A stretch of DNA of 64,000 nt from a virus, in IMG/VR virus record IMGVR_UViG_3300011114_001049, positions 36,275-100,274 of that record, one strand, 5' to 3'. The notes below the pieces were generated by a model. It had not been told where the DNA came from and ran no database searches. It saw nothing but the letters and a program-made list of their open reading frames with translations. The position numbers were made by a program, and so were the translations under genes. Numbering within the stretch: position 1 is the first letter of the stretch; every line of letters starts with the position of its first letter. Shown here piece by piece: positions 1 through 64,000 of this stretch.

Positions 1-1
1 G

Positions 2-343
2 TTTGCTAGAGAAAGACGGGAGATCTCTAAAATGTTAAAACATGAGTTAATTCATGTAGGCCAGTTACAGCGTAGACCTGAGGGAATGGCGCTAGGTGGT
101 GATGACATTAGGGACAAGACCGAATATCTATCAAACAAGGACGAGGTGATGGCGTTTTCTCATTCAGTAGTAGACGACTTGATTTCAATGGGAGCAACAA
201 GCGTTGATGCTGGCGTTAAGCTTTTACCTAGGTCTAGAATGTGGCAATGGATCAGTGATAAAGCAACTGACTCTGCATTAAAAAGATATCGTAAATACAT
301 TTATCTTTACCTTAAGTTAGAACTAGAAGAAGCGGTCGACTAG
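2..343 (+). CDS. HExxH metallopeptidase-like protein, 5' end outside window
   Basis: The reading frame is open from base 2 with no start, so the gene begins upstream of the window. The visible part carries H-E-L-I-H followed by V-G-Q, the zinc-binding HExxH helix of metallopeptidases. About 37 residues later comes K-D-E-V-M-A, whose Glu could be the third zinc ligand, as in gluzincin-type folds. The internal ATG at 32 lies inside the zinc helix, so it is not the true start. Small HExxH proteins of this kind occur in T4-like marine phages. The substrate is unknown. It is not the T4 gp21 prohead protease, which is a serine protease. It converges on the next gene. Confidence 0.55.
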   Translation, partial: FARERREISKMLKHELIHVGQLQRRPEGMALGGDDIRDKTEYLSNKDEVMAFSHSVVDDLISMGATSVDAGVKLLPRSRMWQWISDKATDSALKRYRKYIYLYLKLELEEAVD

Positions 344-346
344 TAA

Positions 347-523
347 CTAGTGTTCATCCCTCTCTTGACATTCAAGTATCATCAGCTGAAGCATCTTGTT
401 TTCTTCAACTAGGATTCTGCACTTATCTGCTTCGTTTACTACAGAAATAGATATAAGGTACCCGATAACTAAACCTATTATTGAACCCACTAAAGAGGCA
501 ATTAAACTTTCTTTCTTTGTCAT
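347..523 (-). CDS. small single-span membrane protein
   Basis: A 58-residue frame starting at ATG 523. Residues about 7-27 form one strongly hydrophobic helix containing GSIIGLVIGY. A charged, heptad-like tail with Cys follows (residues 31-58). An N-terminal anchor plus short coiled tail is the layout of inner-membrane spanins and of other small phage membrane proteins, but nothing decides between these. It is the last gene of the minus-strand run from 3.3 kb and converges on the metallopeptidase-like gene with 3 bases between stops. Confidence 0.55.
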   Translation of the reverse strand: MTKKESLIASLVGSIIGLVIGYLISISVVNEADKCRILVEENKMLQLMILECQERDEH

Positions 524-524
524 T

Positions 525-893
525 TTACTCTATTTTAAAATTAATTATTTGTCGAAACTCTCGGTCGGTGAGCATAATACACTTAGCCATAAGATCAAGA
601 ATAGCATCAAAGGTCTCAGGGTATTTCTCCTTAAGACCAGACGCTCCATTTAAAAATTCAAAGGTTGGTATTTTACTGTTTAGGTATACAACTAAATCTA
701 CCAAGACTGGTTGCATCCATCTGCTTGTCATCTTATCGTTATTTTTACAGGCATCAATGAATTCTTCCATAGTCATTATACGAGTTACATTCCTTTCAGG
801 ATCGTCTATATGTGTGAATACAAAGTCAGGCTCTTGCATAGAACTAGCTTCAACTACATATCGATTGTATGCTAATTTAATTATATTTTTCAT
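525..893 (-). CDS. hypothetical protein
   Basis: 122 residues, not recognised. A mixed alpha/beta, soluble-looking protein without a signal peptide or obvious catalytic motif. The segment around residues 40-50 (MTMEEFIDACKN) resembles an amphipathic helix. Its ATG overlaps the stop of the upstream gene (start 893, next gene ends 890), so translation is probably coupled. Confidence 0.6.
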   Translation of the reverse strand: MKNIIKLAYNRYVVEASSMQEPDFVFTHIDDPERNVTRIMTMEEFIDACKNNDKMTSRWMQPVLVDLVVYLNSKIPTFEFLNGASGLKEKYPETFDAILDLMAKCIMLTDREFRQIINFKIE

Positions 894-1117
894 TTTTGTG
901 CAGGTTTAGTTCCATATAATTTAATAAGTAACTCAGCATTTTTATCTAATTTTTTAAGCTCATACATCATTTCTTCAGCATAGACCATTGCCATTTCAGC
1001 TACCATCTCAGACTTTATGTTTGGATTAGGATTTGCAAGTAGTCCACGCAACGCTTCACCTGCAAAATATTCTAATTTACTAATAGTTAGTTCTACTCCT
1101 TCTATTTTTGCTTTCAT
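890..1117 (-). CDS. hypothetical protein
   Basis: 75 residues, mostly helical, with several Met, Glu and Lys residues and no recognised motif. It overlaps the downstream gene by four bases and lies 15 bases after the stop of the preceding gene, so it sits in the minus-strand operon 3.3-0.35 kb. Function unknown. Confidence 0.6.
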   Translation of the reverse strand: MKAKIEGVELTISKLEYFAGEALRGLLANPNPNIKSEMVAEMAMVYAEEMMYELKKLDKNAELLIKLYGTKPAQK

Positions 1118-1132
1118 ACTGCTACTCTGTTT

Positions 1133-1429
1133 TTAGTTATTACTTTCAGGAAAGTCACTAAACTTTAATCCCCACATCAAGCCGACCCATGCCATTTCCT
1201 TTTCGGCATATTTTAAATTCATCTTAAGATTTTTTACAAGATATGTTTTACCCCATTCTTTCCATTCTTCGTGTTGAGACATAGTCATTGTCCATTGGGC
1301 GTACCAATCATCTTTACGATCTTTGATGTCTTCGTAAGTTACTTCATGTCCAGCAATCCTGAACATTTCGTTGATCAAATCAACGATAGACTTGTCTATT
1401 TTTTCTTGTTTGCTTAATCTTTTAGCCAT
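1133..1429 (-). CDS. conserved small phage protein of unknown function
   Basis: 98 residues. The N-terminal half (KIDKSIVDLINEMFRIAGH) and the Trp-rich second half (DDWYAQWTM, EEWKEWGKTYL) look like a compact helical protein. Proteins with this pattern are, from memory, frequent in phages of Bacteroidota, but no function is known to me. The start overlaps the end of the phosphoesterase gene by 16 bases, which indicates translational coupling. Confidence 0.6.
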   Translation of the reverse strand: MAKRLSKQEKIDKSIVDLINEMFRIAGHEVTYEDIKDRKDDWYAQWTMTMSQHEEWKEWGKTYLVKNLKMNLKYAEKEMAWVGLMWGLKFSDFPESNN

Positions 1430-2115
1430 TTTATTTCATTTGTTATTTTATCCCATTCAAAACTAACAGGTAAGTTAGTGTAACTATATCTTTCGTTTAA
1501 TATTGATGCATTAATAAAGTGGGTGTGACCATTATAATAATAACCAGCACCTCCATGTATATGTCCAAACACGTGAATTTTTGGTTTGATTTCGTCTACT
1601 CGATAACGCAGCACTTCGCAACCTACTCGTATACTTTGTCCTCCTGGAATATCTAGATGTCCAAACGGCGGTCCATGAGTAACAAGAATATCAGTATCTT
1701 CAGGTATTGCATCCCATCGAGCTTTAAGTTCTTCACCATTTCGTGGAAGATTAAAAGCCCAATTATAGAACTCTGGTTGCCAAGGTGAACCGTATAGTTT
1801 AACTGACGAGTCATCGTCTATATCATAGAGAGCAAAGTCTTCGTCTTCAAGATAAATTAGATTCGTATAGCCTGCGATGGTTAACCGACTCCAAGTAGGA
1901 TCGTTCTCTATAATACGATCGTGGTTCCCGGCAATAAAAACCTTCTTATCATAACCTTTTATTGAACTAAACCAATCTAAAAATTCAGTCGCTTCTCTTT
2001 TGTGGTATCCGCTATTCATAAAATCACCAGCATGTATTAGTAGATCGCCGCCTGGTAAATCTGATTCACAATATCGATGCTTAGAGTGTGTGTCTGAGAT
2101 GGCTGTTATTATCAT
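1414..2115 (-). CDS. calcineurin-like metallophosphoesterase (MPPED type)
   Basis: 233 residues with the full metallophosphoesterase signature: D-T-H at residues 8-10, G-D in HAGDFMNSG, G-N-H-D-R, T-H-G-P-P and G-H-I-H-G-G. These residues bind a two-metal centre that hydrolyses phosphomono- or diesters. Spacing and length fit the MPPED1/MPPED2 group of small phosphodiesterases. The natural substrate is unknown; nucleotides or nucleic-acid ends are both plausible in a phage. It overlaps both neighbours by 4-16 bases. This is one of three different metallophosphoesterase genes in the window. Confidence 0.88.
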   Translation of the reverse strand: MIITAISDTHSKHRYCESDLPGGDLLIHAGDFMNSGYHKREATEFLDWFSSIKGYDKKVFIAGNHDRIIENDPTWSRLTIAGYTNLIYLEDEDFALYDIDDDSSVKLYGSPWQPEFYNWAFNLPRNGEELKARWDAIPEDTDILVTHGPPFGHLDIPGGQSIRVGCEVLRYRVDEIKPKIHVFGHIHGGAGYYYNGHTHFINASILNERYSYTNLPVSFEWDKITNEIKWLKD

Positions 2116-2732
2116 GACTCTGTTTTTTCTAACTCTTTTAATTGTTTTTCTAATCTACTAATGCTGCCTCGAATAATACTAGCATTTGGATCTAATGCTT
2201 TAATCTCTTCAATTAGCTCAGATTGCCGGCCTTTGTCATAGAATCCATGTTCAATCCAATCAGCTAGGTCTTGTATGTGCTGTGGTGCGTGAACACTAAT
2301 TCGTAAGTCGTAATCTTGCCATTTGGTTTTCCAATCAACAAACGCAATACCTTTAGTTAATTTCCTAAGCAGATTATGTAGGGTCCAATTACGAACTCTA
2401 ACAATTGAACGGTCGCTACCGAATACGTGTAGGAAACGGAGAAACCATCGGGTGCACCATTTTGGTTTTGCTTCATGATCCATTGCTAATACTAATGGAT
2501 AAAGTGCTTTAAAATAAACACCATCTTCGTTCCATAATTGTGTTCCTAAATAACCATATTTTTCAAATCCTTTAGGAAAAAATATGTAACGAAAATCATC
2601 CAGCTTAATCTTACGAGTGTGTATCATACCTTTCTTACGACCTTTCCAAAAGAGAATAGAATACTTAAGACTAGTCAGACGTTCTTTAAATGTTGGTGAT
2701 TTATAAAATTTACTATTTTTATCTGTTTTCAT
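2112..2732 (-). CDS. hypothetical protein
   Basis: 206 residues, rich in Trp, Arg and Lys, with a predicted coiled-coil C-terminus (SRLEKQLKELEK). No hydrophobic segment long enough to span a membrane and no catalytic motif that I recognise. It overlaps the phosphoesterase start by four bases, so the two are likely co-translated. Function unknown. Confidence 0.6.
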   Translation of the reverse strand: MKTDKNSKFYKSPTFKERLTSLKYSILFWKGRKKGMIHTRKIKLDDFRYIFFPKGFEKYGYLGTQLWNEDGVYFKALYPLVLAMDHEAKPKWCTRWFLRFLHVFGSDRSIVRVRNWTLHNLLRKLTKGIAFVDWKTKWQDYDLRISVHAPQHIQDLADWIEHGFYDKGRQSELIEEIKALDPNASIIRGSISRLEKQLKELEKTES

Positions 2733-2742
2733 ATGTGAATTA

Positions 2743-3279
2743 TTACATGTTAACTAATGAGATTGAACTAGATGCAGTTGGATAATCTAATAAATTATCT
2801 GCAAGTGCTGAGTCTTTTGTCTTAGCTAAATCTATTTTTTGTTGCTGCCAGTGCTCAGTAAGAGATGCATCAGTAAATAAACCTTCTGGAAATACATCTA
2901 CCATAATGTCATCGAATTCCATAGTTTCTTTACCTGCCTTCTTAAATGCGTATGCCAGATAATATGCATAACTAACTGCAATTCCTGGAGTTCCGCTAAC
3001 TAGTCCAAAAAAGATTAGAGTTTTTTCATCTAGGTTAAGGCCTATCGATTTTGCTCTAGATTCAAGTATCTCAATATTTCCTGTTATCTTCCTAGAAGAA
3101 GCTAACATCTCTTTGACTTTAGAAACATCACTTAACACTAGTGCAAGTAGCACAGACATCATACTTTCACTTAATGGCTCCGTGCTTCCAGAATTTTCTA
3201 GTTTTTTACAAAATAACTTTTCAACTGCTTCTGGATTCTCAGTCTCAATATAAGCTATCCTTTTTATGTTCTTTTTCAT
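2743..3279 (-). CDS. hypothetical protein
   Basis: 178 residues from the ATG at 3279 (MKKNIKRIAYIE). The frame is open further upstream to 3330, but that extension is Phe/Tyr-rich and reads like non-coding DNA, so the internal ATG is preferred. A helical protein with a small-residue segment (FGLVSGTPGIAVSYAYYLAYAF) that could be a buried or membrane helix. No family recognised. It is the first gene of the minus-strand run and faces the plus-strand gene at 3342 across a 62-base AT-rich divergent promoter region. Confidence 0.55.
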   Translation of the reverse strand: MKKNIKRIAYIETENPEAVEKLFCKKLENSGSTEPLSESMMSVLLALVLSDVSKVKEMLASSRKITGNIEILESRAKSIGLNLDEKTLIFFGLVSGTPGIAVSYAYYLAYAFKKAGKETMEFDDIMVDVFPEGLFTDASLTEHWQQQKIDLAKTKDSALADNLLDYPTASSSISLVNM

Positions 3280-3341
3280 ATTGCTAATATACATAATCAA
3301 ATACACAAAATAAACAAATAGATAAAACAAACAACTAAATT

Positions 3342-3932
3342 ATGAATTATACAAGAGAACAGATTGAAAAGGCAGTTAAAGCTAAAGGCTATGTTTGGTT
3401 CGAAGGCGCAAAAGATTATGATGTTAATATTGTAGGGGTTAGAACTTCTTCGACTGGTCAAAAGGTAACAAATGCATTTGATGATGTTATCACAGTATCA
3501 TTCAAGATCAATGGTGTGTGGCAATACAAAGAATGGGCAAATACTACAGATCCTGGTAAAAAAGGAGTTTTAGAATATCATAATACAGCAGGTGTCGCTC
3601 GTCTAGTAGAAGGACAGTACAGGGGATCACATACGATTAGGCTACACCAAGGTAAATATGAGGCTCTAGGTCAAGCAAAAAACGTTAAAGTTTATAGAGA
3701 CGCAAACAAAGACCTGAACTATGATGAAACTAAGATTCAGGAAGGAGTCTTTGGGATTAACATTCATAAAGCTGGAGCTGATTCTACTTATGTGGAAAAC
3801 TGGTCTGAAGGCTGTCAAGTATTTAAGAAATCTGCAGACTTTGAAGAATTTATGAAGATCTGTAGAAAGGCAAGAGACATTCATGGAAACTCTTTTACCT
3901 ACACCTTGATTGAGTCATCAGACATAAAATGA
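3342..3932 (+). CDS. L,D-transpeptidase-like (YkuD-type) protein, candidate lysis enzyme
   Basis: 196 residues. The C-terminal half holds H142-K-A-G and, 13-16 residues on, S155-E-G-C158-Q-V. This matches the HxxG...SxGC arrangement around the catalytic Cys of L,D-transpeptidases. Those enzymes act on the tetrapeptide stems of peptidoglycan, and phage versions can serve as lysins. There is no signal peptide. The N-terminal 100 residues are not recognised. It lies just upstream of the fibre genes and is transcribed separately from the minus-strand genes on its left. An endolysin role is inferred; a structural cell-wall-penetration role is also possible. Confidence 0.5.
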   Translation: MNYTREQIEKAVKAKGYVWFEGAKDYDVNIVGVRTSSTGQKVTNAFDDVITVSFKINGVWQYKEWANTTDPGKKGVLEYHNTAGVARLVEGQYRGSHTIRLHQGKYEALGQAKNVKVYRDANKDLNYDETKIQEGVFGINIHKAGADSTYVENWSEGCQVFKKSADFEEFMKICRKARDIHGNSFTYTLIESSDIK

Positions 3933-3962
3933 TTAGTTAAGATTAAAGGACACTCAGCACTA

Positions 3963-3971
3963 AATAAATAA
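3963..3971 (+). promoter_or_regulatory. late-promoter-like motif AATAAATAA
   Basis: AATAAATAA, part of a TAAATAAATAA run, ends 15 bases before the fibre gene start at 3987. It belongs to the recurring (G/A)ATAAATAA motif of this window and resembles the T4 late promoter TATAAATA. Confidence 0.45.
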
Positions 3972-3986
3972 ATGAAAATAAGATAG

Positions 3987-6722
3987 ATGAAATTTTTTGA
4001 TTGGGGTCACGAATCAAGTGAACAGAAAAAACACCGTTCATTCATAGAAGAACAGGCACTGCTTGAACAGGCAATTAATAATGCACGCAGTCGCAGCGGA
4101 AACACCCCAGGAGTCGGCGGTGGTAGTGTCGTAAACATCACTAATCAGACTGCACTAGTTGTTTTTAAGGAGATTGGCTCTACTAACTATCAGTATTACA
4201 TCGCAAACAATGCGAGCGGAGCAATCAATGGCCCGTTTGATACTGGAGTTGCACAGGCTGATTACAGCATAGGTGATTTAACTACTGGAACAATACAGTA
4301 TGGCGGATATACATTAAGATTCTATCGGGGAGATATCAATGAGAATAAAATAATTTTTATTGATTCCACTGGGATGGTAGTAGATACTATAACTGCAATC
4401 ACAGTTGATGCTACAATGGTCAGTAACAGCGGTCGATTCATCACAGTGACTGATTATGACGCTGGACTCTTGTGGATCTTTGATGGGACTACTGTGCTTA
4501 CTGATGAGACTGCTTTCACCGGAACTGTTAGCTTTGACCTTGACGATGCTTATCTTGATGGCGTCGGCATGTCGACTATCTCAGCTGGAGGTGTTTATAA
4601 GTATTACATCTGCAACTCGACCAACTTAACTAAAATCTATGAGACTACTGATCCTGTTAATACTATCATTTTCAACACGTATTTTAATGCAAATAAAGTA
4701 ATAGTTAAAACAATCAATGGTGGCGGTCTATTGATAAAACTAGAAGTAGTTTCCTTGACTGGAACGATTGAAGAGACTATAACGATTGATCCAGTAGTTT
4801 ATACTGCACACGACTTTTATTTCTATGGAAGTGGTAGTTGGTTCTTACACCTAAGAAACGGTGGTGACCTAACGGTCGAACATCGTGTCTATAACTATGA
4901 TGGAACTACAAATACACTAGACTATATCTCGGTTGATGCTGAAGTACACACCAACTGGGACTATGTGTATCGCAGTAGGTACCTAAGCTCTAGCTACTCT
5001 TACCCTGTAGTTGAGAATGCGGCGATCGTGTTTTATGGTGAGACGTTCAGCAATGCTAATGGTTTCCTTGAAATAGATGAGTGCAGAATAGTTAACTTTT
5101 TTGCAGGTAATCTACCATCTTATTTTGATTTCGCAGACGGCGAAAGTAAAAGGATCTATTTAAGCGATGAAGGAGTAAACAAAAACTTTTTCCTCTATGT
5201 AGTCGACAACGATAACGATGGCACAATATCTTCACTAGTAATAAAGGCAGGAGTCGCACCAATCGTTACTAATCTTGCAAACACGATCATTGACTTAGAT
5301 GATATTGATATCAATGAAGTAGGAGAAAAAATAAACATAATAGTTGAATATTCTTCTGGCGAACCTGTGACACTCGATACCTATGTTTATGCTTATTCTG
5401 CAAATGGGTTAAAGTTACCAGGTAGACTTGAGCTTGATACTGATGCTCAGTCATATCTGTCAAGCTACAACACTTACATAGTAGAAGGAGACAGTAACTA
5501 TAATTTTATCAATTCTACGACTGGCGTATGGTCGCAATACCAAGCATACAATAGTGAATTAACTTCTGACTTTTTTACTCAAGCAGATCAGACTCGTGCC
5601 CCTTACGTATTTACGTATGGAGATAATGTAGTTCTGTACACACACACTCAATTATCTGTAGAAAACGATGGTGAAGAACCTGGAACCTTTATAATGGATG
5701 GGACAGTCGCAGCAGGCAATGACAAGTTCGGTTCAGGTTCTAGTTATTTCACTAACCTTTATCCTGGGTTATTTGTACTAGCTGCAAAATCAATCGATAT
5801 TTCTAGCTTCAAAATATCTGGAGATCTTGGTTCAGACGGCAGCGGTGATTTTAGTACAGATATATTGCCAATCTCAAGTTATTCCAAGACTTACACTGCA
5901 TATATCAAAACAGTAGGTGGAACTGGGGATCCTTCAGTTAATCATATAATCATAATCGACACAGACGGTACTGGTGTTTCTCACAATTTTGACGAGACAA
6001 ACGAAGATGACTATCATGAAATAACAGGAATCAGTGCTGCTACTGAGATTCACTACCTGCTTTTTGCTAAGGATGCTGGAGTGGAGGCAACTGAACTTGA
6101 GATAACTGACGTGATAACTGAATATTTAGACCTAGTAGATGGTGCTAATATTGCTACTACCTTATCTACTCTGAACCTTAACTACTCTAACATCACTGAC
6201 ATCTTTCCAGCATACGATTCTGGCGAGCCTGGTCAAATTTATTATTTTAGCGACTATGGCGGTGGTCAATATAACAGAATTGGGGATGGAGGCAACGATA
6301 TGTATGATACGGGAAACATAATCACAACAAGTGTTACTGCTCCATCCCCAATTAGAGTATTCAACGGGACAGGTTCGGTCAATTCATATTCTATTCCTCA
6401 GTTTGACGGGTTTGCTCTAGGTAAAAATAGAATGATCGTTTGGAACGAGGCTCAAGCACAGGATCTTACGATTAGACACTATTCCATACAAGGTAGCTTA
6501 TTAAATACTGTGAGTATTCCACAGCCAGACATTCAATTTTCAGCGTATGTTGAGGACCGCGGACTAGTCATAGTTCGAGATAAGATATTCGATGGAGGCA
6601 TATATTATAACGCCAGACTGTATTTGTTCTCTCCTTTTGGAGTAGACTATGTTGAAGCCAACTTACCTGACGAAAACAACGCCCGTATTATATTGAATGA
6701 CTGGGGTTGGTTTAATGATTAA
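3987..6722 (+). CDS. large tail fibre / adhesin, paralog of the gene at 8774
   Basis: 911 residues. Residues 1-50 (W-G-x-E-S-x-EQK ... EEQALxEQA ... TPGVGG) are shared with the protein at 8774 and probably form the anchor to the virion. Residues about 55-560 are Thr/Ser/Gly/Tyr-rich beta-repeats with blade-like spacing. Around residues 580-600 a module with YFTNLYPGLF appears. Around 729-777 comes a second module with the pattern LNLxYSxxT and GDGGNDMYDTGN. Both modules recur in the paralog but in the opposite order. The rest (to 911) is more beta-strand sequence. No enzymatic motif is seen. A receptor-binding or surface decoration role is inferred. Confidence 0.7.
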   Translation: MKFFDWGHESSEQKKHRSFIEEQALLEQAINNARSRSGNTPGVGGGSVVNITNQTALVVFKEIGSTNYQYYIANNASGAINGPFDTGVAQADYSIGDLTTGTIQYGGYTLRFYRGDINENKIIFIDSTGMVVDTITAITVDATMVSNSGRFITVTDYDAGLLWIFDGTTVLTDETAFTGTVSFDLDDAYLDGVGMSTISAGGVYKYYICNSTNLTKIYETTDPVNTIIFNTYFNANKVIVKTINGGGLLIKLEVVSLTGTIEETITIDPVVYTAHDFYFYGSGSWFLHLRNGGDLTVEHRVYNYDGTTNTLDYISVDAEVHTNWDYVYRSRYLSSSYSYPVVENAAIVFYGETFSNANGFLEIDECRIVNFFAGNLPSYFDFADGESKRIYLSDEGVNKNFFLYVVDNDNDGTISSLVIKAGVAPIVTNLANTIIDLDDIDINEVGEKINIIVEYSSGEPVTLDTYVYAYSANGLKLPGRLELDTDAQSYLSSYNTYIVEGDSNYNFINSTTGVWSQYQAYNSELTSDFFTQADQTRAPYVFTYGDNVVLYTHTQLSVENDGEEPGTFIMDGTVAAGNDKFGSGSSYFTNLYPGLFVLAAKSIDISSFKISGDLGSDGSGDFSTDILPISSYSKTYTAYIKTVGGTGDPSVNHIIIIDTDGTGVSHNFDETNEDDYHEITGISAATEIHYLLFAKDAGVEATELEITDVITEYLDLVDGANIATTLSTLNLNYSNITDIFPAYDSGEPGQIYYFSDYGGGQYNRIGDGGNDMYDTGNIITTSVTAPSPIRVFNGTGSVNSYSIPQFDGFALGKNRMIVWNEAQAQDLTIRHYSIQGSLLNTVSIPQPDIQFSAYVEDRGLVIVRDKIFDGGIYYNARLYLFSPFGVDYVEANLPDENNARIILNDWGWFND

Positions 6723-6738
6723 AATAACATTTAGATAG

Positions 6739-6996
6739 ATGAAAAGAGTTTGTATATTAAGTACTACTGAAAATGTGGTGGAGGCTAGGGAGATAGCAAA
6801 AGAAATAACGAACGGCGACGTTTTAAAAGTTCCAGCATCTAAGAAAGGTGAAGAACCTGCAACACACTGGTTCTGTTGCCTTTCCACCACAGAAGATGGT
6901 TTTGAAAAGCTTCTTGAATTAAGGAAGAACAGCATCATTGAGGAGGCAGGTCCAAAAGAATTCTTATCAAGGTGGAAGTTGACAATCATAAAGTAG
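6739..6996 (+). CDS. hypothetical small protein
   Basis: 85 residues, alpha/beta, not recognised. Contains C-I-L-S-T-T-E at the start and W-F-C-C-L-S-T-T-E in the middle, an internal near-repeat that may mark two related strands. It overlaps the GTG start of the oxygenase gene by 25 bases, so the two are likely translated together. A fibre-chaperone or modification-partner role is possible from position only. Confidence 0.55.
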   Translation: MKRVCILSTTENVVEAREIAKEITNGDVLKVPASKKGEEPATHWFCCLSTTEDGFEKLLELRKNSIIEEAGPKEFLSRWKLTIIK

Positions 6997-7604
6997 CTAG
7001 AAGCTTTATTTGCGAAGACGAAGCTCAACTGCTGATAAACTGGATCGAAGGAATAGCTTACACCGATACTACAGTCAATCACCATCTTACTGAACTAGCA
7101 AAAGAATTAAATGGTGTCTCCCACATCTATGACGTCTCAAAGACTGAGATGACTAATTACATAACAAGTTATCAAAAGTTAGCAAAGAGCTCTGGCGAAT
7201 ACATTCCAGAACTAGTGTATGATTTAATCAGTAGGATAGCATATACTCTTAATCTTCCTACAAACAACGTATTCTTTCAGGCAGTCGACATGAAAAAAGG
7301 TGGTAAGATAAATCCGCATTATGATGCGTCAGTTGATGGTTACATCAACTATAAGTGCAACCTATGTTTACTGTCAGATGAATACACTTTTCACGTAGAT
7401 GGAACTGAATTTCATATCAACACTGGAGATCTATATTGTTTTGAGGCATCTCTTTACAAGCATTGGACAGACGTTTTTAACTCACGACGAGTCTTTATAA
7501 GTTTTGGTTTTCTAGTACCATATGAAACGTTGGGCAGAGAGATAGATGACCCAAGAATTAGATTAAGCAGAAGGATCGAAAAGTATTTTCAAAAGCTAAA
7601 TTAA
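6972..7604 (+). CDS. 2-oxoglutarate/Fe(II)-dependent oxygenase
   Basis: 210 residues with the double-stranded beta-helix oxygenase signature: H116-Y-D118 and distal H164 for Fe(II), followed by R172/R173 in SRRVFISFGF for 2-oxoglutarate. These enzymes hydroxylate protein side chains, nucleic acids or small molecules. The GTG at 6972 is the longest start; the conserved core does not need it. It lies between fibre genes, as such oxygenases often do in T4-like phages, so modification of a virion protein is plausible but unproven. Confidence 0.8.
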   Translation: MEVDNHKVARSFICEDEAQLLINWIEGIAYTDTTVNHHLTELAKELNGVSHIYDVSKTEMTNYITSYQKLAKSSGEYIPELVYDLISRIAYTLNLPTNNVFFQAVDMKKGGKINPHYDASVDGYINYKCNLCLLSDEYTFHVDGTEFHINTGDLYCFEASLYKHWTDVFNSRRVFISFGFLVPYETLGREIDDPRIRLSRRIEKYFQKLN

Positions 7605-7647
7605 TTTAGTATTGTTACACTTTATTAATTGAACTTAAATAAAACAC

Positions 7648-7797
7648 ATGACACAATTAGAAGAAGCACAGCAGGAGCTGATCGACTTGCTAACATCACA
7701 AGTAGTAGACTTAACGATGATGTCTAAAATTGAATTAGGAGATGACGTGATTGCTGAGATTAAAAGAATTAGAGAAAAAATTAAAAAGATAAAGTAA
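7648..7797 (+). CDS. small helical protein
   Basis: 49 residues, nearly all helix-forming, with acidic N-terminal and Lys-rich C-terminal halves (EEAQQELIDLL ... IKRIREKIKKIK). The stop TAA shares its last A with the ATG of the glycosidase gene, so translation is probably coupled. No family recognised. It is too short for most gene callers. Confidence 0.5.
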   Translation: MTQLEEAQQELIDLLTSQVVDLTMMSKIELGDDVIAEIKRIREKIKKIK

Positions 7798-8504
7798 TGC
7801 AAAAAACAATAACTTGGTCAGGATATGAGTGGTTAACTCAAGAACGATGGGGAGATATCCACCCTGATAAAACATATAACTGGTATGATCCTAGTGCTGT
7901 TGAGATTAAAGGTGAAGACTTAATCCTAAAAACACAGTACAATCCTAAAGAATTTACAGTTAATGAAAAGAAAATTGTAAGTAATTATGGAGTCGGTCTA
8001 GTTTCTAATACAACTAAATTTGGTTATGGTTATTTTGAAATAGAAGCAAAGCTGCCAACTAGTAGAAACCTTTGGCCTGCTTTCTGGATGTGGTCATTTG
8101 ATACCTGGCCACCAGAAATAGATATTCTTGAAGCTTACAGTTCTATAAAAATACCGTCTTATTTTAAGATATATTTAGATTCATTGCTTGGTTTTTGGAA
8201 TGTTCAAACAAACTATCATTACGAAACAAAAGATAAGAGAGGATCGATCGGAGGTAAGACACACTGGTTTGGATTTAAAAACCCGCAGAAGAACTTTATT
8301 AAATATGGCTGTTTATGGGAAGAACATCAGATTGTTTTTTATTACAACGGAAGAGTGGTTAGAACAATTAAGGACAAGACAATACTAAGTAGCCTTAAAG
8401 ATGCTAAAATGAATGTCATAATAAACAACCATATCAGAGAAGATATTGGTAATTTCGGCTCATCAGAGTTTACTATAAAAAGCTTTAAATATACAAACAT
8501 ATGA
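7797..8504 (+). CDS. GH16-family glycoside hydrolase
   Basis: 235 residues. The catalytic motif E107-I-D109-I-L-E112 is the ExDxxE signature of clan GH-B family 16, which cleaves beta-1,3/1,4-glucans or galactans such as laminarin, agar and carrageenan. Further family features are W-P-A-F-W-M-W before the motif and the K-Y-G-C-L-W-E-x-H-Q-I-V-F-Y-Y-N-G stretch, typical of the jellyroll. There is no signal peptide, so the enzyme is cytoplasmic, released at lysis, or on the virion. Between two fibre paralogs it could be a depolymerase for a host or algal polysaccharide. Substrate not predictable. Confidence 0.88.
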   Translation: MQKTITWSGYEWLTQERWGDIHPDKTYNWYDPSAVEIKGEDLILKTQYNPKEFTVNEKKIVSNYGVGLVSNTTKFGYGYFEIEAKLPTSRNLWPAFWMWSFDTWPPEIDILEAYSSIKIPSYFKIYLDSLLGFWNVQTNYHYETKDKRGSIGGKTHWFGFKNPQKNFIKYGCLWEEHQIVFYYNGRVVRTIKDKTILSSLKDAKMNVIINNHIREDIGNFGSSEFTIKSFKYTNI

Positions 8505-8767
8505 AAACATTAAAATCAACTATCGTAGGTGTAGCTGTTGTTGCAACTCTAGGATTAACATTAGTAACGTGCACTAATAAAAAATACAAGTATAAAATTA
8601 AGGGGCAAGTGAGAGTTCCTAAGTCAGATACTACTATATTACATGATGCTATTTGGTATACTGACACCATCAGCTTTGACGAAGATACTGCTTATTATTT
8701 TAACAGCGATGGCTCAGAAGTTAGGATACATCCGCCTTTTATTTTGATAAATAATACCAAAAAATAA
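8501..8767 (+). CDS. lipoprotein
   Basis: 88 residues. Residues 1-23 are a signal peptide with a hydrophobic core (TIVGVAVVATLGLTLVT) and the lipobox L-V-T-C24, so Cys24 should be lipidated. The mature part is 65 residues, hydrophilic, with no recognised domain. Phage lipoproteins in fibre regions can block receptors and exclude superinfecting phages (for example T5 Llp), but that role is only inferred here. The ATG overlaps the glycosidase stop (ATGA). Confidence 0.75.
   Translation: MKTLKSTIVGVAVVATLGLTLVTCTNKKYKYKIKGQVRVPKSDTTILHDAIWYTDTISFDEDTAYYFNSDGSEVRIHPPFILINNTKK
8746..8754 (+). promoter_or_regulatory. late-promoter-like motif GATAAATAA
   Basis: A copy of GATAAATAA inside the last codons of the lipoprotein gene, 19 bases before the fibre paralog start at 8774. 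Same spacing as most other copies. Confidence 0.4.
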
Positions 8768-8773
8768 ACTATT

Positions 8774-9703
8774 ATGACTTTTATAAATTGGGGCAGTGAG
8801 TCTGAAGAACAAAAAAATTACAGGAGGTTTTTAGAAGAGCAGGCCCTTTTCGAGCAGGCAGTAAACGCAAGTCGGGCAAGAGGCGGTCAGTCTCCTGGGG
8901 TAGGAGGAAGCGGTAGTATTATCGAAAGTTTAGCAGAAATAAGCATAGAAACTATTTTAGCTAATCTTAATTTAAGATATTCTGAAGTTACAGAATTAGT
9001 CCCAAACATATATAATTTTTGGGATGATTATACTAAAGACGACGACGAAAACCCTATGTCTGGAATAAATGATGGTGGTGATGACATGTATGATGGCGGA
9101 AACTATATGAATACTAATCTTACTGCAACTTGGGACGATATTAAAGATGGAGAAATTGATGACGATGCTATACTTGCAGCAGCAAGTATACCATATACTC
9201 ATACTCAAGCAGACGATGAGGAAGACGATCCAACTCAATATTATAACCCGCCTATGGACGGTGCAGTTCAGTTAGGGGACTCTTATTTTGGCGCGGGCTC
9301 TAAATATTTTACGAATATGTATCCTGGTTTATTTATAATGGTTGCAGATAATATTTCTATCTCTGAATTTAATATTAGTGGTGATGTAGGATCTGATGGT
9401 GAAGGAGTTAGCGCAGGATATATCGAGTCAATTGTTCCTGGCTGGACTCTTTTTTATAAAAATAATACAGATGAAGATAACGAAGATCCTTCAATTAATC
9501 AGTTAATTTTAGTACCTGGTAATTCTGATGGGATTACTCAAGAATATGACGATTCGTCAGAATACGATGACCATAGAATATCAGGAATAGGTAATAGAGG
9601 TAGATTAATATATGCAGTTGTTGCTCGACATCCAGACGAAGACGTATTATCTGAATCTGATGCTATTTTAGTGGCGCAAAAAATACTAGAGATAATTCTT
9701 TAA
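8774..9703 (+). CDS. short tail fibre / adhesin, paralog of the gene at 3987
   Basis: 309 residues. The first 50 residues repeat the anchor of the 911-residue fibre (W-G-S-E-S-E-EQK, EEQALFEQA, SPGVGGSG). Residues 63-111 hold the LNLRYSEVTELVP...GDDMYDGGN module. Residues about 171-190 hold YFGAGSKYFTNMYPGLF. Relative to the longer paralog the two modules are in reversed order, and the large beta-repeat middle is absent. The protein is strongly acidic (runs of D and E). Probably an alternative or accessory receptor-binding protein. Confidence 0.65.
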   Translation: MTFINWGSESEEQKNYRRFLEEQALFEQAVNASRARGGQSPGVGGSGSIIESLAEISIETILANLNLRYSEVTELVPNIYNFWDDYTKDDDENPMSGINDGGDDMYDGGNYMNTNLTATWDDIKDGEIDDDAILAAASIPYTHTQADDEEDDPTQYYNPPMDGAVQLGDSYFGAGSKYFTNMYPGLFIMVADNISISEFNISGDVGSDGEGVSAGYIESIVPGWTLFYKNNTDEDNEDPSINQLILVPGNSDGITQEYDDSSEYDDHRISGIGNRGRLIYAVVARHPDEDVLSESDAILVAQKILEIIL

Positions 9704-9741
9704 TAAGTTTTTTATACTAGAAAAAATAGATTGAATTACTA

Positions 9742-9750
9742 AATAAATAA
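9742..9750 (+). promoter_or_regulatory. late-promoter-like motif AATAAATAA
   Basis: AATAAATAA 22 bases before the ATG of the 48-residue basic protein at 9773. Confidence 0.4.
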
Positions 9751-9772
9751 TTAAAATAGGCGCTGAATAAAA

Positions 9773-9919
9773 ATGGCATCAACTAAAAAATTATTAACTA
9801 ATAACACGTTAACTTCAAGCTCTCGTAAAAAGAGACCAGGAATACACGCAAAGACCAAGCGTAGCTTTTCTAAAAAGAGCAAAAATTGGGCTAAGCAGTA
9901 TAGGGGTCAGGGAAAATAA
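9773..9919 (+). CDS. very basic 48-residue protein, possibly conserved
   Basis: A 48-residue frame with about a third Lys/Arg and no acidic residues. The C-terminal part has the pattern S-R-K-K-R-P-G-I-H-A-K-T-K and S-K-N-W-x-K-x-Y-R-G-Q-G-K. I recall similar short basic proteins in several large phages, which suggests a conserved nucleic-acid-binding or packaged protein; this is recollection, not a search. It has its own late-promoter-like motif 22 bases upstream and another follows it, so it is probably expressed alone. Confidence 0.6.
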   Translation: MASTKKLLTNNTLTSSSRKKRPGIHAKTKRSFSKKSKNWAKQYRGQGK

Positions 9920-9931
9920 ATTGCAGTATTA

Positions 9932-9940
9932 AATAAATAA
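9932..9940 (+). promoter_or_regulatory. late-promoter-like motif AATAAATAA
   Basis: AATAAATAA 20 bases before the start of the gene at 9961. Confidence 0.4.
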
Positions 9941-9960
9941 CTAAAATAATAAAAATACTA

Positions 9961-10542
9961 ATGAAAAGATACGTTAAGCTTTTTGAAAGATATGTTAGAG
10001 AAAACGAAGAAATTGAGCAATTCGGTGACTCAGAATATATGCCTAGTGACGATATGTCTAATAACAATATATATGGCGATTATGACCAAGATGAAATGTC
10101 TAAACCTGAAGTTGTTGAACTTATCGCAAAATACTTTAAAACTAAAATACTACCTGAATTAGAGCCAGAAGAAAAGGCTGAATTAAAAGATATGGCAAGA
10201 GAAGCTACTCCTGAAATGACAGAAGAATATCTTAATGAAGACTTGAGAGATAGATTTAAAAGTTTTAAAGAAAAGGCTATGATCGGTGGTGGACTTGCAA
10301 CAATGGTAACAGGAATGATTACTGCTCTTGGTGAATTTACGGGTTACTCAGAATCTGAGTTAACTATGAGAATTCACGACTTCGTTGAAGGTTTTGGGGC
10401 AGGTCGATACTCAGGTCCGATAACTGTGGCAATGGTATTTGCAGGAATAACAATGGCGTTAAAAGGATATTCAGATAGAGCAAACAGATTAGATACTCCA
10501 TATACAAAAGGTAAAGGTGGAAATGGATTTAACTCGTATTGA
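9961..10542 (+). CDS. capsid-targeting-peptide protein with hydrophobic C-terminal segments
   Basis: 193 residues. Begins MKRYVKLFERYVRENEE, matching the targeting-type N-terminus of this window with possible hydrophobic-x-Glu cleavage sites (LFE, VRE). An acidic middle follows (residues 18-85), then two small-residue hydrophobic stretches: GGGLATMVTGMITALGEF at about 112-130 and GPITVAMVFAGITMAL at about 155-171. These could insert in a membrane. T4 internal proteins are packed in the capsid and injected with DNA; a membrane-active injected protein would fit, but this is inference. The whole sequence is otherwise unrecognised. Confidence 0.6.
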   Translation: MKRYVKLFERYVRENEEIEQFGDSEYMPSDDMSNNNIYGDYDQDEMSKPEVVELIAKYFKTKILPELEPEEKAELKDMAREATPEMTEEYLNEDLRDRFKSFKEKAMIGGGLATMVTGMITALGEFTGYSESELTMRIHDFVEGFGAGRYSGPITVAMVFAGITMALKGYSDRANRLDTPYTKGKGGNGFNSY

Positions 10543-10578
10543 GTTAGATAAGATAAAGGCTTGTATTTTAAGATTTTA

Positions 10579-11106
10579 TCATCCTTGAGTTTCTAGGTAT
10601 TTCTTAAACCCTGTGCAAGCTTTAACGATTTCTCCGTTGTTGCTTAAATCTCCAACTATGTAATCAAGACTACCCTCGTCGTCGCTTGCAAATGCAGCAC
10701 CAATGACAAATTCTGAACCGTTGTAAGCAAGCTCACTATAGTCTAACATGGAGTTAAGGTAGTACTCAGTGTCTGCCACGGGTATTAGTAATTCGTTCAT
10801 AAAGTTAGAACTGTCAATCTCTGTGTTGTTAACGTCAAGTTCTACACCGCATCTTTTGAATGCATCAGCAACATACTCAAGAAAAGGCGGTAAGTCTTTC
10901 TTAATAATTCCAGTAAGTGGAACAGGCTTAGCTTTCTTCATTGCTTCAACCGCAACTACTTCTACTTCCTTGTCTTCCATGTCCTCGACATTCTTACTGG
11001 TTCCGCTTAGCAGTTGTGCACCTACATCCCATAAATCTGCGTCTCTGCCATTGTTGTAATTGATGCCCTCATTGATATTTGAGAAGTACTCGTTGATGTT
11101 TTTCAT
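10579..11106 (-). CDS. targeting-peptide-type protein, function unknown
   Basis: 175 residues. The N-terminus MKNINEYFSNINEG has the Phe/Tyr-rich pattern ending in I-N-E before Gly, a good prohead-protease-like site. The rest is acidic and mixed alpha/beta with no recognised family. It converges on the gene at 9961 and lies downstream of a separate minus-strand unit. Probably capsid cargo by its N-terminus only. Confidence 0.55.
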   Translation of the reverse strand: MKNINEYFSNINEGINYNNGRDADLWDVGAQLLSGTSKNVEDMEDKEVEVVAVEAMKKAKPVPLTGIIKKDLPPFLEYVADAFKRCGVELDVNNTEIDSSNFMNELLIPVADTEYYLNSMLDYSELAYNGSEFVIGAAFASDDEGSLDYIVGDLSNNGEIVKACTGFKKYLETQG

Positions 11107-11167
11107 ATTATCTTTGTTTTTCTTTTAATTATTTTGCTAATGAATAGATTAGATTATAGATATACAG

Positions 11168-11194
11168 AAAAACCCCTTTATTCAAGGGGTTTTT
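11168..11194. terminator. bidirectional intrinsic terminator
   Basis: Perfect hairpin: AAAAACCCCTT, loop TATTC, AAGGGGTTTTT. Eleven pairs with an A-tract on one side and a T-tract on the other, so it can stop transcription in both directions. It overlaps the end of the minus-strand gene at 11178 and would mainly serve that gene. Confidence 0.85.
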
Positions 11195-11516
11195 TATTTT
11201 CCTTTAGATAGTCTTCTAAAATTTTTACAATTTCATCAATCTCATATCTAGCTTCATCACTAACCAATTTAAAATTTTTGTATTTGAAAAGAAATAACCA
11301 AAAGAATGCAAAGTGAATTAAGAGCATAAGAAATAAGGTAGCTATTGTGATTCCCAACATACATAAGACGGGTACTCCAAACGTTATTAGGTAAAACACA
11401 AAATTAAAAATTTCTGTATTAGCAATAGATAAAAACTTATATTGCCAAATCACCCTTTTTAATTTGTTTGGCGGTAAGTCTTTATGTAAGTCAGCTTCTT
11501 CTTTGATTTTAGACAT
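11178..11516 (-). CDS. small membrane protein with two transmembrane helices
   Basis: 112 residues from ATG 11516 (MSKIKEEADLH). The open frame continues to 11558, but the extension is low-complexity. Two adjacent hydrophobic segments (about residues 38-60 and 62-80: LITFGVPVLCMLGITIATLF, LMLLIHFAFFWLFLF) form a helical hairpin, with a Lys/Glu-rich C-terminal tail. The stop codon lies inside the terminator hairpin. Function unknown; a holin or membrane-protective role cannot be judged from sequence. Confidence 0.6.
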   Translation of the reverse strand: MSKIKEEADLHKDLPPNKLKRVIWQYKFLSIANTEIFNFVFYLITFGVPVLCMLGITIATLFLMLLIHFAFFWLFLFKYKNFKLVSDEARYEIDEIVKILEDYLKENKKPLE

Positions 11517-11617
11517 AATCGTAGTTTTTAATAATATTATTATACTAAATAGAAGCAATTAGTTAAATAATTACTCCACTTAAAACCCAACAAATAGTTC
11601 TTAGTTAAATATAGTTA

Positions 11618-11690
11618 GAGCCTGACACTAGTCGGCGCTGAGTCCTTTGGGCTTTTGAGTTGTCTTAGGCAGCAATAGCGTCGGCCATAA
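11618..11690 (+). other. GC-richer structured leader upstream of the zinc-ribbon gene
   Basis: The 190-base gap before 11707 has no frame, but it contains a stretch much richer in G and C than its surroundings. GCCTGAC at 11620-11626 can pair with GTCTTAGGC at 11662-11670 (two-base bulge). Between them GTCC-TTT-GGGC can form a small hairpin, and GTCGGC occurs twice (11631 and 11680). This could be a 5' leader RNA, a promoter region or a small non-coding RNA. No known riboswitch class is recognised. Confidence 0.3.
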
Positions 11691-11706
11691 AAAAACAAGG
11701 TAAAAT

Positions 11707-12474
11707 ATGTACACATCAAATTCAACTGCGTCTAACTCGACGCCCACTGCTAATATTGCAGTAAATCGAAATCGCCTTAAGCATTACACAGGCGATCTAG
11801 TCTATTTAAAGGATGGAACTCATTTTGAAATAGAACTATACAACCCAAAAACCTTCAAGGTCCTGGCTAAAATCTTAGTCAACGGCATAAACGTCTCCGC
11901 TGCAGGCATAGTCATTAGGCCTGGAGAAAGAGTCTTTTTAGAAAGATGGCTGGACAAGTCTAATAAGTTTCTATTTGAGACTTATGAAGTAGACGATTCT
12001 CTAGAGTCTAGAGAAGCAATAGCTCAAAACGGTAAAGTAATAGTTGAGTTCTACGATGAAGTTCAACAAGTAAGCCAGTTCAATCTAGTTGGTCCAAGCA
12101 CGACTGTAAACTCGCTCCTCTTAACTGACTCTCCGACTTGGACAACTAATCCTGTCTATACGGGCACGACTAGCACTCCGTCTTTTGGAGGAACTACTGT
12201 AAATTATTCTACTCAAACGATTGGTGCAAACGCAAGTATAGCAGGTAGTTTGGAAACAGGTAGGGTCGAGAGCGGAGAATCTTCAACTCAAGAATTCTCA
12301 TCAGACTTTACAGGCTTTAACTATTGGATAAATCACAAAGTAGGAATAACTCTCCTACCTGAATCACAAAAGCAGGTAGAAGTAAATGAGATTCGAAACT
12401 ATTGTACTGAATGCGGAACCAGAATGAAGGCAAAGAGCTGGAAGTTCTGTCCTACATGCGGCACAAAAATATAA
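11707..12474 (+). CDS. C-terminal zinc-ribbon protein, possible virion surface protein
   Basis: 255 residues. Residues about 25-110 (YLKDGTHFEIELYNPKTFKV ... RPGERVFLERWLDKS) form a compact beta domain that, from memory, recurs in large phages and giant viruses. Residues 120-215 are Ser/Thr/Gly-rich and probably flexible. Residues 233-251 form a zinc ribbon: C233-x2-C236 and C248-x2-C251. It is monocistronic, preceded by the structured leader and followed by a terminator. The role is unknown; a capsid decoration or assembly protein is a guess from the linker and high-expression context. Confidence 0.6.
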   Translation: MYTSNSTASNSTPTANIAVNRNRLKHYTGDLVYLKDGTHFEIELYNPKTFKVLAKILVNGINVSAAGIVIRPGERVFLERWLDKSNKFLFETYEVDDSLESREAIAQNGKVIVEFYDEVQQVSQFNLVGPSTTVNSLLLTDSPTWTTNPVYTGTTSTPSFGGTTVNYSTQTIGANASIAGSLETGRVESGESSTQEFSSDFTGFNYWINHKVGITLLPESQKQVEVNEIRNYCTECGTRMKAKSWKFCPTCGTKI

Positions 12475-12495
12475 ATTTTAAAATCAGGCTCTACT

Positions 12496-12522
12496 GAAGG
12501 ATCTCTAGTGAGGTCCTTTTTT
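12496..12522 (+). terminator. intrinsic terminator
   Basis: AAGGATCTC, loop TAGT, GAGGTCCTT followed by TTTT. A 9-pair stem with one T-G wobble and a T-run, placed 22 bases after the zinc-ribbon gene stop. Confidence 0.8.
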
Positions 12523-12533
12523 GTTTAGGTAGA

Positions 12534-12542
12534 GATAAATAA
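12534..12542 (+). promoter_or_regulatory. late-promoter-like motif GATAAATAA, very close to start
   Basis: GATAAATAA ends only four bases before the ATG at 12547. If it is a promoter the transcript would have almost no leader. Confidence 0.4.
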
Positions 12543-12546
12543 ATTC

Positions 12547-13890
12547 ATGAAGCATGTTGCACTATTTGAAAGCTGGATGAGAGAGGAAACGATCATACTT
12601 ACCTCAAGACAAGGTAGAACGATTAGAGTAAAGTCTGTCCACGGTAAGATCGAAGAGATCGATAACGAAGCAGAAATAAGATTTCCTTTTGTGACAGGTC
12701 AGCCAATCACAGTCTTGATGAAGAGTTGGGCCTGTACTAACGGTTTCAAGTGGAACGGTAAAAGTGTTTGTCCAGAAGAAAAAGTATTCGGTATACACAA
12801 GAAAGATATTCCGATGGGTCACGAGTTAAGAATGATGTTTCCTAATAAGTTTAGAAATGAATCGCTAGATAGTATGTCGCTATTAGAAATTTCAAATGGA
12901 GCCATTCCTGATAGTGAGCTGACTGTACTTAACAAGCCTACTGGAGAAAAAGGCGATTCTAAAGTAAGATTAAATTCTAAAGCAGCTATTGATTTTAATA
13001 ATATGGTTGCTGCTGCTAGACTAGAAGGTGTTAATATTGAAGTTAGTCAAGGTTATAGAGACTTGGGTAGTAAAGAGAGAGGTTGTGCTGATGGTTTTAC
13101 TCAATGGTGTGCTTGGAATAAGTATAAGTCAGGAACGGGTAATTTAGCAGCTAGACCAGGAACATCTAATCACGGTAAAGGAAGTGCAGTTGATGTAAAA
13201 AATTGTAGAAAGGGAGGAGCTGTGCACAACTGGTTGAAAATAAACGCTTCTAAGTTTAATTTTAGACCGCTTGCTAGTGAAGCTTGGCACTGGGACCATT
13301 CATCAAGTCGTGAAAGTATTATATCTTCGCTTGACGTGAGTAATACATCTTCACCAGGGAGCGATACTCAATTTACAAATTCTAAAAAATTACCTGAAAA
13401 AATTAAATCTTCAATAGATAAACTAAAAACAAAGTACGGTATTGACATTACTCAATCACACATTGATAAAGAATTTAAACAAGAAGGTGATATACAACCA
13501 GATAACGGTAGAGTTGATAGTGAAGCTAAGAAAAACATTGAAAAATTAATAAAAGATTGTAAAGTATTAAACCCTAACGTTAGGTTTCCTGTAGACATTG
13601 TTTCTGATTATAGAAGTTATGATGACCAAGTAGATAATTTTGGAACAAAGGCTAAAACAAGAGGCGTTGATGACACACAAAAGTATAACACAATTCCTGG
13701 TTTTTCTCAACACCACACAGGAAAGGCTTTTGATATATTTAGTACTGAACCTACTTGGTGGGATACAAATTTAGAAGTTAAAAATTGGGTTGCAGATAAT
13801 TGTAAAAAATATGGGTTTAAGGTAACTTACACAGTTGATGGTGTAATTAGAAAAAAAGAGCCTTGGCATCTATTTTATGTTGGTAGTTAA
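12547..13890 (+). CDS. double M15 (VanY-type) peptidase with capsid-targeting-type N-terminus
   Basis: 447 residues. The N-terminus MKHVALFESWMREE is of targeting type. Residues about 15-95 are an unrecognised beta-rich domain. The first M15 metallopeptidase domain (about 135-262) has H209-x6-D216 and W-H248-W-D-H. The second (about 285-445) has H389-x6-D396 and E-P-W-H441. Both zinc sites look complete. M15 enzymes cut the D-Ala-D-Ala or L-Ala-D-Glu bonds of peptidoglycan peptides. Two catalytic domains in one chain is unusual. The N-terminus suggests the enzyme is packaged or virion-bound rather than a simple endolysin. Confidence 0.85.
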   Translation: MKHVALFESWMREETIILTSRQGRTIRVKSVHGKIEEIDNEAEIRFPFVTGQPITVLMKSWACTNGFKWNGKSVCPEEKVFGIHKKDIPMGHELRMMFPNKFRNESLDSMSLLEISNGAIPDSELTVLNKPTGEKGDSKVRLNSKAAIDFNNMVAAARLEGVNIEVSQGYRDLGSKERGCADGFTQWCAWNKYKSGTGNLAARPGTSNHGKGSAVDVKNCRKGGAVHNWLKINASKFNFRPLASEAWHWDHSSSRESIISSLDVSNTSSPGSDTQFTNSKKLPEKIKSSIDKLKTKYGIDITQSHIDKEFKQEGDIQPDNGRVDSEAKKNIEKLIKDCKVLNPNVRFPVDIVSDYRSYDDQVDNFGTKAKTRGVDDTQKYNTIPGFSQHHTGKAFDIFSTEPTWWDTNLEVKNWVADNCKKYGFKVTYTVDGVIRKKEPWHLFYVGS

Positions 13891-13924
13891 TTAACTGATC
13901 TAACCCTAATTTTGAAAAGAGAAG

Positions 13925-15148
13925 TTAAAGAGCTAGCCAATCTTTGAAACTTAATGCCTTATTCTCAACAACTTGTTCCTTTCTCCTAAAAATATCAGCC
14001 GCTCGTACAGCATCAATAGCTTCTTTTGAAATCCAATTCTCAGTCTTAAAGTATGGATAATTAGACTTAGTTGAGTCGATTGCAATCTCAGAAACAAGAC
14101 CAGTATTTATGACATATGCACCTTTGCCAGTCTCTTTGGCTAAACTAACAGTGTCTCCTTTCTTGATTATTCTCCGGTTTGAAGGCCTAGGTGCATTAAA
14201 TGCTGCTTCAGCTGCGGTCCCATCAGGTTTAGTGGTTAACCAATAAACCCATTTGTCTCCTACTTCTAACCATATCTCGTTACCTGTGATTCCTTTAACT
14301 AGATTAGATGTTAGAACAGGTAGAGCTCCCCATACTCCAAACTTCTCGTTTCTTTCCATGAACCACGTTCTATTTGAGACAGTCATTTGCTTTGAAGCCT
14401 CAACCCTTACACCAAAGTCACCAGATCTAAACTCAGTATCAATATCAGCAGCAACCCTCTCAGTAAACTCTTTTATTTTGTCAGTGGTCTGTTTACGAAA
14501 ATCTTCTGGTGACGATAGATCTAAACTTAATAATCCTCTACGTGCAACATCTGTCGATACTTGATGAGCAGACTTTATCTCGCTCGTTAAACTAAAGTCA
14601 ATTCCTGATACTCTAGATAGCCTAGCAAGTTCTGCTTCCCTAGACGAGACTAGGTGTTTTATTGATCGATCTATTATTGTATCTAACTGACTGCTGTTTC
14701 TGCCGTCGCTATTATGTAACAAGATAGTCTGTACGTCAGTTCCAATCGTTACTATCCAAAAATTAGTACCTTCGCGAGTGACTGTCTTATCTAGATCAGA
14801 TCTTTCATATACTGAAAATACTGGAGTTGCTTTAGTACCGTCAGGTAGGATAACTTGAGGCCTAGCCATCAAGACAAGACCAATCTTTGTAGGTTCGATT
14901 GTAGTTTCCCTAAAGAGCACACTCTCAGCAGGTTCAGCTAAAGTAGACAAAGTTTTCCTAAAGAAATATTCTATTTGACTAGTAGTTTCTTCGTCCAATT
15001 TAACAAACGTCTGTGATTTTCCAGTCTGTACTCCAATAACTTTAAGATTAGCTAATCGCCGGTCTGCTCTTTCTAAAAAATGCGCGCCTTTATCTGAGTC
15101 CTTTAGTGAAAGTGCCTCAGTAAGGAACTGATCAAAGCTTTTTATCAT
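13925..15148 (-). CDS. 407-residue protein with targeting-type peptides at both ends
   Basis: The start MIKSFDQFLTEALS is a textbook match to the T4 internal-protein peptide, with L-T-E before Ala as the likely cut site. The last 17 residues (VVENKALSFKDWLAL) repeat the aromatic pattern S-F-x2-W-L. Between them is a largely helical, charged protein with a domain around residues 245-330 containing several Trp and Gly residues. No family recognised. It is divergent from the gene at 15243 and has its own motif at 15166-15174. Confidence 0.65.
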   Translation of the reverse strand: MIKSFDQFLTEALSLKDSDKGAHFLERADRRLANLKVIGVQTGKSQTFVKLDEETTSQIEYFFRKTLSTLAEPAESVLFRETTIEPTKIGLVLMARPQVILPDGTKATPVFSVYERSDLDKTVTREGTNFWIVTIGTDVQTILLHNSDGRNSSQLDTIIDRSIKHLVSSREAELARLSRVSGIDFSLTSEIKSAHQVSTDVARRGLLSLDLSSPEDFRKQTTDKIKEFTERVAADIDTEFRSGDFGVRVEASKQMTVSNRTWFMERNEKFGVWGALPVLTSNLVKGITGNEIWLEVGDKWVYWLTTKPDGTAAEAAFNAPRPSNRRIIKKGDTVSLAKETGKGAYVINTGLVSEIAIDSTKSNYPYFKTENWISKEAIDAVRAADIFRRKEQVVENKALSFKDWLAL

Positions 15149-15165
15149 TAACTGAATAATTTAGA

Positions 15166-15174
15166 TTATTTATC
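15166..15174 (-). promoter_or_regulatory. late-promoter-like motif GATAAATAA (minus strand)
   Basis: GATAAATAA read on the minus strand, 17 bases before the ATG at 15148. Confidence 0.45.
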
Positions 15175-15228
15175 TAACCTGTTCTGTCCTTAATTCTAAA
15201 CCGTAAGTAAAGATAAAAATCTGGTTGG

Positions 15229-15237
15229 GATAAATAA
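15229..15237 (+). promoter_or_regulatory. late-promoter-like motif GATAAATAA
   Basis: GATAAATAA ends five bases before the ATG at 15243, the short-spacing class also seen at 12534. Confidence 0.4.
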
Positions 15238-15242
15238 TAAAA

Positions 15243-15689
15243 ATGAAGAAGTTAAAGTTTATATTAGAAAGCAGAGAATACTTTGCAATAGATGGTATCG
15301 AGTGGAAAGACATCAAATTTGTCACGACTGGTAAGGACGACAACCTGATGTATCTTGGAGTCATCCTACCTGGGGACAGCGAGCCCTTAGAAGGATTAGA
15401 ACTGACTATTCAAGTAGTAATGAATGCTCTGTATCAGCCTCATATAAGTCTTCCTGAGGAGCTTAGAGGTAAGGGCTTGACAGTTAAGATATATCGAGCA
15501 CTAGTTGAAAGGCTCGGTCATCTATATTCAGGTAAAGGGCGCAGACAAAACCCAATGATAGATAGAGTTTGGGTAAAGCTTAAGATGGATCCTACTATAC
15601 GCTGTGCTGAGAATTCAATAGGCACTGCATGCTGGTTACCAGATGACGAACTTGGAACTTCTCTTGAAGATTTTCTTGGGGATGAATAA
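15243..15689 (+). CDS. targeting-peptide protein, possible GNAT-like fold
   Basis: 148 residues. Starts MKKLKFILESREYF, with I-L-E before Ser as a candidate cleavage site. The middle (ISLPEELRGKGLTVKIYRALVERLGHLYSG) resembles the acetyl-CoA loop R-G-x-G and following helix of GNAT acetyltransferases. The rest of the fold is not clear enough to assign catalytic function. If real, it would be a small acyltransferase packaged in the virion. It leads a plus-strand operon with the membrane protein and lysozyme genes. Confidence 0.5.
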   Translation: MKKLKFILESREYFAIDGIEWKDIKFVTTGKDDNLMYLGVILPGDSEPLEGLELTIQVVMNALYQPHISLPEELRGKGLTVKIYRALVERLGHLYSGKGRRQNPMIDRVWVKLKMDPTIRCAENSIGTACWLPDDELGTSLEDFLGDE

Positions 15690-15693
15690 ATAA
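15685..15693 (+). promoter_or_regulatory. late-promoter-like motif AATAAATAA
   Basis: AATAAATAA overlapping the stop of the preceding gene, nine bases before the ATG at 15703. It may be a chance product of the stop codon. Confidence 0.25.
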
Positions 15694-15702
15694 AAGAAAA
15701 AG

Positions 15703-15981
15703 ATGAAAAGATATTTTTTAGGTTGGGAAAACATTAAATGGATAATAAGAGAACTTGGAAAAATGTATTCTTCAACGATTTCATTCTTTTCTAAGAAGAG
15801 AATTGAATCAGGCTTAGCTTTTATTATTGGCCAATGGGGAATGATTTTTTTTATGTTAGAGAATCACTCTAACATGTCAACGTCAGATCTAGTATTATGG
15901 ACAAGCGTTGAATTTTTAATTGCTGGTTATACAACTCACCATATTCAAAAGGAAAAGAGAGAAAAAGAAAACGAAGGATGA
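15703..15981 (+). CDS. small membrane protein, candidate holin
   Basis: 92 residues with two hydrophobic segments (about 37-53, GLAFIIGQWGMIFFML, and 62-77, LVLWTSVEFLIAGYTT), a basic N-terminus and a charged Lys/Glu C-terminal tail. Size and layout fit two-span class II holins, and the next gene, overlapping by ATGA, is a muralytic enzyme. Both support a holin, but the neighbour carries a targeting-type N-terminus, so the pair may instead serve genome entry. Confidence 0.5.
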   Translation: MKRYFLGWENIKWIIRELGKMYSSTISFFSKKRIESGLAFIIGQWGMIFFMLENHSNMSTSDLVLWTSVEFLIAGYTTHHIQKEKREKENEG

Positions 15982-16544
15982 AACACATATTAGAAAGAAG
16001 GGAATGGACTAGGTTAAACGAGACGTATTTTAGCAAAGGCTCTGCTTTTGAGAAATCAAAAGAAAAAGCTATTGCTATAATGAGTAAGCTTTCAGACAAA
16101 GGGCTATCGCCTGTTGCAGCGGCAGCTGTTGTCGGTAACATGTTTAAAGAATCAGTATTCGACCCAAATGCAAGATCACCAGACGGAGGGTATGTTGGCT
16201 TATGCCAATGGGGAGGACCTCGTAAGGCTAAGCTAATGGCTAAACCCAAGTGGAACACCGTCGATACTCAAATAGATTTTATAATGGATGAGCTTGCTAC
16301 ACTGACTTACTTCGATAAAGCAACGCAAAAGAAAGTTCTAATTAAGGATGCAATAACTAATGCTGCTACTCCGGAAAAGGCTGCTGAGCTTTTTGCTAGG
16401 CGATATGAAGTATGTGCTGACCCTACTTCTGAAAAAAGGATAAATGGTGCAAAGGAGATACACGATATTTATGTGTCGCAGATCGCTGCATTTACTGGGC
16501 CAGACAGCAGTGCAGACGCTATGTTAGACGAACCCGTTCCTTAG
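15978..16544 (+). CDS. phage-tail-lysozyme-like muramidase with targeting-type N-terminus
   Basis: 188 residues. Residues 1-15 (MKHILERREWTRLNE) have the targeting pattern ending L-N-E before Thr. Residues about 28-165 match the phage tail lysozyme domain: GLSPVAAAAVVGNMFKES with Glu58 as the likely catalytic residue, then D-G-G-Y-V-G-L-C-Q-W-G-G. The family cleaves the glycan backbone of peptidoglycan. The ATG overlaps the membrane gene stop. The C-terminal 20 residues are acidic and Pro-containing. Being muralytic and probably capsid-borne is an unusual combination. Confidence 0.75.
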   Translation: MKHILERREWTRLNETYFSKGSAFEKSKEKAIAIMSKLSDKGLSPVAAAAVVGNMFKESVFDPNARSPDGGYVGLCQWGGPRKAKLMAKPKWNTVDTQIDFIMDELATLTYFDKATQKKVLIKDAITNAATPEKAAELFARRYEVCADPTSEKRINGAKEIHDIYVSQIAAFTGPDSSADAMLDEPVP

Positions 16545-16749
16545 ATAAAGGTTTATTCCTTTTATAGGGAGAATAATATCTTTCCTCTAGGTATTCCAAA
16601 ACATCGATAGGTAATGGCAGCTCAGTAGTCTCAACCGACCACTTCAATACTTCTGCCTTAATTTCTTCCCAGTTTGTCGGGAATGGCAAATCATCTTGTG
16701 TATCCAATATGTTATTTTTTAGAGTGTTCAACTTTACTGTATGCATCAC
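16519..16749 (-). CDS. hypothetical protein
   Basis: 76 residues from ATG 16749, or 75 from 16746. Pro- and Glu-rich with two short helices (WEEIKAEVLKWSVE, PIDVLEYLEERYY). No family recognised. Its first codons overlap the end of the small lipoprotein gene in another frame, and its end overlaps the lysozyme gene by 26 bases, so the true start may be further in. Confidence 0.45.
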   Translation of the reverse strand: MMHTVKLNTLKNNILDTQDDLPFPTNWEEIKAEVLKWSVETTELPLPIDVLEYLEERYYSPYKRNKPLSKERVRLT

Positions 16750-16831
16750 AGCCTGCTTGTTTACTTGACTTACAACTAATTAGTACAATCAGTATGAGCA
16801 TTAGCGTTATAGCTTTCATAGCCTTTATCAT
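16712..16831 (-). CDS. 39-residue lipoprotein
   Basis: Too short for standard callers. Start ATG 16831 (or ATG 16819, four codons in). Residues 1-19 are a hydrophobic signal peptide and V-L-I-S-C20 is a clear lipobox. The mature tail (CKSSKQAGCDAYSKVE) has the short Ser/Lys form with C-D-A-Y that is common in Bacteroidota lipoproteins. It is one of the best clues to the host phylum. Function unknown; exclusion or lysis accessory roles are possible. Confidence 0.6.
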   Translation of the reverse strand: MIKAMKAITLMLILIVLISCKSSKQAGCDAYSKVEHSKK

Positions 16832-16866
16832 TATTTTTTTATTAAAATACAATAATTTAAAACAAA

Positions 16867-17262
16867 CTAAAAATCATAGTCGGAAAAGTCAATTCTTCCT
16901 TGTACAGAGTCTAGTGCATCTCTTAGGTTTGTATGTAGAGCAGTGAGCCAATGAAATGGAGTCTTGTTATTATTCTTGACTACGCTAATTCTTCCTGGAG
17001 AATTTAAGTTTAGCGTTTCTCTTAGGGAAGATTCGTCTCTCCAACTTATCTTATCACCTTTTAATCTTCCATCATTCCATTCAATACGATAGAATACATC
17101 AGATAGAAACATCATCTCAGCTCCGGGTCTAACTTCTATTGAATTCAAAACGTGTGCAGCATAAAGAGGTCGACTGCCTTTTTTAGGTTTTCCTTTTATT
17201 AAAACAATCGCATTATGCTGAACTGCTTCCAATAACTCATCGAATGATATTATGTGTTTCAT
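16867..17262 (-). CDS. targeting-peptide protein, unknown
   Basis: 131 residues. The start MKHIISFDELLEA is a strong targeting match with L-L-E before Ala. The body is a basic alpha/beta protein (IVLIKGKPKKGSRPLYAAHV ...) without recognised motifs. It is divergent from the nucleotidyltransferase gene; the two motif copies at 17269 and 17284 lie back to back between them. Confidence 0.6.
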   Translation of the reverse strand: MKHIISFDELLEAVQHNAIVLIKGKPKKGSRPLYAAHVLNSIEVRPGAEMMFLSDVFYRIEWNDGRLKGDKISWRDESSLRETLNLNSPGRISVVKNNNKTPFHWLTALHTNLRDALDSVQGRIDFSDYDF

Positions 17263-17268
17263 ACTAGT

Positions 17269-17277
17269 TTATTTATT
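17269..17277 (-). promoter_or_regulatory. late-promoter-like motif AATAAATAA (minus strand)
   Basis: Minus-strand AATAAATAA six bases before the ATG at 17262; short-spacing class. Confidence 0.4.
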
Positions 17278-17283
17278 AGAGAG

Positions 17284-17292
17284 GATAAATAA
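17284..17292 (+). promoter_or_regulatory. late-promoter-like motif GATAAATAA
   Basis: GATAAATAA 15 bases before the TTG start at 17308. It faces away from the minus-strand copy seven bases to its left. Confidence 0.45.
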
Positions 17293-17307
17293 AACAAAAG
17301 ATTTGCG

Positions 17308-18072
17308 TTGAGTAGAGCAGTAAGTTTTAGAAATTTTTTATTAGAAGATTTTGAATATCACAAGGAGCTTTGTCCTAAGGTTTGGGAAGCATCTGAAAAG
17401 ACTGGTGGGCAGTTTAGGATAAAACCTGAAATCAGAGAAAAATTGATGGCGATAGCTAGTGACTTTTGGAAATCTCTAAAACTTGAAGTCAAAGCAGTAG
17501 ACGTTCAGCTGACTGGCTCTTTGGCTAACTATAATTGGACAAATGCTTCTGACTTAGACGTACACATCATAGTTGATTTTGCAGAGGTAAACCAAGACAT
17601 TGAATTGGTTAGAAAAGCATTAGACGGACAGCGTTTTGTCTGGAATCTAAGACACCCAGTAGTCATCGAAGGTCATGATGTTGAGTGTTATGTTCAGCAT
17701 ACTGAAGCACAACACAAAGCATCGGGTCTCTATTCTTTATTAAGGGATAGGTGGATAATTGTACCGTTTTACAGTCCTCCAAATGTAGATGAACGGGATG
17801 TTAAAGAGAAAACTAGAGTAATAGTAAAGGAGGTTAATGAGATAGAGAATAGATCTAAATCAACAGCTGGTAAAGATGCTAGAGAACTTTTAGATTACTT
17901 AGAAAGGCTTAAGGCAAAGATAATGGCAGATCGTAAATTTGGATTATATGACACTATTTCTGGAGAGTATTCAGTAGAAAACCTAGTTTTTAAAGAGCTT
18001 AGAAAGAATGGGACGATTGAAAAGATAATAGATTTAGCTTCTAATTTATATTCTAAGATTTATTATGAATAA
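17308..18072 (+). CDS. DNA polymerase beta-superfamily nucleotidyltransferase with targeting-type N-terminus
   Basis: 254 residues. Starts at TTG 17308 with a targeting-type sequence (SRAVSFRNFLLED, L-L-E before Asp). The core has G70-S71 in LTGSLANYNW and D82-L-D84, the G-S...DxD metal and nucleotide site of the pol-beta fold. E-V-K/VEGHDVECYVQ downstream could provide the third acidic residue. Family members transfer nucleotides to RNA, protein or small molecules; some act as toxins. The target is unknown. An enzyme of this kind delivered with the genome would recall T4 Alt, an injected transferase, by analogy only. Confidence 0.75.
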   Translation: MSRAVSFRNFLLEDFEYHKELCPKVWEASEKTGGQFRIKPEIREKLMAIASDFWKSLKLEVKAVDVQLTGSLANYNWTNASDLDVHIIVDFAEVNQDIELVRKALDGQRFVWNLRHPVVIEGHDVECYVQHTEAQHKASGLYSLLRDRWIIVPFYSPPNVDERDVKEKTRVIVKEVNEIENRSKSTAGKDARELLDYLERLKAKIMADRKFGLYDTISGEYSVENLVFKELRKNGTIEKIIDLASNLYSKIYYE

Positions 18073-18076
18073 ATAA
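18068..18076 (+). promoter_or_regulatory. late-promoter-like motif AATAAATAA
   Basis: AATAAATAA overlapping the stop of the transferase gene, 16 bases before the ATG at 18093. Confidence 0.35.
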
Positions 18077-18092
18077 AAAAAAAATACAACAC

Positions 18093-18812
18093 ATGTATAA
18101 ATATTTTGACTTTAAAAAGATATTTGAAGACGACGGTTCGATGATGCCACCTGAGCCAAGCACAACTGTCTCTGCACCTGAAGAGTTCTACGTAAATCTT
18201 AAGGAAATTAACAAAACTAGTAAATTACATATTCTTCTTAAAGGGACTGATGTAGATATTTTGAAGACACAAGGATCATTAACAACGACTGCTGAGTTCA
18301 AGAAAATTGGTAATGAGACGATGATCAACCCTGTACAAATTATTCTATTCAATGCAGACGCAGGTAAAAATATTCCTGAAGCGACAGGTAATGTCTTAAT
18401 CCTAACACTAACTAACGAAATAATGACTAGAGTGTTAGAAGGAATAGACGGTGGAAATACAATAGAAGAGGAGATCGCTGCACCAAATGAACAGCTAGGT
18501 GGAGAAAGGATAAAAGTATCATTTACTAGAGAAATTGATGTTACTAATGTTAAGTCTGGCGAGATTGTATCTCCAGTAGCAGATACAGATATTCTTCCAG
18601 CAGAAGCAGAGGCAATGACGACTATGGAGGCTATGCCCGAATCAATAGGCCGACTTTTAAAGTTTAATGAGTTTGTAAATGAGAGCAAGAAGAAAGAGAA
18701 GATGATGCTTGATACTAAAGTAAAGAGTATACCAACAAAGAAGAAAAAACCAGAAGCTGATGAAATTGCTAAAGAGCTAAAGAAGCTCGAAGGTAAGCTT
18801 GTTAAAAAATAA
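18093..18812 (+). CDS. targeting-peptide protein with a second internal copy
   Basis: 239 residues. The N-terminus MYKYFDFKKIFEDDG fits the pattern (I-F-E before Asp). Near residues 185-200 a second copy appears (RLLKFNEFVNESKKK). Everything after it is Lys-rich (KKKKPEADEIAKELKKLEGKLVKK). The first 180 residues are acidic, with a beta-rich domain. The second copy suggests that cleavage could release a short basic C-terminal fragment from an acidic N-terminal one. No known family. Confidence 0.6.
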   Translation: MYKYFDFKKIFEDDGSMMPPEPSTTVSAPEEFYVNLKEINKTSKLHILLKGTDVDILKTQGSLTTTAEFKKIGNETMINPVQIILFNADAGKNIPEATGNVLILTLTNEIMTRVLEGIDGGNTIEEEIAAPNEQLGGERIKVSFTREIDVTNVKSGEIVSPVADTDILPAEAEAMTTMEAMPESIGRLLKFNEFVNESKKKEKMMLDTKVKSIPTKKKKPEADEIAKELKKLEGKLVKK

Positions 18813-18819
18813 AAAAGAA

Positions 18820-19518
18820 ATGAGACTAAACGAATGTTCATGTGGCTGCGGTAAAACTGAAGAGTGCAAAGAAGAATTAAGCAACTATATGTTTACTGCA
18901 AACTTATATACAATTAAACGCACAGTCGATACTTTACTAGAAATGGACCAAGCTGCAATTGATCGAGTATTAACTAATGGTCATGATTGGGCATCAGATC
19001 ATATCTCTACAGCAAAAGATGATCTACAAGAGGTCTCTGAGTTTTTTATCAATGAATTAGGTAGAGAATCATCAGTAAGAATGATGGGATCAGACCCTAG
19101 ACTAGCTGACAATATAGCAATAAAGACATTTGAAAGCTTTTTAAATGAGGGCAAGAAGAAAAAAGACAATGATGAAGATGGCGATACTGACTTTGCTGAC
19201 GCTAAAATTGCTCAATATATTGCAGGCGGAATGTCAAAGGCTGAAGCAATCAAGAAGTCTAGAAAGTTCAATAAGTCAGTAAAAGAGGGATTTTGGAATA
19301 GATGGACAAAGCCTTCTATTGATCAAGCTGCTTCAGATTCAGTAAAAGGTCAAGGATACAGCCACCGAGGTAACGATGATGATGCTGAATACATTATGTT
19401 TGATGGTGAAAGATTCAGCCAAGACCAAATTGAATACGCCGACTATCATGACACTGGTCGACTTCCTAGAGTTGAAGACAGTATGTTAATTATTGCTAAT
19501 CCAAACTGGAGTCTTTAA
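18820..19518 (+). CDS. structural or cargo protein with internal targeting-type peptide
   Basis: 232 residues from ATG 18820. An upstream TTG at 18799 overlaps the previous gene and is less likely. The N-terminus has a Cys cluster (N-E-C-S-C-G-C-G). Residues about 28-85 form a helical domain (LYTIKRTVDTLLEMD ... DWASDHISTAKDDLQEV) of a type I recall from several T4-like phages. Around residue 108 the sequence AIKTFESFLNEGKKKK is a targeting-type copy with L-N-E before Gly. A D/E-rich stretch follows, then KSxKFNKSVKEGFW. Function unknown. Confidence 0.55.
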   Translation: MRLNECSCGCGKTEECKEELSNYMFTANLYTIKRTVDTLLEMDQAAIDRVLTNGHDWASDHISTAKDDLQEVSEFFINELGRESSVRMMGSDPRLADNIAIKTFESFLNEGKKKKDNDEDGDTDFADAKIAQYIAGGMSKAEAIKKSRKFNKSVKEGFWNRWTKPSIDQAASDSVKGQGYSHRGNDDDAEYIMFDGERFSQDQIEYADYHDTGRLPRVEDSMLIIANPNWSL

Positions 19519-19519
19519 T

Positions 19520-19535
19520 CTAAAACTTATTTTAG
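19520..19535. terminator. weak hairpin between convergent genes
   Basis: CTAAAA, loop CTTA, TTTTAG: a perfect but AT-rich 6-pair stem, two bases after the plus-strand stop and ten before the minus-strand stop. It may act in both directions. Confidence 0.4.
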
Positions 19536-19544
19536 GTTGTATAT

Positions 19545-19763
19545 TTAACTGTTAATTCTTCTAACTGCTTTTATTTTTTCTAGAAGACCATAATCATAAT
19601 GATCAAAATTAGAAGTATTCCTAACCATAATTTTTAAAAAGATCGGTAACTCATCAGTTTCTTCTGGTAAAATTGTAGTGTATCCCTTACCTACTTCATT
19701 TCCTTCGGAATCAAGTAGAATAGTATCAAGATCAAAACCTAAAACACTTGTTATTTCGTTCAT
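19545..19763 (-). CDS. hypothetical small protein
   Basis: 72 residues, acidic, mostly beta-type sequence (GFDLDTILLDSEGNEVGKGYTTIL). No family recognised. The D-L-D-T-I-L-L-D start is superficially HAD-like, but the protein is far too short for that fold. Two-gene operon with 19766, one base apart. Confidence 0.5.
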   Translation of the reverse strand: MNEITSVLGFDLDTILLDSEGNEVGKGYTTILPEETDELPIFLKIMVRNTSNFDHYDYGLLEKIKAVRRINS

Positions 19764-19765
19764 AT

Positions 19766-19984
19766 CTATTTTTTTATTTTATATAAGCATTCATCTTTGT
19801 GCCAAATTTCAGCAACGCCGGCATGTTTTTTAGCTTTTTCAGAGTATGCTTTTACTGATTTTATTTTATCATAAATTAATATTTTACCATTTTTCATGAT
19901 TATTTTAATAGTCTCTCCTCCTTCTTCTAAGCTAAGATCGTTTGATCTAAAGTCATCAGTCACTCTAAGTTCTTTATTATTCAT
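19766..19984 (-). CDS. hypothetical small protein
   Basis: 72 residues, Lys/Glu-rich, with a beta-hairpin-like stretch (ETIKIIMKNGKILIYDKIKSV). No family recognised. Its upstream region is shared with the divergent gene at 20041 and holds an imperfect inverted repeat (AAGTTATCT / AGATAAATAACTT, 20000-20024). Confidence 0.5.
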   Translation of the reverse strand: MNNKELRVTDDFRSNDLSLEEGGETIKIIMKNGKILIYDKIKSVKAYSEKAKKHAGVAEIWHKDECLYKIKK

Positions 19985-20013
19985 GTTATTTTTATTTTTA
20001 AGTTATCTGTTTA

Positions 20014-20022
20014 GATAAATAA
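20014..20022 (+). promoter_or_regulatory. late-promoter-like motif GATAAATAA
   Basis: GATAAATAA 18 bases before the ATG at 20041, inside an imperfect inverted repeat. Confidence 0.45.
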
Positions 20023-20040
20023 CTTAAATAATTATACAAA

Positions 20041-20451
20041 ATGCCAGGAAGAGTTTTAACCTTTTTTGAATTTTCTGATAAGTATTCTAACGGTGAAGCT
20101 ACCGAGAAGGACTTGCAGGACGTAACTTCAGCTGCCTCAAACTTCTCAGACGGATTTGATGATTCAACATATGATCAGCCTGAACTAAAGCCAAACCGAC
20201 CAGTAAACGGTGGTTATGAGACTACTCCAGCATCGCCTACTGGGTTTAACCCAGAACAATCTGATCAAATGGATATACCAGAAGGAGAAGAAGCTGAAGA
20301 AGACGATGATTCTGAAGATAAAGAAGAAGAAACTGACGAAGACGATGATGAAAAAGATGAAGCTAAGGGAAACCCAGAAGAATCTAATGAATCTAAAAGA
20401 ATCATAAAGTCTTTTACTAGCTATGTAAATGAGTCTAGATTAAAAAGATAA
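20041..20451 (+). CDS. acidic protein with C-terminal targeting-type peptide, candidate prohead core protein
   Basis: 136 residues. The N-terminus MPGRVLTFFEFSDKYSNGE is a looser match to the targeting pattern. The middle is extremely acidic (residues about 80-118, E/D in most positions). The last 17 residues (KRIIKSFTSYVNESRLKR) are a clean copy at the C-terminus. Acidic proteins cleaved at several sites build the core of the T4 prohead (gp67, gp68, gp22). This protein has that composition, but no sequence homology that I can claim. Confidence 0.55.
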   Translation: MPGRVLTFFEFSDKYSNGEATEKDLQDVTSAASNFSDGFDDSTYDQPELKPNRPVNGGYETTPASPTGFNPEQSDQMDIPEGEEAEEDDDSEDKEEETDEDDDEKDEAKGNPEESNESKRIIKSFTSYVNESRLKR

Positions 20452-20467
20452 ATCAGAGTAAAGTATA

Positions 20468-20731
20468 ATGAAAATCAAAACATTTTCACAATTTATAATC
20501 TCTAAAAAAATTAATGAGGACGACGCAACAGATCTTGACCTAAGTGCTAATGATGGTGCAGCTTCTTTCCATACCGGTTATTATGGAAAAAATCCACAAG
20601 AAATAATAGTTGACGAGACGGGTAGCAGTAAGATACGTAAAAATAAAAAAGTAGACATACTTGAGTTAGAATCAATAAAAGGAATAGTTAAAGATCTCTC
20701 TGAAAGAGTAGGTAAACTTAAGAAAAAATAA
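20468..20731 (+). CDS. targeting-peptide small protein
   Basis: 87 residues. The start MKIKTFSQFIISKKINEDD is a strong match, with I-N-E before Asp. The middle is acidic and Gly-rich. The C-terminus is a Lys-rich coiled-coil-like helix (DILELESIKGIVKDLSERVGKLKKK). Seventeen bases after the previous gene, so the same transcript. Candidate internal or core protein. Confidence 0.6.
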   Translation: MKIKTFSQFIISKKINEDDATDLDLSANDGAASFHTGYYGKNPQEIIVDETGSSKIRKNKKVDILELESIKGIVKDLSERVGKLKKK

Positions 20732-20809
20732 AGCCAGTATTACTACTTTAAGTTATTATCCAAAAAAAGATAATGATTTTTTAGTTTGTAGGTAAATGTA
20801 AAAGGAAGT

Positions 20810-21418
20810 ATGGAAAACTGGTCAACAATAGTAGTAGCATTTATAACTGGTGTACTTGGTCCCGTTATAATAATAATAATAAAAAACATACTGAATAGGA
20901 AGCCGGCTAAGGAGGACATGATAATAGATGCATGTAAAGTAAGCGGTGCAGTTGTTGCTAAAATAGACGAAATAAAGGAAGTCTATTCAGCAGATAGAGT
21001 ATGGGTTGCACAGTTTCATAACGGTGGTCATTTTTATCCTACTGGAAAGTCTATTGCAAAATTCAGTATTTTTTATGAAACCGTTAGTGTAGGCACTAAC
21101 TCAATACAATCAAACTTACAAAACATCCCAGTTAATCTCTTTAGTAAATCAATAAATCATTTATTACAGGATGAATTAATAAGCATTAGTGATTTTAATG
21201 ATGAGACTTGTGCTACACACGGATTAAAGTATTTTGCAATAGACAACGGGACCTATTCTCAATATCTTTTTGCTATTAGAAGCATAGATAAAAAGTTTAT
21301 TGGATTTCTATCAGTAGACTATACTAAAAATGCTACGCTAACTGATCAAGAAATAATTGGATTAGAAATAGATGCAAGTGCACTTGGCGGAGTGTTAATG
21401 AATCACCTCAATAGATGA
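20810..21418 (+). CDS. membrane-anchored GAF-like sensor-type protein
   Basis: 202 residues. Residues 5-28 are one transmembrane helix (IVVAFITGVLGPVIIIIIKNIL). The rest resembles a GAF domain: SADRVWVAQFHNGGHFYPTGKS, then beta strands ending in FIGFLSVDY and a C-terminal helix. GAF domains bind small ligands and, joined to a membrane helix, occur in several phage proteins of unknown role. It lacks the targeting-type N-terminus of its neighbours. A likely Shine-Dalgarno-like AAGGAAG precedes the ATG. Confidence 0.5.
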   Translation: MENWSTIVVAFITGVLGPVIIIIIKNILNRKPAKEDMIIDACKVSGAVVAKIDEIKEVYSADRVWVAQFHNGGHFYPTGKSIAKFSIFYETVSVGTNSIQSNLQNIPVNLFSKSINHLLQDELISISDFNDETCATHGLKYFAIDNGTYSQYLFAIRSIDKKFIGFLSVDYTKNATLTDQEIIGLEIDASALGGVLMNHLNR

Positions 21419-21594
21419 AAAGAATAATAGAAAATTTCATGGAATTCATGGATCTTGCAAGAATAAATCAAGGACCAGATGGATGGTCGATATATGGAGC
21501 CAATCCTAAGTTAAAAAAGAAAACGCGACATAAGGCTGCGACTAAAATGGAAGACCTTACTAATAGTCTTCGTCATCGTCTCCAAAAGAAATAG
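21415..21594 (+). CDS. small basic protein with targeting-like start
   Basis: A 59-residue frame whose ATG overlaps the stop of the GAF-like gene (ATGA). It begins MKRIIENFMEFMDLARIN, a loose match to the targeting pattern without a clear hydrophobic-x-Glu site. The rest is Lys/Arg-rich (NPKLKKKTRHKAATK). Its 3' end overlaps the minus-strand gene at 21560 by 35 bases. Too short for the usual length cut-off; translational coupling and composition support it. Confidence 0.5.
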   Translation: MKRIIENFMEFMDLARINQGPDGWSIYGANPKLKKKTRHKAATKMEDLTNSLRHRLQKK

Positions 21595-21784
21595 CACTAA
21601 GAGCTTCTGATTCCCAATTAAGTAAGACGTCATCTAACTCGTCATCCACCATTATCAATATCTGCAAATAATCTGAATCTTGCGATCCTTTACTTAAAAG
21701 TATCTTATCCTTAATTGCATCTGCTTTTTGTATTATAGATGCCTTCAGCTTTTCCTTAATCGACTCTGAATTATCTTCTTTCAT
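21560..21784 (-). CDS. hypothetical acidic small protein
   Basis: 74 residues, helical, with Lys-rich first half and acidic end (AISFGDDDEDY). No family recognised. An isolated minus-strand gene between plus-strand units; its 82-base upstream region also serves the gene at 21867 in the other direction. Confidence 0.5.
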   Translation of the reverse strand: MKEDNSESIKEKLKASIIQKADAIKDKILLSKGSQDSDYLQILIMVDDELDDVLLNWESEALSAISFGDDDEDY

Positions 21785-21832
21785 AGGTATTGTGTTATTA
21801 TATTATATTTAGTAAAATATAAAAAGTTTTAG

Positions 21833-21841
21833 GATAAATAA
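21833..21841 (+). promoter_or_regulatory. late-promoter-like motif GATAAATAA
   Basis: GATAAATAA 25 bases before the ATG at 21867, the longest spacing of the set. Confidence 0.4.
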
Positions 21842-21866
21842 ACTAAATAAAAATAAGTTTTATCAA

Positions 21867-22388
21867 ATGAAGAATTTTATGACTATTAGAAAACTATACG
21901 AGACCTACGATCAACCGCAAGATGATCAAGGAATGCAATCACATATGCAGACGCAGCAACCATCTAAAATTTTATCAATGAATCAATTTATTGACAACAC
22001 TGATGAAATTGACAACACTGATCCGATTGCTGAACCGATGGCTGAGCCTATTGCTGAGCCTATTGCTGAGCCTATGACTGAGCCTATGGACAATCAACAA
22101 ACTGCTCTTCCTGCTTTTAATCCAATGAATTTGACAGTTTCTCAATTTATAGAACGTTGTGATAAGATAAACCCATTAGTTTGTATGGGACTTAACACTT
22201 TTATTGAAGCAAACAGTGAAGCTTTAGCAAATGAGGTAAATGGAGGAGAAGAGTTTGATTTAGATAAAGAAGCTAACTTGGACTTTCCACCAGTCGCAGG
22301 ACCTGAAGCAAAGGCTAATGATTTTTCATTAGATCAGCCTGCAACAGACCTTGATTTTCCACAAGAAACAGAACCAGCTACTATTTAA
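21867..22388 (+). CDS. targeting-peptide protein with EP-repeat, multiple internal copies
   Basis: 173 residues. The start MKNFMTIRKLYETYDQ fits the pattern (L-Y-E before Thr). Internal stretches ILSMNQFIDNT, LTVSQFIERCD and LNTFIEANSE repeat the F-I-(D/E) core, so up to four sites may exist. Residues about 54-73 are a tandem (I/M)(A/T)EP repeat. The C-terminal half is acidic and Pro-rich. A protein chopped at several sites would fit a prohead core or scaffold component; this is inference. Confidence 0.55.
   Translation: MKNFMTIRKLYETYDQPQDDQGMQSHMQTQQPSKILSMNQFIDNTDEIDNTDPIAEPMAEPIAEPIAEPMTEPMDNQQTALPAFNPMNLTVSQFIERCDKINPLVCMGLNTFIEANSEALANEVNGGEEFDLDKEANLDFPPVAGPEAKANDFSLDQPATDLDFPQETEPATI
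22026..22085 (+). repeat. five 12-bp tandem repeats coding (I/M)(A/T)EP
   Basis: Five consecutive 12-base units of the form attgctgagcct or close variants. Units three and four are identical; the others differ at one to three positions. They encode IAEP MAEP IAEP IAEP MTEP inside the gene at 21867. Slippage could change the copy number without a frameshift. Confidence 0.9.
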
Positions 22389-22396
22389 AACTACCA

Positions 22397-22663
22397 ATGA
22401 GGACGACTAACGAATGGTATGGTGCTAACACCATGGGAACCGATGCAAATTACATAATCCCATCGCCTGACGAAAAAAGGTTTAATCATCTAATGTACAC
22501 TGCAGGTGCAAGTACAACAGTACCATCCCATTGGAATAACTCTCCTTTTTTAGCAGGCGGTAGAATGACTAGTACATTTGGTTCTAATCCTAAAGAAGAA
22601 AAGAAAAGAAAAATCATGACATATAAGCAATTTCTAGAGTCAAAAATAAAAAGAAATAAATAA
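22397..22663 (+). CDS. small protein with C-terminal targeting-type peptide
   Basis: 88 residues. The N-terminal 60 residues are Gly/Thr/Ser-rich and disordered-looking (NTMGTDANYIIPSPDEKRF ...). The end KKRKIMTYKQFLESKIKRNK is a clear targeting-type copy placed at the C-terminus, with F-L-E before Ser. No other family recognised. Eight bases after the previous gene. Confidence 0.55.
   Translation: MRTTNEWYGANTMGTDANYIIPSPDEKRFNHLMYTAGASTTVPSHWNNSPFLAGGRMTSTFGSNPKEEKKRKIMTYKQFLESKIKRNK
22655..22663 (+). promoter_or_regulatory. late-promoter-like motif AATAAATAA
   Basis: AATAAATAA overlapping the stop of the preceding gene, 15 bases before the ATG at 22679. May be accidental. Confidence 0.25.
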
Positions 22664-22678
22664 AAAAAAGAAAAACAG

Positions 22679-22933
22679 ATGGGATACATTAAAAACTTTA
22701 CAAACTTTACTACGTCTAAAGAAGGCGCAGTTAGTGAAGAGACTGATGTAATGTTAACTGATGTAACTCTAACTGATCTTTCTAAGAAAATTCAAGATTA
22801 CAAGAACCAGATAAACCAGTGGGAAAAGGCAATTGAAGATCGAAAAAAAGTATTAGCTGATACTGCTAAAGCTGCAGCTGCACAAGTAGTTACACCAGCG
22901 CCTGCAGCACCAGCTCAACCTGCTACTTCCTAA
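22679..22933 (+). CDS. targeting-peptide small protein with Ala/Pro tail
   Basis: 84 residues. Starts MGYIKNFTNFTTSKEGAVSEE, a looser targeting match with V-S-E. Residues 30-65 form a coiled coil (LSKKIQDYKNQINQWEKAIEDRKK). The last 20 residues are Ala/Pro-rich. The Ala/Pro composition recurs at the end of the portal protein. Candidate core or internal protein. Confidence 0.55.
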   Translation: MGYIKNFTNFTTSKEGAVSEETDVMLTDVTLTDLSKKIQDYKNQINQWEKAIEDRKKVLADTAKAAAAQVVTPAPAAPAQPATS

Positions 22934-22934
22934 G

Positions 22935-23381
22935 ATGAATAGAAAAATAAAGACATATAATGATTTCACTAATGAATCGACTAGAGAAGTCGTTTACCCT
23001 AGTAATTTTAAAGGTATGGTCCAAAGTACCTTATCTGGACTCTATACTCAGATCATTGCTATAGCTCAAGAATTAGCTAACGAAAAAGCCGCTAGAAACC
23101 CAGGTAGGTACTCAGGTACTCTAGAAGAGGTAGATATTACTAGGGCTATGAATATGATATTCCACAGCGATTGGAAGAAGAAGATTAAAGAGAGGGCCAT
23201 TGGAGAGGTTTTACAAAAGTCAATGGCTAGGGCAGGTAAACAGGATGAAGTTATAGGTAAGAAGAATCTTAGAGCATTAGGTAGATCAAATGGAGATACT
23301 GACTTTAAGGTAGACATCAATAAATCTAGTGTAAGATTTAGTGATAAAAAAGATGGTGGTGGGACTGGTTCAAACCAATAA
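22935..23381 (+). CDS. targeting-peptide basic protein
   Basis: 148 residues. The start MNRKIKTYNDFTNESTREV is a strong match (T-N-E before Ser, like the F-x-N-E core of neighbours). The rest is basic, with helices (RAMNMIFHSDWKKKIKERAIGEVLQKSMARAG) and a Gly/Lys-rich end, consistent with DNA contact. It is separated from the previous stop by one base and from the connector gene by six. Confidence 0.6.
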   Translation: MNRKIKTYNDFTNESTREVVYPSNFKGMVQSTLSGLYTQIIAIAQELANEKAARNPGRYSGTLEEVDITRAMNMIFHSDWKKKIKERAIGEVLQKSMARAGKQDEVIGKKNLRALGRSNGDTDFKVDINKSSVRFSDKKDGGGTGSNQ

Positions 23382-23387
23382 AACAAG

Positions 23388-24122
23388 ATGACAGAACAAG
23401 AACTAATAGCTGATATAATTGATGAGATTACTTTTTCGGGAGCGTTGCCTTATTCGTTACCTGAAAAAGAAATAACTAGAATTCTTGAAAACGACAGTCG
23501 TTATTTCTATGACAACTGGAGACATGCTGTCGAATCTCAATATCTATTACTTCCAAAAGAATTATTTAGTACCCCTCAATTTAAAAAGAAGCGCCAAATA
23601 ATACTACCCGACTGTGTACAGTTTGTTGTAGATTTTAAGGAGGCAAAAGGCGGCTCTATATTTGGATCAATCGACCGAGATTTTGCAGAACAGAAATTTA
23701 TAGGTGCTGAAATATTCTTGACTCCTTTCATTGGAGAAAGTATTATGTACAGGACAGTAATGTTTTCCTTTCTAGACTTAAGTAAAGCCATGTTAATTGA
23801 TACTATCGCATATGACTATAACAAAAACACTAAGCTATTAGGTGTATTAGGAAGATCGCCGGCAACTGCAGCAGTAGTTCGAGTCTTTAAAAAACTAGAT
23901 AGAGACAAGTTATATGAAGACGAGTTGTTTCAAAGATACGTTCGTGCACATGCAAAAGTAAGGTTATCTCATCTTCTCCAAACATTTAATTATGCTTTGC
24001 CTGGTGGAGTAACAGTTAACTATCAAAACGTAGTGACTACTGCTGAAAAAGAAATGGAGACTGTGTTAACTATGATGAAAGGTGAGAACACAGCTGACTG
24101 GATGTTCTTACATCGACAATAA
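23388..24122 (+). CDS. putative head-tail connector or baseplate structural protein
   Basis: 244 residues. The N-terminal helix-turn (LPYSLPEKEITRILENDSRYFYDNW) and the following beta segment (KKRQIILPDCVQFVVDFKEAKG) look like phage adaptor-type proteins. No catalytic motif. It is immediately upstream of the gp25 homolog, 12 bases apart, in the same transcript as the last targeting-peptide genes. Assignment as structural is by position and style only. Confidence 0.5.
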   Translation: MTEQELIADIIDEITFSGALPYSLPEKEITRILENDSRYFYDNWRHAVESQYLLLPKELFSTPQFKKKRQIILPDCVQFVVDFKEAKGGSIFGSIDRDFAEQKFIGAEIFLTPFIGESIMYRTVMFSFLDLSKAMLIDTIAYDYNKNTKLLGVLGRSPATAAVVRVFKKLDRDKLYEDELFQRYVRAHAKVRLSHLLQTFNYALPGGVTVNYQNVVTTAEKEMETVLTMMKGENTADWMFLHRQ

Positions 24123-24134
24123 AAAAAGAAGAAA

Positions 24135-24512
24135 ATGGCACAACTTAGGGACATATATTTTAGGGATCAAAACGATCCTAAATTCCAGGCCAACAAGATA
24201 GAGGTAACAGACGACCTTGAAGCAACTATTCAACAAATAATGATGACTATATTTACTAGAAAAGGCGAGGTCTTAGGAGAATCTAATTTTGGTTTAAACT
24301 TAGATAATTACCTATTTGAATTTAATGTAGATCCAGTAAGCCTAAGTAGAGCGGCGCAAGACCAAATCTATAGCTATGTGAGTGAAACTAGAAAAAGAAG
24401 AATTACTATTGAACCTTCTTTATATCCAGATTCAGTTTCAAATAGAGATATTCTGGTTTTGTTGATAGACATCCCTGAGATAAAAGAGAAGATCGCTGCG
24501 TTTTACGATTAA
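24135..24512 (+). CDS. gp25: gp25-like baseplate wedge protein
   Basis: 125 residues, the usual length for the GPW/gp25 family. Family features are visible: E-A-T-I-Q-Q-I-M-M-T-I-F-T-R-K-G-E, then S-N-F-G-L-N-L-D-N-Y-L-F-E-F, and the C-terminal strand pair ending DILVLLIDI. gp25 initiates sheath polymerisation on the baseplate wedge in contractile tails. It ends the plus-strand operon and converges on a dehydrogenase gene. Confidence 0.85.
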   Translation: MAQLRDIYFRDQNDPKFQANKIEVTDDLEATIQQIMMTIFTRKGEVLGESNFGLNLDNYLFEFNVDPVSLSRAAQDQIYSYVSETRKRRITIEPSLYPDSVSNRDILVLLIDIPEIKEKIAAFYD

Positions 24513-24520
24513 CAGTTGAC

Positions 24521-25549
24521 CTATTTATTTTTATCTCTTACTTTATAGATTCTTTCAATAATATCAACTACTTTCATACCCTCAAGTGCATTTGTTGTAG
24601 GAGAAGTTCTGCCTTTTAAAGTATTTATAACGTTTGAAATAATATAATTATGATTTGCAGCAGAACCTTTATAAGGTCCATAATCATTTGCAGGATTTGA
24701 TTCTTTTAAAACAGGCATTTCATATCCAGAAATAGCACAAACTTCAACTTCATTCATGTATTGACCGCCAATTTTTACGCTCCCATTTTTTCCAATAATT
24801 GTCATTGAAGATTCTAAATTCTGGTTTGCAATAGAAGTAGAATAATTTATACTTCCCATTCCACCACTTATAAAATCGAAGCTTACAAATCCTGAATCTT
24901 CAAAAGCTGTTGTAGTTTGATGATTAAAGTCTGCAAATTTTCCTTGAATATTTTTTATATCTCCAAATAACCAATACATGATATCGATAAAGTGTGAAAA
25001 TTGAGTAAAGAGTGTTCCTCCATCTAAATCTGCTGTTCCTTTCCAGCCACCAGACTTATAATAACGATCATCACGGTTCCAATAACAATTTAATTGAACC
25101 ATGTAAATTTCGCCGAGTAATCCGTCAGTTATTACTGATTTAATCCACTCAGACGGAGGTGAATAACGGTTTTGCATTACACAAAAAACTTGCTTTGATT
25201 CTTGGAGTGCTTTGAAAAGGATTTTCTCACAACTTTCTTTTGTTAAGCCCATTGGTTTTTCGCAGACAACATTTTTCTTTTCTGCTAAAGCCTTTAGTGA
25301 CTGTTCAGCGTGTAAACCGTTTGGAGTGCAGATGTTGACGACATCAAATTCTAATCCACTTGCAAAAAGTTCTTCCATCGTGGTAAAAAAAGGCACATTG
25401 AAATCTTCAGCTGCACATTCTTTTTTGGATCTAATATCTACCATTGCGACTAACTCGCCTTCTGAATCTCTTCGTATCATTTCTGCATGGCGCTTTCCGA
25501 TATGACCGGCACCGACTACTACAAACCTTATTTTTGAATTATTTGACAT
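24521..25549 (-). CDS. Gfo/Idh/MocA-family sugar dehydrogenase (WlbA-like)
   Basis: 342 residues. N-terminal Rossmann motif G-A-G-H-I-G-K-R-H (residues 13-21); catalytic C-E-K-P-M at about 95-99; substrate domain with W-K-G-T-A-D-L-D-G-G-T-L-F-T-Q-F-S-H-F-I-D, which fits the G-G-x3-D/Q-x2-H-x2-D pattern. Closest recognisable group is UDP-N-acetylglucosamine (uronate) 3-dehydrogenases of surface-sugar pathways. It stands alone among structural genes, far from the glycan operon at 53-64 kb, but could feed it with modified nucleotide sugar. Confidence 0.85.
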   Translation of the reverse strand: MSNNSKIRFVVVGAGHIGKRHAEMIRRDSEGELVAMVDIRSKKECAAEDFNVPFFTTMEELFASGLEFDVVNICTPNGLHAEQSLKALAEKKNVVCEKPMGLTKESCEKILFKALQESKQVFCVMQNRYSPPSEWIKSVITDGLLGEIYMVQLNCYWNRDDRYYKSGGWKGTADLDGGTLFTQFSHFIDIMYWLFGDIKNIQGKFADFNHQTTTAFEDSGFVSFDFISGGMGSINYSTSIANQNLESSMTIIGKNGSVKIGGQYMNEVEVCAISGYEMPVLKESNPANDYGPYKGSAANHNYIISNVINTLKGRTSPTTNALEGMKVVDIIERIYKVRDKNK

Positions 25550-25560
25550 TTTATAATTTT

Positions 25561-25965
25561 TTAATACACTGAAAGGTTCATAGAATTATTAGAATCTATC
25601 CCAGAAAAATATTGAATAAAAAGTCGTAAGTTTCTTTGCTGATTACTTAACATCTCAATTTTGCTTCTTTTGATTTGTATCTGCTTAGAAAGGTCAGAAC
25701 GCAGTTCAATCAATTTACAATAGTCTGCACTATCGTTACAGTCGCTAATGAATGCCATTTTTCTGGCTTCATCATTAGTATAAATCTTTTTTCCAGCATC
25801 GTCTACTGCATTTAGGACTTGTGACTTTATTTCGATCTCAAGTTCGGTGATAGCTTTTTCGTTTGACTCTACTAAATCGCTTGTTTCAATAAGCTCTAAC
25901 TGATTGTCATAAATAGCCTTAGGAATATCAGATAGCTCTTGAGCCATGTCTAATGGTGATTTCAT
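25561..25965 (-). CDS. hypothetical coiled-coil protein
   Basis: 134 residues. Two long heptad-bearing helices (about 28-55 and 90-118: ELRSDLSKQIQIKRSKIEMLSNQQRN) flank a short loop with AVDDAGKKIYTNDEARK. Proteins with this loop are, from memory, common in phages but uncharacterised. Located between dehydrogenase and portal genes, transcribed with the portal. Confidence 0.55.
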   Translation of the reverse strand: MKSPLDMAQELSDIPKAIYDNQLELIETSDLVESNEKAITELEIEIKSQVLNAVDDAGKKIYTNDEARKMAFISDCNDSADYCKLIELRSDLSKQIQIKRSKIEMLSNQQRNLRLFIQYFSGIDSNNSMNLSVY

Positions 25966-26006
25966 AAATATAGTTTTAGATTATAATACAAATAAACTAT
26001 CAACTA

Positions 26007-27719
26007 TTAAAGTTGACCAGCTGCGCCTACTTCTCCTCCTTCTTTGGTCTCGCTACCGCCGGCCTCAGCAGCGGCGCCTGCGGCAGCTGGTGCGGCTCCG
26101 CCTGGTGCAGGTGGTGCAGCTGGAGCGGCAGGTGCAGCAGCTGCTGCTTCCGCTTCAATTTCAAGTTTTTGATCAAACCATTGCTGATTTGATTCAATCT
26201 CACTCTCAGTAAGTTTAAGTTCTTTTCTAACTAAGTATTCAGTAGAGAAGAACGGTGTACCGTCGTCTTTCATGACTCCTTTTTTGGCTTGGAATGCAGC
26301 TATACGCTTTGCCTCAATGTCGTTCTGCTTAGCCTCTTCAAAGATATTGTCGTTATTATAGTTAATCCCAATTGCATTATTAAATTTATAGTCATCACCA
26401 AGCTCAGGAAAGTCTAAACACATTTGTAGATACCATGGCTTTACTAATAATTCAGAAAAGGCTGATCTTAATCGTCTAATGAATTTTTGGTATCTTACCT
26501 CTTCTCTAGTTATACCTTCAGCATTAAGGGTAAATGCACCCATTCCGCTTTGTCCTTCCCAACGAGAATAAGGAATTTTAGAATCCATCTTCAACTTCTT
26601 GTAAAAGTAGTTAAGGAGTTCTGAACCAGAAAGGTTTGGTCCAGGTGTTTGTAAAGCCTCTATCTTTATCTGCTGTTGCTGATCGTTTATTGGCATAACA
26701 TAATTCTTGTAGAAAAGAATATTAGGTTTACCGTCAACACTTAATTCACCAGTATCTCCATTGAAACTAATATCTTCTTTAAACAGATTTAAAAACTCAC
26801 GAACATCTTCTTGGCCTTTTTGAAAGCTTTTACTTCCAATTGGAACCGTAGTAGTTAGACGAATTGGCGCATTCATTACGTGCCAAATTACTTTACTATG
26901 CTCGATGATTCTTAATAAGTTGAACGACCTAATTAATCTCTCTACGAAACTTACTCGCTTTGTCCTAAAGTGGTTGGCATAAGATAAGTATATTATTTGT
27001 GAATCATTCAATACTCTAGTTGAACCACTAGTTGGATCGTACTGTACCCACTGTAAGAAAAGCTTGCCCTTAGGATCTTTTTGTAGTTGAGGAGCGATAC
27101 TTGCAGGATCGATCTCTTTAAAACCTATTATCTCCTTTGGTTTTTCTAAGTTATCATATAGGATCTCAAAAGAAAGGTGTCCTTCTACTAAGAATTGAAA
27201 GGCATACTGCCAAGCAGCGATACCTTCACCGAATCCCCAAGCAGTATAGATCTTTTCAAAGTTATCATTGTACTTATTAATCACAGATTCTTGATAGTGT
27301 AAACGATCTTCTTTGGTGTTTCCTCTATATAGAAGCTTGCCTGTCATGTCTTTTGCATAGGCAAACCTTGCCTCTTCATCATAGACCACCATGTCATCGA
27401 CTATTGTTTCTAAGATGAATTCTATCTCTCCATTTGATGCAACATCCCGTAAGCGCTCTCTCTTAACTACATAATCTAACTGAAAAAAAGCAATAGCTTT
27501 TGTTCTTAGTTGAGAAGTAGTATCAGCAATAGCCATTGAAAATTTCATCAATTCGTCATTGGAGCTTAGCCTAGAGCTTCTAGCCTGTAACTGACCCTCA
27601 ATGAATCCGATTGCTTGTGAGTTTTTTAAGAGAAGATCCTCATGGCGAGTACCAAACTTACTTAAACTGGCCAAAGCTCCTCCAGTTCTTCCTTTCAATG
27701 TGTCTAAAAATCCAGCCAT
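26007..27719 (-). CDS. gp20: portal protein (T4 gp20-like)
   Basis: 570 residues, close to T4 gp20 (524). The family core is recognisable: a central region with WHVMNAPIRLTTTVPIGSK, a TGE-type segment F-N-G-D-T-G-E-L, then QTPGPNLSGSELLNYFYKKL and SRWEGQSGM. The dodecameric portal sits at the unique capsid vertex and is the channel for DNA packaging and exit. From about residue 515 the tail is almost only Ala, Pro, Gly and Glu, GC-rich in DNA terms and absent from T4. The gene follows 27724 with four bases between. Confidence 0.9.
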   Translation of the reverse strand: MAGFLDTLKGRTGGALASLSKFGTRHEDLLLKNSQAIGFIEGQLQARSSRLSSNDELMKFSMAIADTTSQLRTKAIAFFQLDYVVKRERLRDVASNGEIEFILETIVDDMVVYDEEARFAYAKDMTGKLLYRGNTKEDRLHYQESVINKYNDNFEKIYTAWGFGEGIAAWQYAFQFLVEGHLSFEILYDNLEKPKEIIGFKEIDPASIAPQLQKDPKGKLFLQWVQYDPTSGSTRVLNDSQIIYLSYANHFRTKRVSFVERLIRSFNLLRIIEHSKVIWHVMNAPIRLTTTVPIGSKSFQKGQEDVREFLNLFKEDISFNGDTGELSVDGKPNILFYKNYVMPINDQQQQIKIEALQTPGPNLSGSELLNYFYKKLKMDSKIPYSRWEGQSGMGAFTLNAEGITREEVRYQKFIRRLRSAFSELLVKPWYLQMCLDFPELGDDYKFNNAIGINYNNDNIFEEAKQNDIEAKRIAAFQAKKGVMKDDGTPFFSTEYLVRKELKLTESEIESNQQWFDQKLEIEAEAAAAAPAAPAAPPAPGGAAPAAAGAAAEAGGSETKEGGEVGAAGQL

Positions 27720-27723
27720 ATAT

Positions 27724-28347
27724 TTATCTGTTTAATGAATTTGTTAAAAAGTCCTCGTATACTTTAGCTAAGTTTATAGGACTCGGCAATAAACCTCTAT
27801 CAGAAAGCCTAGGATTGACTAACATTCCAAACTGGTTCCAGTCAATCAACCTAGCTGAACTGATATCGTCCATGCTATACTTATTTATCGCGTAATAAAG
27901 ATTATCTGCACCCGATAGCTCTGAGATCAGACTAGGTGTAATCATGTAGAATTTTTGGTCTATTACTTGTCTCTCAGCCAAAGGTCGAAGAGTACCAGTA
28001 GTATCAAAGAGATTACTTAAACCGTGCTTTAAGGAAAAATTCCAATAGATATGAAGTATCTTTTCTAATATCGGCGGAGGTACTACTCTTAAGTCTAACA
28101 TAATAGTTGTTTCCTGCCAGTTTTCGTGAAAGAAGACTAGACCGATTGGATTTAGATCAATATAGTTTTTACCTCTAGTATATGCTGATATAAAGTCGGC
28201 AGTCATATCTACTGCAGGTGGGACTATTGTAAACTGGTAAAACCTGCCAGGTAAAAGATTTGACCTATTTGTATTGGTCCCTTCTTCTGCAACTTGCTCA
28301 AAAGTAAGTCGCCCGTCATTTTTTTCTATCTCTTCAAAAGTCTTCAC
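27724..28347 (-). CDS. hypothetical structural protein between portal and head-completion genes
   Basis: 207 residues from a GTG start at 28347. Beta-rich sequence with LLPGRFYQFTIVPPAVDM, DLNPIGLVFFHENW and TIMLDLRVVPP. No catalytic motif. Lying between gp4 and portal homologs with 4-8 base gaps, it is probably a virion or assembly protein. No T4 counterpart recognised. Confidence 0.55.
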   Translation of the reverse strand: MKTFEEIEKNDGRLTFEQVAEEGTNTNRSNLLPGRFYQFTIVPPAVDMTADFISAYTRGKNYIDLNPIGLVFFHENWQETTIMLDLRVVPPPILEKILHIYWNFSLKHGLSNLFDTTGTLRPLAERQVIDQKFYMITPSLISELSGADNLYYAINKYSMDDISSARLIDWNQFGMLVNPRLSDRGLLPSPINLAKVYEDFLTNSLNR

Positions 28348-28355
28348 GATATCTT

Positions 28356-28859
28356 TTACACCTTATTGAACAGAAAGTTTTCAGTTATTATACCGAATCT
28401 CATTTTATTTTTGTCTGCATGCACTTGAGCTGCCTTAAACTTTGAAGTGTTTATCAAGTATTGTTTAGCATGTCTAGCGTAATTTAAGGTTTGTTTTTCA
28501 GTAAGTCGCTTAGGTTCTTCCGGTGGAGTTAAGTACTTATTGGGTTTGATCTCAATCAGCCATCGAGTTATCTTTCCTTCTAGATTCTTAGTCGCCATAT
28601 AGCAGTCGATCCAATAGGTACACTCTTTCTTAAGTATAGGATTCCAATAAGGTATGCCGACTGGCTCCGATGCGTACTCAATAACGCTATCGTTATTATC
28701 ACAGTATACGAGGAATTTTAGCTCCCAGCTTGACCTGTAAATTATTTTAGTAAGGTCGCCAGTATACTTGTCTGGATTTTGTGGAGTAAAATATCCCTGC
28801 TTGACCCTGCCGTTTTGCGGCTTTAAAAAGTCATGGATGTCCCTTTTCTCCTTTGCCAT
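28356..28859 (-). CDS. gp4: head completion protein (T4 gp4-like, TnsA-type nuclease fold)
   Basis: 167 residues, near the 150 of T4 gp4. Shared features are the start region with Y-T-G-D-L-T-K-I-I-Y-R-S-S-W-E-L-K-F, then Y-A-S-E-P-V-G-I-P-Y, then I-D-C-Y and L-I-E-I-K-P, the acidic and Lys residues of a restriction-type nuclease site (D...ExK). gp4 acts after DNA packaging to stabilise filled heads before tail joining. Two genes upstream of portal in one operon. Confidence 0.85.
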   Translation of the reverse strand: MAKEKRDIHDFLKPQNGRVKQGYFTPQNPDKYTGDLTKIIYRSSWELKFLVYCDNNDSVIEYASEPVGIPYWNPILKKECTYWIDCYMATKNLEGKITRWLIEIKPNKYLTPPEEPKRLTEKQTLNYARHAKQYLINTSKFKAAQVHADKNKMRFGIITENFLFNKV

Positions 28860-28863
28860 AAAC

Positions 28864-29181
28864 TTAACCTATGTATTTTGCAATCAAGTCGTCTGCATCC
28901 CTTGGGTCAAGAGAACCAAGTTCAACCAATTTTAATACTAACGAAGCGACTGCAAGGTTTTCAGGAATGTCTTCTTCAGACAATTCAAGATCTTCGTTAT
29001 TAAATGCTTCTTCCAATTCAGCATGAGCAGCTATTGCAGCCTGCTCAACTTCTTCTTCAGAACCAACAAGTTCAACTAGTTCATCCAATAATGCGGTGTC
29101 AACAACTATCATCTCTTCTGCAGACTCGTCTTCATTTATTTTTTTAGAAGCGAATTGTCTTAATGACATGATTTTATTCAT
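28864..29181 (-). CDS. acidic targeting-peptide protein
   Basis: 105 residues. Starts MNKIMSLRQFASKKINEDES, nearly the same design as the protein at 20468 (F-x2-F/FA...K-K-I-N-E-D). The rest is strongly acidic and helical (GSEEEVEQAAIAAHAELEEAF ...). Likely capsid core or cargo, first gene of the head operon, with a motif copy 16 bases upstream. Confidence 0.6.
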   Translation of the reverse strand: MNKIMSLRQFASKKINEDESAEEMIVVDTALLDELVELVGSEEEVEQAAIAAHAELEEAFNNEDLELSEEDIPENLAVASLVLKLVELGSLDPRDADDLIAKYIG

Positions 29182-29197
29182 AAGATTTATTTTTTGA

Positions 29198-29206
29198 TTA
29201 TTTATC
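29198..29206 (-). promoter_or_regulatory. late-promoter-like motif GATAAATAA (minus strand)
   Basis: Minus-strand GATAAATAA 16 bases before the ATG at 29181; would drive the head-completion and portal operon. Confidence 0.5.
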
Positions 29207-29225
29207 TCTTATAATAACAAGAGAT

Positions 29226-29939
29226 TTAGATAGTTAAGATTTTCCAGTTTCCTTTCTTATCTTCGACTAGACATGTTGAGTTTTCACAAAAATCTCCAGA
29301 GTTCATATAGTCGGCTTCGAGCTTAGGCTGGTGGATGTGGCCGCAGACTGCAACATCATATCCTTTTTCTCTAGTTAGGCCACGTGCGCCAATCTCAAAG
29401 TCAGAAACAAAATTAATTGCTCCCTTCACTGACTGTTTAATGTCATTTGCAAGTGAATGATATTTTAAATTAAAAGTTTTTCTGACTCTATTATAGATCG
29501 TGTTTAACTTTATGACTAGATCATATGACCATCCACCGACTACGGCTAACCATCGCGCTTTCATGATAATAAAGTCTAATACATCTCCATGAAAACAATA
29601 GTAATTTCTGCCATCTACACCAATATGATTATACATTCTAACAATTTTAATGTTGTTTAACTTAAATGGGATAAAGTCCTTTAGAAAGTCATCGTGATTT
29701 CCTCTAATATAGATTACCTTAGTAGTACCCTCCGACAATTTTATTATCTTTCTAATTATCTTTGTACAGTCATTGGTCCATTTGCTATTACTTCGAATAG
29801 CCCACCCATCAATTATATCTCCATTTAAGATTAGGGTGTCCATCTCATTTTCCTCTAGAAACTTTAATATCTTGTTAGTTTGAGATTGTCTTGCACCCAA
29901 ATGAAGGTCACTCATAATTACAGTTTTCCAAGCTTTCAT
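29226..29939 (-). CDS. metallophosphoesterase (LpxH/UDP-diacylglucosamine-hydrolase-like)
   Basis: 237 residues. Motifs D10-L-H12, N-G-D-I-I-D-G-W, R-G-N-H-D-D-F, Y-C-F-H-G-D and V-C-G-H-I-H-Q form a complete two-metal centre. The G-D-I-I-D-x-W and H-G-D-x-x-D pattern is that of LpxH-like and related UDP-sugar/lipid-A-type phosphodiesterases common in bacteria. In the phage it could act on host envelope precursors or nucleotides. It is followed on the same strand by primase and glycosyltransferase genes. Confidence 0.85.
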   Translation of the reverse strand: MKAWKTVIMSDLHLGARQSQTNKILKFLEENEMDTLILNGDIIDGWAIRSNSKWTNDCTKIIRKIIKLSEGTTKVIYIRGNHDDFLKDFIPFKLNNIKIVRMYNHIGVDGRNYYCFHGDVLDFIIMKARWLAVVGGWSYDLVIKLNTIYNRVRKTFNLKYHSLANDIKQSVKGAINFVSDFEIGARGLTREKGYDVAVCGHIHQPKLEADYMNSGDFCENSTCLVEDKKGNWKILTI

Positions 29940-29967
29940 TTTACTTATTTTTTAATACTAATTTCAA

Positions 29968-30687
29968 TTACCAATAATTTTTATCTTTTGTAAAATACTC
30001 CTTATTGTTATGATTAAAAAATGAACCGAAAAAAAGTTTGACCATATAGAATAATCCTTTGTTTTCAAATCGTCTAGGTGGTGTAAACACAATATTGTTT
30101 ATCCGTCCGAATTTTTTTGGTTTAATTTGTTTTGAGAAATAATAATCTTCTGCAACTTTAATCTCCTCATCAAATCCTTTAAGGTCTTTAAATGTTTCTG
30201 ATCTAACCATCATAAATCCTCCTAAACAAAAAGGAGTAGACCATTTTGAAATTATTTGTAGAATATCAAAGAGACGATATATGTAATTATATTTGCCATT
30301 ATCGCTTCTAAACTTTGTGGTAACTAAGTCTAATTTATTTTTGTATATTTTTAAAAATGCTCTCTTGATGCACTTAGGGTCCAAGATAAAGACGTCAGCA
30401 TCAATAAACAAGACATATGGCGTATCTACTAGTTTAAACCCGTTGTTTCTTGCTCGTGCAGGCAGACCACCATCAGCTAACTGTAAATCAAATACATCGG
30501 TGTTATGTTCGTGTTCTAATCTATTCAATAGATCGGGTTTTGTAATTCCATCGTTTGATGCATCACAAACAACAACTTTCACGTTAAGTATATCAACTTG
30601 ATAATTTAACAGGTCGAGTGTCTTTTCGATAATACGCTTTTCGTTTTTACAGGGAATTATGATTGTTAGATATTTACTTAGTTCCAT
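29968..30687 (-). CDS. family 2 glycosyltransferase
   Basis: 239 residues. N-terminal L-T-I-I-I-P-C-K-N-E typical of GT2, a D-A-S-N-D-G nucleotide loop, the metal-binding F-I-D-A-D motif at about residue 93, and a C-G-G/L-G-G-F-M-M-V-R acceptor region. No membrane anchor at the N-terminus; the C-terminal helix (LFYMVKLFFGSFFNH) may associate with membrane. Located between phosphoesterase and primase, away from the glycan operon. Acceptor unknown: host or virion glycan. Confidence 0.82.
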   Translation of the reverse strand: MELSKYLTIIIPCKNEKRIIEKTLDLLNYQVDILNVKVVVCDASNDGITKPDLLNRLEHEHNTDVFDLQLADGGLPARARNNGFKLVDTPYVLFIDADVFILDPKCIKRAFLKIYKNKLDLVTTKFRSDNGKYNYIYRLFDILQIISKWSTPFCLGGFMMVRSETFKDLKGFDEEIKVAEDYYFSKQIKPKKFGRINNIVFTPPRRFENKGLFYMVKLFFGSFFNHNNKEYFTKDKNYW

Positions 30688-30706
30688 TCCTTATCGTTTT
30701 TTAGAT

Positions 30707-31852
30707 TCATATGAAAAGCATGTCTAACTCAGAGTCAGAAAAATACTTATTTATGAGAATATTAAAAGACTCTATGCTTGTCTTTTTATCTATCTTTACA
30801 AGCATAGAATAAGCATCATTGATGTCTTTAATTAGCTTGAGCTGTATTCTATTACTTGGGTAATTCTTAGCTAGATCAGAAATAAATTTGGACCAAAGGA
30901 AGACAGAGTATCCTTTTTTGATTAATTCAATCGACTGTCTTTTTCCTGCCAAATCATTATCAAAAAAGATCTTAGCGTTTCTCTTGGTGAGTAGATTTTC
31001 CAATAGCAATCGGCTCTTTGAGACACCTGTAGTGGCGACACAATTAAAAATGAACAAGGCATCTATCTGACCTTCTGTAACGATCACATCCTTTGTAAAA
31101 TCGATATTAAGAATGTTGAAGTAATTGTTTAGAGAATCTACTTCGTGTATTACTTCTTGGCTCATGCCCTTTACTAGACCGTTTTTATTAAACTCAGCAT
31201 AGTTTTTTATCAGATACTTAGGACCATATGATTCTCCAAGTCGCCTAATTGCAAATCCTAATACTCGGTCTGACTTATAGTCTATGTTGAAAAGAAATAC
31301 TTTATCGTCCTTAGAATCAAAATAAGCAATCTTATTAAAGTCGGGCAATACTTCAAGGTTTCTAGATTCTATAAAATCGTAGACGGCAGAGCCGCTCTTA
31401 GCTTCGGAACACGGCTTTAATGAAAACCTTTCAGCTAACTCCGTAAGTTTCATCAATTGTGAACCTGCGTTTAGGCTGATAAATTTCTCAAACATCGATC
31501 CTCTCTTCTTAGAGTGAGTCAGTAGTTCAAACTTTGGTTTTTCATTGGAGATGGATGGAATACCTAGTGAATATTTACCAGCGAATGCTGAGACGAATCC
31601 ATTAAGATCAGCCTTTGCTCCACAGCCGTCGTTGTAACACTTATAGGTATGAGTAGTAAGATACAAGTTACCTCTCTTCTTTTTGGGATCTTTCTTTGAG
31701 TCACCACAAAATGGACAGGCAAAATTTAGTTTATCACCAGCATCAAAGATCTGTTGTTTTAAATTGGAACCTGGAAACTTTTTCTTAAGTAGGTCTTTTA
31801 CAAAATCATGTATACTGTAGCTCACTAAAAAATCAAACATTTTCTTCTTCAA
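30707..31852 (-). CDS. gp61: DNA primase (T4 gp61-like)
   Basis: 381 residues. A zinc finger with C46-x2-C49 (FACPFCGDSKKD, almost the wording of T4 gp61) and C72-x4-C77, then a TOPRIM domain with I-V-T-E-G-Q-I-D-A-L near residues 252-261 and F-F-D-N-D-L-A-G around 300. It makes RNA primers for lagging-strand synthesis with a gp41-type helicase, which is not in this window. The start overlaps the polymerase gene end by 20 bases, so primase and polymerase are co-expressed. Confidence 0.88.
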   Translation of the reverse strand: MKKKMFDFLVSYSIHDFVKDLLKKKFPGSNLKQQIFDAGDKLNFACPFCGDSKKDPKKKRGNLYLTTHTYKCYNDGCGAKADLNGFVSAFAGKYSLGIPSISNEKPKFELLTHSKKRGSMFEKFISLNAGSQLMKLTELAERFSLKPCSEAKSGSAVYDFIESRNLEVLPDFNKIAYFDSKDDKVFLFNIDYKSDRVLGFAIRRLGESYGPKYLIKNYAEFNKNGLVKGMSQEVIHEVDSLNNYFNILNIDFTKDVIVTEGQIDALFIFNCVATTGVSKSRLLLENLLTKRNAKIFFDNDLAGKRQSIELIKKGYSVFLWSKFISDLAKNYPSNRIQLKLIKDINDAYSMLVKIDKKTSIESFNILINKYFSDSELDMLFI

Positions 31853-33263
31853 CTAAGTCTTCAACTTCCATACCTTTTTCCTTCTTCTTAGTCAATCGTT
31901 TTATGTATTTTTCAAGCTCCATTTTTGGGACAACTATTGTGTCTAGCCCGTATTTTGTTAAAATTGTCAAGTACTCTGGAAAATCTGCCTCGCATACATC
32001 AGCATCTGGGTTTCCTAGTATTCTCCAAAACTTTTCAGGAACTTCTTCATATTCTAAAGAATCTTGATTGACTAAATATAATGGGTATAGGTTAGTAGCG
32101 TCTTCTGCTTTTTTACCTTTTGCCTTCACAACTGCAACTGCTCTCTTTAGGTTTGGGTCTAGTGAACTCATCCTCATTGAAGTAAGAAGACGGTTTACAG
32201 GTTCAACAATTAGAGTAAAGAATTGAGAATCTAGATCCATAGGCATTGCTATCTCTGCTGGAAATGAACCAGGTACGTATGCAAATACATCAAAGCCATT
32301 ATCATTTTCTGAGCAATAATAAAACTTTATCTTGTCCTTTTCTCTAATTTTAGGATACCTATTAATTAAACCAGTTTTTATTAAAAGATGATTATAATAC
32401 ACAGATGCTCTAGGATATATTGAGATACCTTTTTTAATTTCTAGTCTGGCCTCGCTAGTCACATACTTCTCATATACTCGAATATTGTAGTTGAATGAAA
32501 GATCATCGATAGTTAAAGTCTTAGCTTCATCTTTAAGCGCTTGTAGTTTAGGAATGATATCGTCTTCGATATTAAGTCTCTTGCCTCGTTCTAAGATAAA
32601 TTCAGTAAGTGTGACTAGATTTTGCCTAGCCCAAATAGGATAGGAACCTTTTATTGGTTCTAGACCCTTTATCACTAAATATCTTTTCTCTTTAGGTATA
32701 ATTTCGTAATTTGGATTAGGTTCATAGGCTACTTTAATTGTATAATTCTTCTTCTTTAACCAAATTCCATGTTCTGAAAGATTTTCTAACTTAAACTTAA
32801 GACGGTTTTGAGTATTAAAAATTTTACCATATTTCTCAAAACACTGATCAAAATAACTAGAAAGACGATACCTGTCTATATTGATACAGAGATACATTAT
32901 CTCATCCTTAGTAAAGTCTGCGCCTTGAATAGAGTCAATTGCTGAATCGAATTGAACATAAATAGAGTCAGTATCAGTATAGATTGCAGCTTCGTCTTCT
33001 ACTTTAGTTATGACATATTTTGATAGACCGAGCGTCTCATGTAGTTCAGTATCTAGGTGCCACTTTTCTAAGAAGTAGTGGTTGACTGCTTTAATTGAGA
33101 ATTTAATAAGATCTTGCCCCTGTAAAGTTATAGACTGTGCAATGTCTGGATCATAGAAGTAGAACCACTTATTACCAAACGCGCCGTATATAGAGTTGAT
33201 CAAAAGTTTAATAGCGTTTTGCTTTAAATCTAGTTTTTTTATTTTTTTTTCAAGGTCTTCCAT
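31833..33263 (-). CDS. gp43: C-terminal half of family B DNA polymerase (split gp43)
   Basis: 476 residues. Residues 19-30 are polymerase motif B (K19-x3-N23-S-x-Y26-G27) and residues 95-100 motif C (Y-T-D97-T-D99-S). After these come palm and thumb regions with D-P-N-L-K-R. The exonuclease domain and motif A are absent. An in-frame TAA lies two codons before the ATG, and the next gene upstream runs the other way, so this is a real gene start inside the fingers region. The N-terminal half must be elsewhere in the genome. Split gp43 genes are known in some Aeromonas T4-like phages. The two halves presumably reassemble. Confidence 0.88.
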   Translation of the reverse strand: MEDLEKKIKKLDLKQNAIKLLINSIYGAFGNKWFYFYDPDIAQSITLQGQDLIKFSIKAVNHYFLEKWHLDTELHETLGLSKYVITKVEDEAAIYTDTDSIYVQFDSAIDSIQGADFTKDEIMYLCINIDRYRLSSYFDQCFEKYGKIFNTQNRLKFKLENLSEHGIWLKKKNYTIKVAYEPNPNYEIIPKEKRYLVIKGLEPIKGSYPIWARQNLVTLTEFILERGKRLNIEDDIIPKLQALKDEAKTLTIDDLSFNYNIRVYEKYVTSEARLEIKKGISIYPRASVYYNHLLIKTGLINRYPKIREKDKIKFYYCSENDNGFDVFAYVPGSFPAEIAMPMDLDSQFFTLIVEPVNRLLTSMRMSSLDPNLKRAVAVVKAKGKKAEDATNLYPLYLVNQDSLEYEEVPEKFWRILGNPDADVCEADFPEYLTILTKYGLDTIVVPKMELEKYIKRLTKKKEKGMEVEDLVEEENV

Positions 33264-33353
33264 ATTTTTTTATACTCGTTTTTCATTAATAGTTTAATAA
33301 AGTGTAAAAATATGTTTTTTATAATTTTGTCTTCTACCTATTTTTATTTTTAG

Positions 33354-33362
33354 AATAAATAA
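33354..33362 (+). promoter_or_regulatory. late-promoter-like motif AATAAATAA
   Basis: AATAAATAA 17 bases before the ATG at 33380, in the divergent region between polymerase and PhoH operons. Confidence 0.4.
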
Positions 33363-33379
33363 TAAAAAAATAAAAGGAT

Positions 33380-34006
33380 ATGGGAGAGGCTAAGGAAAAG
33401 CTAGTCTATGACAAGACTACACTGTTATTTGAGTCTATCCCATTTATGTCATACTTCCCGTTTGACGACTATGAGATGACGATTGAAGATGCGGGTCTAG
33501 CATTAGATCAATTAGGAATATCACCAATCTTAATAAGTGAAATAGGTAATAGCGACCTAATGAAACGAGTTGACTTTTATTATTCTGAAGGTGATTCGAG
33601 TGTTTCAATCTCTTTAAGAAAAGACGACGTTGAATGGCTAGCAACCCAGTCAGGTAAGATAAAGAAACTAAATGCGCCCAGAGAAAAACTAGATTATGCG
33701 CTTGGTTCTGTCAAGATAGCAGATAAAATGAAAACAATAAGGGATAGTAAAAAGTTTTTTAATAGCTTTGACGAATTTAGCTTACATGATTTTGATTTTA
33801 ACGCGACTCTTTTTGAGTTTCTAGAAATTTATAATGTATCGTTAGAGTCAAAAGTAAAGCTTGCTCTTAATAACTTAAATATTAAATCTTTTGAAAAATT
33901 TGAATTAACTGAAAAACAGCAACAGGCAGTCTGTGGATTCTTAAACTTTCAATTACACTATGTTAAAATAATACTAGGTGTAATAATTGCAGCTAAAATA
34001 CATTAA
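33380..34006 (+). CDS. hypothetical protein upstream of PhoH
   Basis: 208 residues, acidic N-terminal part and Phe-rich middle (FFNSFDEFSLHDFDFNATLFEFLEIYN), helical C-terminus. No recognised family or motif. It precedes the PhoH gene by three bases and is probably translated with it; a regulatory or substrate partner is possible from position only. Confidence 0.55.
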   Translation: MGEAKEKLVYDKTTLLFESIPFMSYFPFDDYEMTIEDAGLALDQLGISPILISEIGNSDLMKRVDFYYSEGDSSVSISLRKDDVEWLATQSGKIKKLNAPREKLDYALGSVKIADKMKTIRDSKKFFNSFDEFSLHDFDFNATLFEFLEIYNVSLESKVKLALNNLNIKSFEKFELTEKQQQAVCGFLNFQLHYVKIILGVIIAAKIH

Positions 34007-34009
34007 AAT

Positions 34010-34777
34010 ATGGCAAATCGTAAAACTAAATTAAACAAGGATGAACAAGAAGAGTTTGACACTTGGAGCCAAGAGAGAAGTCAATTAAGTTTAAACTCAA
34101 ATATGGTTGGAAATAAAATAGAGATAAAATGTAAATCAAAAGCGCAAAAGGATGCATTACTCGCAATTGAAAACCATGATATTTCAATTATAACAGGTCC
34201 TCCAGGAACGGGTAAAACTTACCTTTCTTGTGCTAGAGCATTAAAATATCTAAAGGAGGATGGCGGCACATATAAAAAGATTATCTTAATAAAATCAGTT
34301 AATGTACCTAAGGATGAGGAGATAGGTTACCTAAAAGGAACACTGGAAGAAAAGATGGAGATGTATATGTATCCATTCATCTCTAATTTTCAAAAAGTGA
34401 TTGGAAAACAGGCAACTGACTCTCTTAAAGCTGGCGGACATATTGAAATTCTACCTATCAAATTCGCATTGGGTGTAACTTTAGATAATTCAATCATTTT
34501 AATTGATGAAGCTCAACAAATAGCAAAAGATCACTTACATACTCTCCTGACTAGGATAGGTACAGACTCTAAGATGGTATTTTTAGGAGACATTAAACAG
34601 AAATCTGTAAATAAGGGACAGAAGAGTGCTTTAGAAATTCTAATTGAATATTTTGTAGAGATTGAGGAAATTGGAGTATCTCAATTATCTAAAGATGATA
34701 TCGTTAGGCATCCAATAATTAAAAAACTAGAAGAAGTCTTTGAAAAGATAGAAAATCATGAAAAATTAAACAAATAA
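34010..34777 (+). CDS. phoH: PhoH-like ATPase
   Basis: 255 residues. Walker A G63-P-P-G-T-G-K-T70, Walker B I-I-L-I-D166-E167-A-Q, and the conserved S-V-N-V-P-x-D-E-E-I-G-Y-L-K-G and G-D-I-K-Q-K-S stretches place it firmly in the PhoH family. PhoH is widespread in phages; it is a nucleotide-dependent RNA-associated ATPase/helicase of uncertain role, often linked to RNA or phosphate metabolism. Length is typical for the core without an extra domain. Confidence 0.92.
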   Translation: MANRKTKLNKDEQEEFDTWSQERSQLSLNSNMVGNKIEIKCKSKAQKDALLAIENHDISIITGPPGTGKTYLSCARALKYLKEDGGTYKKIILIKSVNVPKDEEIGYLKGTLEEKMEMYMYPFISNFQKVIGKQATDSLKAGGHIEILPIKFALGVTLDNSIILIDEAQQIAKDHLHTLLTRIGTDSKMVFLGDIKQKSVNKGQKSALEILIEYFVEIEEIGVSQLSKDDIVRHPIIKKLEEVFEKIENHEKLNK

Positions 34778-34821
34778 TAAAAAATTAGAAAAAGTCATAT
34801 TTATTGTAGACTGACTCATTT

Positions 34822-35028
34822 TCATTTTTTATATTTATTATCATAGTATGCTCTAGTATCATACATTCCTTCTTGATAATACCCTTCATAGCACGCATCG
34901 TTTATCTGCTCCTTCTCCATTGCTTTTGCTTGTTCAAAACTCATTTGTACTACTTCAAGTAAATCTCCATTGTGTTCAAAATGTGATTTAAGGTTATTGT
35001 ACAACCATTCTACTGCTGTTTGTTTCAT
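34822..35028 (-). CDS. MKQTAVEW-family small protein, copy 1
   Basis: 68 residues. N-terminal M-K-Q-T-A-V-E-W-L followed by the shared helix S-F-E-Q-A-K-A-M-E-K-E-Q-I and a Tyr/Asp-rich tail ending in Lys. One of four tandem paralogs (34.8-35.7 kb). The family is, from memory, common in phages and genomes of Bacteroidota and has no known function. The start region is almost identical in DNA to copies 3 and 4. Confidence 0.7.
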   Translation of the reverse strand: MKQTAVEWLYNNLKSHFEHNGDLLEVVQMSFEQAKAMEKEQINDACYEGYYQEGMYDTRAYYDNKYKK

Positions 35029-35160
35029 ATCATTTCTATTTAATTAATGTGGTAACTTTTACCACTTATCCTTTATAGTTTTGTTTTAAAGTGCAATACA
35101 ATACACTTGTGAACCTATATATACATCATCGGATATATTCCGATTATCTATAGTGCACTA
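35029..35160. promoter_or_regulatory. intergenic region with three inverted repeats
   Basis: 130 bases without a long frame. It contains GTGGTAA-CTT-TTACCAC (35049-35065), ATCGGA-TATAT-TCCGAT (35128-35144) and the perfect palindrome TAGTGCACTA (35151-35160). These could be operators, mRNA-processing hairpins or terminators between paralogs. None has a T-run. Confidence 0.4.
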
Positions 35161-35268
35161 TACTGCACATTTAAATACTTTTTCTTGGTTAAAGTCACCT
35201 GCATCAAACCCATTAATGTCCTCCATTTCATATAAAAAGTCATATAATAATTCTACTGCTGTTTTCAT
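35158..35268 (-). CDS. MKQTAVEW-family small protein, copy 2 (short, possibly degraded)
   Basis: 36 residues from ATG 35268 (MKTAVELLYDFLYEMEDING). It keeps the N-terminal block but lost the E-Q-A-K-x-M-E-x-E-Q-I helix and the tail seen in its neighbours. The start directly abuts the stop of copy 3. It may be a decaying paralog. Confidence 0.5.
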   Translation of the reverse strand: MKTAVELLYDFLYEMEDINGFDAGDFNQEKVFKCAV

Positions 35269-35269
35269 C

Positions 35270-35491
35270 TTATTCTGATTTAAAGGTTTCATTGTAGTAT
35301 TGTTTTGCAGATATATTATCATCTCCATTACAATAAGCCTCAATTATCTGCTCTCTCTCCATTTCTTTGGCTTGTTCAAAAATGTTAGATTGTGCTATTG
35401 TACTTTTACTATTTATATCTTCCATTAATTTGTAAAAGTATTTTGATGTTTTCATTTGGTTTTCTAACCACTCTACTGCTGTTTGTTTCAT
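35270..35491 (-). CDS. MKQTAVEW-family small protein, copy 3
   Basis: 73 residues. M-K-Q-T-A-V-E-W-L-E at the start, then F-E-Q-A-K-E-M-E-R-E-Q-I-I-E-A-Y and a tail with K-Q-Y-Y-N-E-T-F. A typical full-length member. Predicted to be helical and cytoplasmic; function unknown. Confidence 0.7.
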   Translation of the reverse strand: MKQTAVEWLENQMKTSKYFYKLMEDINSKSTIAQSNIFEQAKEMEREQIIEAYCNGDDNISAKQYYNETFKSE

Positions 35492-35504
35492 ATCTTTTTT
35501 TTAT

Positions 35505-35741
35505 TTAATTATTAATTCTTTTCTTATAGCCATTGCAAATATCAAGAATAAAATCTATTCTATCTTCTTCAGAATCAAATCCTGTCATCATTTCTTCAAG
35601 TGTACTTTTTAAAATACTTACTTGTTTGTCAATTGATTTATGTTTCTCCTCCTTCTCCATTGCTTTGGCTTGTTCAAATACTTCTTTAATATTTTTTGCT
35701 AATATCCTTTGATAAAACCATTCTACTGCTGTTTGTTTCAT
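35505..35741 (-). CDS. MKQTAVEW-family small protein, copy 4
   Basis: 78 residues from ATG 35741 (MKQTAVEWFYQR). The frame is open further upstream to 35798, but the family block sets the start here. The shared helix reads V-F-E-Q-A-K-A-M-E-K-E-E. The C-terminus differs from the other copies (MMTGFDSEEDRIDFILDICNG), so it may have a different partner. Function unknown. Confidence 0.65.
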   Translation of the reverse strand: MKQTAVEWFYQRILAKNIKEVFEQAKAMEKEEKHKSIDKQVSILKSTLEEMMTGFDSEEDRIDFILDICNGYKKRINN

Positions 35742-35742
35742 C

Positions 35743-36042
35743 TTATTTCTTTTTAAATTGTTGTATCCAAAGATTATACTTACCTTCTGTAGGTTCATCT
35801 AATTGACCAAGACAATAAGCATTATATGCAATAGTTCTGATTTCATCATAAGCGTACATTCGTTCAGCTTGCCACTTAGCACCTGCTATCCAATTGTCTG
35901 TTTTACATAAGTTAGGATCAGCTAGATTAGCAGCAGCTTCTTCACTTTCTTTTACTCTCTCATACTTCTCAACCTGTGGTTTTACTACAGTATCTACAAT
36001 ATGTTGTGCTTTTCTATCAAAATCTTCTCTGTCTATTTTCAT
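35743..36042 (-). CDS. hypothetical protein
   Basis: 99 residues, helical and acidic (VEKYERVKESEEAAANLADPNL ... NWIAGAKWQAERMY). The second half (DEIRTIAYNAYCLGQLDEPTEGKYNLWIQQFKK) has the style of small host-interaction proteins of Bacteroidota phages. No function known. Its ATG overlaps the stop of the next upstream gene (ATGA). Confidence 0.6.
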   Translation of the reverse strand: MKIDREDFDRKAQHIVDTVVKPQVEKYERVKESEEAAANLADPNLCKTDNWIAGAKWQAERMYAYDEIRTIAYNAYCLGQLDEPTEGKYNLWIQQFKKK

Positions 36043-36212
36043 TGTTCTTCAATATGATTGTAAATTAATTGCATTACCCATGCGTTTTCAAACTCATACA
36101 TGCCACAAATGTCAGCAGCCTCTTGTAATGTATCATAGTAATTGATTTTGCCTTCTCGGTTTTTCATAAAGTCCATGTCTGTAAGACTTATTATCACATA
36201 TTGTCCTTTCAT
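36039..36212 (-). CDS. 57-residue hypothetical protein
   Basis: A frame below the usual length cut-off: ATG 36212, stop overlapping the following ATG. Sequence MKGQYVIISLTDMDFMKNREGKI then YYDTLQEAADICGMYEFENAWVM reads as a beta strand plus helix. It fills a gap exactly, with coupled stop/start, which supports it as real. Similar short proteins that describe a display of a D-T-x-x-E-A-A-x-x-C-x-M-Y-E pattern are known to me from phages, without function. Confidence 0.6.
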   Translation of the reverse strand: MKGQYVIISLTDMDFMKNREGKINYYDTLQEAADICGMYEFENAWVMQLIYNHIEEQ

Positions 36213-36213
36213 C

Positions 36214-36471
36214 TTATTCTGATTTTGATTGTACTAAGTCCCACAAATAGTCTGATTCAAATGATATTCCACCAATCATATCTTCTGTAGGTTTTTCAAT
36301 TGTTACATCTACTTTAGGTTTCCAATCTGGATTAACTTTCTGAAATTGTTTGATTGCATCACGTACCATACTTGGAGCGTATGTATGTCTTCCATCAGCA
36401 TATCTTATTGCCATCCATATAACTTCATCAAAGCAATGAGATAATGTTTTTATTTGTTGATCCTTTGTCAT
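36214..36471 (-). CDS. hypothetical protein
   Basis: 85 residues; N-terminal helix (LSHCFDEVIWMAIRYADGR), a basic middle and an acidic end. No recognised family. Same operon as neighbours, one to twelve bases apart. Function unknown. Confidence 0.55.
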   Translation of the reverse strand: MTKDQQIKTLSHCFDEVIWMAIRYADGRHTYAPSMVRDAIKQFQKVNPDWKPKVDVTIEKPTEDMIGGISFESDYLWDLVQSKSE

Positions 36472-36483
36472 TTATAATTTAGT

Positions 36484-36732
36484 TTATAGTTGTAATTCAC
36501 TGTGGGAGTAATCATGTGTATGCTGTAGTGCCTGTAAGTCTGCAAATCTATTCGCATTATATCCTAACCATGGTAATCCCATTGAGGTTCTCCCCTCGTT
36601 AGCTACTCCTACTATGATATACACTTTTTGATCAAAGTTATTAATAAATTCACGTAATACTTCGTATTCTTGCCCACGAACAACCTGTCCACCGATTGGC
36701 TGCTTTGTATCGTTTATACACACTACTTGCAT
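36484..36732 (-). CDS. hypothetical small beta protein
   Basis: 82 residues. Starts MQVVCINDTKQPIGGQVVRG and continues as alternating strands, the style of small SH3-like phage proteins with a V-x-G-x-x-Y-E-V-L motif (here VVRGQEYEVL). The end is His-rich (LQHTHDYSHS). Function unknown. Confidence 0.55.
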   Translation of the reverse strand: MQVVCINDTKQPIGGQVVRGQEYEVLREFINNFDQKVYIIVGVANEGRTSMGLPWLGYNANRFADLQALQHTHDYSHSELQL

Positions 36733-36747
36733 TTCTTTTAGTTTTTG

Positions 36748-38310
36748 TTAGTTTATTAAAGATACTATACTTTCGGAGATTTGAAATTTTTGTTCCTTAT
36801 AAATCTCCTTTCTCACCTTTGCATGACGAATAGAATATCCATCAAGTTCATCTATCAAGTCCCACACTATTACTTTATTCTTTTCAGCAAGCTTACGCAT
36901 GCCTCTGCCTATTGCCTGCCTCAGTGTTATCTCTGCTTTAATAGATTCTGCCAGGATAATATGGTGAAGGTTCTTAGAGTCTATACCAGTAGCAAAGGTT
37001 CCGTAGCTTGCAACGATTATTACTTCGTTTTGAGCTTCAAGAACAGCTTTGAATTGATCTCTATTTAGTGAATCAACGTCACCGTCAATATAAAAAGTGT
37101 TCTTGTTCCACTCAAGCAGCTTAGCTTGAATCATCTTTCCATAACCATTCTTTACGTCAGAAAATAAGATAAGAGTATTTTTGTTTACTTCTCTACAGAG
37201 GTCGCTAATATAGTCTAACCTTTCTTTACTCTCAAAGATTATTCCTTTTTCAATGGCTAACATGTCTCTCCCAAAATCTTTGGGATTATTATACATCGCT
37301 TTACCTGTTTCTTTTAGGTGCCAGTACTTTTGAATACTTTGATTGCTTTCATCGTATTTAAGTTGTACCATCTCTATCTTTATATTTGGCGAATATCCAT
37401 TATCAATTAAATGTTTTGCAGAAAGTACCATAACTAGTGGACCGACTGTTTCCTGTATCCTAAAGAAGTCAGAAAAAGATTCGTCTATTTTGACTGTTCC
37501 AGAAAGACCAAGTCGATATTCCCAATTAATACAAGATAGAAGTATGTCTCTAATGGAGTTTCCTCTAGAGGTATGGACTTCGTCTACTTGAACTACTGAG
37601 AACTTACTAAACACTTCAATTGGAAGGTTTACTAAACTCTGATAGGTAGAGATAACTACTTCTGCTCTGTTAAATTTTTCTTCTGTAAACTTATCTTTTC
37701 CGCCTATTGATAGAACGTTCCATTCCTTACCTGGTTTTGCATACATCCTGAATTTATCTGCAGTCTGACCAACTAATGAAATGTTAGGTACTATGATTAG
37801 ACTTTTATTTTCCTTGTTTATCTTACCTCCATCTCTTAGAAATGAATTATACATATAGAAGATTAGTGTCTTACCAGCAGATGTAGCGAGTTCTTCTGTG
37901 CAGAATTTATACTTAACTGCTCTAAATGCTCCTTCTACTTGATAGTCTCTAGGTATTATCTGATTTCCATGCTCGTCGATTACTCCTTCAAGTAGATTAG
38001 AAATGTACTTTAAATATAATTCTTTGGAAATAGATTCATTAACAAAGCCGTCTGCTCCTTCAATCTCACAAGAGTAATTGTACTTATCACAGAAATTATA
38101 AATTTCTTTCCATAAGCCGACTGCAACCTCGCCTTCCTTAGTGATGAATGAGTCCATTCCATCCCAAATACCACGATCAACTAGAACATTAAAAGCGGCC
38201 TTCTTTGATTTTCTTTTAAAGAAACTAAACAGGGAAGTTCTCTCTTGATTTAGAGTTGTCTCTACGAGCTTTATGAATTTTTTATCGTGAGTGACCTTAA
38301 ACTTTAACAC
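36748..38310 (-). CDS. uvsW: UvsW-like DNA/RNA helicase
   Basis: 520 residues from a GTG start. Helicase superfamily 2 motifs: Q-like I-I-P-R-D-Y-Q at 118-124, Walker A A142-T-S-A-G-K-T148, D243-E-V-H246, then L-G-L-S-G-T (motif III), and the C-terminal domain with I-V-A-S-Y-G-T-F-A-T-G-I-D and Q-A-I-G-R-G-M-R. Arrangement and length fit T4 UvsW (587), which unwinds R-loops and branched DNA and shifts replication from origin- to recombination-dependent. The N-terminal 110 residues correspond to the UvsW substrate-binding domain. Confidence 0.85.
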   Translation of the reverse strand: MLKFKVTHDKKFIKLVETTLNQERTSLFSFFKRKSKKAAFNVLVDRGIWDGMDSFITKEGEVAVGLWKEIYNFCDKYNYSCEIEGADGFVNESISKELYLKYISNLLEGVIDEHGNQIIPRDYQVEGAFRAVKYKFCTEELATSAGKTLIFYMYNSFLRDGGKINKENKSLIIVPNISLVGQTADKFRMYAKPGKEWNVLSIGGKDKFTEEKFNRAEVVISTYQSLVNLPIEVFSKFSVVQVDEVHTSRGNSIRDILLSCINWEYRLGLSGTVKIDESFSDFFRIQETVGPLVMVLSAKHLIDNGYSPNIKIEMVQLKYDESNQSIQKYWHLKETGKAMYNNPKDFGRDMLAIEKGIIFESKERLDYISDLCREVNKNTLILFSDVKNGYGKMIQAKLLEWNKNTFYIDGDVDSLNRDQFKAVLEAQNEVIIVASYGTFATGIDSKNLHHIILAESIKAEITLRQAIGRGMRKLAEKNKVIVWDLIDELDGYSIRHAKVRKEIYKEQKFQISESIVSLIN

Positions 38311-38313
38311 AAT

Positions 38314-38748
38314 TTATAAACCCAATGTTTTTTCAATGTCTAGCCTAGTCTTTATTCCAAAAATTATGCTGTCGATTGTTTTAATAGATTCACTATAGAA
38401 TGAAATTTGATTTTCAAAAAGCTCTAGTGACTCCTTTGTACTTGAAGTTTTACCTTCAATCACAACTGTCTTTTCATTAGACTGATATCTAATTTGTAAA
38501 TTTTTAGAGAGATTTTCCATTTCGCTAGACCTCTCTTCCCTAAACTTTTTGCGTAATGTAGTAATGTTCTCTAACAGAGTATGATTATCTTCAAGAAGAC
38601 GTTGCCTAAGAGAAAGCATGTTTACTTGAGCAATCTTAAGAGTTTTAAGATTACTTAGTTTTTCAATGTTTTCATAGATCTCAGTTGAGACAGTTGCTCG
38701 ACTTTCACTAAACTTTTTGGCTATTTTCTTTTTGGTCTCTTCGTTCAT
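38314..38748 (-). CDS. hypothetical coiled-coil protein
   Basis: 144 residues, nearly all helix with heptads (LKIAQVNMLSLRQRLLEDNH, LRKKFREERSSEMENLSKN). Ends four bases before the helicase start, so the same operon. Could be a helicase partner or a structural rod; no family recognised. Confidence 0.55.
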   Translation of the reverse strand: MNEETKKKIAKKFSESRATVSTEIYENIEKLSNLKTLKIAQVNMLSLRQRLLEDNHTLLENITTLRKKFREERSSEMENLSKNLQIRYQSNEKTVVIEGKTSSTKESLELFENQISFYSESIKTIDSIIFGIKTRLDIEKTLGL

Positions 38749-38807
38749 CTTATGTACCTCAATATCTTTTATTACTTAGAGTTGTACTTAGAAAACATAA
38801 AAAGTTT

Positions 38808-39293
38808 CTATCCTACGAAATCAACAAAGCGGTATAGATTGGAACCTAGCTGAAAATGATCTTCATTTTTCATATCGTCCTTATCTATAGAGGTCAGTAT
38901 TTCGTTTCCGATTACTGCAGAACTGCCGTTTTTGAAATAGTAGCTAACATACTCTCCTCCTTGTTTACCGACTACCATTGCTTTTATTTTATGCTTTTCA
39001 TACAGTTTAGGTATACTCTCTATAAAAGGTTGAGACTCGTCTAATTTCATGAAGACTGATGGATATGCAACAAGTTGTCCGTTCTTAGAAAGAAACGCTT
39101 TTTGATAAATGCAATTATATTCAGCAAGCATTGTTGATTTAGTGAGTAGATAACTTTCTTTGTTTAAAAATATAATGATTGCAAAAGGAAGTCTGCTCTG
39201 TACAGTATCTCTAAGGTCTGACCAGGAAGGAGCAAAGCTCGCCTTATTGTTTTCTTTAGAAAAATCTTCAAATAATGTAAGATATTTAGTCAC
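38808..39293 (-). CDS. targeting-peptide protein, unknown
   Basis: 161 residues from a GTG start. The N-terminus MTKYLTLFEDFSKENN matches the pattern (L-F-E before Asp). The body is an alpha/beta protein with KSYLLTKS-like and YVSYYFKNGSSAVIG segments, no recognised motif. Preceded by a minus-strand motif copy and divergent from the HAD gene. Confidence 0.55.
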   Translation of the reverse strand: MTKYLTLFEDFSKENNKASFAPSWSDLRDTVQSRLPFAIIIFLNKESYLLTKSTMLAEYNCIYQKAFLSKNGQLVAYPSVFMKLDESQPFIESIPKLYEKHKIKAMVVGKQGGEYVSYYFKNGSSAVIGNEILTSIDKDDMKNEDHFQLGSNLYRFVDFVG

Positions 39294-39313
39294 TATTAAG
39301 TTAAAACTTTTTA

Positions 39314-39322
39314 TTATTTATC
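39314..39322 (-). promoter_or_regulatory. late-promoter-like motif GATAAATAA (minus strand)
   Basis: Minus-strand GATAAATAA 20 bases before the GTG at 39293. Confidence 0.45.
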
Positions 39323-39347
39323 AATAAAATATAGTATAAGTATTATT

Positions 39348-39908
39348 ATGAAAAAATTAACTAAGATATCAGTATTTGATTTAGATGAAACTGTTGCTAG
39401 AATGCCTAGCTATACTGCGAGTAAGCATGTAGAAAAATCAACAGATGGCTATTTCTTATTCCCAACGCCATACTCATTCTACGATCACCCATTATCGATG
39501 GACACGTCTATTCATAATATTCAATTTATTTCACCGGTACTAGACGATTGGCAAAAGTCGGTACTAGATATAAACAGTAGAACAATACTTATAACTCACA
39601 GGACAGAACAACTTAGAACTTATGTTAATCAAGTAATAGAAAAGGCGGTTTTCGGATTTGATGCAATCTATTGTTTAGGTAGGGTCACTGAAAAGTTTGA
39701 TACGTTATTAAAGGAGTTAAAAAAATACCCAGAGATAACGAAGGTGGATATCTACGAGGATACACTAGAACAGATTATAAAGTATAGAACTGGCTTCGAG
39801 TCATTGAGTAGAAAATATGAAGTTAATTTCTATTTTGTGGATAAGTCAAATGTATTTAGACTTCTTGATTTTAAAGTTGATGAAAAAAGAAAAATAAAGT
39901 TGATATGA
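39348..39908 (+). CDS. HAD-superfamily phosphatase-like protein
   Basis: 186 residues. Motif I F-D11-L-D13-E-T, motif II-like I-L-I-T-H-R, and an acidic motif near the end (V-D-I-Y-E-D-T). These are the features of HAD phosphatases, in particular the group annotated as Swiss Army Knife RNA-repair-like. Substrate not known. It overlaps the next gene, a P-loop kinase, by four bases. A phosphatase plus kinase pair is the composition of T4 polynucleotide kinase, here in two genes. Confidence 0.7.
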   Translation: MKKLTKISVFDLDETVARMPSYTASKHVEKSTDGYFLFPTPYSFYDHPLSMDTSIHNIQFISPVLDDWQKSVLDINSRTILITHRTEQLRTYVNQVIEKAVFGFDAIYCLGRVTEKFDTLLKELKKYPEITKVDIYEDTLEQIIKYRTGFESLSRKYEVNFYFVDKSNVFRLLDFKVDEKRKIKLI

Positions 39909-40498
39909 TAATTCTAATAGAAGGGCACAGACACAGCGGTAAAACTTTTTTAATGGAAAAGTTCTTTGAAGAAAACAAAGATCCTAAGATCCACTACTAT
40001 AAGTTTCAATTTGCAAAATATATTGAGTCACTAGGCTTAAGAGATCAAGAAAATGGTCCGGGTGTACACTATTTTAGTATCGCAAATGTTTTAACCATCT
40101 TAGAACTTAATCAGTCTATTCTAAAAGACCAAGTAATAGTATTTGATCGTTGTATATTCTCAGCATACGTATGGTCCATCTATCGAGAAAGAATGGATAG
40201 AGGCAGGCTTATTGATGAGTTTAGAAAGATCTTGAATAGTGAACTGTGGCAAAACTGCAAAATTCTATATGTTAGCCGACCTGCTGAAATCAACACTGGA
40301 GTAAGAGAGAAGGACTATTTTGAAAATTTTGAGAATTTGGAGTCAGAAAAAAATCTATTTGATAAGTTATTTAGTGAATTCATAGAAGTAATAACAGATG
40401 ACAAATTAAACAATGGTTTAATTAGGTTTAAGAATAACTTTGATCAGTTGAGTGAAGATCGGTTTATTACTGTGTTAACCCAATTAGCAAATAATTAA
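39905..40498 (+). CDS. P-loop nucleoside/nucleotide or polynucleotide kinase-like protein
   Basis: 197 residues. Walker A G7-H-R-H-S-G-K-T14, an F-D-R-C-I-F-S-A-Y-V-W region like the D-R-Y/H motif of thymidylate and deoxynucleoside kinases, and a later I-L-Y-V-S-R strand. No lid Arg cluster is obvious. Either a dNMP/dN kinase for precursor supply or a 5'-kinase acting with the overlapping HAD phosphatase gene. Confidence 0.7.
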   Translation: MIILIEGHRHSGKTFLMEKFFEENKDPKIHYYKFQFAKYIESLGLRDQENGPGVHYFSIANVLTILELNQSILKDQVIVFDRCIFSAYVWSIYRERMDRGRLIDEFRKILNSELWQNCKILYVSRPAEINTGVREKDYFENFENLESEKNLFDKLFSEFIEVITDDKLNNGLIRFKNNFDQLSEDRFITVLTQLANN

Positions 40499-40508
40499 TT
40501 GCGTTTTT

Positions 40509-40517
40509 AATAAATAA
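40509..40517 (+). promoter_or_regulatory. late-promoter-like motif AATAAATAA
   Basis: AATAAATAA 16 bases before the ATG at 40534. Confidence 0.4.
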
Positions 40518-40533
40518 TAAAAAATAGACACTA

Positions 40534-41079
40534 ATGCCAAAGTTTAAAAAGTTTTCACAGTTTGTAAACGAAGCTGAAGTAATGACTATTCCACTTAAGG
40601 GATATGAAACAGACGTTGTTATCCAAAGAATAGAAGAATTAGTGGAAGCCCTTTCAGATGGAGTTAAGTTTGGAGTCCCATCAGATTACTTGGGTAGAGC
40701 AACTACGTATAAAGATGCAAACGGAGCTATTCAAAGAATAAAAGACATACAACATTACTATGACAGTAAAGCGGAAGAAGTTAGATTCTACTGTTGGTCG
40801 ATAAGTTATGAAGGCAGCTGGAAAGCTACTAAAAATTTAAGAAGTAAGATAGAAAAAGCAGGTGGTTTTGGAGATCAACCAAATAATATAAACTTAAAAA
40901 AAGTAATTGATTATTTTACTGAAAACGCTGAGGATTCAGATAATGTTGCAACTATCTCAATCAGCATAGATTCACCTACTGTTAGAAAATCAATGCAAGT
41001 CACAAAACCTGCGGAAACTCAACCACAGCAACCGACTAATACTCGACCACAAGAGCCGGCTGAAGAACAAGAAGCATAA
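40534..41079 (+). CDS. targeting-peptide protein with Pro/Gln-rich tail
   Basis: 181 residues. The start MPKFKKFSQFVNEAEV is a strong match (V-N-E before Ala). A globular middle has an Ile/Trp-containing alpha/beta pattern (EVRFYCWSISYEGSWKATKNL). The last 25 residues are Pro/Gln/Glu-rich. Unknown function; probably cargo. Next gene starts five bases after its stop. Confidence 0.6.
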   Translation: MPKFKKFSQFVNEAEVMTIPLKGYETDVVIQRIEELVEALSDGVKFGVPSDYLGRATTYKDANGAIQRIKDIQHYYDSKAEEVRFYCWSISYEGSWKATKNLRSKIEKAGGFGDQPNNINLKKVIDYFTENAEDSDNVATISISIDSPTVRKSMQVTKPAETQPQQPTNTRPQEPAEEQEA

Positions 41080-41083
41080 AACT

Positions 41084-42943
41084 ATGTCAGGTATAAACCA
41101 TCTTAAAGAACTTCAAGAAAAGAAGGGAGATGCTTTTTTAAATGGCATCCTAAATAACTATGTGATCATAAGCGAAAAAGTAAGCGGCGCTTTTTTTGGA
41201 GTAAAGAAGACTAGTGATGACTCTTTCAAATACTTCAAAAAAAACGGAGAGATAACTTATGTAGATCGTGTATTGATGCAGTATTACAATCCAGCAATTA
41301 GCTTCTTTGAGAGAATGCCTCAACCAAAAAGAGAAAGGATTCCATCTAATTTTTTCTTTGGTTTTGAATACTTTAATAGAGGAGATCACAACAATGCGGT
41401 AGGGCGACCTATGAAAAACAACTTGATACTCTGCTATATCCAACGACTAGACGATTCAGGGAACGTTATAGAAACAGTACAATCACTAGAGCAATTAACT
41501 AAATGGGCAAACTACCTAGACGTAGAACCACCACCGATTATCTTTGAAGGTAAATTAGATGACGAACAGAGAAGAGAAATTTTAAACTTTGTTTATTCTG
41601 AAGATTCTCAGTTAGAGGAAAAGTTTAAAACTAGATCATTCTCAAAGCACATAATTGCGATCTTATGTCCAGAAAAAACTGCTGACTTTGGAGATAGGGA
41701 GTTCGAAACTTTAATATTTAGGTTTTTTGGCTTGGAGAAAGGTGAGGAGAGTTTATATCTAGCAAAGATAATAGATCCAATGTTTAAAAAGAAAAAGCAG
41801 GAAACTGGTCCAATCAAAAACATTTCACAGGATTATATCTGGTTAATTGTTATCGACTTAATGAATCACTTCGAGATGTATCAGACTGACGAACTAAGAT
41901 CGGCATGCGAAGATGGATCAAATTACGAGCAGAAATACATAAATTTAATCAATAAGATCTACACAGATTTCATTGCGGACTACTCAGTTAAGTATGGTGG
42001 ACTTGAATTAGAAGTACCTGAATACTTACAGAGAGCAGAATTTGCATTAAATATACCTTTAATTGGTGATAAGGCAGTGGTTACTTTGATAAAAAAGAGT
42101 ACAATCAATGCTGAGATCTACAAAGTCTTATTAAATTTCTTTAGAAAGACTAGAAAACGTTCTAGTTCTGGCTTCTTTACGCCTGATCTAGTATCACAGT
42201 TAAACTTAATAGTTCAAAAAGTAAGAAATTTAGTATTAGGAGATGCGATATATGAAGGTTTATTTCCAAGCTTTAATCAGTTTATAGATTCACCAGACGA
42301 TGCACCGTTATTGAGTGAGAAGGAACATGCTAATTTAGAAGAGACAAAAGGACCTAAAAAAGTAAACATAATGGTAGGTCAGTTTCAGCCTATTACTATT
42401 GGGCACTTGCAGGCAGCTGAGCAGTTAAAGAATAAAAACGGTAAACCTGTTGTCTTGATTGCTATTCATCCAAACAAAAAGACTAAGGGCTCTCCTATAT
42501 CTAAGAAGTTTCTTAATATCATGTTAAGTAAAATTCAGCAAGCCAACCCGACTCTTATACAAGACTATAGAATAATTAACAGCGGATTCATCGATGATGT
42601 GCTTAAGTCTCTTTCATCTGACTATTCTCCTATACTTTGGGGAACAAGTGGTAGGCGACTACATGATTATGCAATTCAGTTTGATTATATCAAAAAAAGA
42701 AATATTCCAATTAGGATGTCAAAGGACTTTAACTTGGTAGAGATGCCAAGTTTAGTAAAATCAGAAGAAGTATTAGCAGCCATTATGAATTCTGATTTTA
42801 ATGAATTTAAAAAGTTAACACCAGCTCCAATACATTCTGAATTCTTTAATTTACAAAAAGAACTTGGAGTCTCAACACCAGTCAGTGAAAACGCCGATCC
42901 TAGGCTATCTGATAAAACCTTTAATAAAGAAGAACTTCTTTGA
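41084..42943 (+). CDS. ligase-like nucleotidyltransferase fused to NMNAT-like domain
   Basis: 619 residues. The N-terminal part has S-E-K32-V-S-G-A-F-F, comparable to the E-K-I-H-G of T4 Rnl2 motif I, then F-G-F-E-Y-F (motif III-like), F-E-T-L-I-F-R-F (motif IV-like with Thr for Gly) and L-A-K-I-I-D-P (motif V-like). The C-terminal part (about 425-585) is a cytidylyltransferase/NMNAT fold with V-G-Q-F-Q-P-x3-G440-H441-L and W-G-T-S-G-R-R. Between them, GLFPSFNQFIDSPDD resembles the targeting peptide. Roles could be RNA/DNA end joining plus NAD or nucleotide chemistry. Neither activity can be confirmed from sequence. Confidence 0.65.
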   Translation: MSGINHLKELQEKKGDAFLNGILNNYVIISEKVSGAFFGVKKTSDDSFKYFKKNGEITYVDRVLMQYYNPAISFFERMPQPKRERIPSNFFFGFEYFNRGDHNNAVGRPMKNNLILCYIQRLDDSGNVIETVQSLEQLTKWANYLDVEPPPIIFEGKLDDEQRREILNFVYSEDSQLEEKFKTRSFSKHIIAILCPEKTADFGDREFETLIFRFFGLEKGEESLYLAKIIDPMFKKKKQETGPIKNISQDYIWLIVIDLMNHFEMYQTDELRSACEDGSNYEQKYINLINKIYTDFIADYSVKYGGLELEVPEYLQRAEFALNIPLIGDKAVVTLIKKSTINAEIYKVLLNFFRKTRKRSSSGFFTPDLVSQLNLIVQKVRNLVLGDAIYEGLFPSFNQFIDSPDDAPLLSEKEHANLEETKGPKKVNIMVGQFQPITIGHLQAAEQLKNKNGKPVVLIAIHPNKKTKGSPISKKFLNIMLSKIQQANPTLIQDYRIINSGFIDDVLKSLSSDYSPILWGTSGRRLHDYAIQFDYIKKRNIPIRMSKDFNLVEMPSLVKSEEVLAAIMNSDFNEFKKLTPAPIHSEFFNLQKELGVSTPVSENADPRLSDKTFNKEELL

Positions 42944-42977
42944 TTTTTTTGATATAATATACTATCAAAAAAAATCT
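42942..42977 (+). terminator. AT-rich inverted repeat between genes
   Basis: GATTTTTTTGATA and TATCAAAAAAAATC are inverted copies (one extra A) around a short TAATATAC loop. It starts inside the ligase gene stop and could end transcription or be a processing site. Confidence 0.4.
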
Positions 42978-42987
42978 ATCTTTAATT

Positions 42988-44553
42988 ATGAGATTTAAAG
43001 AATTAACAGAAAATGACAAGATTAAAATTAGCGAAACTTACTTTAATAAAGAACTCTCTTGGGAAAAACGAATAGCTTCTCTTGCAGATCATTATGACGT
43101 TTCAAGCAGAACAGTAGAAAGATGGGTATCTAAATTAGGACTTACTACTAAGACACAAGAGGAATCACCTCAATTAAAACTAGCAAAAGCAAAATCTTTT
43201 AATAAAAGAAAGAAGAGATTTATCATAACTTGGGCACAGAACGATACCCCAGTCCATGATAATTTTATTCTAAATATGGAGACCTACGCTGATTTTATAA
43301 ATGCAGACATCCACGTTATTGCTGGCAGATATAGGAATCCAACATCTATTTTTACTGATGAAGGCTGTGATGTTTGGTCTAAGAGAATAGAGAAGTACTT
43401 AGACGCAAACCGCCATGATATTCACAAGTATGTATCAATCATGTCTGACATTAAGATTCAGCCTACTGCGGTAAACCCAATGACTGGTCTACAGGGCATG
43501 AGCGGAATAAACTCGTGCGTGTTCGGTTCGCCTAAAGTACAGATGGAAATGATACCTGTACTAGAAGGTAGCGTACCTAAGATGATGTTGACTACTGGTG
43601 CTTGTACTGTAACTAATTATACTGATTCTAGAGCAGGCAAGAAGGGAGAGTTTCACCATACTTTGGGTTTTGTTGTTGTCGAGATAAAAGGAAACGATAT
43701 CTTTTTCATGAGACAGGTCACAGCTACTGAAGATGGAAATTTCTGTGATCTTTTCTATAAGGTAAGTTTACAAGACGGCGAGAGTCGAGTTGATGAAGTG
43801 GATCGGGTCTCTGCTCTAATTTGGGGAGACATCCATTATGGTCATCATGATCAGAGGGTGTTTGATACTACTGTTTCATTAATGGAAAAGATAAATCCAG
43901 ACCACGTAGTATTACATGACGTATTTGACGGTAAATCGATTAGTCACCATGAAGAAAAGGATCCATTCATCCAGTATCAAAAAGAAATGGAGGGTACTAA
44001 TTCTCTACGTACTGAGATAGAAGACCTCTTAGAAGGACTTGAAGTGTTTGAGGATTACAACACAGTAATAGTTCGAAGCAATCACGATGATTTTCTGGAT
44101 AGGTGGTTAAAGAACACGGATTGGAGAAAAGCAATTACTCCAAAGAACTCACTAGAATACATGCAATACTCTGCCGCTATCTTAAGCGGAGATGCACCAA
44201 ATGGTGTGATACCTTGGGTGATAAATAATAAATATCCTCACTTCGTAACATTAGGACGAAGCGATAGTTATATTGTTAATGGTTGGGAGTTAGGTCAGCA
44301 TGGTGATATAGGTGCTAGTGGAAGTAGAGGATCTCTACAGCAATTTAGAAATCTAAACACCAAGATAGTAGTAGGTCACTACCACTCGCCAGGTAGAAAG
44401 GACGGTGCACTGGCAGTTGGGACTTCAACTAAATTAAGAGTAGGTTATAACATAGGTGCCAGTGGATGGCTACACTCACATGTAATCATTCATGAAAACG
44501 GTAAGGCACAACATATTAACCTCGTTAAGGGAGAGTATACGACCCTAAAATAA
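42988..44553 (+). CDS. HTH plus metallophosphoesterase protein, possible DNase
   Basis: 521 residues. Residues about 8-52 form a helix-turn-helix (IASLADHYDVSSRTVERWVSKLG). Residues 70-260 are an unrecognised alpha/beta domain. From 279 the metallophosphoesterase motifs appear: W279-G-D-I-H283, D-V-F-D-G-K, N365-H-D-D, L-G-Q-H-G-D, G463-H-Y-H466. The combination recalls phage T5 A1-type proteins linked to host DNA breakdown and genome entry, by memory of domain content only. A sequence-specific nuclease or phosphodiesterase is a reasonable hypothesis. Confidence 0.7.
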   Translation: MRFKELTENDKIKISETYFNKELSWEKRIASLADHYDVSSRTVERWVSKLGLTTKTQEESPQLKLAKAKSFNKRKKRFIITWAQNDTPVHDNFILNMETYADFINADIHVIAGRYRNPTSIFTDEGCDVWSKRIEKYLDANRHDIHKYVSIMSDIKIQPTAVNPMTGLQGMSGINSCVFGSPKVQMEMIPVLEGSVPKMMLTTGACTVTNYTDSRAGKKGEFHHTLGFVVVEIKGNDIFFMRQVTATEDGNFCDLFYKVSLQDGESRVDEVDRVSALIWGDIHYGHHDQRVFDTTVSLMEKINPDHVVLHDVFDGKSISHHEEKDPFIQYQKEMEGTNSLRTEIEDLLEGLEVFEDYNTVIVRSNHDDFLDRWLKNTDWRKAITPKNSLEYMQYSAAILSGDAPNGVIPWVINNKYPHFVTLGRSDSYIVNGWELGQHGDIGASGSRGSLQQFRNLNTKIVVGHYHSPGRKDGALAVGTSTKLRVGYNIGASGWLHSHVIIHENGKAQHINLVKGEYTTLK

Positions 44554-44563
44554 TTAAGGTAAA

Positions 44564-44761
44564 ATGTCAGAACATGAGAGTAGAAAAAACTATAAAAAGT
44601 ACATTCAAGGAAAGGAACCTTTAAAGAATGCAATGGTTCAACATCCTGACGAAAAGGAGGATACTTCCATATATGACTACCTAAAGGGAAAGGTTAAGCG
44701 AGACTTTTGGATAATACCATATGAAAGATTTACAAAGCAGATAAATAAGAAAAAGAATTGA
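44564..44761 (+). CDS. hypothetical small basic protein
   Basis: 65 residues, charged, with K-R-D-F-W-I-I-P-Y-E-R-F near the end and a Lys-rich C-terminus. No family recognised. Ten bases after the previous gene and three before the next, so the same operon. Confidence 0.5.
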   Translation: MSEHESRKNYKKYIQGKEPLKNAMVQHPDEKEDTSIYDYLKGKVKRDFWIIPYERFTKQINKKKN

Positions 44762-44764
44762 CTT

Positions 44765-46801
44765 ATGAGTTTTGCTGAGTATTTAAACCAATGGATGAAT
44801 CATAACTCTTTATTTGAGAGTAAAAAGAAAGTATCTAGTGCACCAGTAAAAGACGATGATGCTGAGAATAAGGAAGAGCCTAGTGAATTATCGACGCTAT
44901 TCACAATAGTAAAAGAGAAGATAGGTGGAGATATTAATGATAGCTTAGCTAGAACAACATCGTTTGAAGCAATTCGTCAAACATTAGATGGAATCGAACA
45001 GGATCAAATATCCACTATTAAAAATTCCAATGAGCTTGCGGGATTAATAAAACAGATGACTGAATCTAGTAAGATTCCTTTTTTACAAGCATACCTTAAG
45101 AACCTTAGAAGTAATTTAAACAAGATATCGTCTGAAAAGAAAAGGTTTAAACACGGAGAAGACTTCAAGAAGTTTTATAACTTAAAGTCTAGAGAGTCTC
45201 TAGCCATCAATAGAATCTATAAGCTTTACACTATATTTAATTATCTAGACAGTCAGCCAGAAACTGACTTGGAGACAGCGACACTAGTTTCAATTAGAGA
45301 GAAAGATAATAACTTAAGAAAAAGGGGAGAGGAGAATACTTTTAAGATTAAGAGCATCGGCAACGTAGATGAAGGTACTGAAAGTAATAAGTTTGAAATA
45401 GAATACGAAGATGGTACAGTAGAGACACTGATTAAGACTGAAATCAGTAACTTAATGAGGGTAGATACTGAAGGTAATGAGGTAGAGATAGACATCAAAA
45501 TAGCCAAAAGAATCAAAGAGGCTATTAAAAAGCTTTCTAAGTCAACTGAGGATGCGATAAAAAAAGAAGTCGCTGAATCAATAGAAGTTGATATTGATAA
45601 GATCGACGAGATTCCCGATACTGATGAAGGTAGAGAATCACTAGAAATAAATTGGAAGCCTCTGATCGATGCACTTGGTGCAAGGGAGGTACTTCAGCCA
45701 GCCATCGAGAAAAAAGAAAAGGTTTTACCGCCTCCAGCCAAGCCTACTTGTAAAAAGAAGTCAATGATTAAGAACAAACTTTTTTCTGCATTGAACTCTT
45801 GTCTTCTACCTAAGATACAGAACGGTGAAGCACTTCCTCCAGGAGGAGACTATTACAAGTTATTTAAGGCTCTTGAAAAACAGAATGCAGTCTGGATGGA
45901 ATTTTCTATAAAGCAAGAAATGCCAGACGGAGCAATAAATTCTCAATTCAATGCTGGACCTAGAGTGAAAGAGAGCGGCTCAGAAGAGAGTCAACTTTCC
46001 TATTTAAAGCTTTGTAAAAGATGGATTGTACAATACATAGAGAGCGAAGTAGACTGTGTACTTTCAGAAAAGGAACAGACTCAAGCAGTCACTAAGATTG
46101 AGAATATAAGTAAAGAAAAAGAGAGAGAGATTAGAAATTATTATATTTCAAAGGACATTAACATGGGTAACTTCAAAGGAATCCAGTTAAAACCCGATCT
46201 TCGACTACCTCTCTACACTAGAGTTAAATTAGCAGTTAGTGAGGCTGATCGAATAGCAGAGAGTCCGCTAAGGAATTTTATTAAAGGACTAGGTCAAATT
46301 ATGACGGGTCTATTGTCTGGAATAGACGATAGGGGAGATGCTGCAGTTGCAGCAAAAAATGCTGCATCAAATAAGGCGATCTTTAATGGAATATTAAGCA
46401 TAGTTAAAGGTGGAGTAACTGTAGTAGGTGGAAAACAGGCAGGTCGAGACTTTGATAAAGGCGTAGAGAAAGTCACCAAGACTCTTAGAACAGATGCACT
46501 AGGCTTGAGTCAATATAAAGCAGGCGAAGGTCCCCAGTTCTTCAAATCGGCAGAAGGTAAGACTGGTAGAGAACGCCCACTAAGAGAAGACATGCTTTCT
46601 ATTGCTGATACAGGCTCTCCGGTAATCAATCTTGAAGCCCCTGGCCAAACTCATCAGACTCCAAGCAGCCTACCAGTCGACTCAGTGGATCCGCTATTCT
46701 TAGCTGGCCCAGGTAAGAAGGTAAATAAGAAGACGGCTAAGAAAAGCAAAAAGTTCGGTCAAAAGGTAATGAATTTTGGAGATTTCTTGAAAGAGAAATA
46801 A
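44765..46801 (+). CDS. large protein with targeting-type peptides at both ends
   Basis: 678 residues. The N-terminus MSFAEYLNQWMNHNSLFESKKK fits the pattern (L-F-E before Ser). The C-terminus KKFGQKVMNFGDFLKEK is a second copy with F-x2-F-L. Between them lies a mainly helical, charged protein with a small-residue hydrophobic stretch around residues 515-560 (IMTGLLSGIDD ... AAVAAKNAASNKAIFNGILSIV), which might contact membranes, and a Pro-rich linker near 315-330. By size it may be a major internal protein, but no homolog is recognised. Confidence 0.6.
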   Translation: MSFAEYLNQWMNHNSLFESKKKVSSAPVKDDDAENKEEPSELSTLFTIVKEKIGGDINDSLARTTSFEAIRQTLDGIEQDQISTIKNSNELAGLIKQMTESSKIPFLQAYLKNLRSNLNKISSEKKRFKHGEDFKKFYNLKSRESLAINRIYKLYTIFNYLDSQPETDLETATLVSIREKDNNLRKRGEENTFKIKSIGNVDEGTESNKFEIEYEDGTVETLIKTEISNLMRVDTEGNEVEIDIKIAKRIKEAIKKLSKSTEDAIKKEVAESIEVDIDKIDEIPDTDEGRESLEINWKPLIDALGAREVLQPAIEKKEKVLPPPAKPTCKKKSMIKNKLFSALNSCLLPKIQNGEALPPGGDYYKLFKALEKQNAVWMEFSIKQEMPDGAINSQFNAGPRVKESGSEESQLSYLKLCKRWIVQYIESEVDCVLSEKEQTQAVTKIENISKEKEREIRNYYISKDINMGNFKGIQLKPDLRLPLYTRVKLAVSEADRIAESPLRNFIKGLGQIMTGLLSGIDDRGDAAVAAKNAASNKAIFNGILSIVKGGVTVVGGKQAGRDFDKGVEKVTKTLRTDALGLSQYKAGEGPQFFKSAEGKTGRERPLREDMLSIADTGSPVINLEAPGQTHQTPSSLPVDSVDPLFLAGPGKKVNKKTAKKSKKFGQKVMNFGDFLKEK

Positions 46802-46824
46802 TTTTCAGACTAGTCCTGTTTTTT

Positions 46825-46833
46825 AATAAATAA
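46825..46833 (+). promoter_or_regulatory. late-promoter-like motif AATAAATAA
   Basis: AATAAATAA 15 bases before the ATG at 46849; would drive the tail/baseplate operon. Confidence 0.5.
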
Positions 46834-46848
46834 AAAAAAGAAATTATA

Positions 46849-48777
46849 ATGCCTGGCGTAAATGATTTAGCACAAACAAATTCTGCTCAAATTGCAGCTA
46901 GCGGATTAATTAACGGCCAAGCTTATAACACTAAGGTCGATGGAGCAGTCGACGGTGTTGCAAATCAACCAATTAGAATAGTTGCAACTGAATCTCTATT
47001 CAATCCGTTTAATGTATTTAGGTATTCTAAGTTTGCAAAGGCAGTAGCTGGTCCTGGAGGAGGAACTGGCAACCCTGGTAATATTAATCTCGATCCATAT
47101 AAACTAAAATATGAGCGTAGCACAGTCAATCTTGAAAATTTTACGAGCTCGGAAAGCCTTAGACTCGCTGACGTTAGTGCTAGTCATAACCCGTCTGCTG
47201 TTAAACTTGTAGAGTGGGCAAATGATAATGCTAGAGATGCTAAAAACTCAGCTGGACCACTATATCCATATCCATATTCGATCACTGATTTTCTATGGTG
47301 TAAATATTATGGAAAGATACCAAATAATCGACTAATCACACTAAGAAGATATCCAGTACCAGTAGAAGATAATTTAATGATAGCGAAAGAAAACCTGCCG
47401 CTTGTACCGCTTGCTCAGGCAGTCACGTGGTTCGGTGTGGATACTGGAAACAAGTTGAGTGAGATATTAAAGCTAGATTGGGGATTTCCATGGGAGGACA
47501 AAGTTGCAAAGGTGCAGGAGGTTGAAGGAAACGAGGTTCAAGTGGCGGCTCTACTTGACGCAGCTGGAATACCAAAGGAAAATGAGAACCTAAGAAAAGC
47601 TCTAATTGCAACCTTGGGAAATTCTCAAAACAATGGACTGGCTGCAAGCGGAATGGATAAAAATTTGCAGGATTATGATAGGGATTCATATAAGGAGAAC
47701 GGTCCTTATTGGAATCGAGTATTAGGCCCAGTAAATATGATTAATACAACACAGATGAGAAGTGCAGGACTTAGCTTTGGAACAACGAGTAAAGCAATAA
47801 CTCTTGATTTTGAATACAATCTTAGGACCTGGTCTGGGGCAAACCCTAAAGTTGCCTTCCTTGACCTGCTTAGTAATTTTCTTTCACTCACATATAGCTC
47901 TGCTCCATTTTGGGGAGGAAGTGTACGTTATTTTCAGCAGACTGGATTCTTAGCACCAGGTTTTAATACAGATAATATTGAGAAGGGAAACAATGTACAG
48001 GGAGCAATCGATGTCATTAGTGGAACTGGTGCTCAGTTTATAGGTGCAGCAAAAGATCTTAAGGCTTGGGTAGACAGCTTGGGGGATAAATTATCTGCTT
48101 CTGCAAGCTTAGAAGATATTACAAAAGCACTTACAAGTAGCGCTGAGGATTCTAAACTAGGTCAAATGTTTGTAGGTTCACGACTAAGTTCAGTGATTCA
48201 AAAACCACTAGTGATGAGAGCTTTATTGGATGGTAGAGCAGTAGGTGAATGGCATATGATGATAGGTAACCCGATGGAACCAATTGCGGTGGTCGGTAAT
48301 CTATGTCTAGATACCTGTACCCTAGTCTTTGGTGATGAACTTGGCGAAGATGGGTTCCCAACAAGCATGAAGTTTACTGTGACACTCTCGCACGGAAGAC
48401 CACGTGCAAAACAAGATATTGAATCTATGTTTAACTTGGGAGGAGGACCTCTATCTGCATCAATGTTAGCACAACCTTCAAGTGCTTCAAATACCTTCGG
48501 TGAGAGTAACTCCCTTAGGATGAACAGTTATTATGGGTTACCTGTAAGTACACAAGAAATAAAAGCAGCGGCAACTGATCCGGCTGGCACAGCTACCTCT
48601 ACTACAACAACAACTGACTCGCAAGCATATAAAACAGATCAATTAAAAGACAGGGACACTGAGTCTACTAATTTATCCAATTATTTTAAACCTGCAGTAG
48701 AGAGAGCATATGGAAGTAACTTTGCAAACTCGAATATCTTACCTACTTACTTCTATAATAGAGTTACAAAAGATTAA
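46849..48777 (+). CDS. baseplate or tail structural protein
   Basis: 642 residues, first gene of the baseplate operon. N-terminal half with Asn/Gly-rich loops; the C-terminal part holds GEWHMMIGNPMEPIAVVGNL and MKFTVTLSHGRPRAKQDIE, a beta-barrel style found in tail-tube-related and baseplate proteins. The last 90 residues are Ser/Thr-rich linkers. It has no enzymatic motif. Role assigned from operon position and fold style. Confidence 0.6.
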   Translation: MPGVNDLAQTNSAQIAASGLINGQAYNTKVDGAVDGVANQPIRIVATESLFNPFNVFRYSKFAKAVAGPGGGTGNPGNINLDPYKLKYERSTVNLENFTSSESLRLADVSASHNPSAVKLVEWANDNARDAKNSAGPLYPYPYSITDFLWCKYYGKIPNNRLITLRRYPVPVEDNLMIAKENLPLVPLAQAVTWFGVDTGNKLSEILKLDWGFPWEDKVAKVQEVEGNEVQVAALLDAAGIPKENENLRKALIATLGNSQNNGLAASGMDKNLQDYDRDSYKENGPYWNRVLGPVNMINTTQMRSAGLSFGTTSKAITLDFEYNLRTWSGANPKVAFLDLLSNFLSLTYSSAPFWGGSVRYFQQTGFLAPGFNTDNIEKGNNVQGAIDVISGTGAQFIGAAKDLKAWVDSLGDKLSASASLEDITKALTSSAEDSKLGQMFVGSRLSSVIQKPLVMRALLDGRAVGEWHMMIGNPMEPIAVVGNLCLDTCTLVFGDELGEDGFPTSMKFTVTLSHGRPRAKQDIESMFNLGGGPLSASMLAQPSSASNTFGESNSLRMNSYYGLPVSTQEIKAAATDPAGTATSTTTTTDSQAYKTDQLKDRDTESTNLSNYFKPAVERAYGSNFANSNILPTYFYNRVTKD

Positions 48778-48782
48778 AAGAA

Positions 48783-49370
48783 ATGTTAGTAAATAAAATA
48801 GTATCTAGAAAGAAGCAGTTTACAACTGCAGTTGGGGATGTCATTGACGACCTAATAAGCGCTACTTTTGTGTATCCAACAAGATCCTTAAACCTTAGTC
48901 CAATCATAATAAAAGAGGAAGAGGCAATGCGACCAGATACCTTAGCAAATCGTGTATATGGAGACAGTTCCCTATGGGACATTCTTTTAAAATTTAACGG
49001 TATATCTAACCCTTTTTCGTTTGAGCCTGGTGAGCTTATTTTTTCTCCACCGATGGATACATTGATGCAAAGTGCAGTTGGACCCAAGACAGTTCCTGAA
49101 AAAGGAGAGGTTGTCGACTCGAACGGTAATGAGAAGAAATTAGTTAAACCTAGAAACAATACTGATGTTAAGAGACTTGATGCTCTTAGAAAAAAGGTAA
49201 AGGAACTTGTTCCTTCAAACGTTAATAAGACTGGAGTAAAAAATATTGTAACTAGAGACGGTCTAGTTGTGCTAGGTGGAAGCATGTCACAGTCTAGTGA
49301 ATCTAATAAGAGCGGATCTTTAAGTAGAGATAGGGTGATAACTAACTTAAACAATAACACTAAATTATAA
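48783..49370 (+). CDS. gp53: gp53-like baseplate wedge protein (LysM-like)
   Basis: 195 residues. The middle has the family motif R-P-D-T-L-A-N-R-V-Y-G-D-S-S-L-W-D-I-L-L-K-F-N-G-I-x-N-P-F followed by E-P-G-E-L-I-F. This is the LysM-like element of T4 gp53, which joins wedges in the baseplate. The Lys/Ser-rich C-terminus is not conserved. Six bases after the previous gene and two before the next, in one operon. Confidence 0.7.
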   Translation: MLVNKIVSRKKQFTTAVGDVIDDLISATFVYPTRSLNLSPIIIKEEEAMRPDTLANRVYGDSSLWDILLKFNGISNPFSFEPGELIFSPPMDTLMQSAVGPKTVPEKGEVVDSNGNEKKLVKPRNNTDVKRLDALRKKVKELVPSNVNKTGVKNIVTRDGLVVLGGSMSQSSESNKSGSLSRDRVITNLNNNTKL

Positions 49371-49371
49371 C

Positions 49372-50844
49372 ATGGCACTGGACCAAATCATACTTACTAC
49401 ACTGGACCCAACCTTAAGCTTGGTAGAACTGACTGATCTAGACGACTCTAGAGATGTTAAGTCACTTGCCCTTACGAAAAAGCCCAATCATAGACCAAGT
49501 ACTGCGCAAACTGCAGGTAGAGACGAGCCGTTCATACAAATAAATGGCTACTCCGTTCTTAATATAGATTCGTTTATAATAGATGAAACTAACTTTTTAC
49601 CAAGTATGACTCTAATCTTCGTTGATGAGTCTGGAGAGTTTAATGGAAATTCTTTTCCTAAAACAAATATGATAGTTAGTTCCTATGTGAAAGTAGCTAA
49701 TGGAAAATTTAAGCCGTTACGCCAAGACTGGTTAATAACTTCAATTCGATCTATACCGACTAAAAAAGGAAATTCTGATTCAGCATCAGGTGGAATAGAA
49801 TACGTCATAAAAGGGGAACTGTTCATACCTAGATTCTATAACAACGTCTCTAAGAGCTATGCTAGCCTTACCTCAAAGGATGCTCTATTTAAAGTGGCAG
49901 AGGAACTAAAAATAGGTTTTGCTGAAAACTTAGTTAAGCCAGCAGACTCAATGACGTGGTTAAACTTTAACACTAGCCCTGCTAACTTTATAAAAGACGT
50001 AATTAGTCACTCTTATCAGGATGAAGACTCTTTTTTTACTTCATTTGTTAACAAAGAATACTGTTTAAACTATATAAACGTTAATGTACAGCTCATGCAA
50101 ATGGAATCAGACAGTACTTTTAATACTCACCTTGATGCTGGTGCAATCGATACAAGCTCACTTTCTAAATCAGAAGAAAGCGATTCTACTACTCTAAACT
50201 TTCTTACTACTATGCAAAACAGCAAAGGGAAACCTCATTACATAGTAGGACTTTCTCTACATTCAGACCAAGGTCAAATTTTAAAGAGCAGTGGATACAA
50301 GAAGAGGATTTATTATTACGATTATACGTTAGAGGGAGAGCCGGCTGATAAGTTCGTAGACTATTTTGTAGCTCCAACAAACACGGTTGGACTCGCTGAA
50401 GACCAGGTACTTTTACCTGAGCCTGAGGGATTATCTGATGTAGGTCTTAAAAAGTGGATGAATATTGAGTACGGTAACACTCATCAAAACTGGAATCATG
50501 CTAAAATAGCAAACGATATAAATCTAAAGGAATTAGAAAAGATACAGCTTAAAATATCTTTGGCTGGAATAAATTTTCAGGTGATCAGAGGATCGGTGAT
50601 ATCGGTGATAATAACGCAGAGAGTTGCTGACCAGATTAGAAAAGAGAATGATCCAAGAAAACCAGCAAACGAAGGTAATCGTAAGGCAGAAGATGAGGTG
50701 CCTGATGTACAGCTAAGCGGTAAATATTGGGTAAAAGGAGCAAAATACTATTTCGATGGAGAGGCTAAAGAATTTAGCACAGAGCTGATCTTAGCTCGAA
50801 GAGAATGGGTTGCTTCTAAAAAAATAAAGACACCAAATGTTTAA
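49372..50844 (+). CDS. baseplate hub protein (gp27/VgrG N-domain-like)
   Basis: 490 residues. It contains DEDSFFTSFVNKEYCLNYINV, the pattern of hub proteins in which a short substrate-like chain wraps inside a ring, and a C-terminal beta domain with KISLAGINFQVIRGSVISV and YWVKGAKYYFDGEAKEFST. The spike protein gene gp5 follows two genes later. Hub proteins of gp27 type form the trimer under the tail tube. Assignment is by fold style and order. Confidence 0.6.
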   Translation: MALDQIILTTLDPTLSLVELTDLDDSRDVKSLALTKKPNHRPSTAQTAGRDEPFIQINGYSVLNIDSFIIDETNFLPSMTLIFVDESGEFNGNSFPKTNMIVSSYVKVANGKFKPLRQDWLITSIRSIPTKKGNSDSASGGIEYVIKGELFIPRFYNNVSKSYASLTSKDALFKVAEELKIGFAENLVKPADSMTWLNFNTSPANFIKDVISHSYQDEDSFFTSFVNKEYCLNYINVNVQLMQMESDSTFNTHLDAGAIDTSSLSKSEESDSTTLNFLTTMQNSKGKPHYIVGLSLHSDQGQILKSSGYKKRIYYYDYTLEGEPADKFVDYFVAPTNTVGLAEDQVLLPEPEGLSDVGLKKWMNIEYGNTHQNWNHAKIANDINLKELEKIQLKISLAGINFQVIRGSVISVIITQRVADQIRKENDPRKPANEGNRKAEDEVPDVQLSGKYWVKGAKYYFDGEAKEFSTELILARREWVASKKIKTPNV

Positions 50845-51976
50845 CTTTTTTAATGTAGCTAGAAGCGTAAATGGATTTAGAAGAGGGTATGTAACTGATC
50901 CCTTTGACGAACCTACTTACCTAAGTTTTGGTATAGATTTTAGCTTTGACGGACTTGATAATTTAACTGTAAACTCTCTATGGGCCAGCCCACTATTCGC
51001 ACAAGGAAGCACGGCTAATCCAAATTCTGCAAGTAGTTACTTGGGGTCAATTGGTAGAAACGACATGGAAGATGCACTAGCTACATTCAAGGGATCGCTA
51101 GATTACATTTCTACGAAAACACCTTGGTACTTTCAAAGCATTGGAGGTTTGGATAAGATGTATAAGGCTGCAACTGACATGACTAGTGCTAAGAAATACG
51201 ATCAAATTCTAACGATTGAGACGCTAGAGGCAGTAGATTTACGGATAAGTCAGCTTGCAAACCTGTATAGAGCAGCGATATATGACAAAGAGGCAATGCT
51301 TGCCAGGGTTCCTGAAAACTTAAGATGGTTTACGATGGAAGTTTGGGTGGCAGAAACTAGAAATATGAGGTTTGAAATACCAGGACTAGCGGGTAATGCT
51401 GCAAACGCACTAGGTATAAACACAGCAGCAATAAACGGAGTTGCTAGTAAAATATCATCGTCGCTGAGCGGGCTAGGTCTAATGGATGACGCAAACAGTA
51501 CCATCAAACAGTTTGGATTCATGAAATTTAAGTGTAGACAATGTGAGTTTGATTTCAGTGGTAGCTTTGCAGGTGGACCACAACCAATGGAGATAGCTAC
51601 TAAAAGCACGCCTAACACTAGTACGTTTGATATAAAGGTAGGTTATTTTGAGGAAGAGAGTGGATATTACGATGGAACTAAACTCTATGATGATGCTACA
51701 AAGAACAGGGTGAATAATCCATGGAGACAGGCAAAAATCTTAGCTGCTGGTGCTGGTGTACTAGACTCAGTAGTAGGTCTACCGTTTGTAGGTAATGCGG
51801 CAGCTAAAGGCATAGAGGCCGTTTCAAATGGATTAAAGACAATAGGTGGTCTTACTAACAAGGTGACTGACCCTATTACAAACCTTCTCTATGCTCCAGT
51901 AAAAGACTTGGGTGATGTATATCCAGACAAACAAAAACCGTCTTCTCCGACTAATTTAGGAGACGTATACGATTAA
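50837..51976 (+). CDS. baseplate/tail tube initiator-like structural protein
   Basis: 379 residues. It contains QFGFMKFKCRQCEFDFSGSFAGG and STFDIKVGYFEEESGYYDG, features of tube-like beta-barrel proteins (compare gp48/gp54/gp19 folds). The C-terminal region has small-residue stretches (LAAGAGVLDSVVGLPFVGNAAAKG) that may be a flexible connector. The start overlaps the hub gene end by eight bases. Role inferred from context. Confidence 0.5.
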   Translation: MFNFFNVARSVNGFRRGYVTDPFDEPTYLSFGIDFSFDGLDNLTVNSLWASPLFAQGSTANPNSASSYLGSIGRNDMEDALATFKGSLDYISTKTPWYFQSIGGLDKMYKAATDMTSAKKYDQILTIETLEAVDLRISQLANLYRAAIYDKEAMLARVPENLRWFTMEVWVAETRNMRFEIPGLAGNAANALGINTAAINGVASKISSSLSGLGLMDDANSTIKQFGFMKFKCRQCEFDFSGSFAGGPQPMEIATKSTPNTSTFDIKVGYFEEESGYYDGTKLYDDATKNRVNNPWRQAKILAAGAGVLDSVVGLPFVGNAAAKGIEAVSNGLKTIGGLTNKVTDPITNLLYAPVKDLGDVYPDKQKPSSPTNLGDVYD

Positions 51977-52007
51977 AACTAAATTAAATCTAAAGATATA
52001 ATAACAG

Positions 52008-52679
52008 ATGAGTAGAAATCACGATATAACGGCTAGAGACTTTGATGACCTCTTAGATAAACAATTCTTAGGAATAATTGTGGATATCGAAGATCCTAGA
52101 AAAGAAGGTAGGGCAAAGGTAAGAGTAGCAAGTATATATGACGAAATTCCAGTTGAAGATATACCTTGGGCATTTCCTAAAAATAGGGGAACTGTTTTTG
52201 GGAAAGCAGGTAAGGGCGGAGCTGTCTCTATACCTAAACTGAATTCAGTAGTTGCAGTTGTTTTTGATAACGGTAACCCATATTCACCTGAATATTTTGC
52301 TCTACAAGAATTAGCAGAAGACGTTAAGGGAGAACTAAACTCTGAGTATGCAGGAAGTCATATAGTTCTTTTCGATGGGGACCAGGAATTAAAGATCTGG
52401 TTTAGTGTAAGTAAAGGACTCACTCTTTCAGTAAAAGGAGCGTCAATTAATATAGACAAAGAAAATCAAATAACTATGAAGACTGATAATAAGGTAATTA
52501 TTGATTCTCCAAATATTGAATTAGGTAAATCATCATCAGCAGCAATTGCTGAATATTTGATTAAAGGTAAGACTTTTTTAAAGCTTTTTAATGCTCACAC
52601 TCACCCAGGCTCAGGAGCGCCACCTATTCCACAATTACTACCAGGTGTAGTACTTAGTAAAACAACAAAAACAAAGTAA
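52008..52679 (+). CDS. gp5: baseplate spike protein (gp5 / VgrG-like)
   Basis: 223 residues. Residues about 18-75 are the OB-fold domain with I-V-D-I-E-D-P-R-K-E-G-R-A-K-V-R-V and P-W-A-F-P. Residues 110-190 are a triple-strand beta-helix-like repeat (LSVKGASINIDKENQITMKTD), the membrane-piercing needle. The end holds H-T-H-P-G-x-G-A-P-P, the metal- or sharp-tip style PAAR-like motif of spike proteins. There is no lysozyme domain as in T4 gp5, so a separate muralytic enzyme must serve. Confidence 0.82.
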   Translation: MSRNHDITARDFDDLLDKQFLGIIVDIEDPRKEGRAKVRVASIYDEIPVEDIPWAFPKNRGTVFGKAGKGGAVSIPKLNSVVAVVFDNGNPYSPEYFALQELAEDVKGELNSEYAGSHIVLFDGDQELKIWFSVSKGLTLSVKGASINIDKENQITMKTDNKVIIDSPNIELGKSSSAAIAEYLIKGKTFLKLFNAHTHPGSGAPPIPQLLPGVVLSKTTKTK

Positions 52680-53263
52680 TGGAAGAACTAGCAGAACAAA
52701 TAAAAGGAATCAAAGAATTAGGTAACCTAGGTACAGACATACCTGGGTTAAATAAGGACAAGGTAATAGAAAACATAATTAAGAAGGATGAAAATTTAGG
52801 TGGATACCTAAAGATGATTGATGCTGATAAAGAGGAAAACATAGAGAGAGGAATGTCTAAAGAAGAGGCAGAAAAGAAGGCAAAAGAAGACGCAAAGGCT
52901 GTGCTTGATGGTGTAAAAAAGAGTCTTGAGCCAATGGTTGAAGAGGAAATAATCAAGATGAAACAGGAATATAAAATAGCAAAAGAAGCACTAGACTCTA
53001 TTCCAGCTGAAGTTACAGCAACTGTTGCAAACGCTGCATTACCAGCTGCATTACCGCCAGCTGTCCCTAATCCAGCATATACGCTAGGTGTGGCTGTGCA
53101 GACTAAGAAAAGCATTCTTAAAACTTTGAATGTCGTGCTGTCATCGTTGACTACTGTTCTAATGATAGCAACAAAATTAAAATTTAAGGTACCTGCACCT
53201 GTGATTGCACTAATCGCAGCAATAACGACTGTCACTAAATTACTTTCTGCAATCCCAGGTTAA
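52679..53263 (+). CDS. hypothetical baseplate-operon protein with hydrophobic C-terminal region
   Basis: 194 residues. The first 90 residues are charged and helical; an Ala/Pro hinge (AALPAALPPAVPNPA) leads to two hydrophobic segments (LKTLNVVLSSLTTVLMIATK, PAPVIALIAAITTVTKLL). The ATG overlaps the stop of the spike gene. It may be a tape-measure-like or membrane-inserting element carried inside the tube. Its TAA stop overlaps the minus-strand stop of the next gene. Confidence 0.5.
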   Translation: MEELAEQIKGIKELGNLGTDIPGLNKDKVIENIIKKDENLGGYLKMIDADKEENIERGMSKEEAEKKAKEDAKAVLDGVKKSLEPMVEEEIIKMKQEYKIAKEALDSIPAEVTATVANAALPAALPPAVPNPAYTLGVAVQTKKSILKTLNVVLSSLTTVLMIATKLKFKVPAPVIALIAAITTVTKLLSAIPG

Positions 53264-53868
53264 TTTACGTAGAGATTTTCAATACCTTCATAACGATAGT
53301 ATTTATTGAGTAGCGAGTCGGGGTGTACTGAGACTATGCTGTTATTTTTAGTAGATAGATTTTTAAAGTTTTCTAACATTAGCTTAAACCTAGGATCGTA
53401 CCACGTTTCATCATGTTTATTTAAAGAATCATAATCTAGCTCTTTCCAAAAATGACTAGGATTTGCCCATTTTAAAGATACTCCCGCAACATAAAAAGTC
53501 GCTGTACGATAGTTGAGGTAGTGTGACTTAAATATGGAAATAGCAGTTGTTACTGAATCAGGTAGAGACTTTTTATTGGGTCGATCGTAGACTTTAATCC
53601 AGTCTGGTAAATTTTTTATTTTCTTTGACTTATTTAACCAGTCGCTACTAAAACACTGTGATTTTGAGACTAGTGCCTTGACTACCTCAGGCTTCTTTTC
53701 TAGTTCCTTGAGTATCTCAAAATCGTTAAAGAAAAAGAAATTAGGTATGTGCTTTAACCAGATTCGATTAACGCCAAGCGTGATCACACTGGGGTCAAGT
53801 CGACTGAAGTCAATTTGATTTATTTGAGGATCGTTACCTAGGACGAGTATTTTTAGCTCTTTAACCAT
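53260..53868 (-). CDS. possible sialyltransferase-like or glycan-related protein
   Basis: 202 residues. Start M-V-K-E-L-K-I-L-V-L-G-N-D-P-Q-I, then L-D-P-S-V-I-T-L-G-V-N-R-I-W and F-F-F-N-D. This is the G-N-x-P/S...D-x-S-x-L...N...D layout of GT42 sialyltransferases and related O-antigen proteins; the later V-H-P-D-S-L-L could match their last motif. The match is at the level of pattern, not alignment. Last gene of the nonulosonic-acid operon. Confidence 0.4.
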   Translation of the reverse strand: MVKELKILVLGNDPQINQIDFSRLDPSVITLGVNRIWLKHIPNFFFFNDFEILKELEKKPEVVKALVSKSQCFSSDWLNKSKKIKNLPDWIKVYDRPNKKSLPDSVTTAISIFKSHYLNYRTATFYVAGVSLKWANPSHFWKELDYDSLNKHDETWYDPRFKLMLENFKNLSTKNNSIVSVHPDSLLNKYYRYEGIENLYVN

Positions 53869-54152
53869 TCTCTAGCATTTATTGCCTTATCGTCTATAAA
53901 AACATCGTATGCAGGCTTACCGAACCTAAGCTCGTGGTATTTAACGCCATACTCCTCTAGCTGTAATTTAGTAAGTTGAGAAAGGTCTCTGCCAGTAACA
54001 GTTCCTCTAGCCGTCCACAAAACAATATGGTGACCTTCTTCGTATAGTGAGTTCACCTTTGCAATTGCTTCTGGAATTGCGATAGCTGTGCAGTAATCTG
54101 TCTTTACTATTAGTTCAAGTATAGTATCATCGATATCAATGAAGTATTTCAT
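53853..54152 (-). CDS. small HAD-type phosphatase
   Basis: 99 residues. F-I-D-I-D-D-T-I at residues 4-11, L-W-T-A-R-G at about 45-50, and K-P-A-Y-D-V-F-I-D-D-K-A near 80-91 form a complete minimal HAD core without a cap domain. Similar proteins occur in capsular and nonulosonic-acid loci as sugar-phosphate phosphatases. In this operon it could dephosphorylate a nonulosonic acid 9-phosphate, but this is inference. It overlaps both neighbours by 16-17 bases. Confidence 0.65.
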   Translation of the reverse strand: MKYFIDIDDTILELIVKTDYCTAIAIPEAIAKVNSLYEEGHHIVLWTARGTVTGRDLSQLTKLQLEEYGVKYHELRFGKPAYDVFIDDKAINAREWLKS

Positions 54153-54441
54153 CTAGGTTTATTTTTTTTGACTCTTTATATTCTTTCCAAGAAGTTGCGT
54201 CCATTAGGTCAGGAAAAAGTTCACCATCGTTACATGACTCCTTTACGTAAAGTTTGCCAGGAACCGAACACCCACACTGTTTGCAATAACCTAGCTTAAT
54301 ACAGTCTTCTCTGCATACCCAACTACGATAGACTACTTGTTCCTTTTCATGATGAGGTAACAGGTCAATATAATCACCAAACATTTTAGCGTTTCCTTCG
54401 ATAAATTGAAGCACATTTTTGATTGTTATTTTCCTAGACAT
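54136..54441 (-). CDS. Cys-rich putative zinc-binding protein
   Basis: 101 residues. C-x3-C, C-x2-C-x-C and one further Cys (CREDCIKLGYCKQCGCSVPG ... ESCNDG) suggest one or two zinc sites. The end M-D-A-T-S-W-K-E-Y-K reads as a small helix. I recall similar proteins near glycan genes in marine phages and bacteria. Role unknown. Confidence 0.5.
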   Translation of the reverse strand: MSRKITIKNVLQFIEGNAKMFGDYIDLLPHHEKEQVVYRSWVCREDCIKLGYCKQCGCSVPGKLYVKESCNDGELFPDLMDATSWKEYKESKKINLDEILH

Positions 54442-54452
54442 ACTGGTTTTGC

Positions 54453-55340
54453 TTATTTTCCTCTTAGTGTTTTTCTCTTTTGCATCTCAGAAGGTAAAAC
54501 TTCTCTAGCGCCATATCCTCCACGAGATGATTCGACGTCACGTATGCTTTTTACCAATTTAATTAGACCTTGAGGCTCAACTGAGGCCATCTGATCGCTA
54601 CCCCAAAGGGTTCTGTCTAGAGTTATGTGGCGTTCTATCCAAGTTGCGCCTATTACTGAGGCTGCGACAGTTGTTGTGAGTCCAAACTCATGACCAGAAT
54701 AGCCAACTTCGAACTTTCTATCGAATTCACTAGAGATATGTTTCAAGTAAGTAATATAGTCAAGGTTTAATTCATGATTAGGCGAAGGATAGGTGGAATT
54801 AGTGTGAAAAACTACGCCAGGTTGCGCTGCGACTATTGCTGAGTCTATTTCTGATTGTTTACTCATCCCAGTAGAAATAAGTACTTCATCACAACACTCA
54901 TTAGCATAGGTAAGAAGGTCGAGATCAGTTATTAGGGCAGAAGGTATCTTTACCATGACACCACGTTTTCCGTTGGGCAGTTGTGTGTGATACTTTCGCA
55001 TGAAATCAACAGAATCCTTGTCCCAGACCGATGCAAACCAGCTGATTCCTTTCTCTCTACAATAATCATCAATCTCATCGTATTCCTTTTCCCAAAGCTC
55101 AATATCTTTTTTGTACTGTAAGTAAGTAGTCTCTTCTTTTCTCCAAGGAACTAACTTAGGTTTACTCTTCTCTGCTTCAGGTACACAGGAGTCAGGGTTT
55201 CTTTTTTGGAACTTTACATAGCTACAGCCAGCAATAACTGCAACATCTATTAGCCGCTTGACATTACCTATAAAAAGACTAGTATCTTTACCGTATGCAT
55301 AATTTAGTCCAATCTCACCGATTATCTTTACTTTTTCCAT
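54453..55340 (-). CDS. neuB: nonulosonic (sialic) acid synthase, NeuB type, without SAF domain
   Basis: 295 residues. The TIM-barrel synthase is clear: G-E-I-G-L-N at 7-12, V-K-F-Q-K-R at about 42-47, W-F-A-S-V-W-D, K-I-P-S-A, I-S-T-G-M-S, H-T-N-S-T-Y-P-S-P, G-Y-S-G-H-E and I-E-R-H-I-T-L-D. It condenses phosphoenolpyruvate with an N-acetyl-mannosamine-type sugar to a nine-carbon acid. Bacterial enzymes are about 340-350 residues with a C-terminal antifreeze-like SAF domain; this one stops right after the barrel (ends K-R-K-T-L-R-G-K). Exact product (Neu5Ac, legionaminic or pseudaminic-type) is not decidable. Confidence 0.88.
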   Translation of the reverse strand: MEKVKIIGEIGLNYAYGKDTSLFIGNVKRLIDVAVIAGCSYVKFQKRNPDSCVPEAEKSKPKLVPWRKEETTYLQYKKDIELWEKEYDEIDDYCREKGISWFASVWDKDSVDFMRKYHTQLPNGKRGVMVKIPSALITDLDLLTYANECCDEVLISTGMSKQSEIDSAIVAAQPGVVFHTNSTYPSPNHELNLDYITYLKHISSEFDRKFEVGYSGHEFGLTTTVAASVIGATWIERHITLDRTLWGSDQMASVEPQGLIKLVKSIRDVESSRGGYGAREVLPSEMQKRKTLRGK

Positions 55341-56158
55341 TCGTCGTATGGTATTTTAAATATATTTTCGCAAGGTCTAAGTTTGATATTGGCTAGGGCA
55401 GGAAAGATGATCTTGTTGAAGTTTAGTTCAGGATTTGCGTGACTAACGTTATTTATGTTATTGATAAGAGTACTTGCGCTTGATCTCTTGAATAGTGCCC
55501 GAGTGGTCGCTTCATACTTTGTTTTAAGATCTTTTCTTACAGTTTCCATGTGATGCATGGTGATGATATTATTGTCAAACTCATGAGTAGTGGTTGGATT
55601 AGATGATATTCCTCTAGTAGGATCACACTTTACGAAAAACCGATTAGTCATCTTGGAAGACTCGTTGATTTTACAGATAAAAGGTACTCGAGAAGGATCA
55701 TATCCTCGATGTAAGGTAGGAAGTTTTACATAATTTATGAATCGAACAGCAGTCAAACTATAATCTTTTTTCTCGATCTCTGATTTGGCAATCGCGAACT
55801 GTTCTTCTACATAAAACTCATCAACATCCATGCAAAGATAATGAGTGCAGCCTTTTTTAAGAGCACTCTTTAGACCAAAATATCTCTTTTCCATTTCATA
55901 TGACTTTGCTCTAGCTATTGAATTAGCTATACTGTCTTTTAATGGAGTAAAGTTAGAAAACTTACTTAACTCGTCGACTAATCCTCTAACTTTTAGAGAG
56001 TTCAGAATAATTAGGTCCTCGTTTTTTATCTTGTGGCCAAACCATGATTCAGTCTGATAGACTACTTGTACATAGTCTACATGTTTTCTTATCTGTTTGA
56101 TTGAGTGTTCTAGGAGTTCTATTCCATCAAACACAATATAGGATACTCCAAGTTTCAT
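55328..56158 (-). CDS. glycosyltransferase (GT-A, GT92-like)
   Basis: 276 residues. Starts with a Rossmann-like half (MKLGVSYIVFDGIELLEHS) and has M-D-V-D-E-F at about residue 115 as the DxD metal site, followed by F-I-N-Y-V. No membrane helix. Overlaps the NeuB start by 13 bases. One of four or five glycosyltransferases in the operon. Confidence 0.7.
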   Translation of the reverse strand: MKLGVSYIVFDGIELLEHSIKQIRKHVDYVQVVYQTESWFGHKIKNEDLIILNSLKVRGLVDELSKFSNFTPLKDSIANSIARAKSYEMEKRYFGLKSALKKGCTHYLCMDVDEFYVEEQFAIAKSEIEKKDYSLTAVRFINYVKLPTLHRGYDPSRVPFICKINESSKMTNRFFVKCDPTRGISSNPTTTHEFDNNIITMHHMETVRKDLKTKYEATTRALFKRSSASTLINNINNVSHANPELNFNKIIFPALANIKLRPCENIFKIPYDEWKK

Positions 56159-56976
56159 TAGCTTATAATATTAGTTTTATCAGGCCTCATCTCGTTTCTT
56201 TCTAATACAGTTGCCTCCAAGACCTTAAATGGAGTTTCATATTTTTTCATATACTTAAGTAGTGCACTTGTGTCCTTTGGGAAACATGAACCTCCATAAC
56301 TTAGGAGTCCATCTGGGCCGGGCACTTGCGTGTGCATTGGATTTATCCAATTGTTTTCTAACATAAGGTCCCTAACTGATTCGTAGTTACATCCCATCTT
56401 TTCACAAAGTAAATAAATCTCATTAAAGAACTGAACTTTAACTGAATAGAAAGAATTAGCAAAGATCTTCATGCTTTCAGACTCAGTAGAAGTGCAGACA
56501 GATATTTTAGCATCTGGATAAAACTTAGAATAAAAATCAACTGCTTTTTTTAACTGTCCTCCTCCACATGAAGGTCCAGTCCCTAGCACAATATGAGACT
56601 GATTATTAAAATCTACAAGAGCGGTACGCTCGGTCAAAAACTCAGGATTGTGTATTATAGAAAGACCTGAAAATACCCTAGAAAGATTAACAGTAGTCTC
56701 AGGCTCAACTGTGCTCTTTAGCACAACTAAACCCGTAAAACTTTCAATTGCTAAAAAAGTTAAAGTCTCGACGATTGCTGATTTGTCGTATTCTGCCGTA
56801 CTTTCTTGATAAGGAGTCGGTAGAGATAAGAAGATTATATCTGAATCTAGACACGACTCTAGAGAACCTATTTTTTTATATTTGTCATAACCAATTAGGT
56901 CAGTCACTCCTTTCTGTTTAAAGCTTTCAAACATCGCAGAGCCTACGAAGCCAAGTCCAATTACTGCAACTTTCAT
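56158..56976 (-). CDS. UDP-glucose/GDP-mannose dehydrogenase-like protein lacking the C-terminal domain
   Basis: 272 residues against about 400-440 in normal enzymes. N-terminal G-L-G-F-V-G (residues 7-12), K-S-T-V-E-P, H-N-P-E-F, and the catalytic C in Y-G-G-S-C-F-P-K-D are present. Missing is the C-terminal UDP-binding domain. Catalytic Cys and NAD site suggest the two-step oxidation chemistry is retained, perhaps with another partner or substrate. Start and stop are clean, so truncation is not by a frameshift within the window. Confidence 0.8.
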   Translation of the reverse strand: MKVAVIGLGFVGSAMFESFKQKGVTDLIGYDKYKKIGSLESCLDSDIIFLSLPTPYQESTAEYDKSAIVETLTFLAIESFTGLVVLKSTVEPETTVNLSRVFSGLSIIHNPEFLTERTALVDFNNQSHIVLGTGPSCGGGQLKKAVDFYSKFYPDAKISVCTSTESESMKIFANSFYSVKVQFFNEIYLLCEKMGCNYESVRDLMLENNWINPMHTQVPGPDGLLSYGGSCFPKDTSALLKYMKKYETPFKVLEATVLERNEMRPDKTNIIS

Positions 56977-57003
56977 TTTATTGTTTTGTTATTTTTAAAG
57001 ATC

Positions 57004-57687
57004 TTAAAAACTATTGTAAAAGTTACCGGACCTTTTCATCTCTATATGCCTTTTATTAAATGCATTAACATAATCTTTTCTCTCTTTACCACCAATTGGT
57101 ATTTTTCTAGTTAAATTATTTTCATGTAAATATGACTTAATGAGTATTGAATTTACTTGAGCTATTCCATTAGGATAAGCAAGTCTAATTCTATTTTTAT
57201 ATTCAGTATCACAGCCAAATCTAGTACTATCATAATAACCTAAGGTTTTGAAGACTGCTCTATCTATGATTAAAACTGACTCGTTTGTCTGGGGATTGGA
57301 AGGTTTATTTGTTCCATTAAGATGATTGACTCTAACAAACCTACAACCGACTGCAACTGTTCCGTTTTTATTAAAGTAGTTAAGTTGACTTTTAAACCGG
57401 TTTGGGTAAGAAACATCGTCTGCACCATGTATTAAGTAATGAGTCCAAGTAGGATCAGCTTCTGCGTGTTTTAGCGCAGTATTTATGGAATAATAGGTTC
57501 CCATATTTTTACTGTTTGTTAGTAATTCTACTCCCTTAAACATAGCTATTTTTCTTTTGCTAAAATCTTTGGATGCGTCATCTACTACGATTACTCTAGA
57601 ATCAACGTTTTGAGAAAGTATAGAAGTCAAACACTCTTCAATAAACTTATAAGCATTGTACATTGGGACTATTACTAAAACTTTCAT
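57004..57687 (-). CDS. family 2 glycosyltransferase
   Basis: 227 residues. V-L-V-I-V-P-M-Y-N-A-Y, V-I-V-V-D-D-A-S-K-D and H-G-A-D-D mark a compact GT2 enzyme. The ATG overlaps the methyltransferase stop by four bases. Acceptor unknown. Confidence 0.85.
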   Translation of the reverse strand: MKVLVIVPMYNAYKFIEECLTSILSQNVDSRVIVVDDASKDFSKRKIAMFKGVELLTNSKNMGTYYSINTALKHAEADPTWTHYLIHGADDVSYPNRFKSQLNYFNKNGTVAVGCRFVRVNHLNGTNKPSNPQTNESVLIIDRAVFKTLGYYDSTRFGCDTEYKNRIRLAYPNGIAQVNSILIKSYLHENNLTRKIPIGGKERKDYVNAFNKRHIEMKRSGNFYNSF

Positions 57688-58316
57688 AGCCTTATCATTT
57701 CAATTAGGAAATCAGCATTGTCTCGATTATTTACATATGAAAACTTTTTTATTGAAACTATTTTACAAAGACCAGAATACCTTTGTTTTATTTGAGACTT
57801 AGCAGTATTTGTATTTTTTGAAAGAAATCTGACGTGTCCTTCTGAATCTTGATTAGGTAGCGTTGCTAAAATTACTGAACCTTTTTTTATTTTACTCAAT
57901 ACACCTAAGTCATCAGTAATGTGCTCTAAAAACTCAGTAGTGACTACTAAATCATAGTCTACTTGAGAATAATCATAGCTAGTAGCATCAGCAACGATAA
58001 AGGATGCAGGCAGATTTAGTTTATTAGCAAAGTCAATTGCAACAGAACTAAAATCAATACCTATATAGTTTAGTTGGGGTAGAATATTTGAAGATGCATC
58101 TGCGTTAGTTATTTCACTTAATAAACAGTCTGCAAATTGACCAGGGCCACAGCCTATGTCTAATATGTTAATAGCTCCCAGTTCCTTTATCCTAGCCGCT
58201 ATTATTTTCCAAACAGGGTACCATGGAGTCTTATCATATTTTAAAAAATACATGTATTCACTGCCTCCAGTTTTAAATACTTCATTATACCAATTATTAT
58301 CTAGTTCAGTTCCCAT
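57684..58316 (-). CDS. SAM-dependent methyltransferase
   Basis: 210 residues. N-I-L-D-I-G-C-G-P-G-Q-F is the SAM-binding motif I, I-G-I-D-F-S is motif II-like and T-T-E-F-L-E-H is a typical post-motif. Likely O- or N-methylates a sugar or nucleotide-sugar of the operon. Confidence 0.85.
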   Translation of the reverse strand: MGTELDNNWYNEVFKTGGSEYMYFLKYDKTPWYPVWKIIAARIKELGAINILDIGCGPGQFADCLLSEITNADASSNILPQLNYIGIDFSSVAIDFANKLNLPASFIVADATSYDYSQVDYDLVVTTEFLEHITDDLGVLSKIKKGSVILATLPNQDSEGHVRFLSKNTNTAKSQIKQRYSGLCKIVSIKKFSYVNNRDNADFLIEMIRL

Positions 58317-58323
58317 ATTATAT

Positions 58324-58947
58324 TTATATTTTGTATCGAATTACTTCAAAAACCTCAGCATAACGTATCCCGTTTTGTGCTCCACGAACAGTTGCAAGAG
58401 ATTGAATAAAATTGTTTTGAAAGTATATTCTATTTTTTTGAGTTTCGTATTTTGAAAGGGCAGTTATCTTATTTTGAACGTCTTGTTCTAAAAGATCGTA
58501 ATAAATTTGATTCTTAAAGCTAGTGTTGTTCCAAATAAGCTCATATGAAAGCACTGAACAGTTATTCTTAAAACACCTAACTGCTTCGTCAGCGATAGTT
58601 TTATGATCTTGATGGTAATCATCAACTGATGGAATAAAAACAAGTTTTGGTTCTAATTTTTTCTTTAAGACTATCATGTCATCTAGGATGCTCTGCCTAG
58701 CATAATTAAATACTCTTACTTGATAATCATAGAATAAAATGTCTTCTTCTAGAACACCTAATGATGTTAAAGACTCAATACATTCAGTCTTTAATGTATC
58801 TGGTGCTAGACCCTTAGGTAAAGACTCTTTACACATAGAGAAGACAGCAACTCTGACTTTATTTCCTTCTCTTACTAGTCTTGAAATAGTAGCACCACAG
58901 CCTAGTTCTGCATCATCAGTATGTGGTGAAAGTACTAATATACTCAT
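58324..58947 (-). CDS. PIG-L/LmbE-family deacetylase
   Basis: 207 residues. L-S-P-H-T-D-D-A-E at residues 6-14 and D-D-Y-H-Q-D-H form the zinc deacetylase signature of PIG-L. These enzymes remove N-acetyl from sugars such as GlcNAc. In this operon it could create a free amino sugar for the next gene, an acyltransferase, to re-acylate. Gap to AsnB is seven bases. Confidence 0.9.
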   Translation of the reverse strand: MSILVLSPHTDDAELGCGATISRLVREGNKVRVAVFSMCKESLPKGLAPDTLKTECIESLTSLGVLEEDILFYDYQVRVFNYARQSILDDMIVLKKKLEPKLVFIPSVDDYHQDHKTIADEAVRCFKNNCSVLSYELIWNNTSFKNQIYYDLLEQDVQNKITALSKYETQKNRIYFQNNFIQSLATVRGAQNGIRYAEVFEVIRYKI

Positions 58948-58954
58948 CTTATCA

Positions 58955-60709
58955 TTATTTTTTAACTAGACCAGAGTCTATCCAAACTTTTTTCCAGCAC
59001 CAGAAACCTAGTGCTGCACTCCTAAGGTATACTAAGTCTCTACCTGACTGTTCTGTTATACATGAAATTGTTAAATAGCCGTCTTCAGATAGTTCAGAAA
59101 CAGCACAGTCTTTTAGTGAATCTATTTGTGTTAGATATGTGTCTATCAAACTAAACCCAATCTTTTCACGGTTCCAGTGGTGTTGAGCTACTCCTCTATC
59201 ATTTAACATTTTCTTCAAAAAGTGTTTTCTTCCAAATCGACTGCTTATATGTTGATTCTCAGGTAAACTTAAAGCCACTGAAACTAATTCATGGTCTAGG
59301 AAAGGTGCTCTAACCTCTAAGGAATTTGCCATACTTGAAAAATCAAGAGTAGAATTCAGATCGCCCTTTACATAGGTCATTAATTCTAACCATCGATATT
59401 TTGAAGTCTCAGGAAAATCACTAGAGAGCTCAGAGAGTATTGGAGAAATTAAGTCAAAAACAGCGGATTCAGTTCTCTCATCAAGTAGCCCAGGAACATT
59501 AAAGTTACTAGGGTGTCTAAATATGTTGAATACTTGATCTCTTTCAGAAAAGGACGGTGCATCAATGTTGAGTCTAGTTGCGGCTTTGCGCTTATCAAAG
59601 AAACTTTTTGGGATGTTTGGGGTAGGTATTCTAGTGTATCCGAAAAAGAGCTCGTCTGCACCATTTGCACTCAGTGCAACCTTGTATTTTTTACTGACTT
59701 CTTTGCTTGTGATATATGGTATAAAACCAGACAGTGTTGCTTCTCCGGAAAAATCAGCATAGTGTGTTAAACATGCAAGTATATCAAAATCTTGAGGAAT
59801 GACTAATGAAAAGTCCATCTTAAAAAGCTTAGCGATATCTCGAGCATGACTCTCTTCTGGTGAAGTTAAGTGGACTGCATCTATTTTTTTAATGATAGCT
59901 GCAACTAGACTTGAGTCAACTCCTCCACTTAAGAATAGAGTTATTGGAACGTCTGACATTGTTTTACTTAATATCGCTTTTTCAATAGAATCCTCTACTT
60001 CTTGTGCGGTGATTCTTTGTTTAAAACACGGTGACCAGTATTTTTTGATTTCAATAGAATCACTAGAACTGGATAGCACACTCGCAGAATCAAGTCTTTT
60101 TATTCCATTGAATAGAGTTAAGTTAGTGAATATGCCGCCCAACAAAAAGTACTGCCAGACTGCTTCTAGATCTAATTTCCATTCAATTTGAGGTAATGCC
60201 TTTACAATAGCACCTGGATTAGATGAAAAATAAAGATTATCATCGTTATCAATATAGTAAAAAAGAGGCTTTTCTCCCATTCTATCTCTAGCTAAATAAA
60301 AATCACCAGTACCCTTATCATATAAACAGAAAGCAAATATTCCATTGATTAATTTAAGAGTTTCTTCAACTCCTCTTGTGACCAAAGATTTAAGCAGGAC
60401 TTCAGTATCGGAAGACCCATCAAAAGTCATTCCGTCTGCTAATAATGTCGACCTTAACTCAGAATGATTGTATATCTCTCCATTAAATACTAATAAGTGA
60501 TTCAAGTATTCCATTGGCTGATTTCCAGATTCACTAAGGTCTATTATAGAAAGACGATTATGAGCAAGCCCAAATCTGTCACCGCTAACTTCACAACTAA
60601 AGTCAGGTCCCCTTAACTCTTGCGACTCTTTCATGATTCGCAGTGAACTTGCATGAGCTTCGTTAAAGACGCTATTTGAATTAATTAATATTCCGCTTAT
60701 TCCACACAT
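58955..60709 (-). CDS. asnB: glutamine-dependent asparagine synthase-like amidotransferase
   Basis: 584 residues. Nucleophile C2 in M-C-G-I-S-G, glutaminase motifs H-N-R-L-S-I-I-D-L and S-D-T-E-V-L, and the ATP pyrophosphatase loop F-L-S-G-G-V-D-S-S. Length matches AsnB. In glycan operons members of this family amidate uronic acids or aspartyl groups rather than make asparagine. Overlaps the acyltransferase gene by 13 bases. Confidence 0.9.
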   Translation of the reverse strand: MCGISGILINSNSVFNEAHASSLRIMKESQELRGPDFSCEVSGDRFGLAHNRLSIIDLSESGNQPMEYLNHLLVFNGEIYNHSELRSTLLADGMTFDGSSDTEVLLKSLVTRGVEETLKLINGIFAFCLYDKGTGDFYLARDRMGEKPLFYYIDNDDNLYFSSNPGAIVKALPQIEWKLDLEAVWQYFLLGGIFTNLTLFNGIKRLDSASVLSSSSDSIEIKKYWSPCFKQRITAQEVEDSIEKAILSKTMSDVPITLFLSGGVDSSLVAAIIKKIDAVHLTSPEESHARDIAKLFKMDFSLVIPQDFDILACLTHYADFSGEATLSGFIPYITSKEVSKKYKVALSANGADELFFGYTRIPTPNIPKSFFDKRKAATRLNIDAPSFSERDQVFNIFRHPSNFNVPGLLDERTESAVFDLISPILSELSSDFPETSKYRWLELMTYVKGDLNSTLDFSSMANSLEVRAPFLDHELVSVALSLPENQHISSRFGRKHFLKKMLNDRGVAQHHWNREKIGFSLIDTYLTQIDSLKDCAVSELSEDGYLTISCITEQSGRDLVYLRSAALGFWCWKKVWIDSGLVKK

Positions 60710-61563
60710 AAATCTCTTAATTTTTTGGCAGGTACTCCAGCAACTAAAGTAAAATCGTCGACACTCTTAAGCACGACCGATCCGATACCTGTCATTGAAT
60801 CAGAACCGATAGTACAACTGTTTATTATTGAAGTTGATGGGGCAATCCAACACCTTTCTCCAATACTAACACTGCCTGCAATCATTGAATTAGCAATAAC
60901 TAGTGAGTGATTACCTAGCTTTACTCCATGCGCAATATGAACCAAATTATCAATTTTACAATTTTCACCAATTATTGTATTACCTAAGACTGCACGATCT
61001 ATACAATTATTATTTCCTATTTCAACTTTTCTTTCAATTACTACTCCACCGATATGAGGAACAAGTTCATACTCTCCATTTTCATCTAATTCATAACCAA
61101 AACCAACACCGCCGATTGTATTGTTTGAACCTATACTAACATCGTCACTGATTATAGTTCCTTTATGAATAACGTTATTATGACCGATTCTTACTCGATC
61201 TCCTATCTTTACGTCGTCATCAATGAAGTTACCCTGTCCTATACAACTAGCAGTATGCGTTTGATGATCTTCATAAAAGAACTTTCTAACTACATCCATA
61301 AATGCTTTCCTAGGTCGATCACAAAGTATGATTGCCCCATTAAAAGAATCTAATTCAATTATTTGTGGAGAAATGACTATTCCTGTCCTAACTGATTTAA
61401 TTTTATCTACGTTTTTGTCATTCACCCAAAAAATAAGAAATGGGACACTATTATTTTCACATAAATTTGAAGGTTTTTCAATAGTAGAATCAAGAGTCGC
61501 TCCAAAGAGTTTAAATTGAGTTTCCGAACCTAAAAAATTTAATATTTCACGTAAGGTAGTCAT
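60697..61563 (-). CDS. LpxD-like hexapeptide acyltransferase
   Basis: 288 residues. An N-terminal domain of about 100 residues similar in layout to LpxD, then left-handed beta-helix hexapeptide repeats ([LIV]-G-x4) from about 110 to 265, with the catalytic His candidate in L-V-H-I-A-H-G-V and ending in S-V-V-L-K-S-V-D-D-F-T-L-V-A-G-V-P-A-K-K. Likely acylates an amino sugar produced by the deacetylase upstream. Overlaps both neighbours. Confidence 0.85.
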   Translation of the reverse strand: MTTLREILNFLGSETQFKLFGATLDSTIEKPSNLCENNSVPFLIFWVNDKNVDKIKSVRTGIVISPQIIELDSFNGAIILCDRPRKAFMDVVRKFFYEDHQTHTASCIGQGNFIDDDVKIGDRVRIGHNNVIHKGTIISDDVSIGSNNTIGGVGFGYELDENGEYELVPHIGGVVIERKVEIGNNNCIDRAVLGNTIIGENCKIDNLVHIAHGVKLGNHSLVIANSMIAGSVSIGERCWIAPSTSIINSCTIGSDSMTGIGSVVLKSVDDFTLVAGVPAKKLRDLCVE

Positions 61564-63283
61564 CTATGTTAGTTATTTTTAAACTATTAATTAATTCTGC
61601 CTTTTTCAATAATTCAATTTTTTTATGAGTTATTCTACTAGAAGCAGCAAGTATTTGTTTTGTTTGGTTTATAACTTCCCAAGAACCTTTAATGCTTAAT
61701 ATAAAACTGTCTAACGAGACTAATTTCATACTGTTTCCATGTTTTTTAACTAAGTCATATCCAAAATCGTCTAGGTGAATAGGTCTAAGTGTTTTAAAAA
61801 TCTGCCAATTTACTTTATCTAAAAAATTCTTAGAAAACATCTTACCTCCTCCTAAAAAGATAGGCACTTCAGGTTTGTATTGTAGAAAATAAAGATTCTT
61901 ATCGAGGTCATATATGTACCATGAACGATTTCCAACTAAATCAAACCCATTTCTACTAGAACCAAAGCCTTCATCTATACTAGAGTAACATTCAGAAAAA
62001 TAGTTTAATGAGAGTAAGTCGTCTGATCCAAGTATCATCAAACCTTTAACATTTAAACGCTTAGCGTAAGTGACGCCAGCTTGCCATTTTCCACCAATTG
62101 GATAGTTTTGATGAATTGTAAAAAACACATTATCGTATTTCTTTTTTAATTCTTTACAAAATTGTGCATCAGCAGTATTAGATATAACTAAGACTATTGC
62201 AGGTAATATTGTCTGTTTACATAACGTTTCAACATTTAATTCAACTATACGGTGTCTTCCTTTAAAAGCAATTACACAAGCAGTATCGTATCCATTTACT
62301 GGTTGAGTTTCAGTAAATCCATTAGCGATCAAATTGTCGGTTTCTGCTATGCTGGCTATAAGTTTTGACTTATTTAACTGATAGTTACTAGATTCGCGAG
62401 AAGACTCCATAAGCAGTCTATTTACAGCGTCCATTTTTCTAGTAAAGTCAGCAGTTTGTGTCTTCTCGCGACCAGAGTCGACTATTTTTAAATAATTGTA
62501 AACGAAATTAGAACGAATTTGCGTTGCTTGCCGATTGTACTCATTACTTTTATTCAACCATATTCTGTTTATCTTTGAATTTGAGCGGTTTGGTGAAAGA
62601 ACGATTGGGTTTTTTCTAGCTGTCTCCTGGGAGAGAAGATCATTAAAATATATGCAATTTGATGTTTTTAATTTATGTTGAAGCTGAATAAACTTACTGT
62701 CTAAAAACTCTTTTGAACTAAATAGTTTTTCAGATATTTGTTTACATTGGCTGGTTGACTTTAGCATATTACATATAAACGAATGCGTCTGACCCAGTCC
62801 TAATGAGTTAACGTTTTCTATGCTATATTTAAGAGATGGTATATCAACATAATATCGTTTAAGATAAAAAAGCTCAACTGTTTCTGAAAAAATAAAGTCA
62901 CCTTCTGTTTTAAAGATTGAAGATACATCATTTAGAAAGAGACAAAAGTTAGAAAAATAAAAGACGTTTTCTTTAAATGAGTCAAGTGCAGCAATCTTAC
63001 TTAGATCCTGAATTGAAGCCATTGGATATGTATGTAACTTGTGAAATTTAGCTTCAACTAACTTAAAAAGTCTTGAAGTTTCAATGTTAATAAAAGTTAT
63101 GTCAGGATAAATTGATAAAAGTATTGCTTTATTTACATTAGATAAAGGATTTTGTGAGTTGATTAAAAAGTACAATTGACCCCTAAACCATTTGTTATTT
63201 TCTAAAAAGCTACATGTGCTAGTTATAGAGTATTTAAAATACTTATCGCTTGCTTCTGTTACTATTACTAAATCAGTTGTCAT
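61547..63283 (-). CDS. two-domain glycosyltransferase (GT8-like plus GT2)
   Basis: 578 residues. N-terminal region (1-170) has D-L-V-I-V-T-E-A and F-Y-F-S-N-F-C-L-F-L-N-D, resembling a GT8-type domain with a degenerate DxD. The C-terminal region (about 330-530) is a GT2-type domain with A-C-V-I-A-F-K-G-R and I-L-G-S-D-D-L-L. A linker rich in Asn and Ser joins them. Possibly adds two sugars in sequence. Overlaps NeuA by 11 bases. Confidence 0.65.
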   Translation of the reverse strand: MTTDLVIVTEASDKYFKYSITSTCSFLENNKWFRGQLYFLINSQNPLSNVNKAILLSIYPDITFINIETSRLFKLVEAKFHKLHTYPMASIQDLSKIAALDSFKENVFYFSNFCLFLNDVSSIFKTEGDFIFSETVELFYLKRYYVDIPSLKYSIENVNSLGLGQTHSFICNMLKSTSQCKQISEKLFSSKEFLDSKFIQLQHKLKTSNCIYFNDLLSQETARKNPIVLSPNRSNSKINRIWLNKSNEYNRQATQIRSNFVYNYLKIVDSGREKTQTADFTRKMDAVNRLLMESSRESSNYQLNKSKLIASIAETDNLIANGFTETQPVNGYDTACVIAFKGRHRIVELNVETLCKQTILPAIVLVISNTADAQFCKELKKKYDNVFFTIHQNYPIGGKWQAGVTYAKRLNVKGLMILGSDDLLSLNYFSECYSSIDEGFGSSRNGFDLVGNRSWYIYDLDKNLYFLQYKPEVPIFLGGGKMFSKNFLDKVNWQIFKTLRPIHLDDFGYDLVKKHGNSMKLVSLDSFILSIKGSWEVINQTKQILAASSRITHKKIELLKKAELINSLKITNIDDYLT

Positions 63284-63911
63284 TAATCTTTAAGAAGTCT
63301 TTTTCATAATCTACATCAATCTTATCTTCGATCTCCCAAAAAAGAGTCTCGCTATCATAGAGATTGTTATTTAATTTATTTATGTTCTTGGGCCTAACCA
63401 ATACGATGAAGTGAGATAGCTCGAAGCATTCATGATAGTCTTGTCGACGATATAGATCATGTTTAATTATTTGTTTGCCACGGTGACCAAAATCATACAT
63501 TAATAGAAAAGGGCTTGTTTTAGCAGGCTTCTTACAGAGAAGCGAGCTTACTGGCATTGCTGGTTCCATCATAATATAGAAGGCAACTGCATCTATTAAG
63601 TCGACCCATCGTCTTTCAGGATAAGTAAGATATAATACTGCGACTAACTCGTCTTCAGAAACATCCATTAAACCCAAGGCATGTTCGACTACTGCCTTCA
63701 TTGAAGTATTGTCTTGTGCTAGTTCAATAGGTCGACTTATACAGTTAAAACCAGCAGTAGCCGCCATCTCAAGTATCTTAGAGTCATCGCTAGTAACGTA
63801 AACATTTTCTCTAATCTCAATTGGGATTGATTCAGCAGTATACTTAAAAAGCGCTCTATTCTTGTGTGGAAACCCCTTAGATCCTTCCCTAGCAGGTATG
63901 ATTATTTTCAT
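63273..63911 (-). CDS. neuA: acylneuraminate cytidylyltransferase-like (NeuA)
   Basis: 212 residues. The signature I-I-P-A-R-E-G-S-K-G-F-P-H-K-N at 4-18 is that of CMP-nonulosonate synthetases; S-D-D at about 41-43 and L-A-Q-D-N-T-S and the L-Y-L-T-Y-P-E-R-R block follow. It activates the NeuB product with CTP for transfer. Together with NeuB it makes the last steps of a CMP-sialic-acid-type pathway. Its ATG overlaps the stop of the partial gene at the window end. Confidence 0.85.
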   Translation of the reverse strand: MKIIIPAREGSKGFPHKNRALFKYTAESIPIEIRENVYVTSDDSKILEMAATAGFNCISRPIELAQDNTSMKAVVEHALGLMDVSEDELVAVLYLTYPERRWVDLIDAVAFYIMMEPAMPVSSLLCKKPAKTSPFLLMYDFGHRGKQIIKHDLYRRQDYHECFELSHFIVLVRPKNINKLNNNLYDSETLFWEIEDKIDVDYEKDFLKINDN

Positions 63912-64000
63912 ATTTCATTAAATTTTTCTAGAGAAATCTTTGGAATCTCTAACTTACTAATTTCACTTAAATTGTAGAGAGAAGTTCCTCTTTTAGCTAG
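63908..64000 (-). CDS. 3' end of a gene continuing beyond the window
   Basis: The minus-strand frame is open from 64000 to a TGA at 63908-63910 that overlaps the NeuA start. Only 30 residues are visible, ending ISLEKFNEI. Too short to assign. By position it belongs to the glycan operon. Confidence 0.55.
   Translation of the reverse strand, partial: LAKRGTSLYNLSEISKLEIPKISLEKFNEI

Follow-up and report, generated by a model that had tools for sequence, protein, structure and literature searches.

A putative phage glycan locus with a nonulosonic acid core and an exchangeable middle beside baseplate genes

A tailed phage represented by a 100,274-base viral record encodes, beside its baseplate genes, an operon whose core genes very probably make a CMP-nonulosonic acid and transfer it. 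The middle of this operon is exchanged as a block between closely related phages, and we lean towards reading the operon as a whole as a phage glycan locus. In the mechanism that we propose, NeuB would condense PEP and a six-carbon sugar, either free or as its 6-phosphate, into a nonulosonic acid, and a small HAD phosphatase would take off a phosphate where the substrate bore one, as happens in the Kdn-9-P and Neu5Ac-9-P routes. NeuA would then activate the acid with CTP, and a GT42-fold enzyme would transfer it as the constant residue of the glycan. The enzymes of the exchangeable block, together with the dehydrogenase at its edge, would make and join the remaining sugars, such that sister phages would show different glycans, and assembly would most likely be carried out by soluble cytoplasmic enzymes on virion proteins.

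The operon and its genomic setting

The window, by which we mean the whole stretch of DNA analyzed (64,000 nucleotides), is the right-hand 64 kb of the record. A portal protein, DNA polymerase, primase, helicase, and tape measure are also encoded in the record, which identifies its source as a tailed phage. The operon comprises 13 minus-strand ORFs (53260-63911) facing plus-strand tail genes, the nearest recognized of which encodes a gp5-like protein. Eight of its 12 junctions overlap and the largest gap is 27 nt, in agreement with the single operon proposed in a preliminary description of this DNA, and all gene calls stand where that description had placed them. The features are as follows:

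52008..52679, plus strand: gp5-like baseplate hub/spike protein, constant neighbor of the cassette (phrog_430, 1e-14)
53260..53868, minus strand: g1, GT42-fold putative sialyltransferase, 202 aa (AlphaFold and fold search)
53853..54152, minus strand: HAD phosphatase, capless, 99 aa (motif residues; profile match to 9iqw)
54136..54441, minus strand: g3, Cys-rich small protein, 101 aa (alignment; phrog_13610, of unknown function)
54453..55340, minus strand: NeuB, SAF-less nonulosonic acid synthase, 295 aa (PF03102, 4.3e-58)
55328..56158, minus strand: GT276, probable glycosyltransferase (clusters by BLAST with GT2 proteins)
56158..56976, minus strand: UGD, short nucleotide-sugar 6-dehydrogenase, 272 aa, at the recombination edge (PF00984, 1.3e-19; PF03721, 2e-16)
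57004..57687, minus strand: GT2 glycosyltransferase, variable block (PF00535, 6.2e-23)
57684..58316, minus strand: SAM methyltransferase, variable block (Methyltransf_25, 8.1e-11)
58324..58947, minus strand: PIG-L family deacetylase, variable block (PF02585, 4.1e-16)
58955..60709, minus strand: AsnB-type glutamine amidotransferase, 584 aa, variable block (Asn_synthase, 4.9e-41; GATase_6, 2e-36)
60697..61563, minus strand: LpxD-like left-handed beta-helix acyltransferase, 288 aa, variable block (Hexapep, 4.2e-21)
61547..63283, minus strand: GT578, probable glycosyltransferase with a GT2-like domain, variable block (tblastn similarity to L010:361-1905)
63273..63911, minus strand: NeuA, CMP-nonulosonate synthetase, 212 aa, conserved upstream end of the cassette (CTP_transf_3, 4.1e-6)
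57008..63269, minus strand: exchangeable middle of the cassette (DNA homology breaks)

Due to the record ending at window position 64000, the operon is cut and therefore incomplete in the window; compared with the complete relatives of its own type (L015 and L011), the window is short of one MptE-like gene and the promoter. More than 30 contigs have the same junction between cassette and baseplate genes, so the window is not a chimera. Both ends of the cassette are fixed in the window's lineage, which reads: a reverse-strand DnaJ-like gene (c22), MptE-like, NeuA, the middle, NeuB, g3, HAD, GT42-like, reverse-strand gp5, and then further baseplate genes. At least 10 different middles can be read off the gene strings of complete cassettes.

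A scan of IMG/VR with NeuB found 78 loci on uncultured viral contigs in several genome contexts, and clustering of their ORFs assigned HAD to 71, NeuA to 52, and the GT42-like protein to 37, counts that come from fragmentary records. When the GT42-like protein was used for a further, independent scan, 14 new contigs reaching far enough upstream were obtained, and by hand count NeuB precedes HAD and g1 by a few genes in all 14. Searching 50,697 phage records with the window NeuB using tblastn retrieved only two viral records, both uncultured. A Moritella "phage" record with NeuB (FPLJ01000048.1, L147) was rejected as a bacterial capsule contig. The 484-kb uncultured phage LR756508.1 (L146) carries NeuB and HAD, several GT29-like genes, and NeuA approximately 14 kb away. 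A full-text literature search returned no account of a nonulosonic acid operon in a phage, and a few of the papers mention both neuB and viral auxiliary genes.

The nearest known relatives of the tail-region protein at 50837-51976 are mostly Bacteroidota phages (Tenacibaculum pT24, Flavobacterium MaF61, and Prevotella Lak phages), and the best matches of the portal are uncultured huge phages and Lak. A Bacteroidota host, as the preliminary description had supposed, is a reasonable reading of these similarities.

A TTGTATAA box lies at most 200 nt before the first gene (MptE-like) in all 12 cassettes that reach it. Across the whole window this box occurs five times against six expected and is not over-represented, which leaves the box no more than suggestive of a phage promoter. 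The Bacteroidota -7 motif TAnnTTTG was found upstream of the operon in none of the 12 cassettes. Genes outside the window are mechanically called ORFs. Elsewhere in the record, a GATTGT...TTGGTTATATTTACTTATAAC element is repeated before many small plus-strand genes (L002/L003, record positions ~15-28 kb) and is probably an early promoter, while ATAAATAA-type boxes precede minus-strand leader proteins. A shared leader, M-K-x(4-12)-F-x-x-F-[IV]-N-E-[SA], opens nine otherwise different proteins; the leader proteins lie at L002 671-11449 (minus strand, in the left part of the record) and at window 22935-23381 and 40534-41079. This leader resembles the capsid-targeting sequences of T4 internal proteins, which the prohead protease cleaves.

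The core enzymes

When phage NeuB was aligned to Neisseria meningitidis NeuB, every barrel active-site residue checked was present (E25, K53, Q55, K129, S132, S154, Y186, S213, H215, H236, and D247), a set which we take to be the PEP-, metal-, and sugar-binding residues; the NeuB assignment of the preliminary description, which had been staked on these catalytic residues, thus stands. NeuB, PseI, and SpsE structures in the PDB were matched at 4e-35 to 5e-18. Counting against the nonulosonic reading of the core, the SAF (antifreeze-like) C-terminal domain, which supplies a sugar-binding arginine in NeuB, was not found in the phage protein, with the alignment stopping before it, and neither the NCBIfam N-acetylneuraminate synthase cut-off (167.8 bits against 399.65) nor that for pseudaminate synthase (116.6 bits against 340.25) was reached. 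Short NeuBs without SAF are likewise seen in 54 cellular rows of our NeuB tree, and 6ncs is a crystallized 290-residue chain named sialic acid synthetase. In that tree of 115 sequences, 56 viral and 9 MAG-derived sequences fall in one group (support 100/100), and the NeuB clade of the window's lineage holds 28 rows, all viral and with no cellular row (support 100/99). NeuB therefore reads as a long resident of viruses as opposed to a recent pick-up from a host.

The assignment of NeuA is upheld by profile comparison, in which a profile of 35 relatives matches the CMP-Neu5Ac synthetase 6ifd at 7.1e-45. Its cytidylyltransferase domain carries the AR-x-GSKG-x(3)-KN type motif as an N-terminal PAREGSKG..KN, in which R8, S11, K12, K17, and N18 are invariant in the 35 relatives. 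The HAD protein likewise keeps its catalytic residues, as expected of the small phosphatase that had been proposed: the DxDxT, T, K, and D motifs are complete, and D6, D8, T10, T47, K79, and D88 are invariant in 32 relatives. Its profile matches the capsule-biosynthesis protein 9iqw (8.8e-22), and against NCBIfam EcbF-BcbF it scores 20.9 bits, far below the cut-off of 162. The g3 protein is fixed in its position between NeuB and HAD and has six invariant cysteines (C43, C47, C53, C56, C58, and C70) which may form a metal site. Its sole relative found in a known phage is in the crAss-like Cellulophaga phage phi14:2, where GroEL is close by and no glycan genes are annotated in the vicinity.

Sequence searches of PDB, Pfam, NCBIfam, and PHROGs did not identify g1, and no Pfam family was found across 26 members; only a fold search gave an identification. 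The AlphaFold model of g1 (pLDDT 93.3) had 13 PDB fold matches at E<1e-3, and all 13 are GT42 sialyltransferases (CstI, CstII, and the Pasteurella enzyme), with E-values of 4e-6 to 3e-4. The TM-scores on the query are modest at 0.42-0.50 and indicate membership in the same predicted fold family as opposed to close similarity. The "possible sialyltransferase-like protein" of the preliminary description is accordingly supported at the level of a confident model. Of 41 related records, 12 had GT29 sialyltransferases above the cut-off, compared with none of 14 control genomes, which strengthens the case for transfer of a CMP-activated acid. Compared to L006, dN/dS values for NeuB, HAD, g1, g3, and UGD are 0.03-0.08, so the core is under purifying selection. 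Families, fold, and co-inheritance together bear out a phage-encoded core of NeuB, NeuA, and a sialyltransferase-type enzyme.

The exchangeable middle and the proposed acceptor of the glycan

DNA homology between the window and L005 (97.7% identity), L006 (92.9%), and L010 (86%) spans the tail genes, g1, HAD, g3, NeuB, GT276, and UGD, and ends at 57008 in all three. In L010 it resumes at 63269, within NeuA. In place of the window's glycosyltransferases, methyltransferase, PIG-L, AsnB, and LpxD-like genes, L006 and L010 carry a module of dehydratase, WbqC-like, acyltransferase, and aminotransferase genes; the middle block is swapped whole in phages that are 93-98% identical alongside it. Between the window and L010, dS is 0.17 for UGD and 1.7-2.5 for its neighbors (NeuB 1.75, GT42-like 2.45, and gp5 1.68), so the UGD segment has moved by recombination.

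The enzymes in and around this block are assigned with differing certainty. GT578 has no Pfam match of its own and an unusable AlphaFold model (pLDDT 42), and its relative L010:361-1905 matches Glycos_transf_2 at 2e-18. GT276 also lacks a Pfam match of its own and is GT2-like solely through BLAST links to relatives. The acyltransferase matches an NCBIfam LpxD subfamily at 2.9e-54, below the cut-off, and the AsnB-type protein is above the NCBIfam cut-off for asn_synth_AEB and probably amidates a uronic acid. UGD aligns to positions 75-299 of the 413 in TIGR03026, and the C-terminal UDPG_MGDP_dh domain was not found by Pfam. Other shortened sugar enzymes are the DegT-type aminotransferases of 209-228 aa at L010 7733-8368 and L068 8674-9357.

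The preliminary description had placed the deacetylase, acyltransferase, AsnB, and methyltransferase in a pathway for an N-acylated, CMP-activated nine-carbon sugar. The core chemistry of that proposal and the genes themselves hold, but fixed membership of these four genes in the nonulosonic pathway does not, because they are replaced while NeuB, g3, HAD, and the GT42-like gene stay. Their place in an exchangeable block makes it more likely that they act in making or modifying the glycan's other sugars, for example a neighboring uronamide made with the dehydrogenase.

The same description had offered decoration of virion proteins or remodeling of the host surface as the purpose of the operon. 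Initiating transferase (PF02397), flippase (PF01943), and GtrA (PF04138) were found in none of 23 lineage records, six of them at least 100 kb long, and in 9, 13, and 7 of 14 control genomes, respectively; the lineage records are fragments, so the absence of these families is incomplete evidence. By hydropathy, only 15 of 362 cassette proteins have membrane spans, several of these being dehydrogenases. The lack of lipid-carrier and export genes and the scarcity of membrane proteins favor decoration of the virion over host-surface remodeling, and we would cautiously name the virion, glycosylated in the cytosol, as the target. In one relative, a histidine-kinase-type ATPase with predicted membrane spans lies inside the glycan cassette (L073 7122-8522).

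Nevertheless, the enzymes CstI and CstII act on bacterial lipooligosaccharide, and the lipid-linked oligosaccharide that known GT42s sialylate lies in the cytosol, so host lipooligosaccharide could be the acceptor even with no phage export genes. A nonulosonic glycan could then be added to host LOS/LPS or to a lipid-linked precursor and serve in receptor masking or superinfection exclusion. The resemblance of PIG-L, the LpxD-like protein, and AsnB to LPS-pathway enzymes, and of the variable middles to O-antigen loci, also points this way. Against it stand the missing transferase, flippase, and GtrA families and the near lack of membrane proteins described above, and slow replacement of LPS would be of little use to a phage with the lytic lifestyle that we assume. 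We therefore regard remodeling of the host surface as unlikely, and virion decoration as the preferred reading.

Identity of the sugar and comparison with known systems

The UDP-GlcNAc 2-epimerase family (PF02350) was not found in the window's own record or in 17 lineage records bearing the GT42-like gene, and was found in 7 of 41 viral records overall. The ORF list for the record's left 36 kb showed no precursor genes by eye, and the PF02350 search there was negative. The suggestion that a missing epimerase lies beyond the contig end is probably wrong, since complete cassettes of the same type and the lineage records lack PF02350. Instead, the lineage would use a hexosamine precursor supplied by the host, or a hexose phosphate. 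In other viral lineages this NeuB is accompanied by 4,6-dehydratases, DegT aminotransferases, and UDP-GlcNAc 2-epimerases, a legionaminic-type supply, and L070, which has the same tail flank, has a 2-epimerase with neither HAD nor a GT42-like gene. HAD could be taken as proof of a phosphorylated substrate, but this argument is weakened by HAD and NeuB also lying beside a 2-epimerase in L044, L051, L061, L067, and L068, so a phosphate route is not compelled. By analogy with the Kdn-9-P pathway, NeuB may use a hexose phosphate from whose product HAD removes the phosphate, which we put forward tentatively. With a SAF-less NeuB that falls below the NCBIfam cut-offs, the exact sugar is left open.

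The synthase might alternatively make another 2-keto-3-deoxy acid (C8 or another C9) in a Kdo-like locus. The SAF domain is missing as it is in KdsA, the pairing of HAD with a cytidylyltransferase resembles KdsC and KdsB, and the NeuA profile weakly matches KdsB. However, the synthase matches the NeuB family and not KdsA, the NeuA profile matches CMP-Neu5Ac synthetases approximately 33 orders of magnitude better than KdsB, and GT29 and GT42-fold enzymes accompany the synthase, making a Kdo-like locus quite improbable. Still less credible is glycosylation of phage DNA in which a terminal nonulosonic acid would protect against restriction, since a thymidylate synthase-family gene is absent from the window's own record and present in only three of eight relatives, and we know of no CMP-acid transferase that acts on DNA. 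In favor of this reading, glycosyltransferases that decorate DNA are known in phages (PMC12619734).

A nonulosonic acid locus, our preferred reading, has counterparts in cellular and viral systems. Kdn is made by a synthase, a phosphatase, and a CMP-synthetase in Bacteroides thetaiotaomicron (BT1714 and a phosphatase) and Prymnesium parvum (PMC6200933). The phage locus has genes for such a minimal three-enzyme route, which there starts from a hexose phosphate, and differs in having a SAF-less NeuB, a 99-aa EcbF/BcbF-like HAD, and transferases of its own following. Like bacterial Neu5Ac, legionaminic, and pseudaminic acid loci, it unites NeuB, NeuA, and glycosyltransferases in one operon, and some of the other viral relatives also share a dehydratase, aminotransferase, and 2-epimerase with such loci. 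In contrast, the window's lineage has no 2-epimerase, export, or lipid-carrier genes and adjoins baseplate genes; the lack of initiating transferase and flippase in its fragmentary records also separates it from Wzx/Wzy-type polysaccharide loci. The g1 protein is like CstI and CstII in its predicted fold and N-terminal GN-x-P motif, but is shorter and has no detectable sequence-family match. To our knowledge, no nonulosonic acid has been reported for mycobacteriophage virion glycans. Phage-directed glycans on virion proteins, which we propose here, are described for mycobacteriophages (Freeman 2023, cited in PMC12619734), with different genes.

The best-known nonulosonic acid on a prokaryotic virus is the 5-N-formyl-legionaminic acid on the HRPV-1 spike protein, for which the host makes the sugar (PMC6137143). 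In the present phage, for which a nonulosonic acid on the virion is proposed, the virus itself carries genes for synthesis, activation, and transfer. The locus also offers very short sugar enzymes, namely the SAF-less NeuB, the aminotransferase-like proteins of 209-228 aa, and the 272-aa dehydrogenase. Should the glycan sit on the virion, swapping the middle block would let phages vary their surface with no change to tail-fiber proteins. We tentatively suggest that this is a "serotype locus", in which a constant nonulosonic core flanks a recombining cassette and gives each phage of a probably Bacteroidota-infecting lineage a different virion coat; if true, it would be a viral counterpart of capsule and O-antigen switching.
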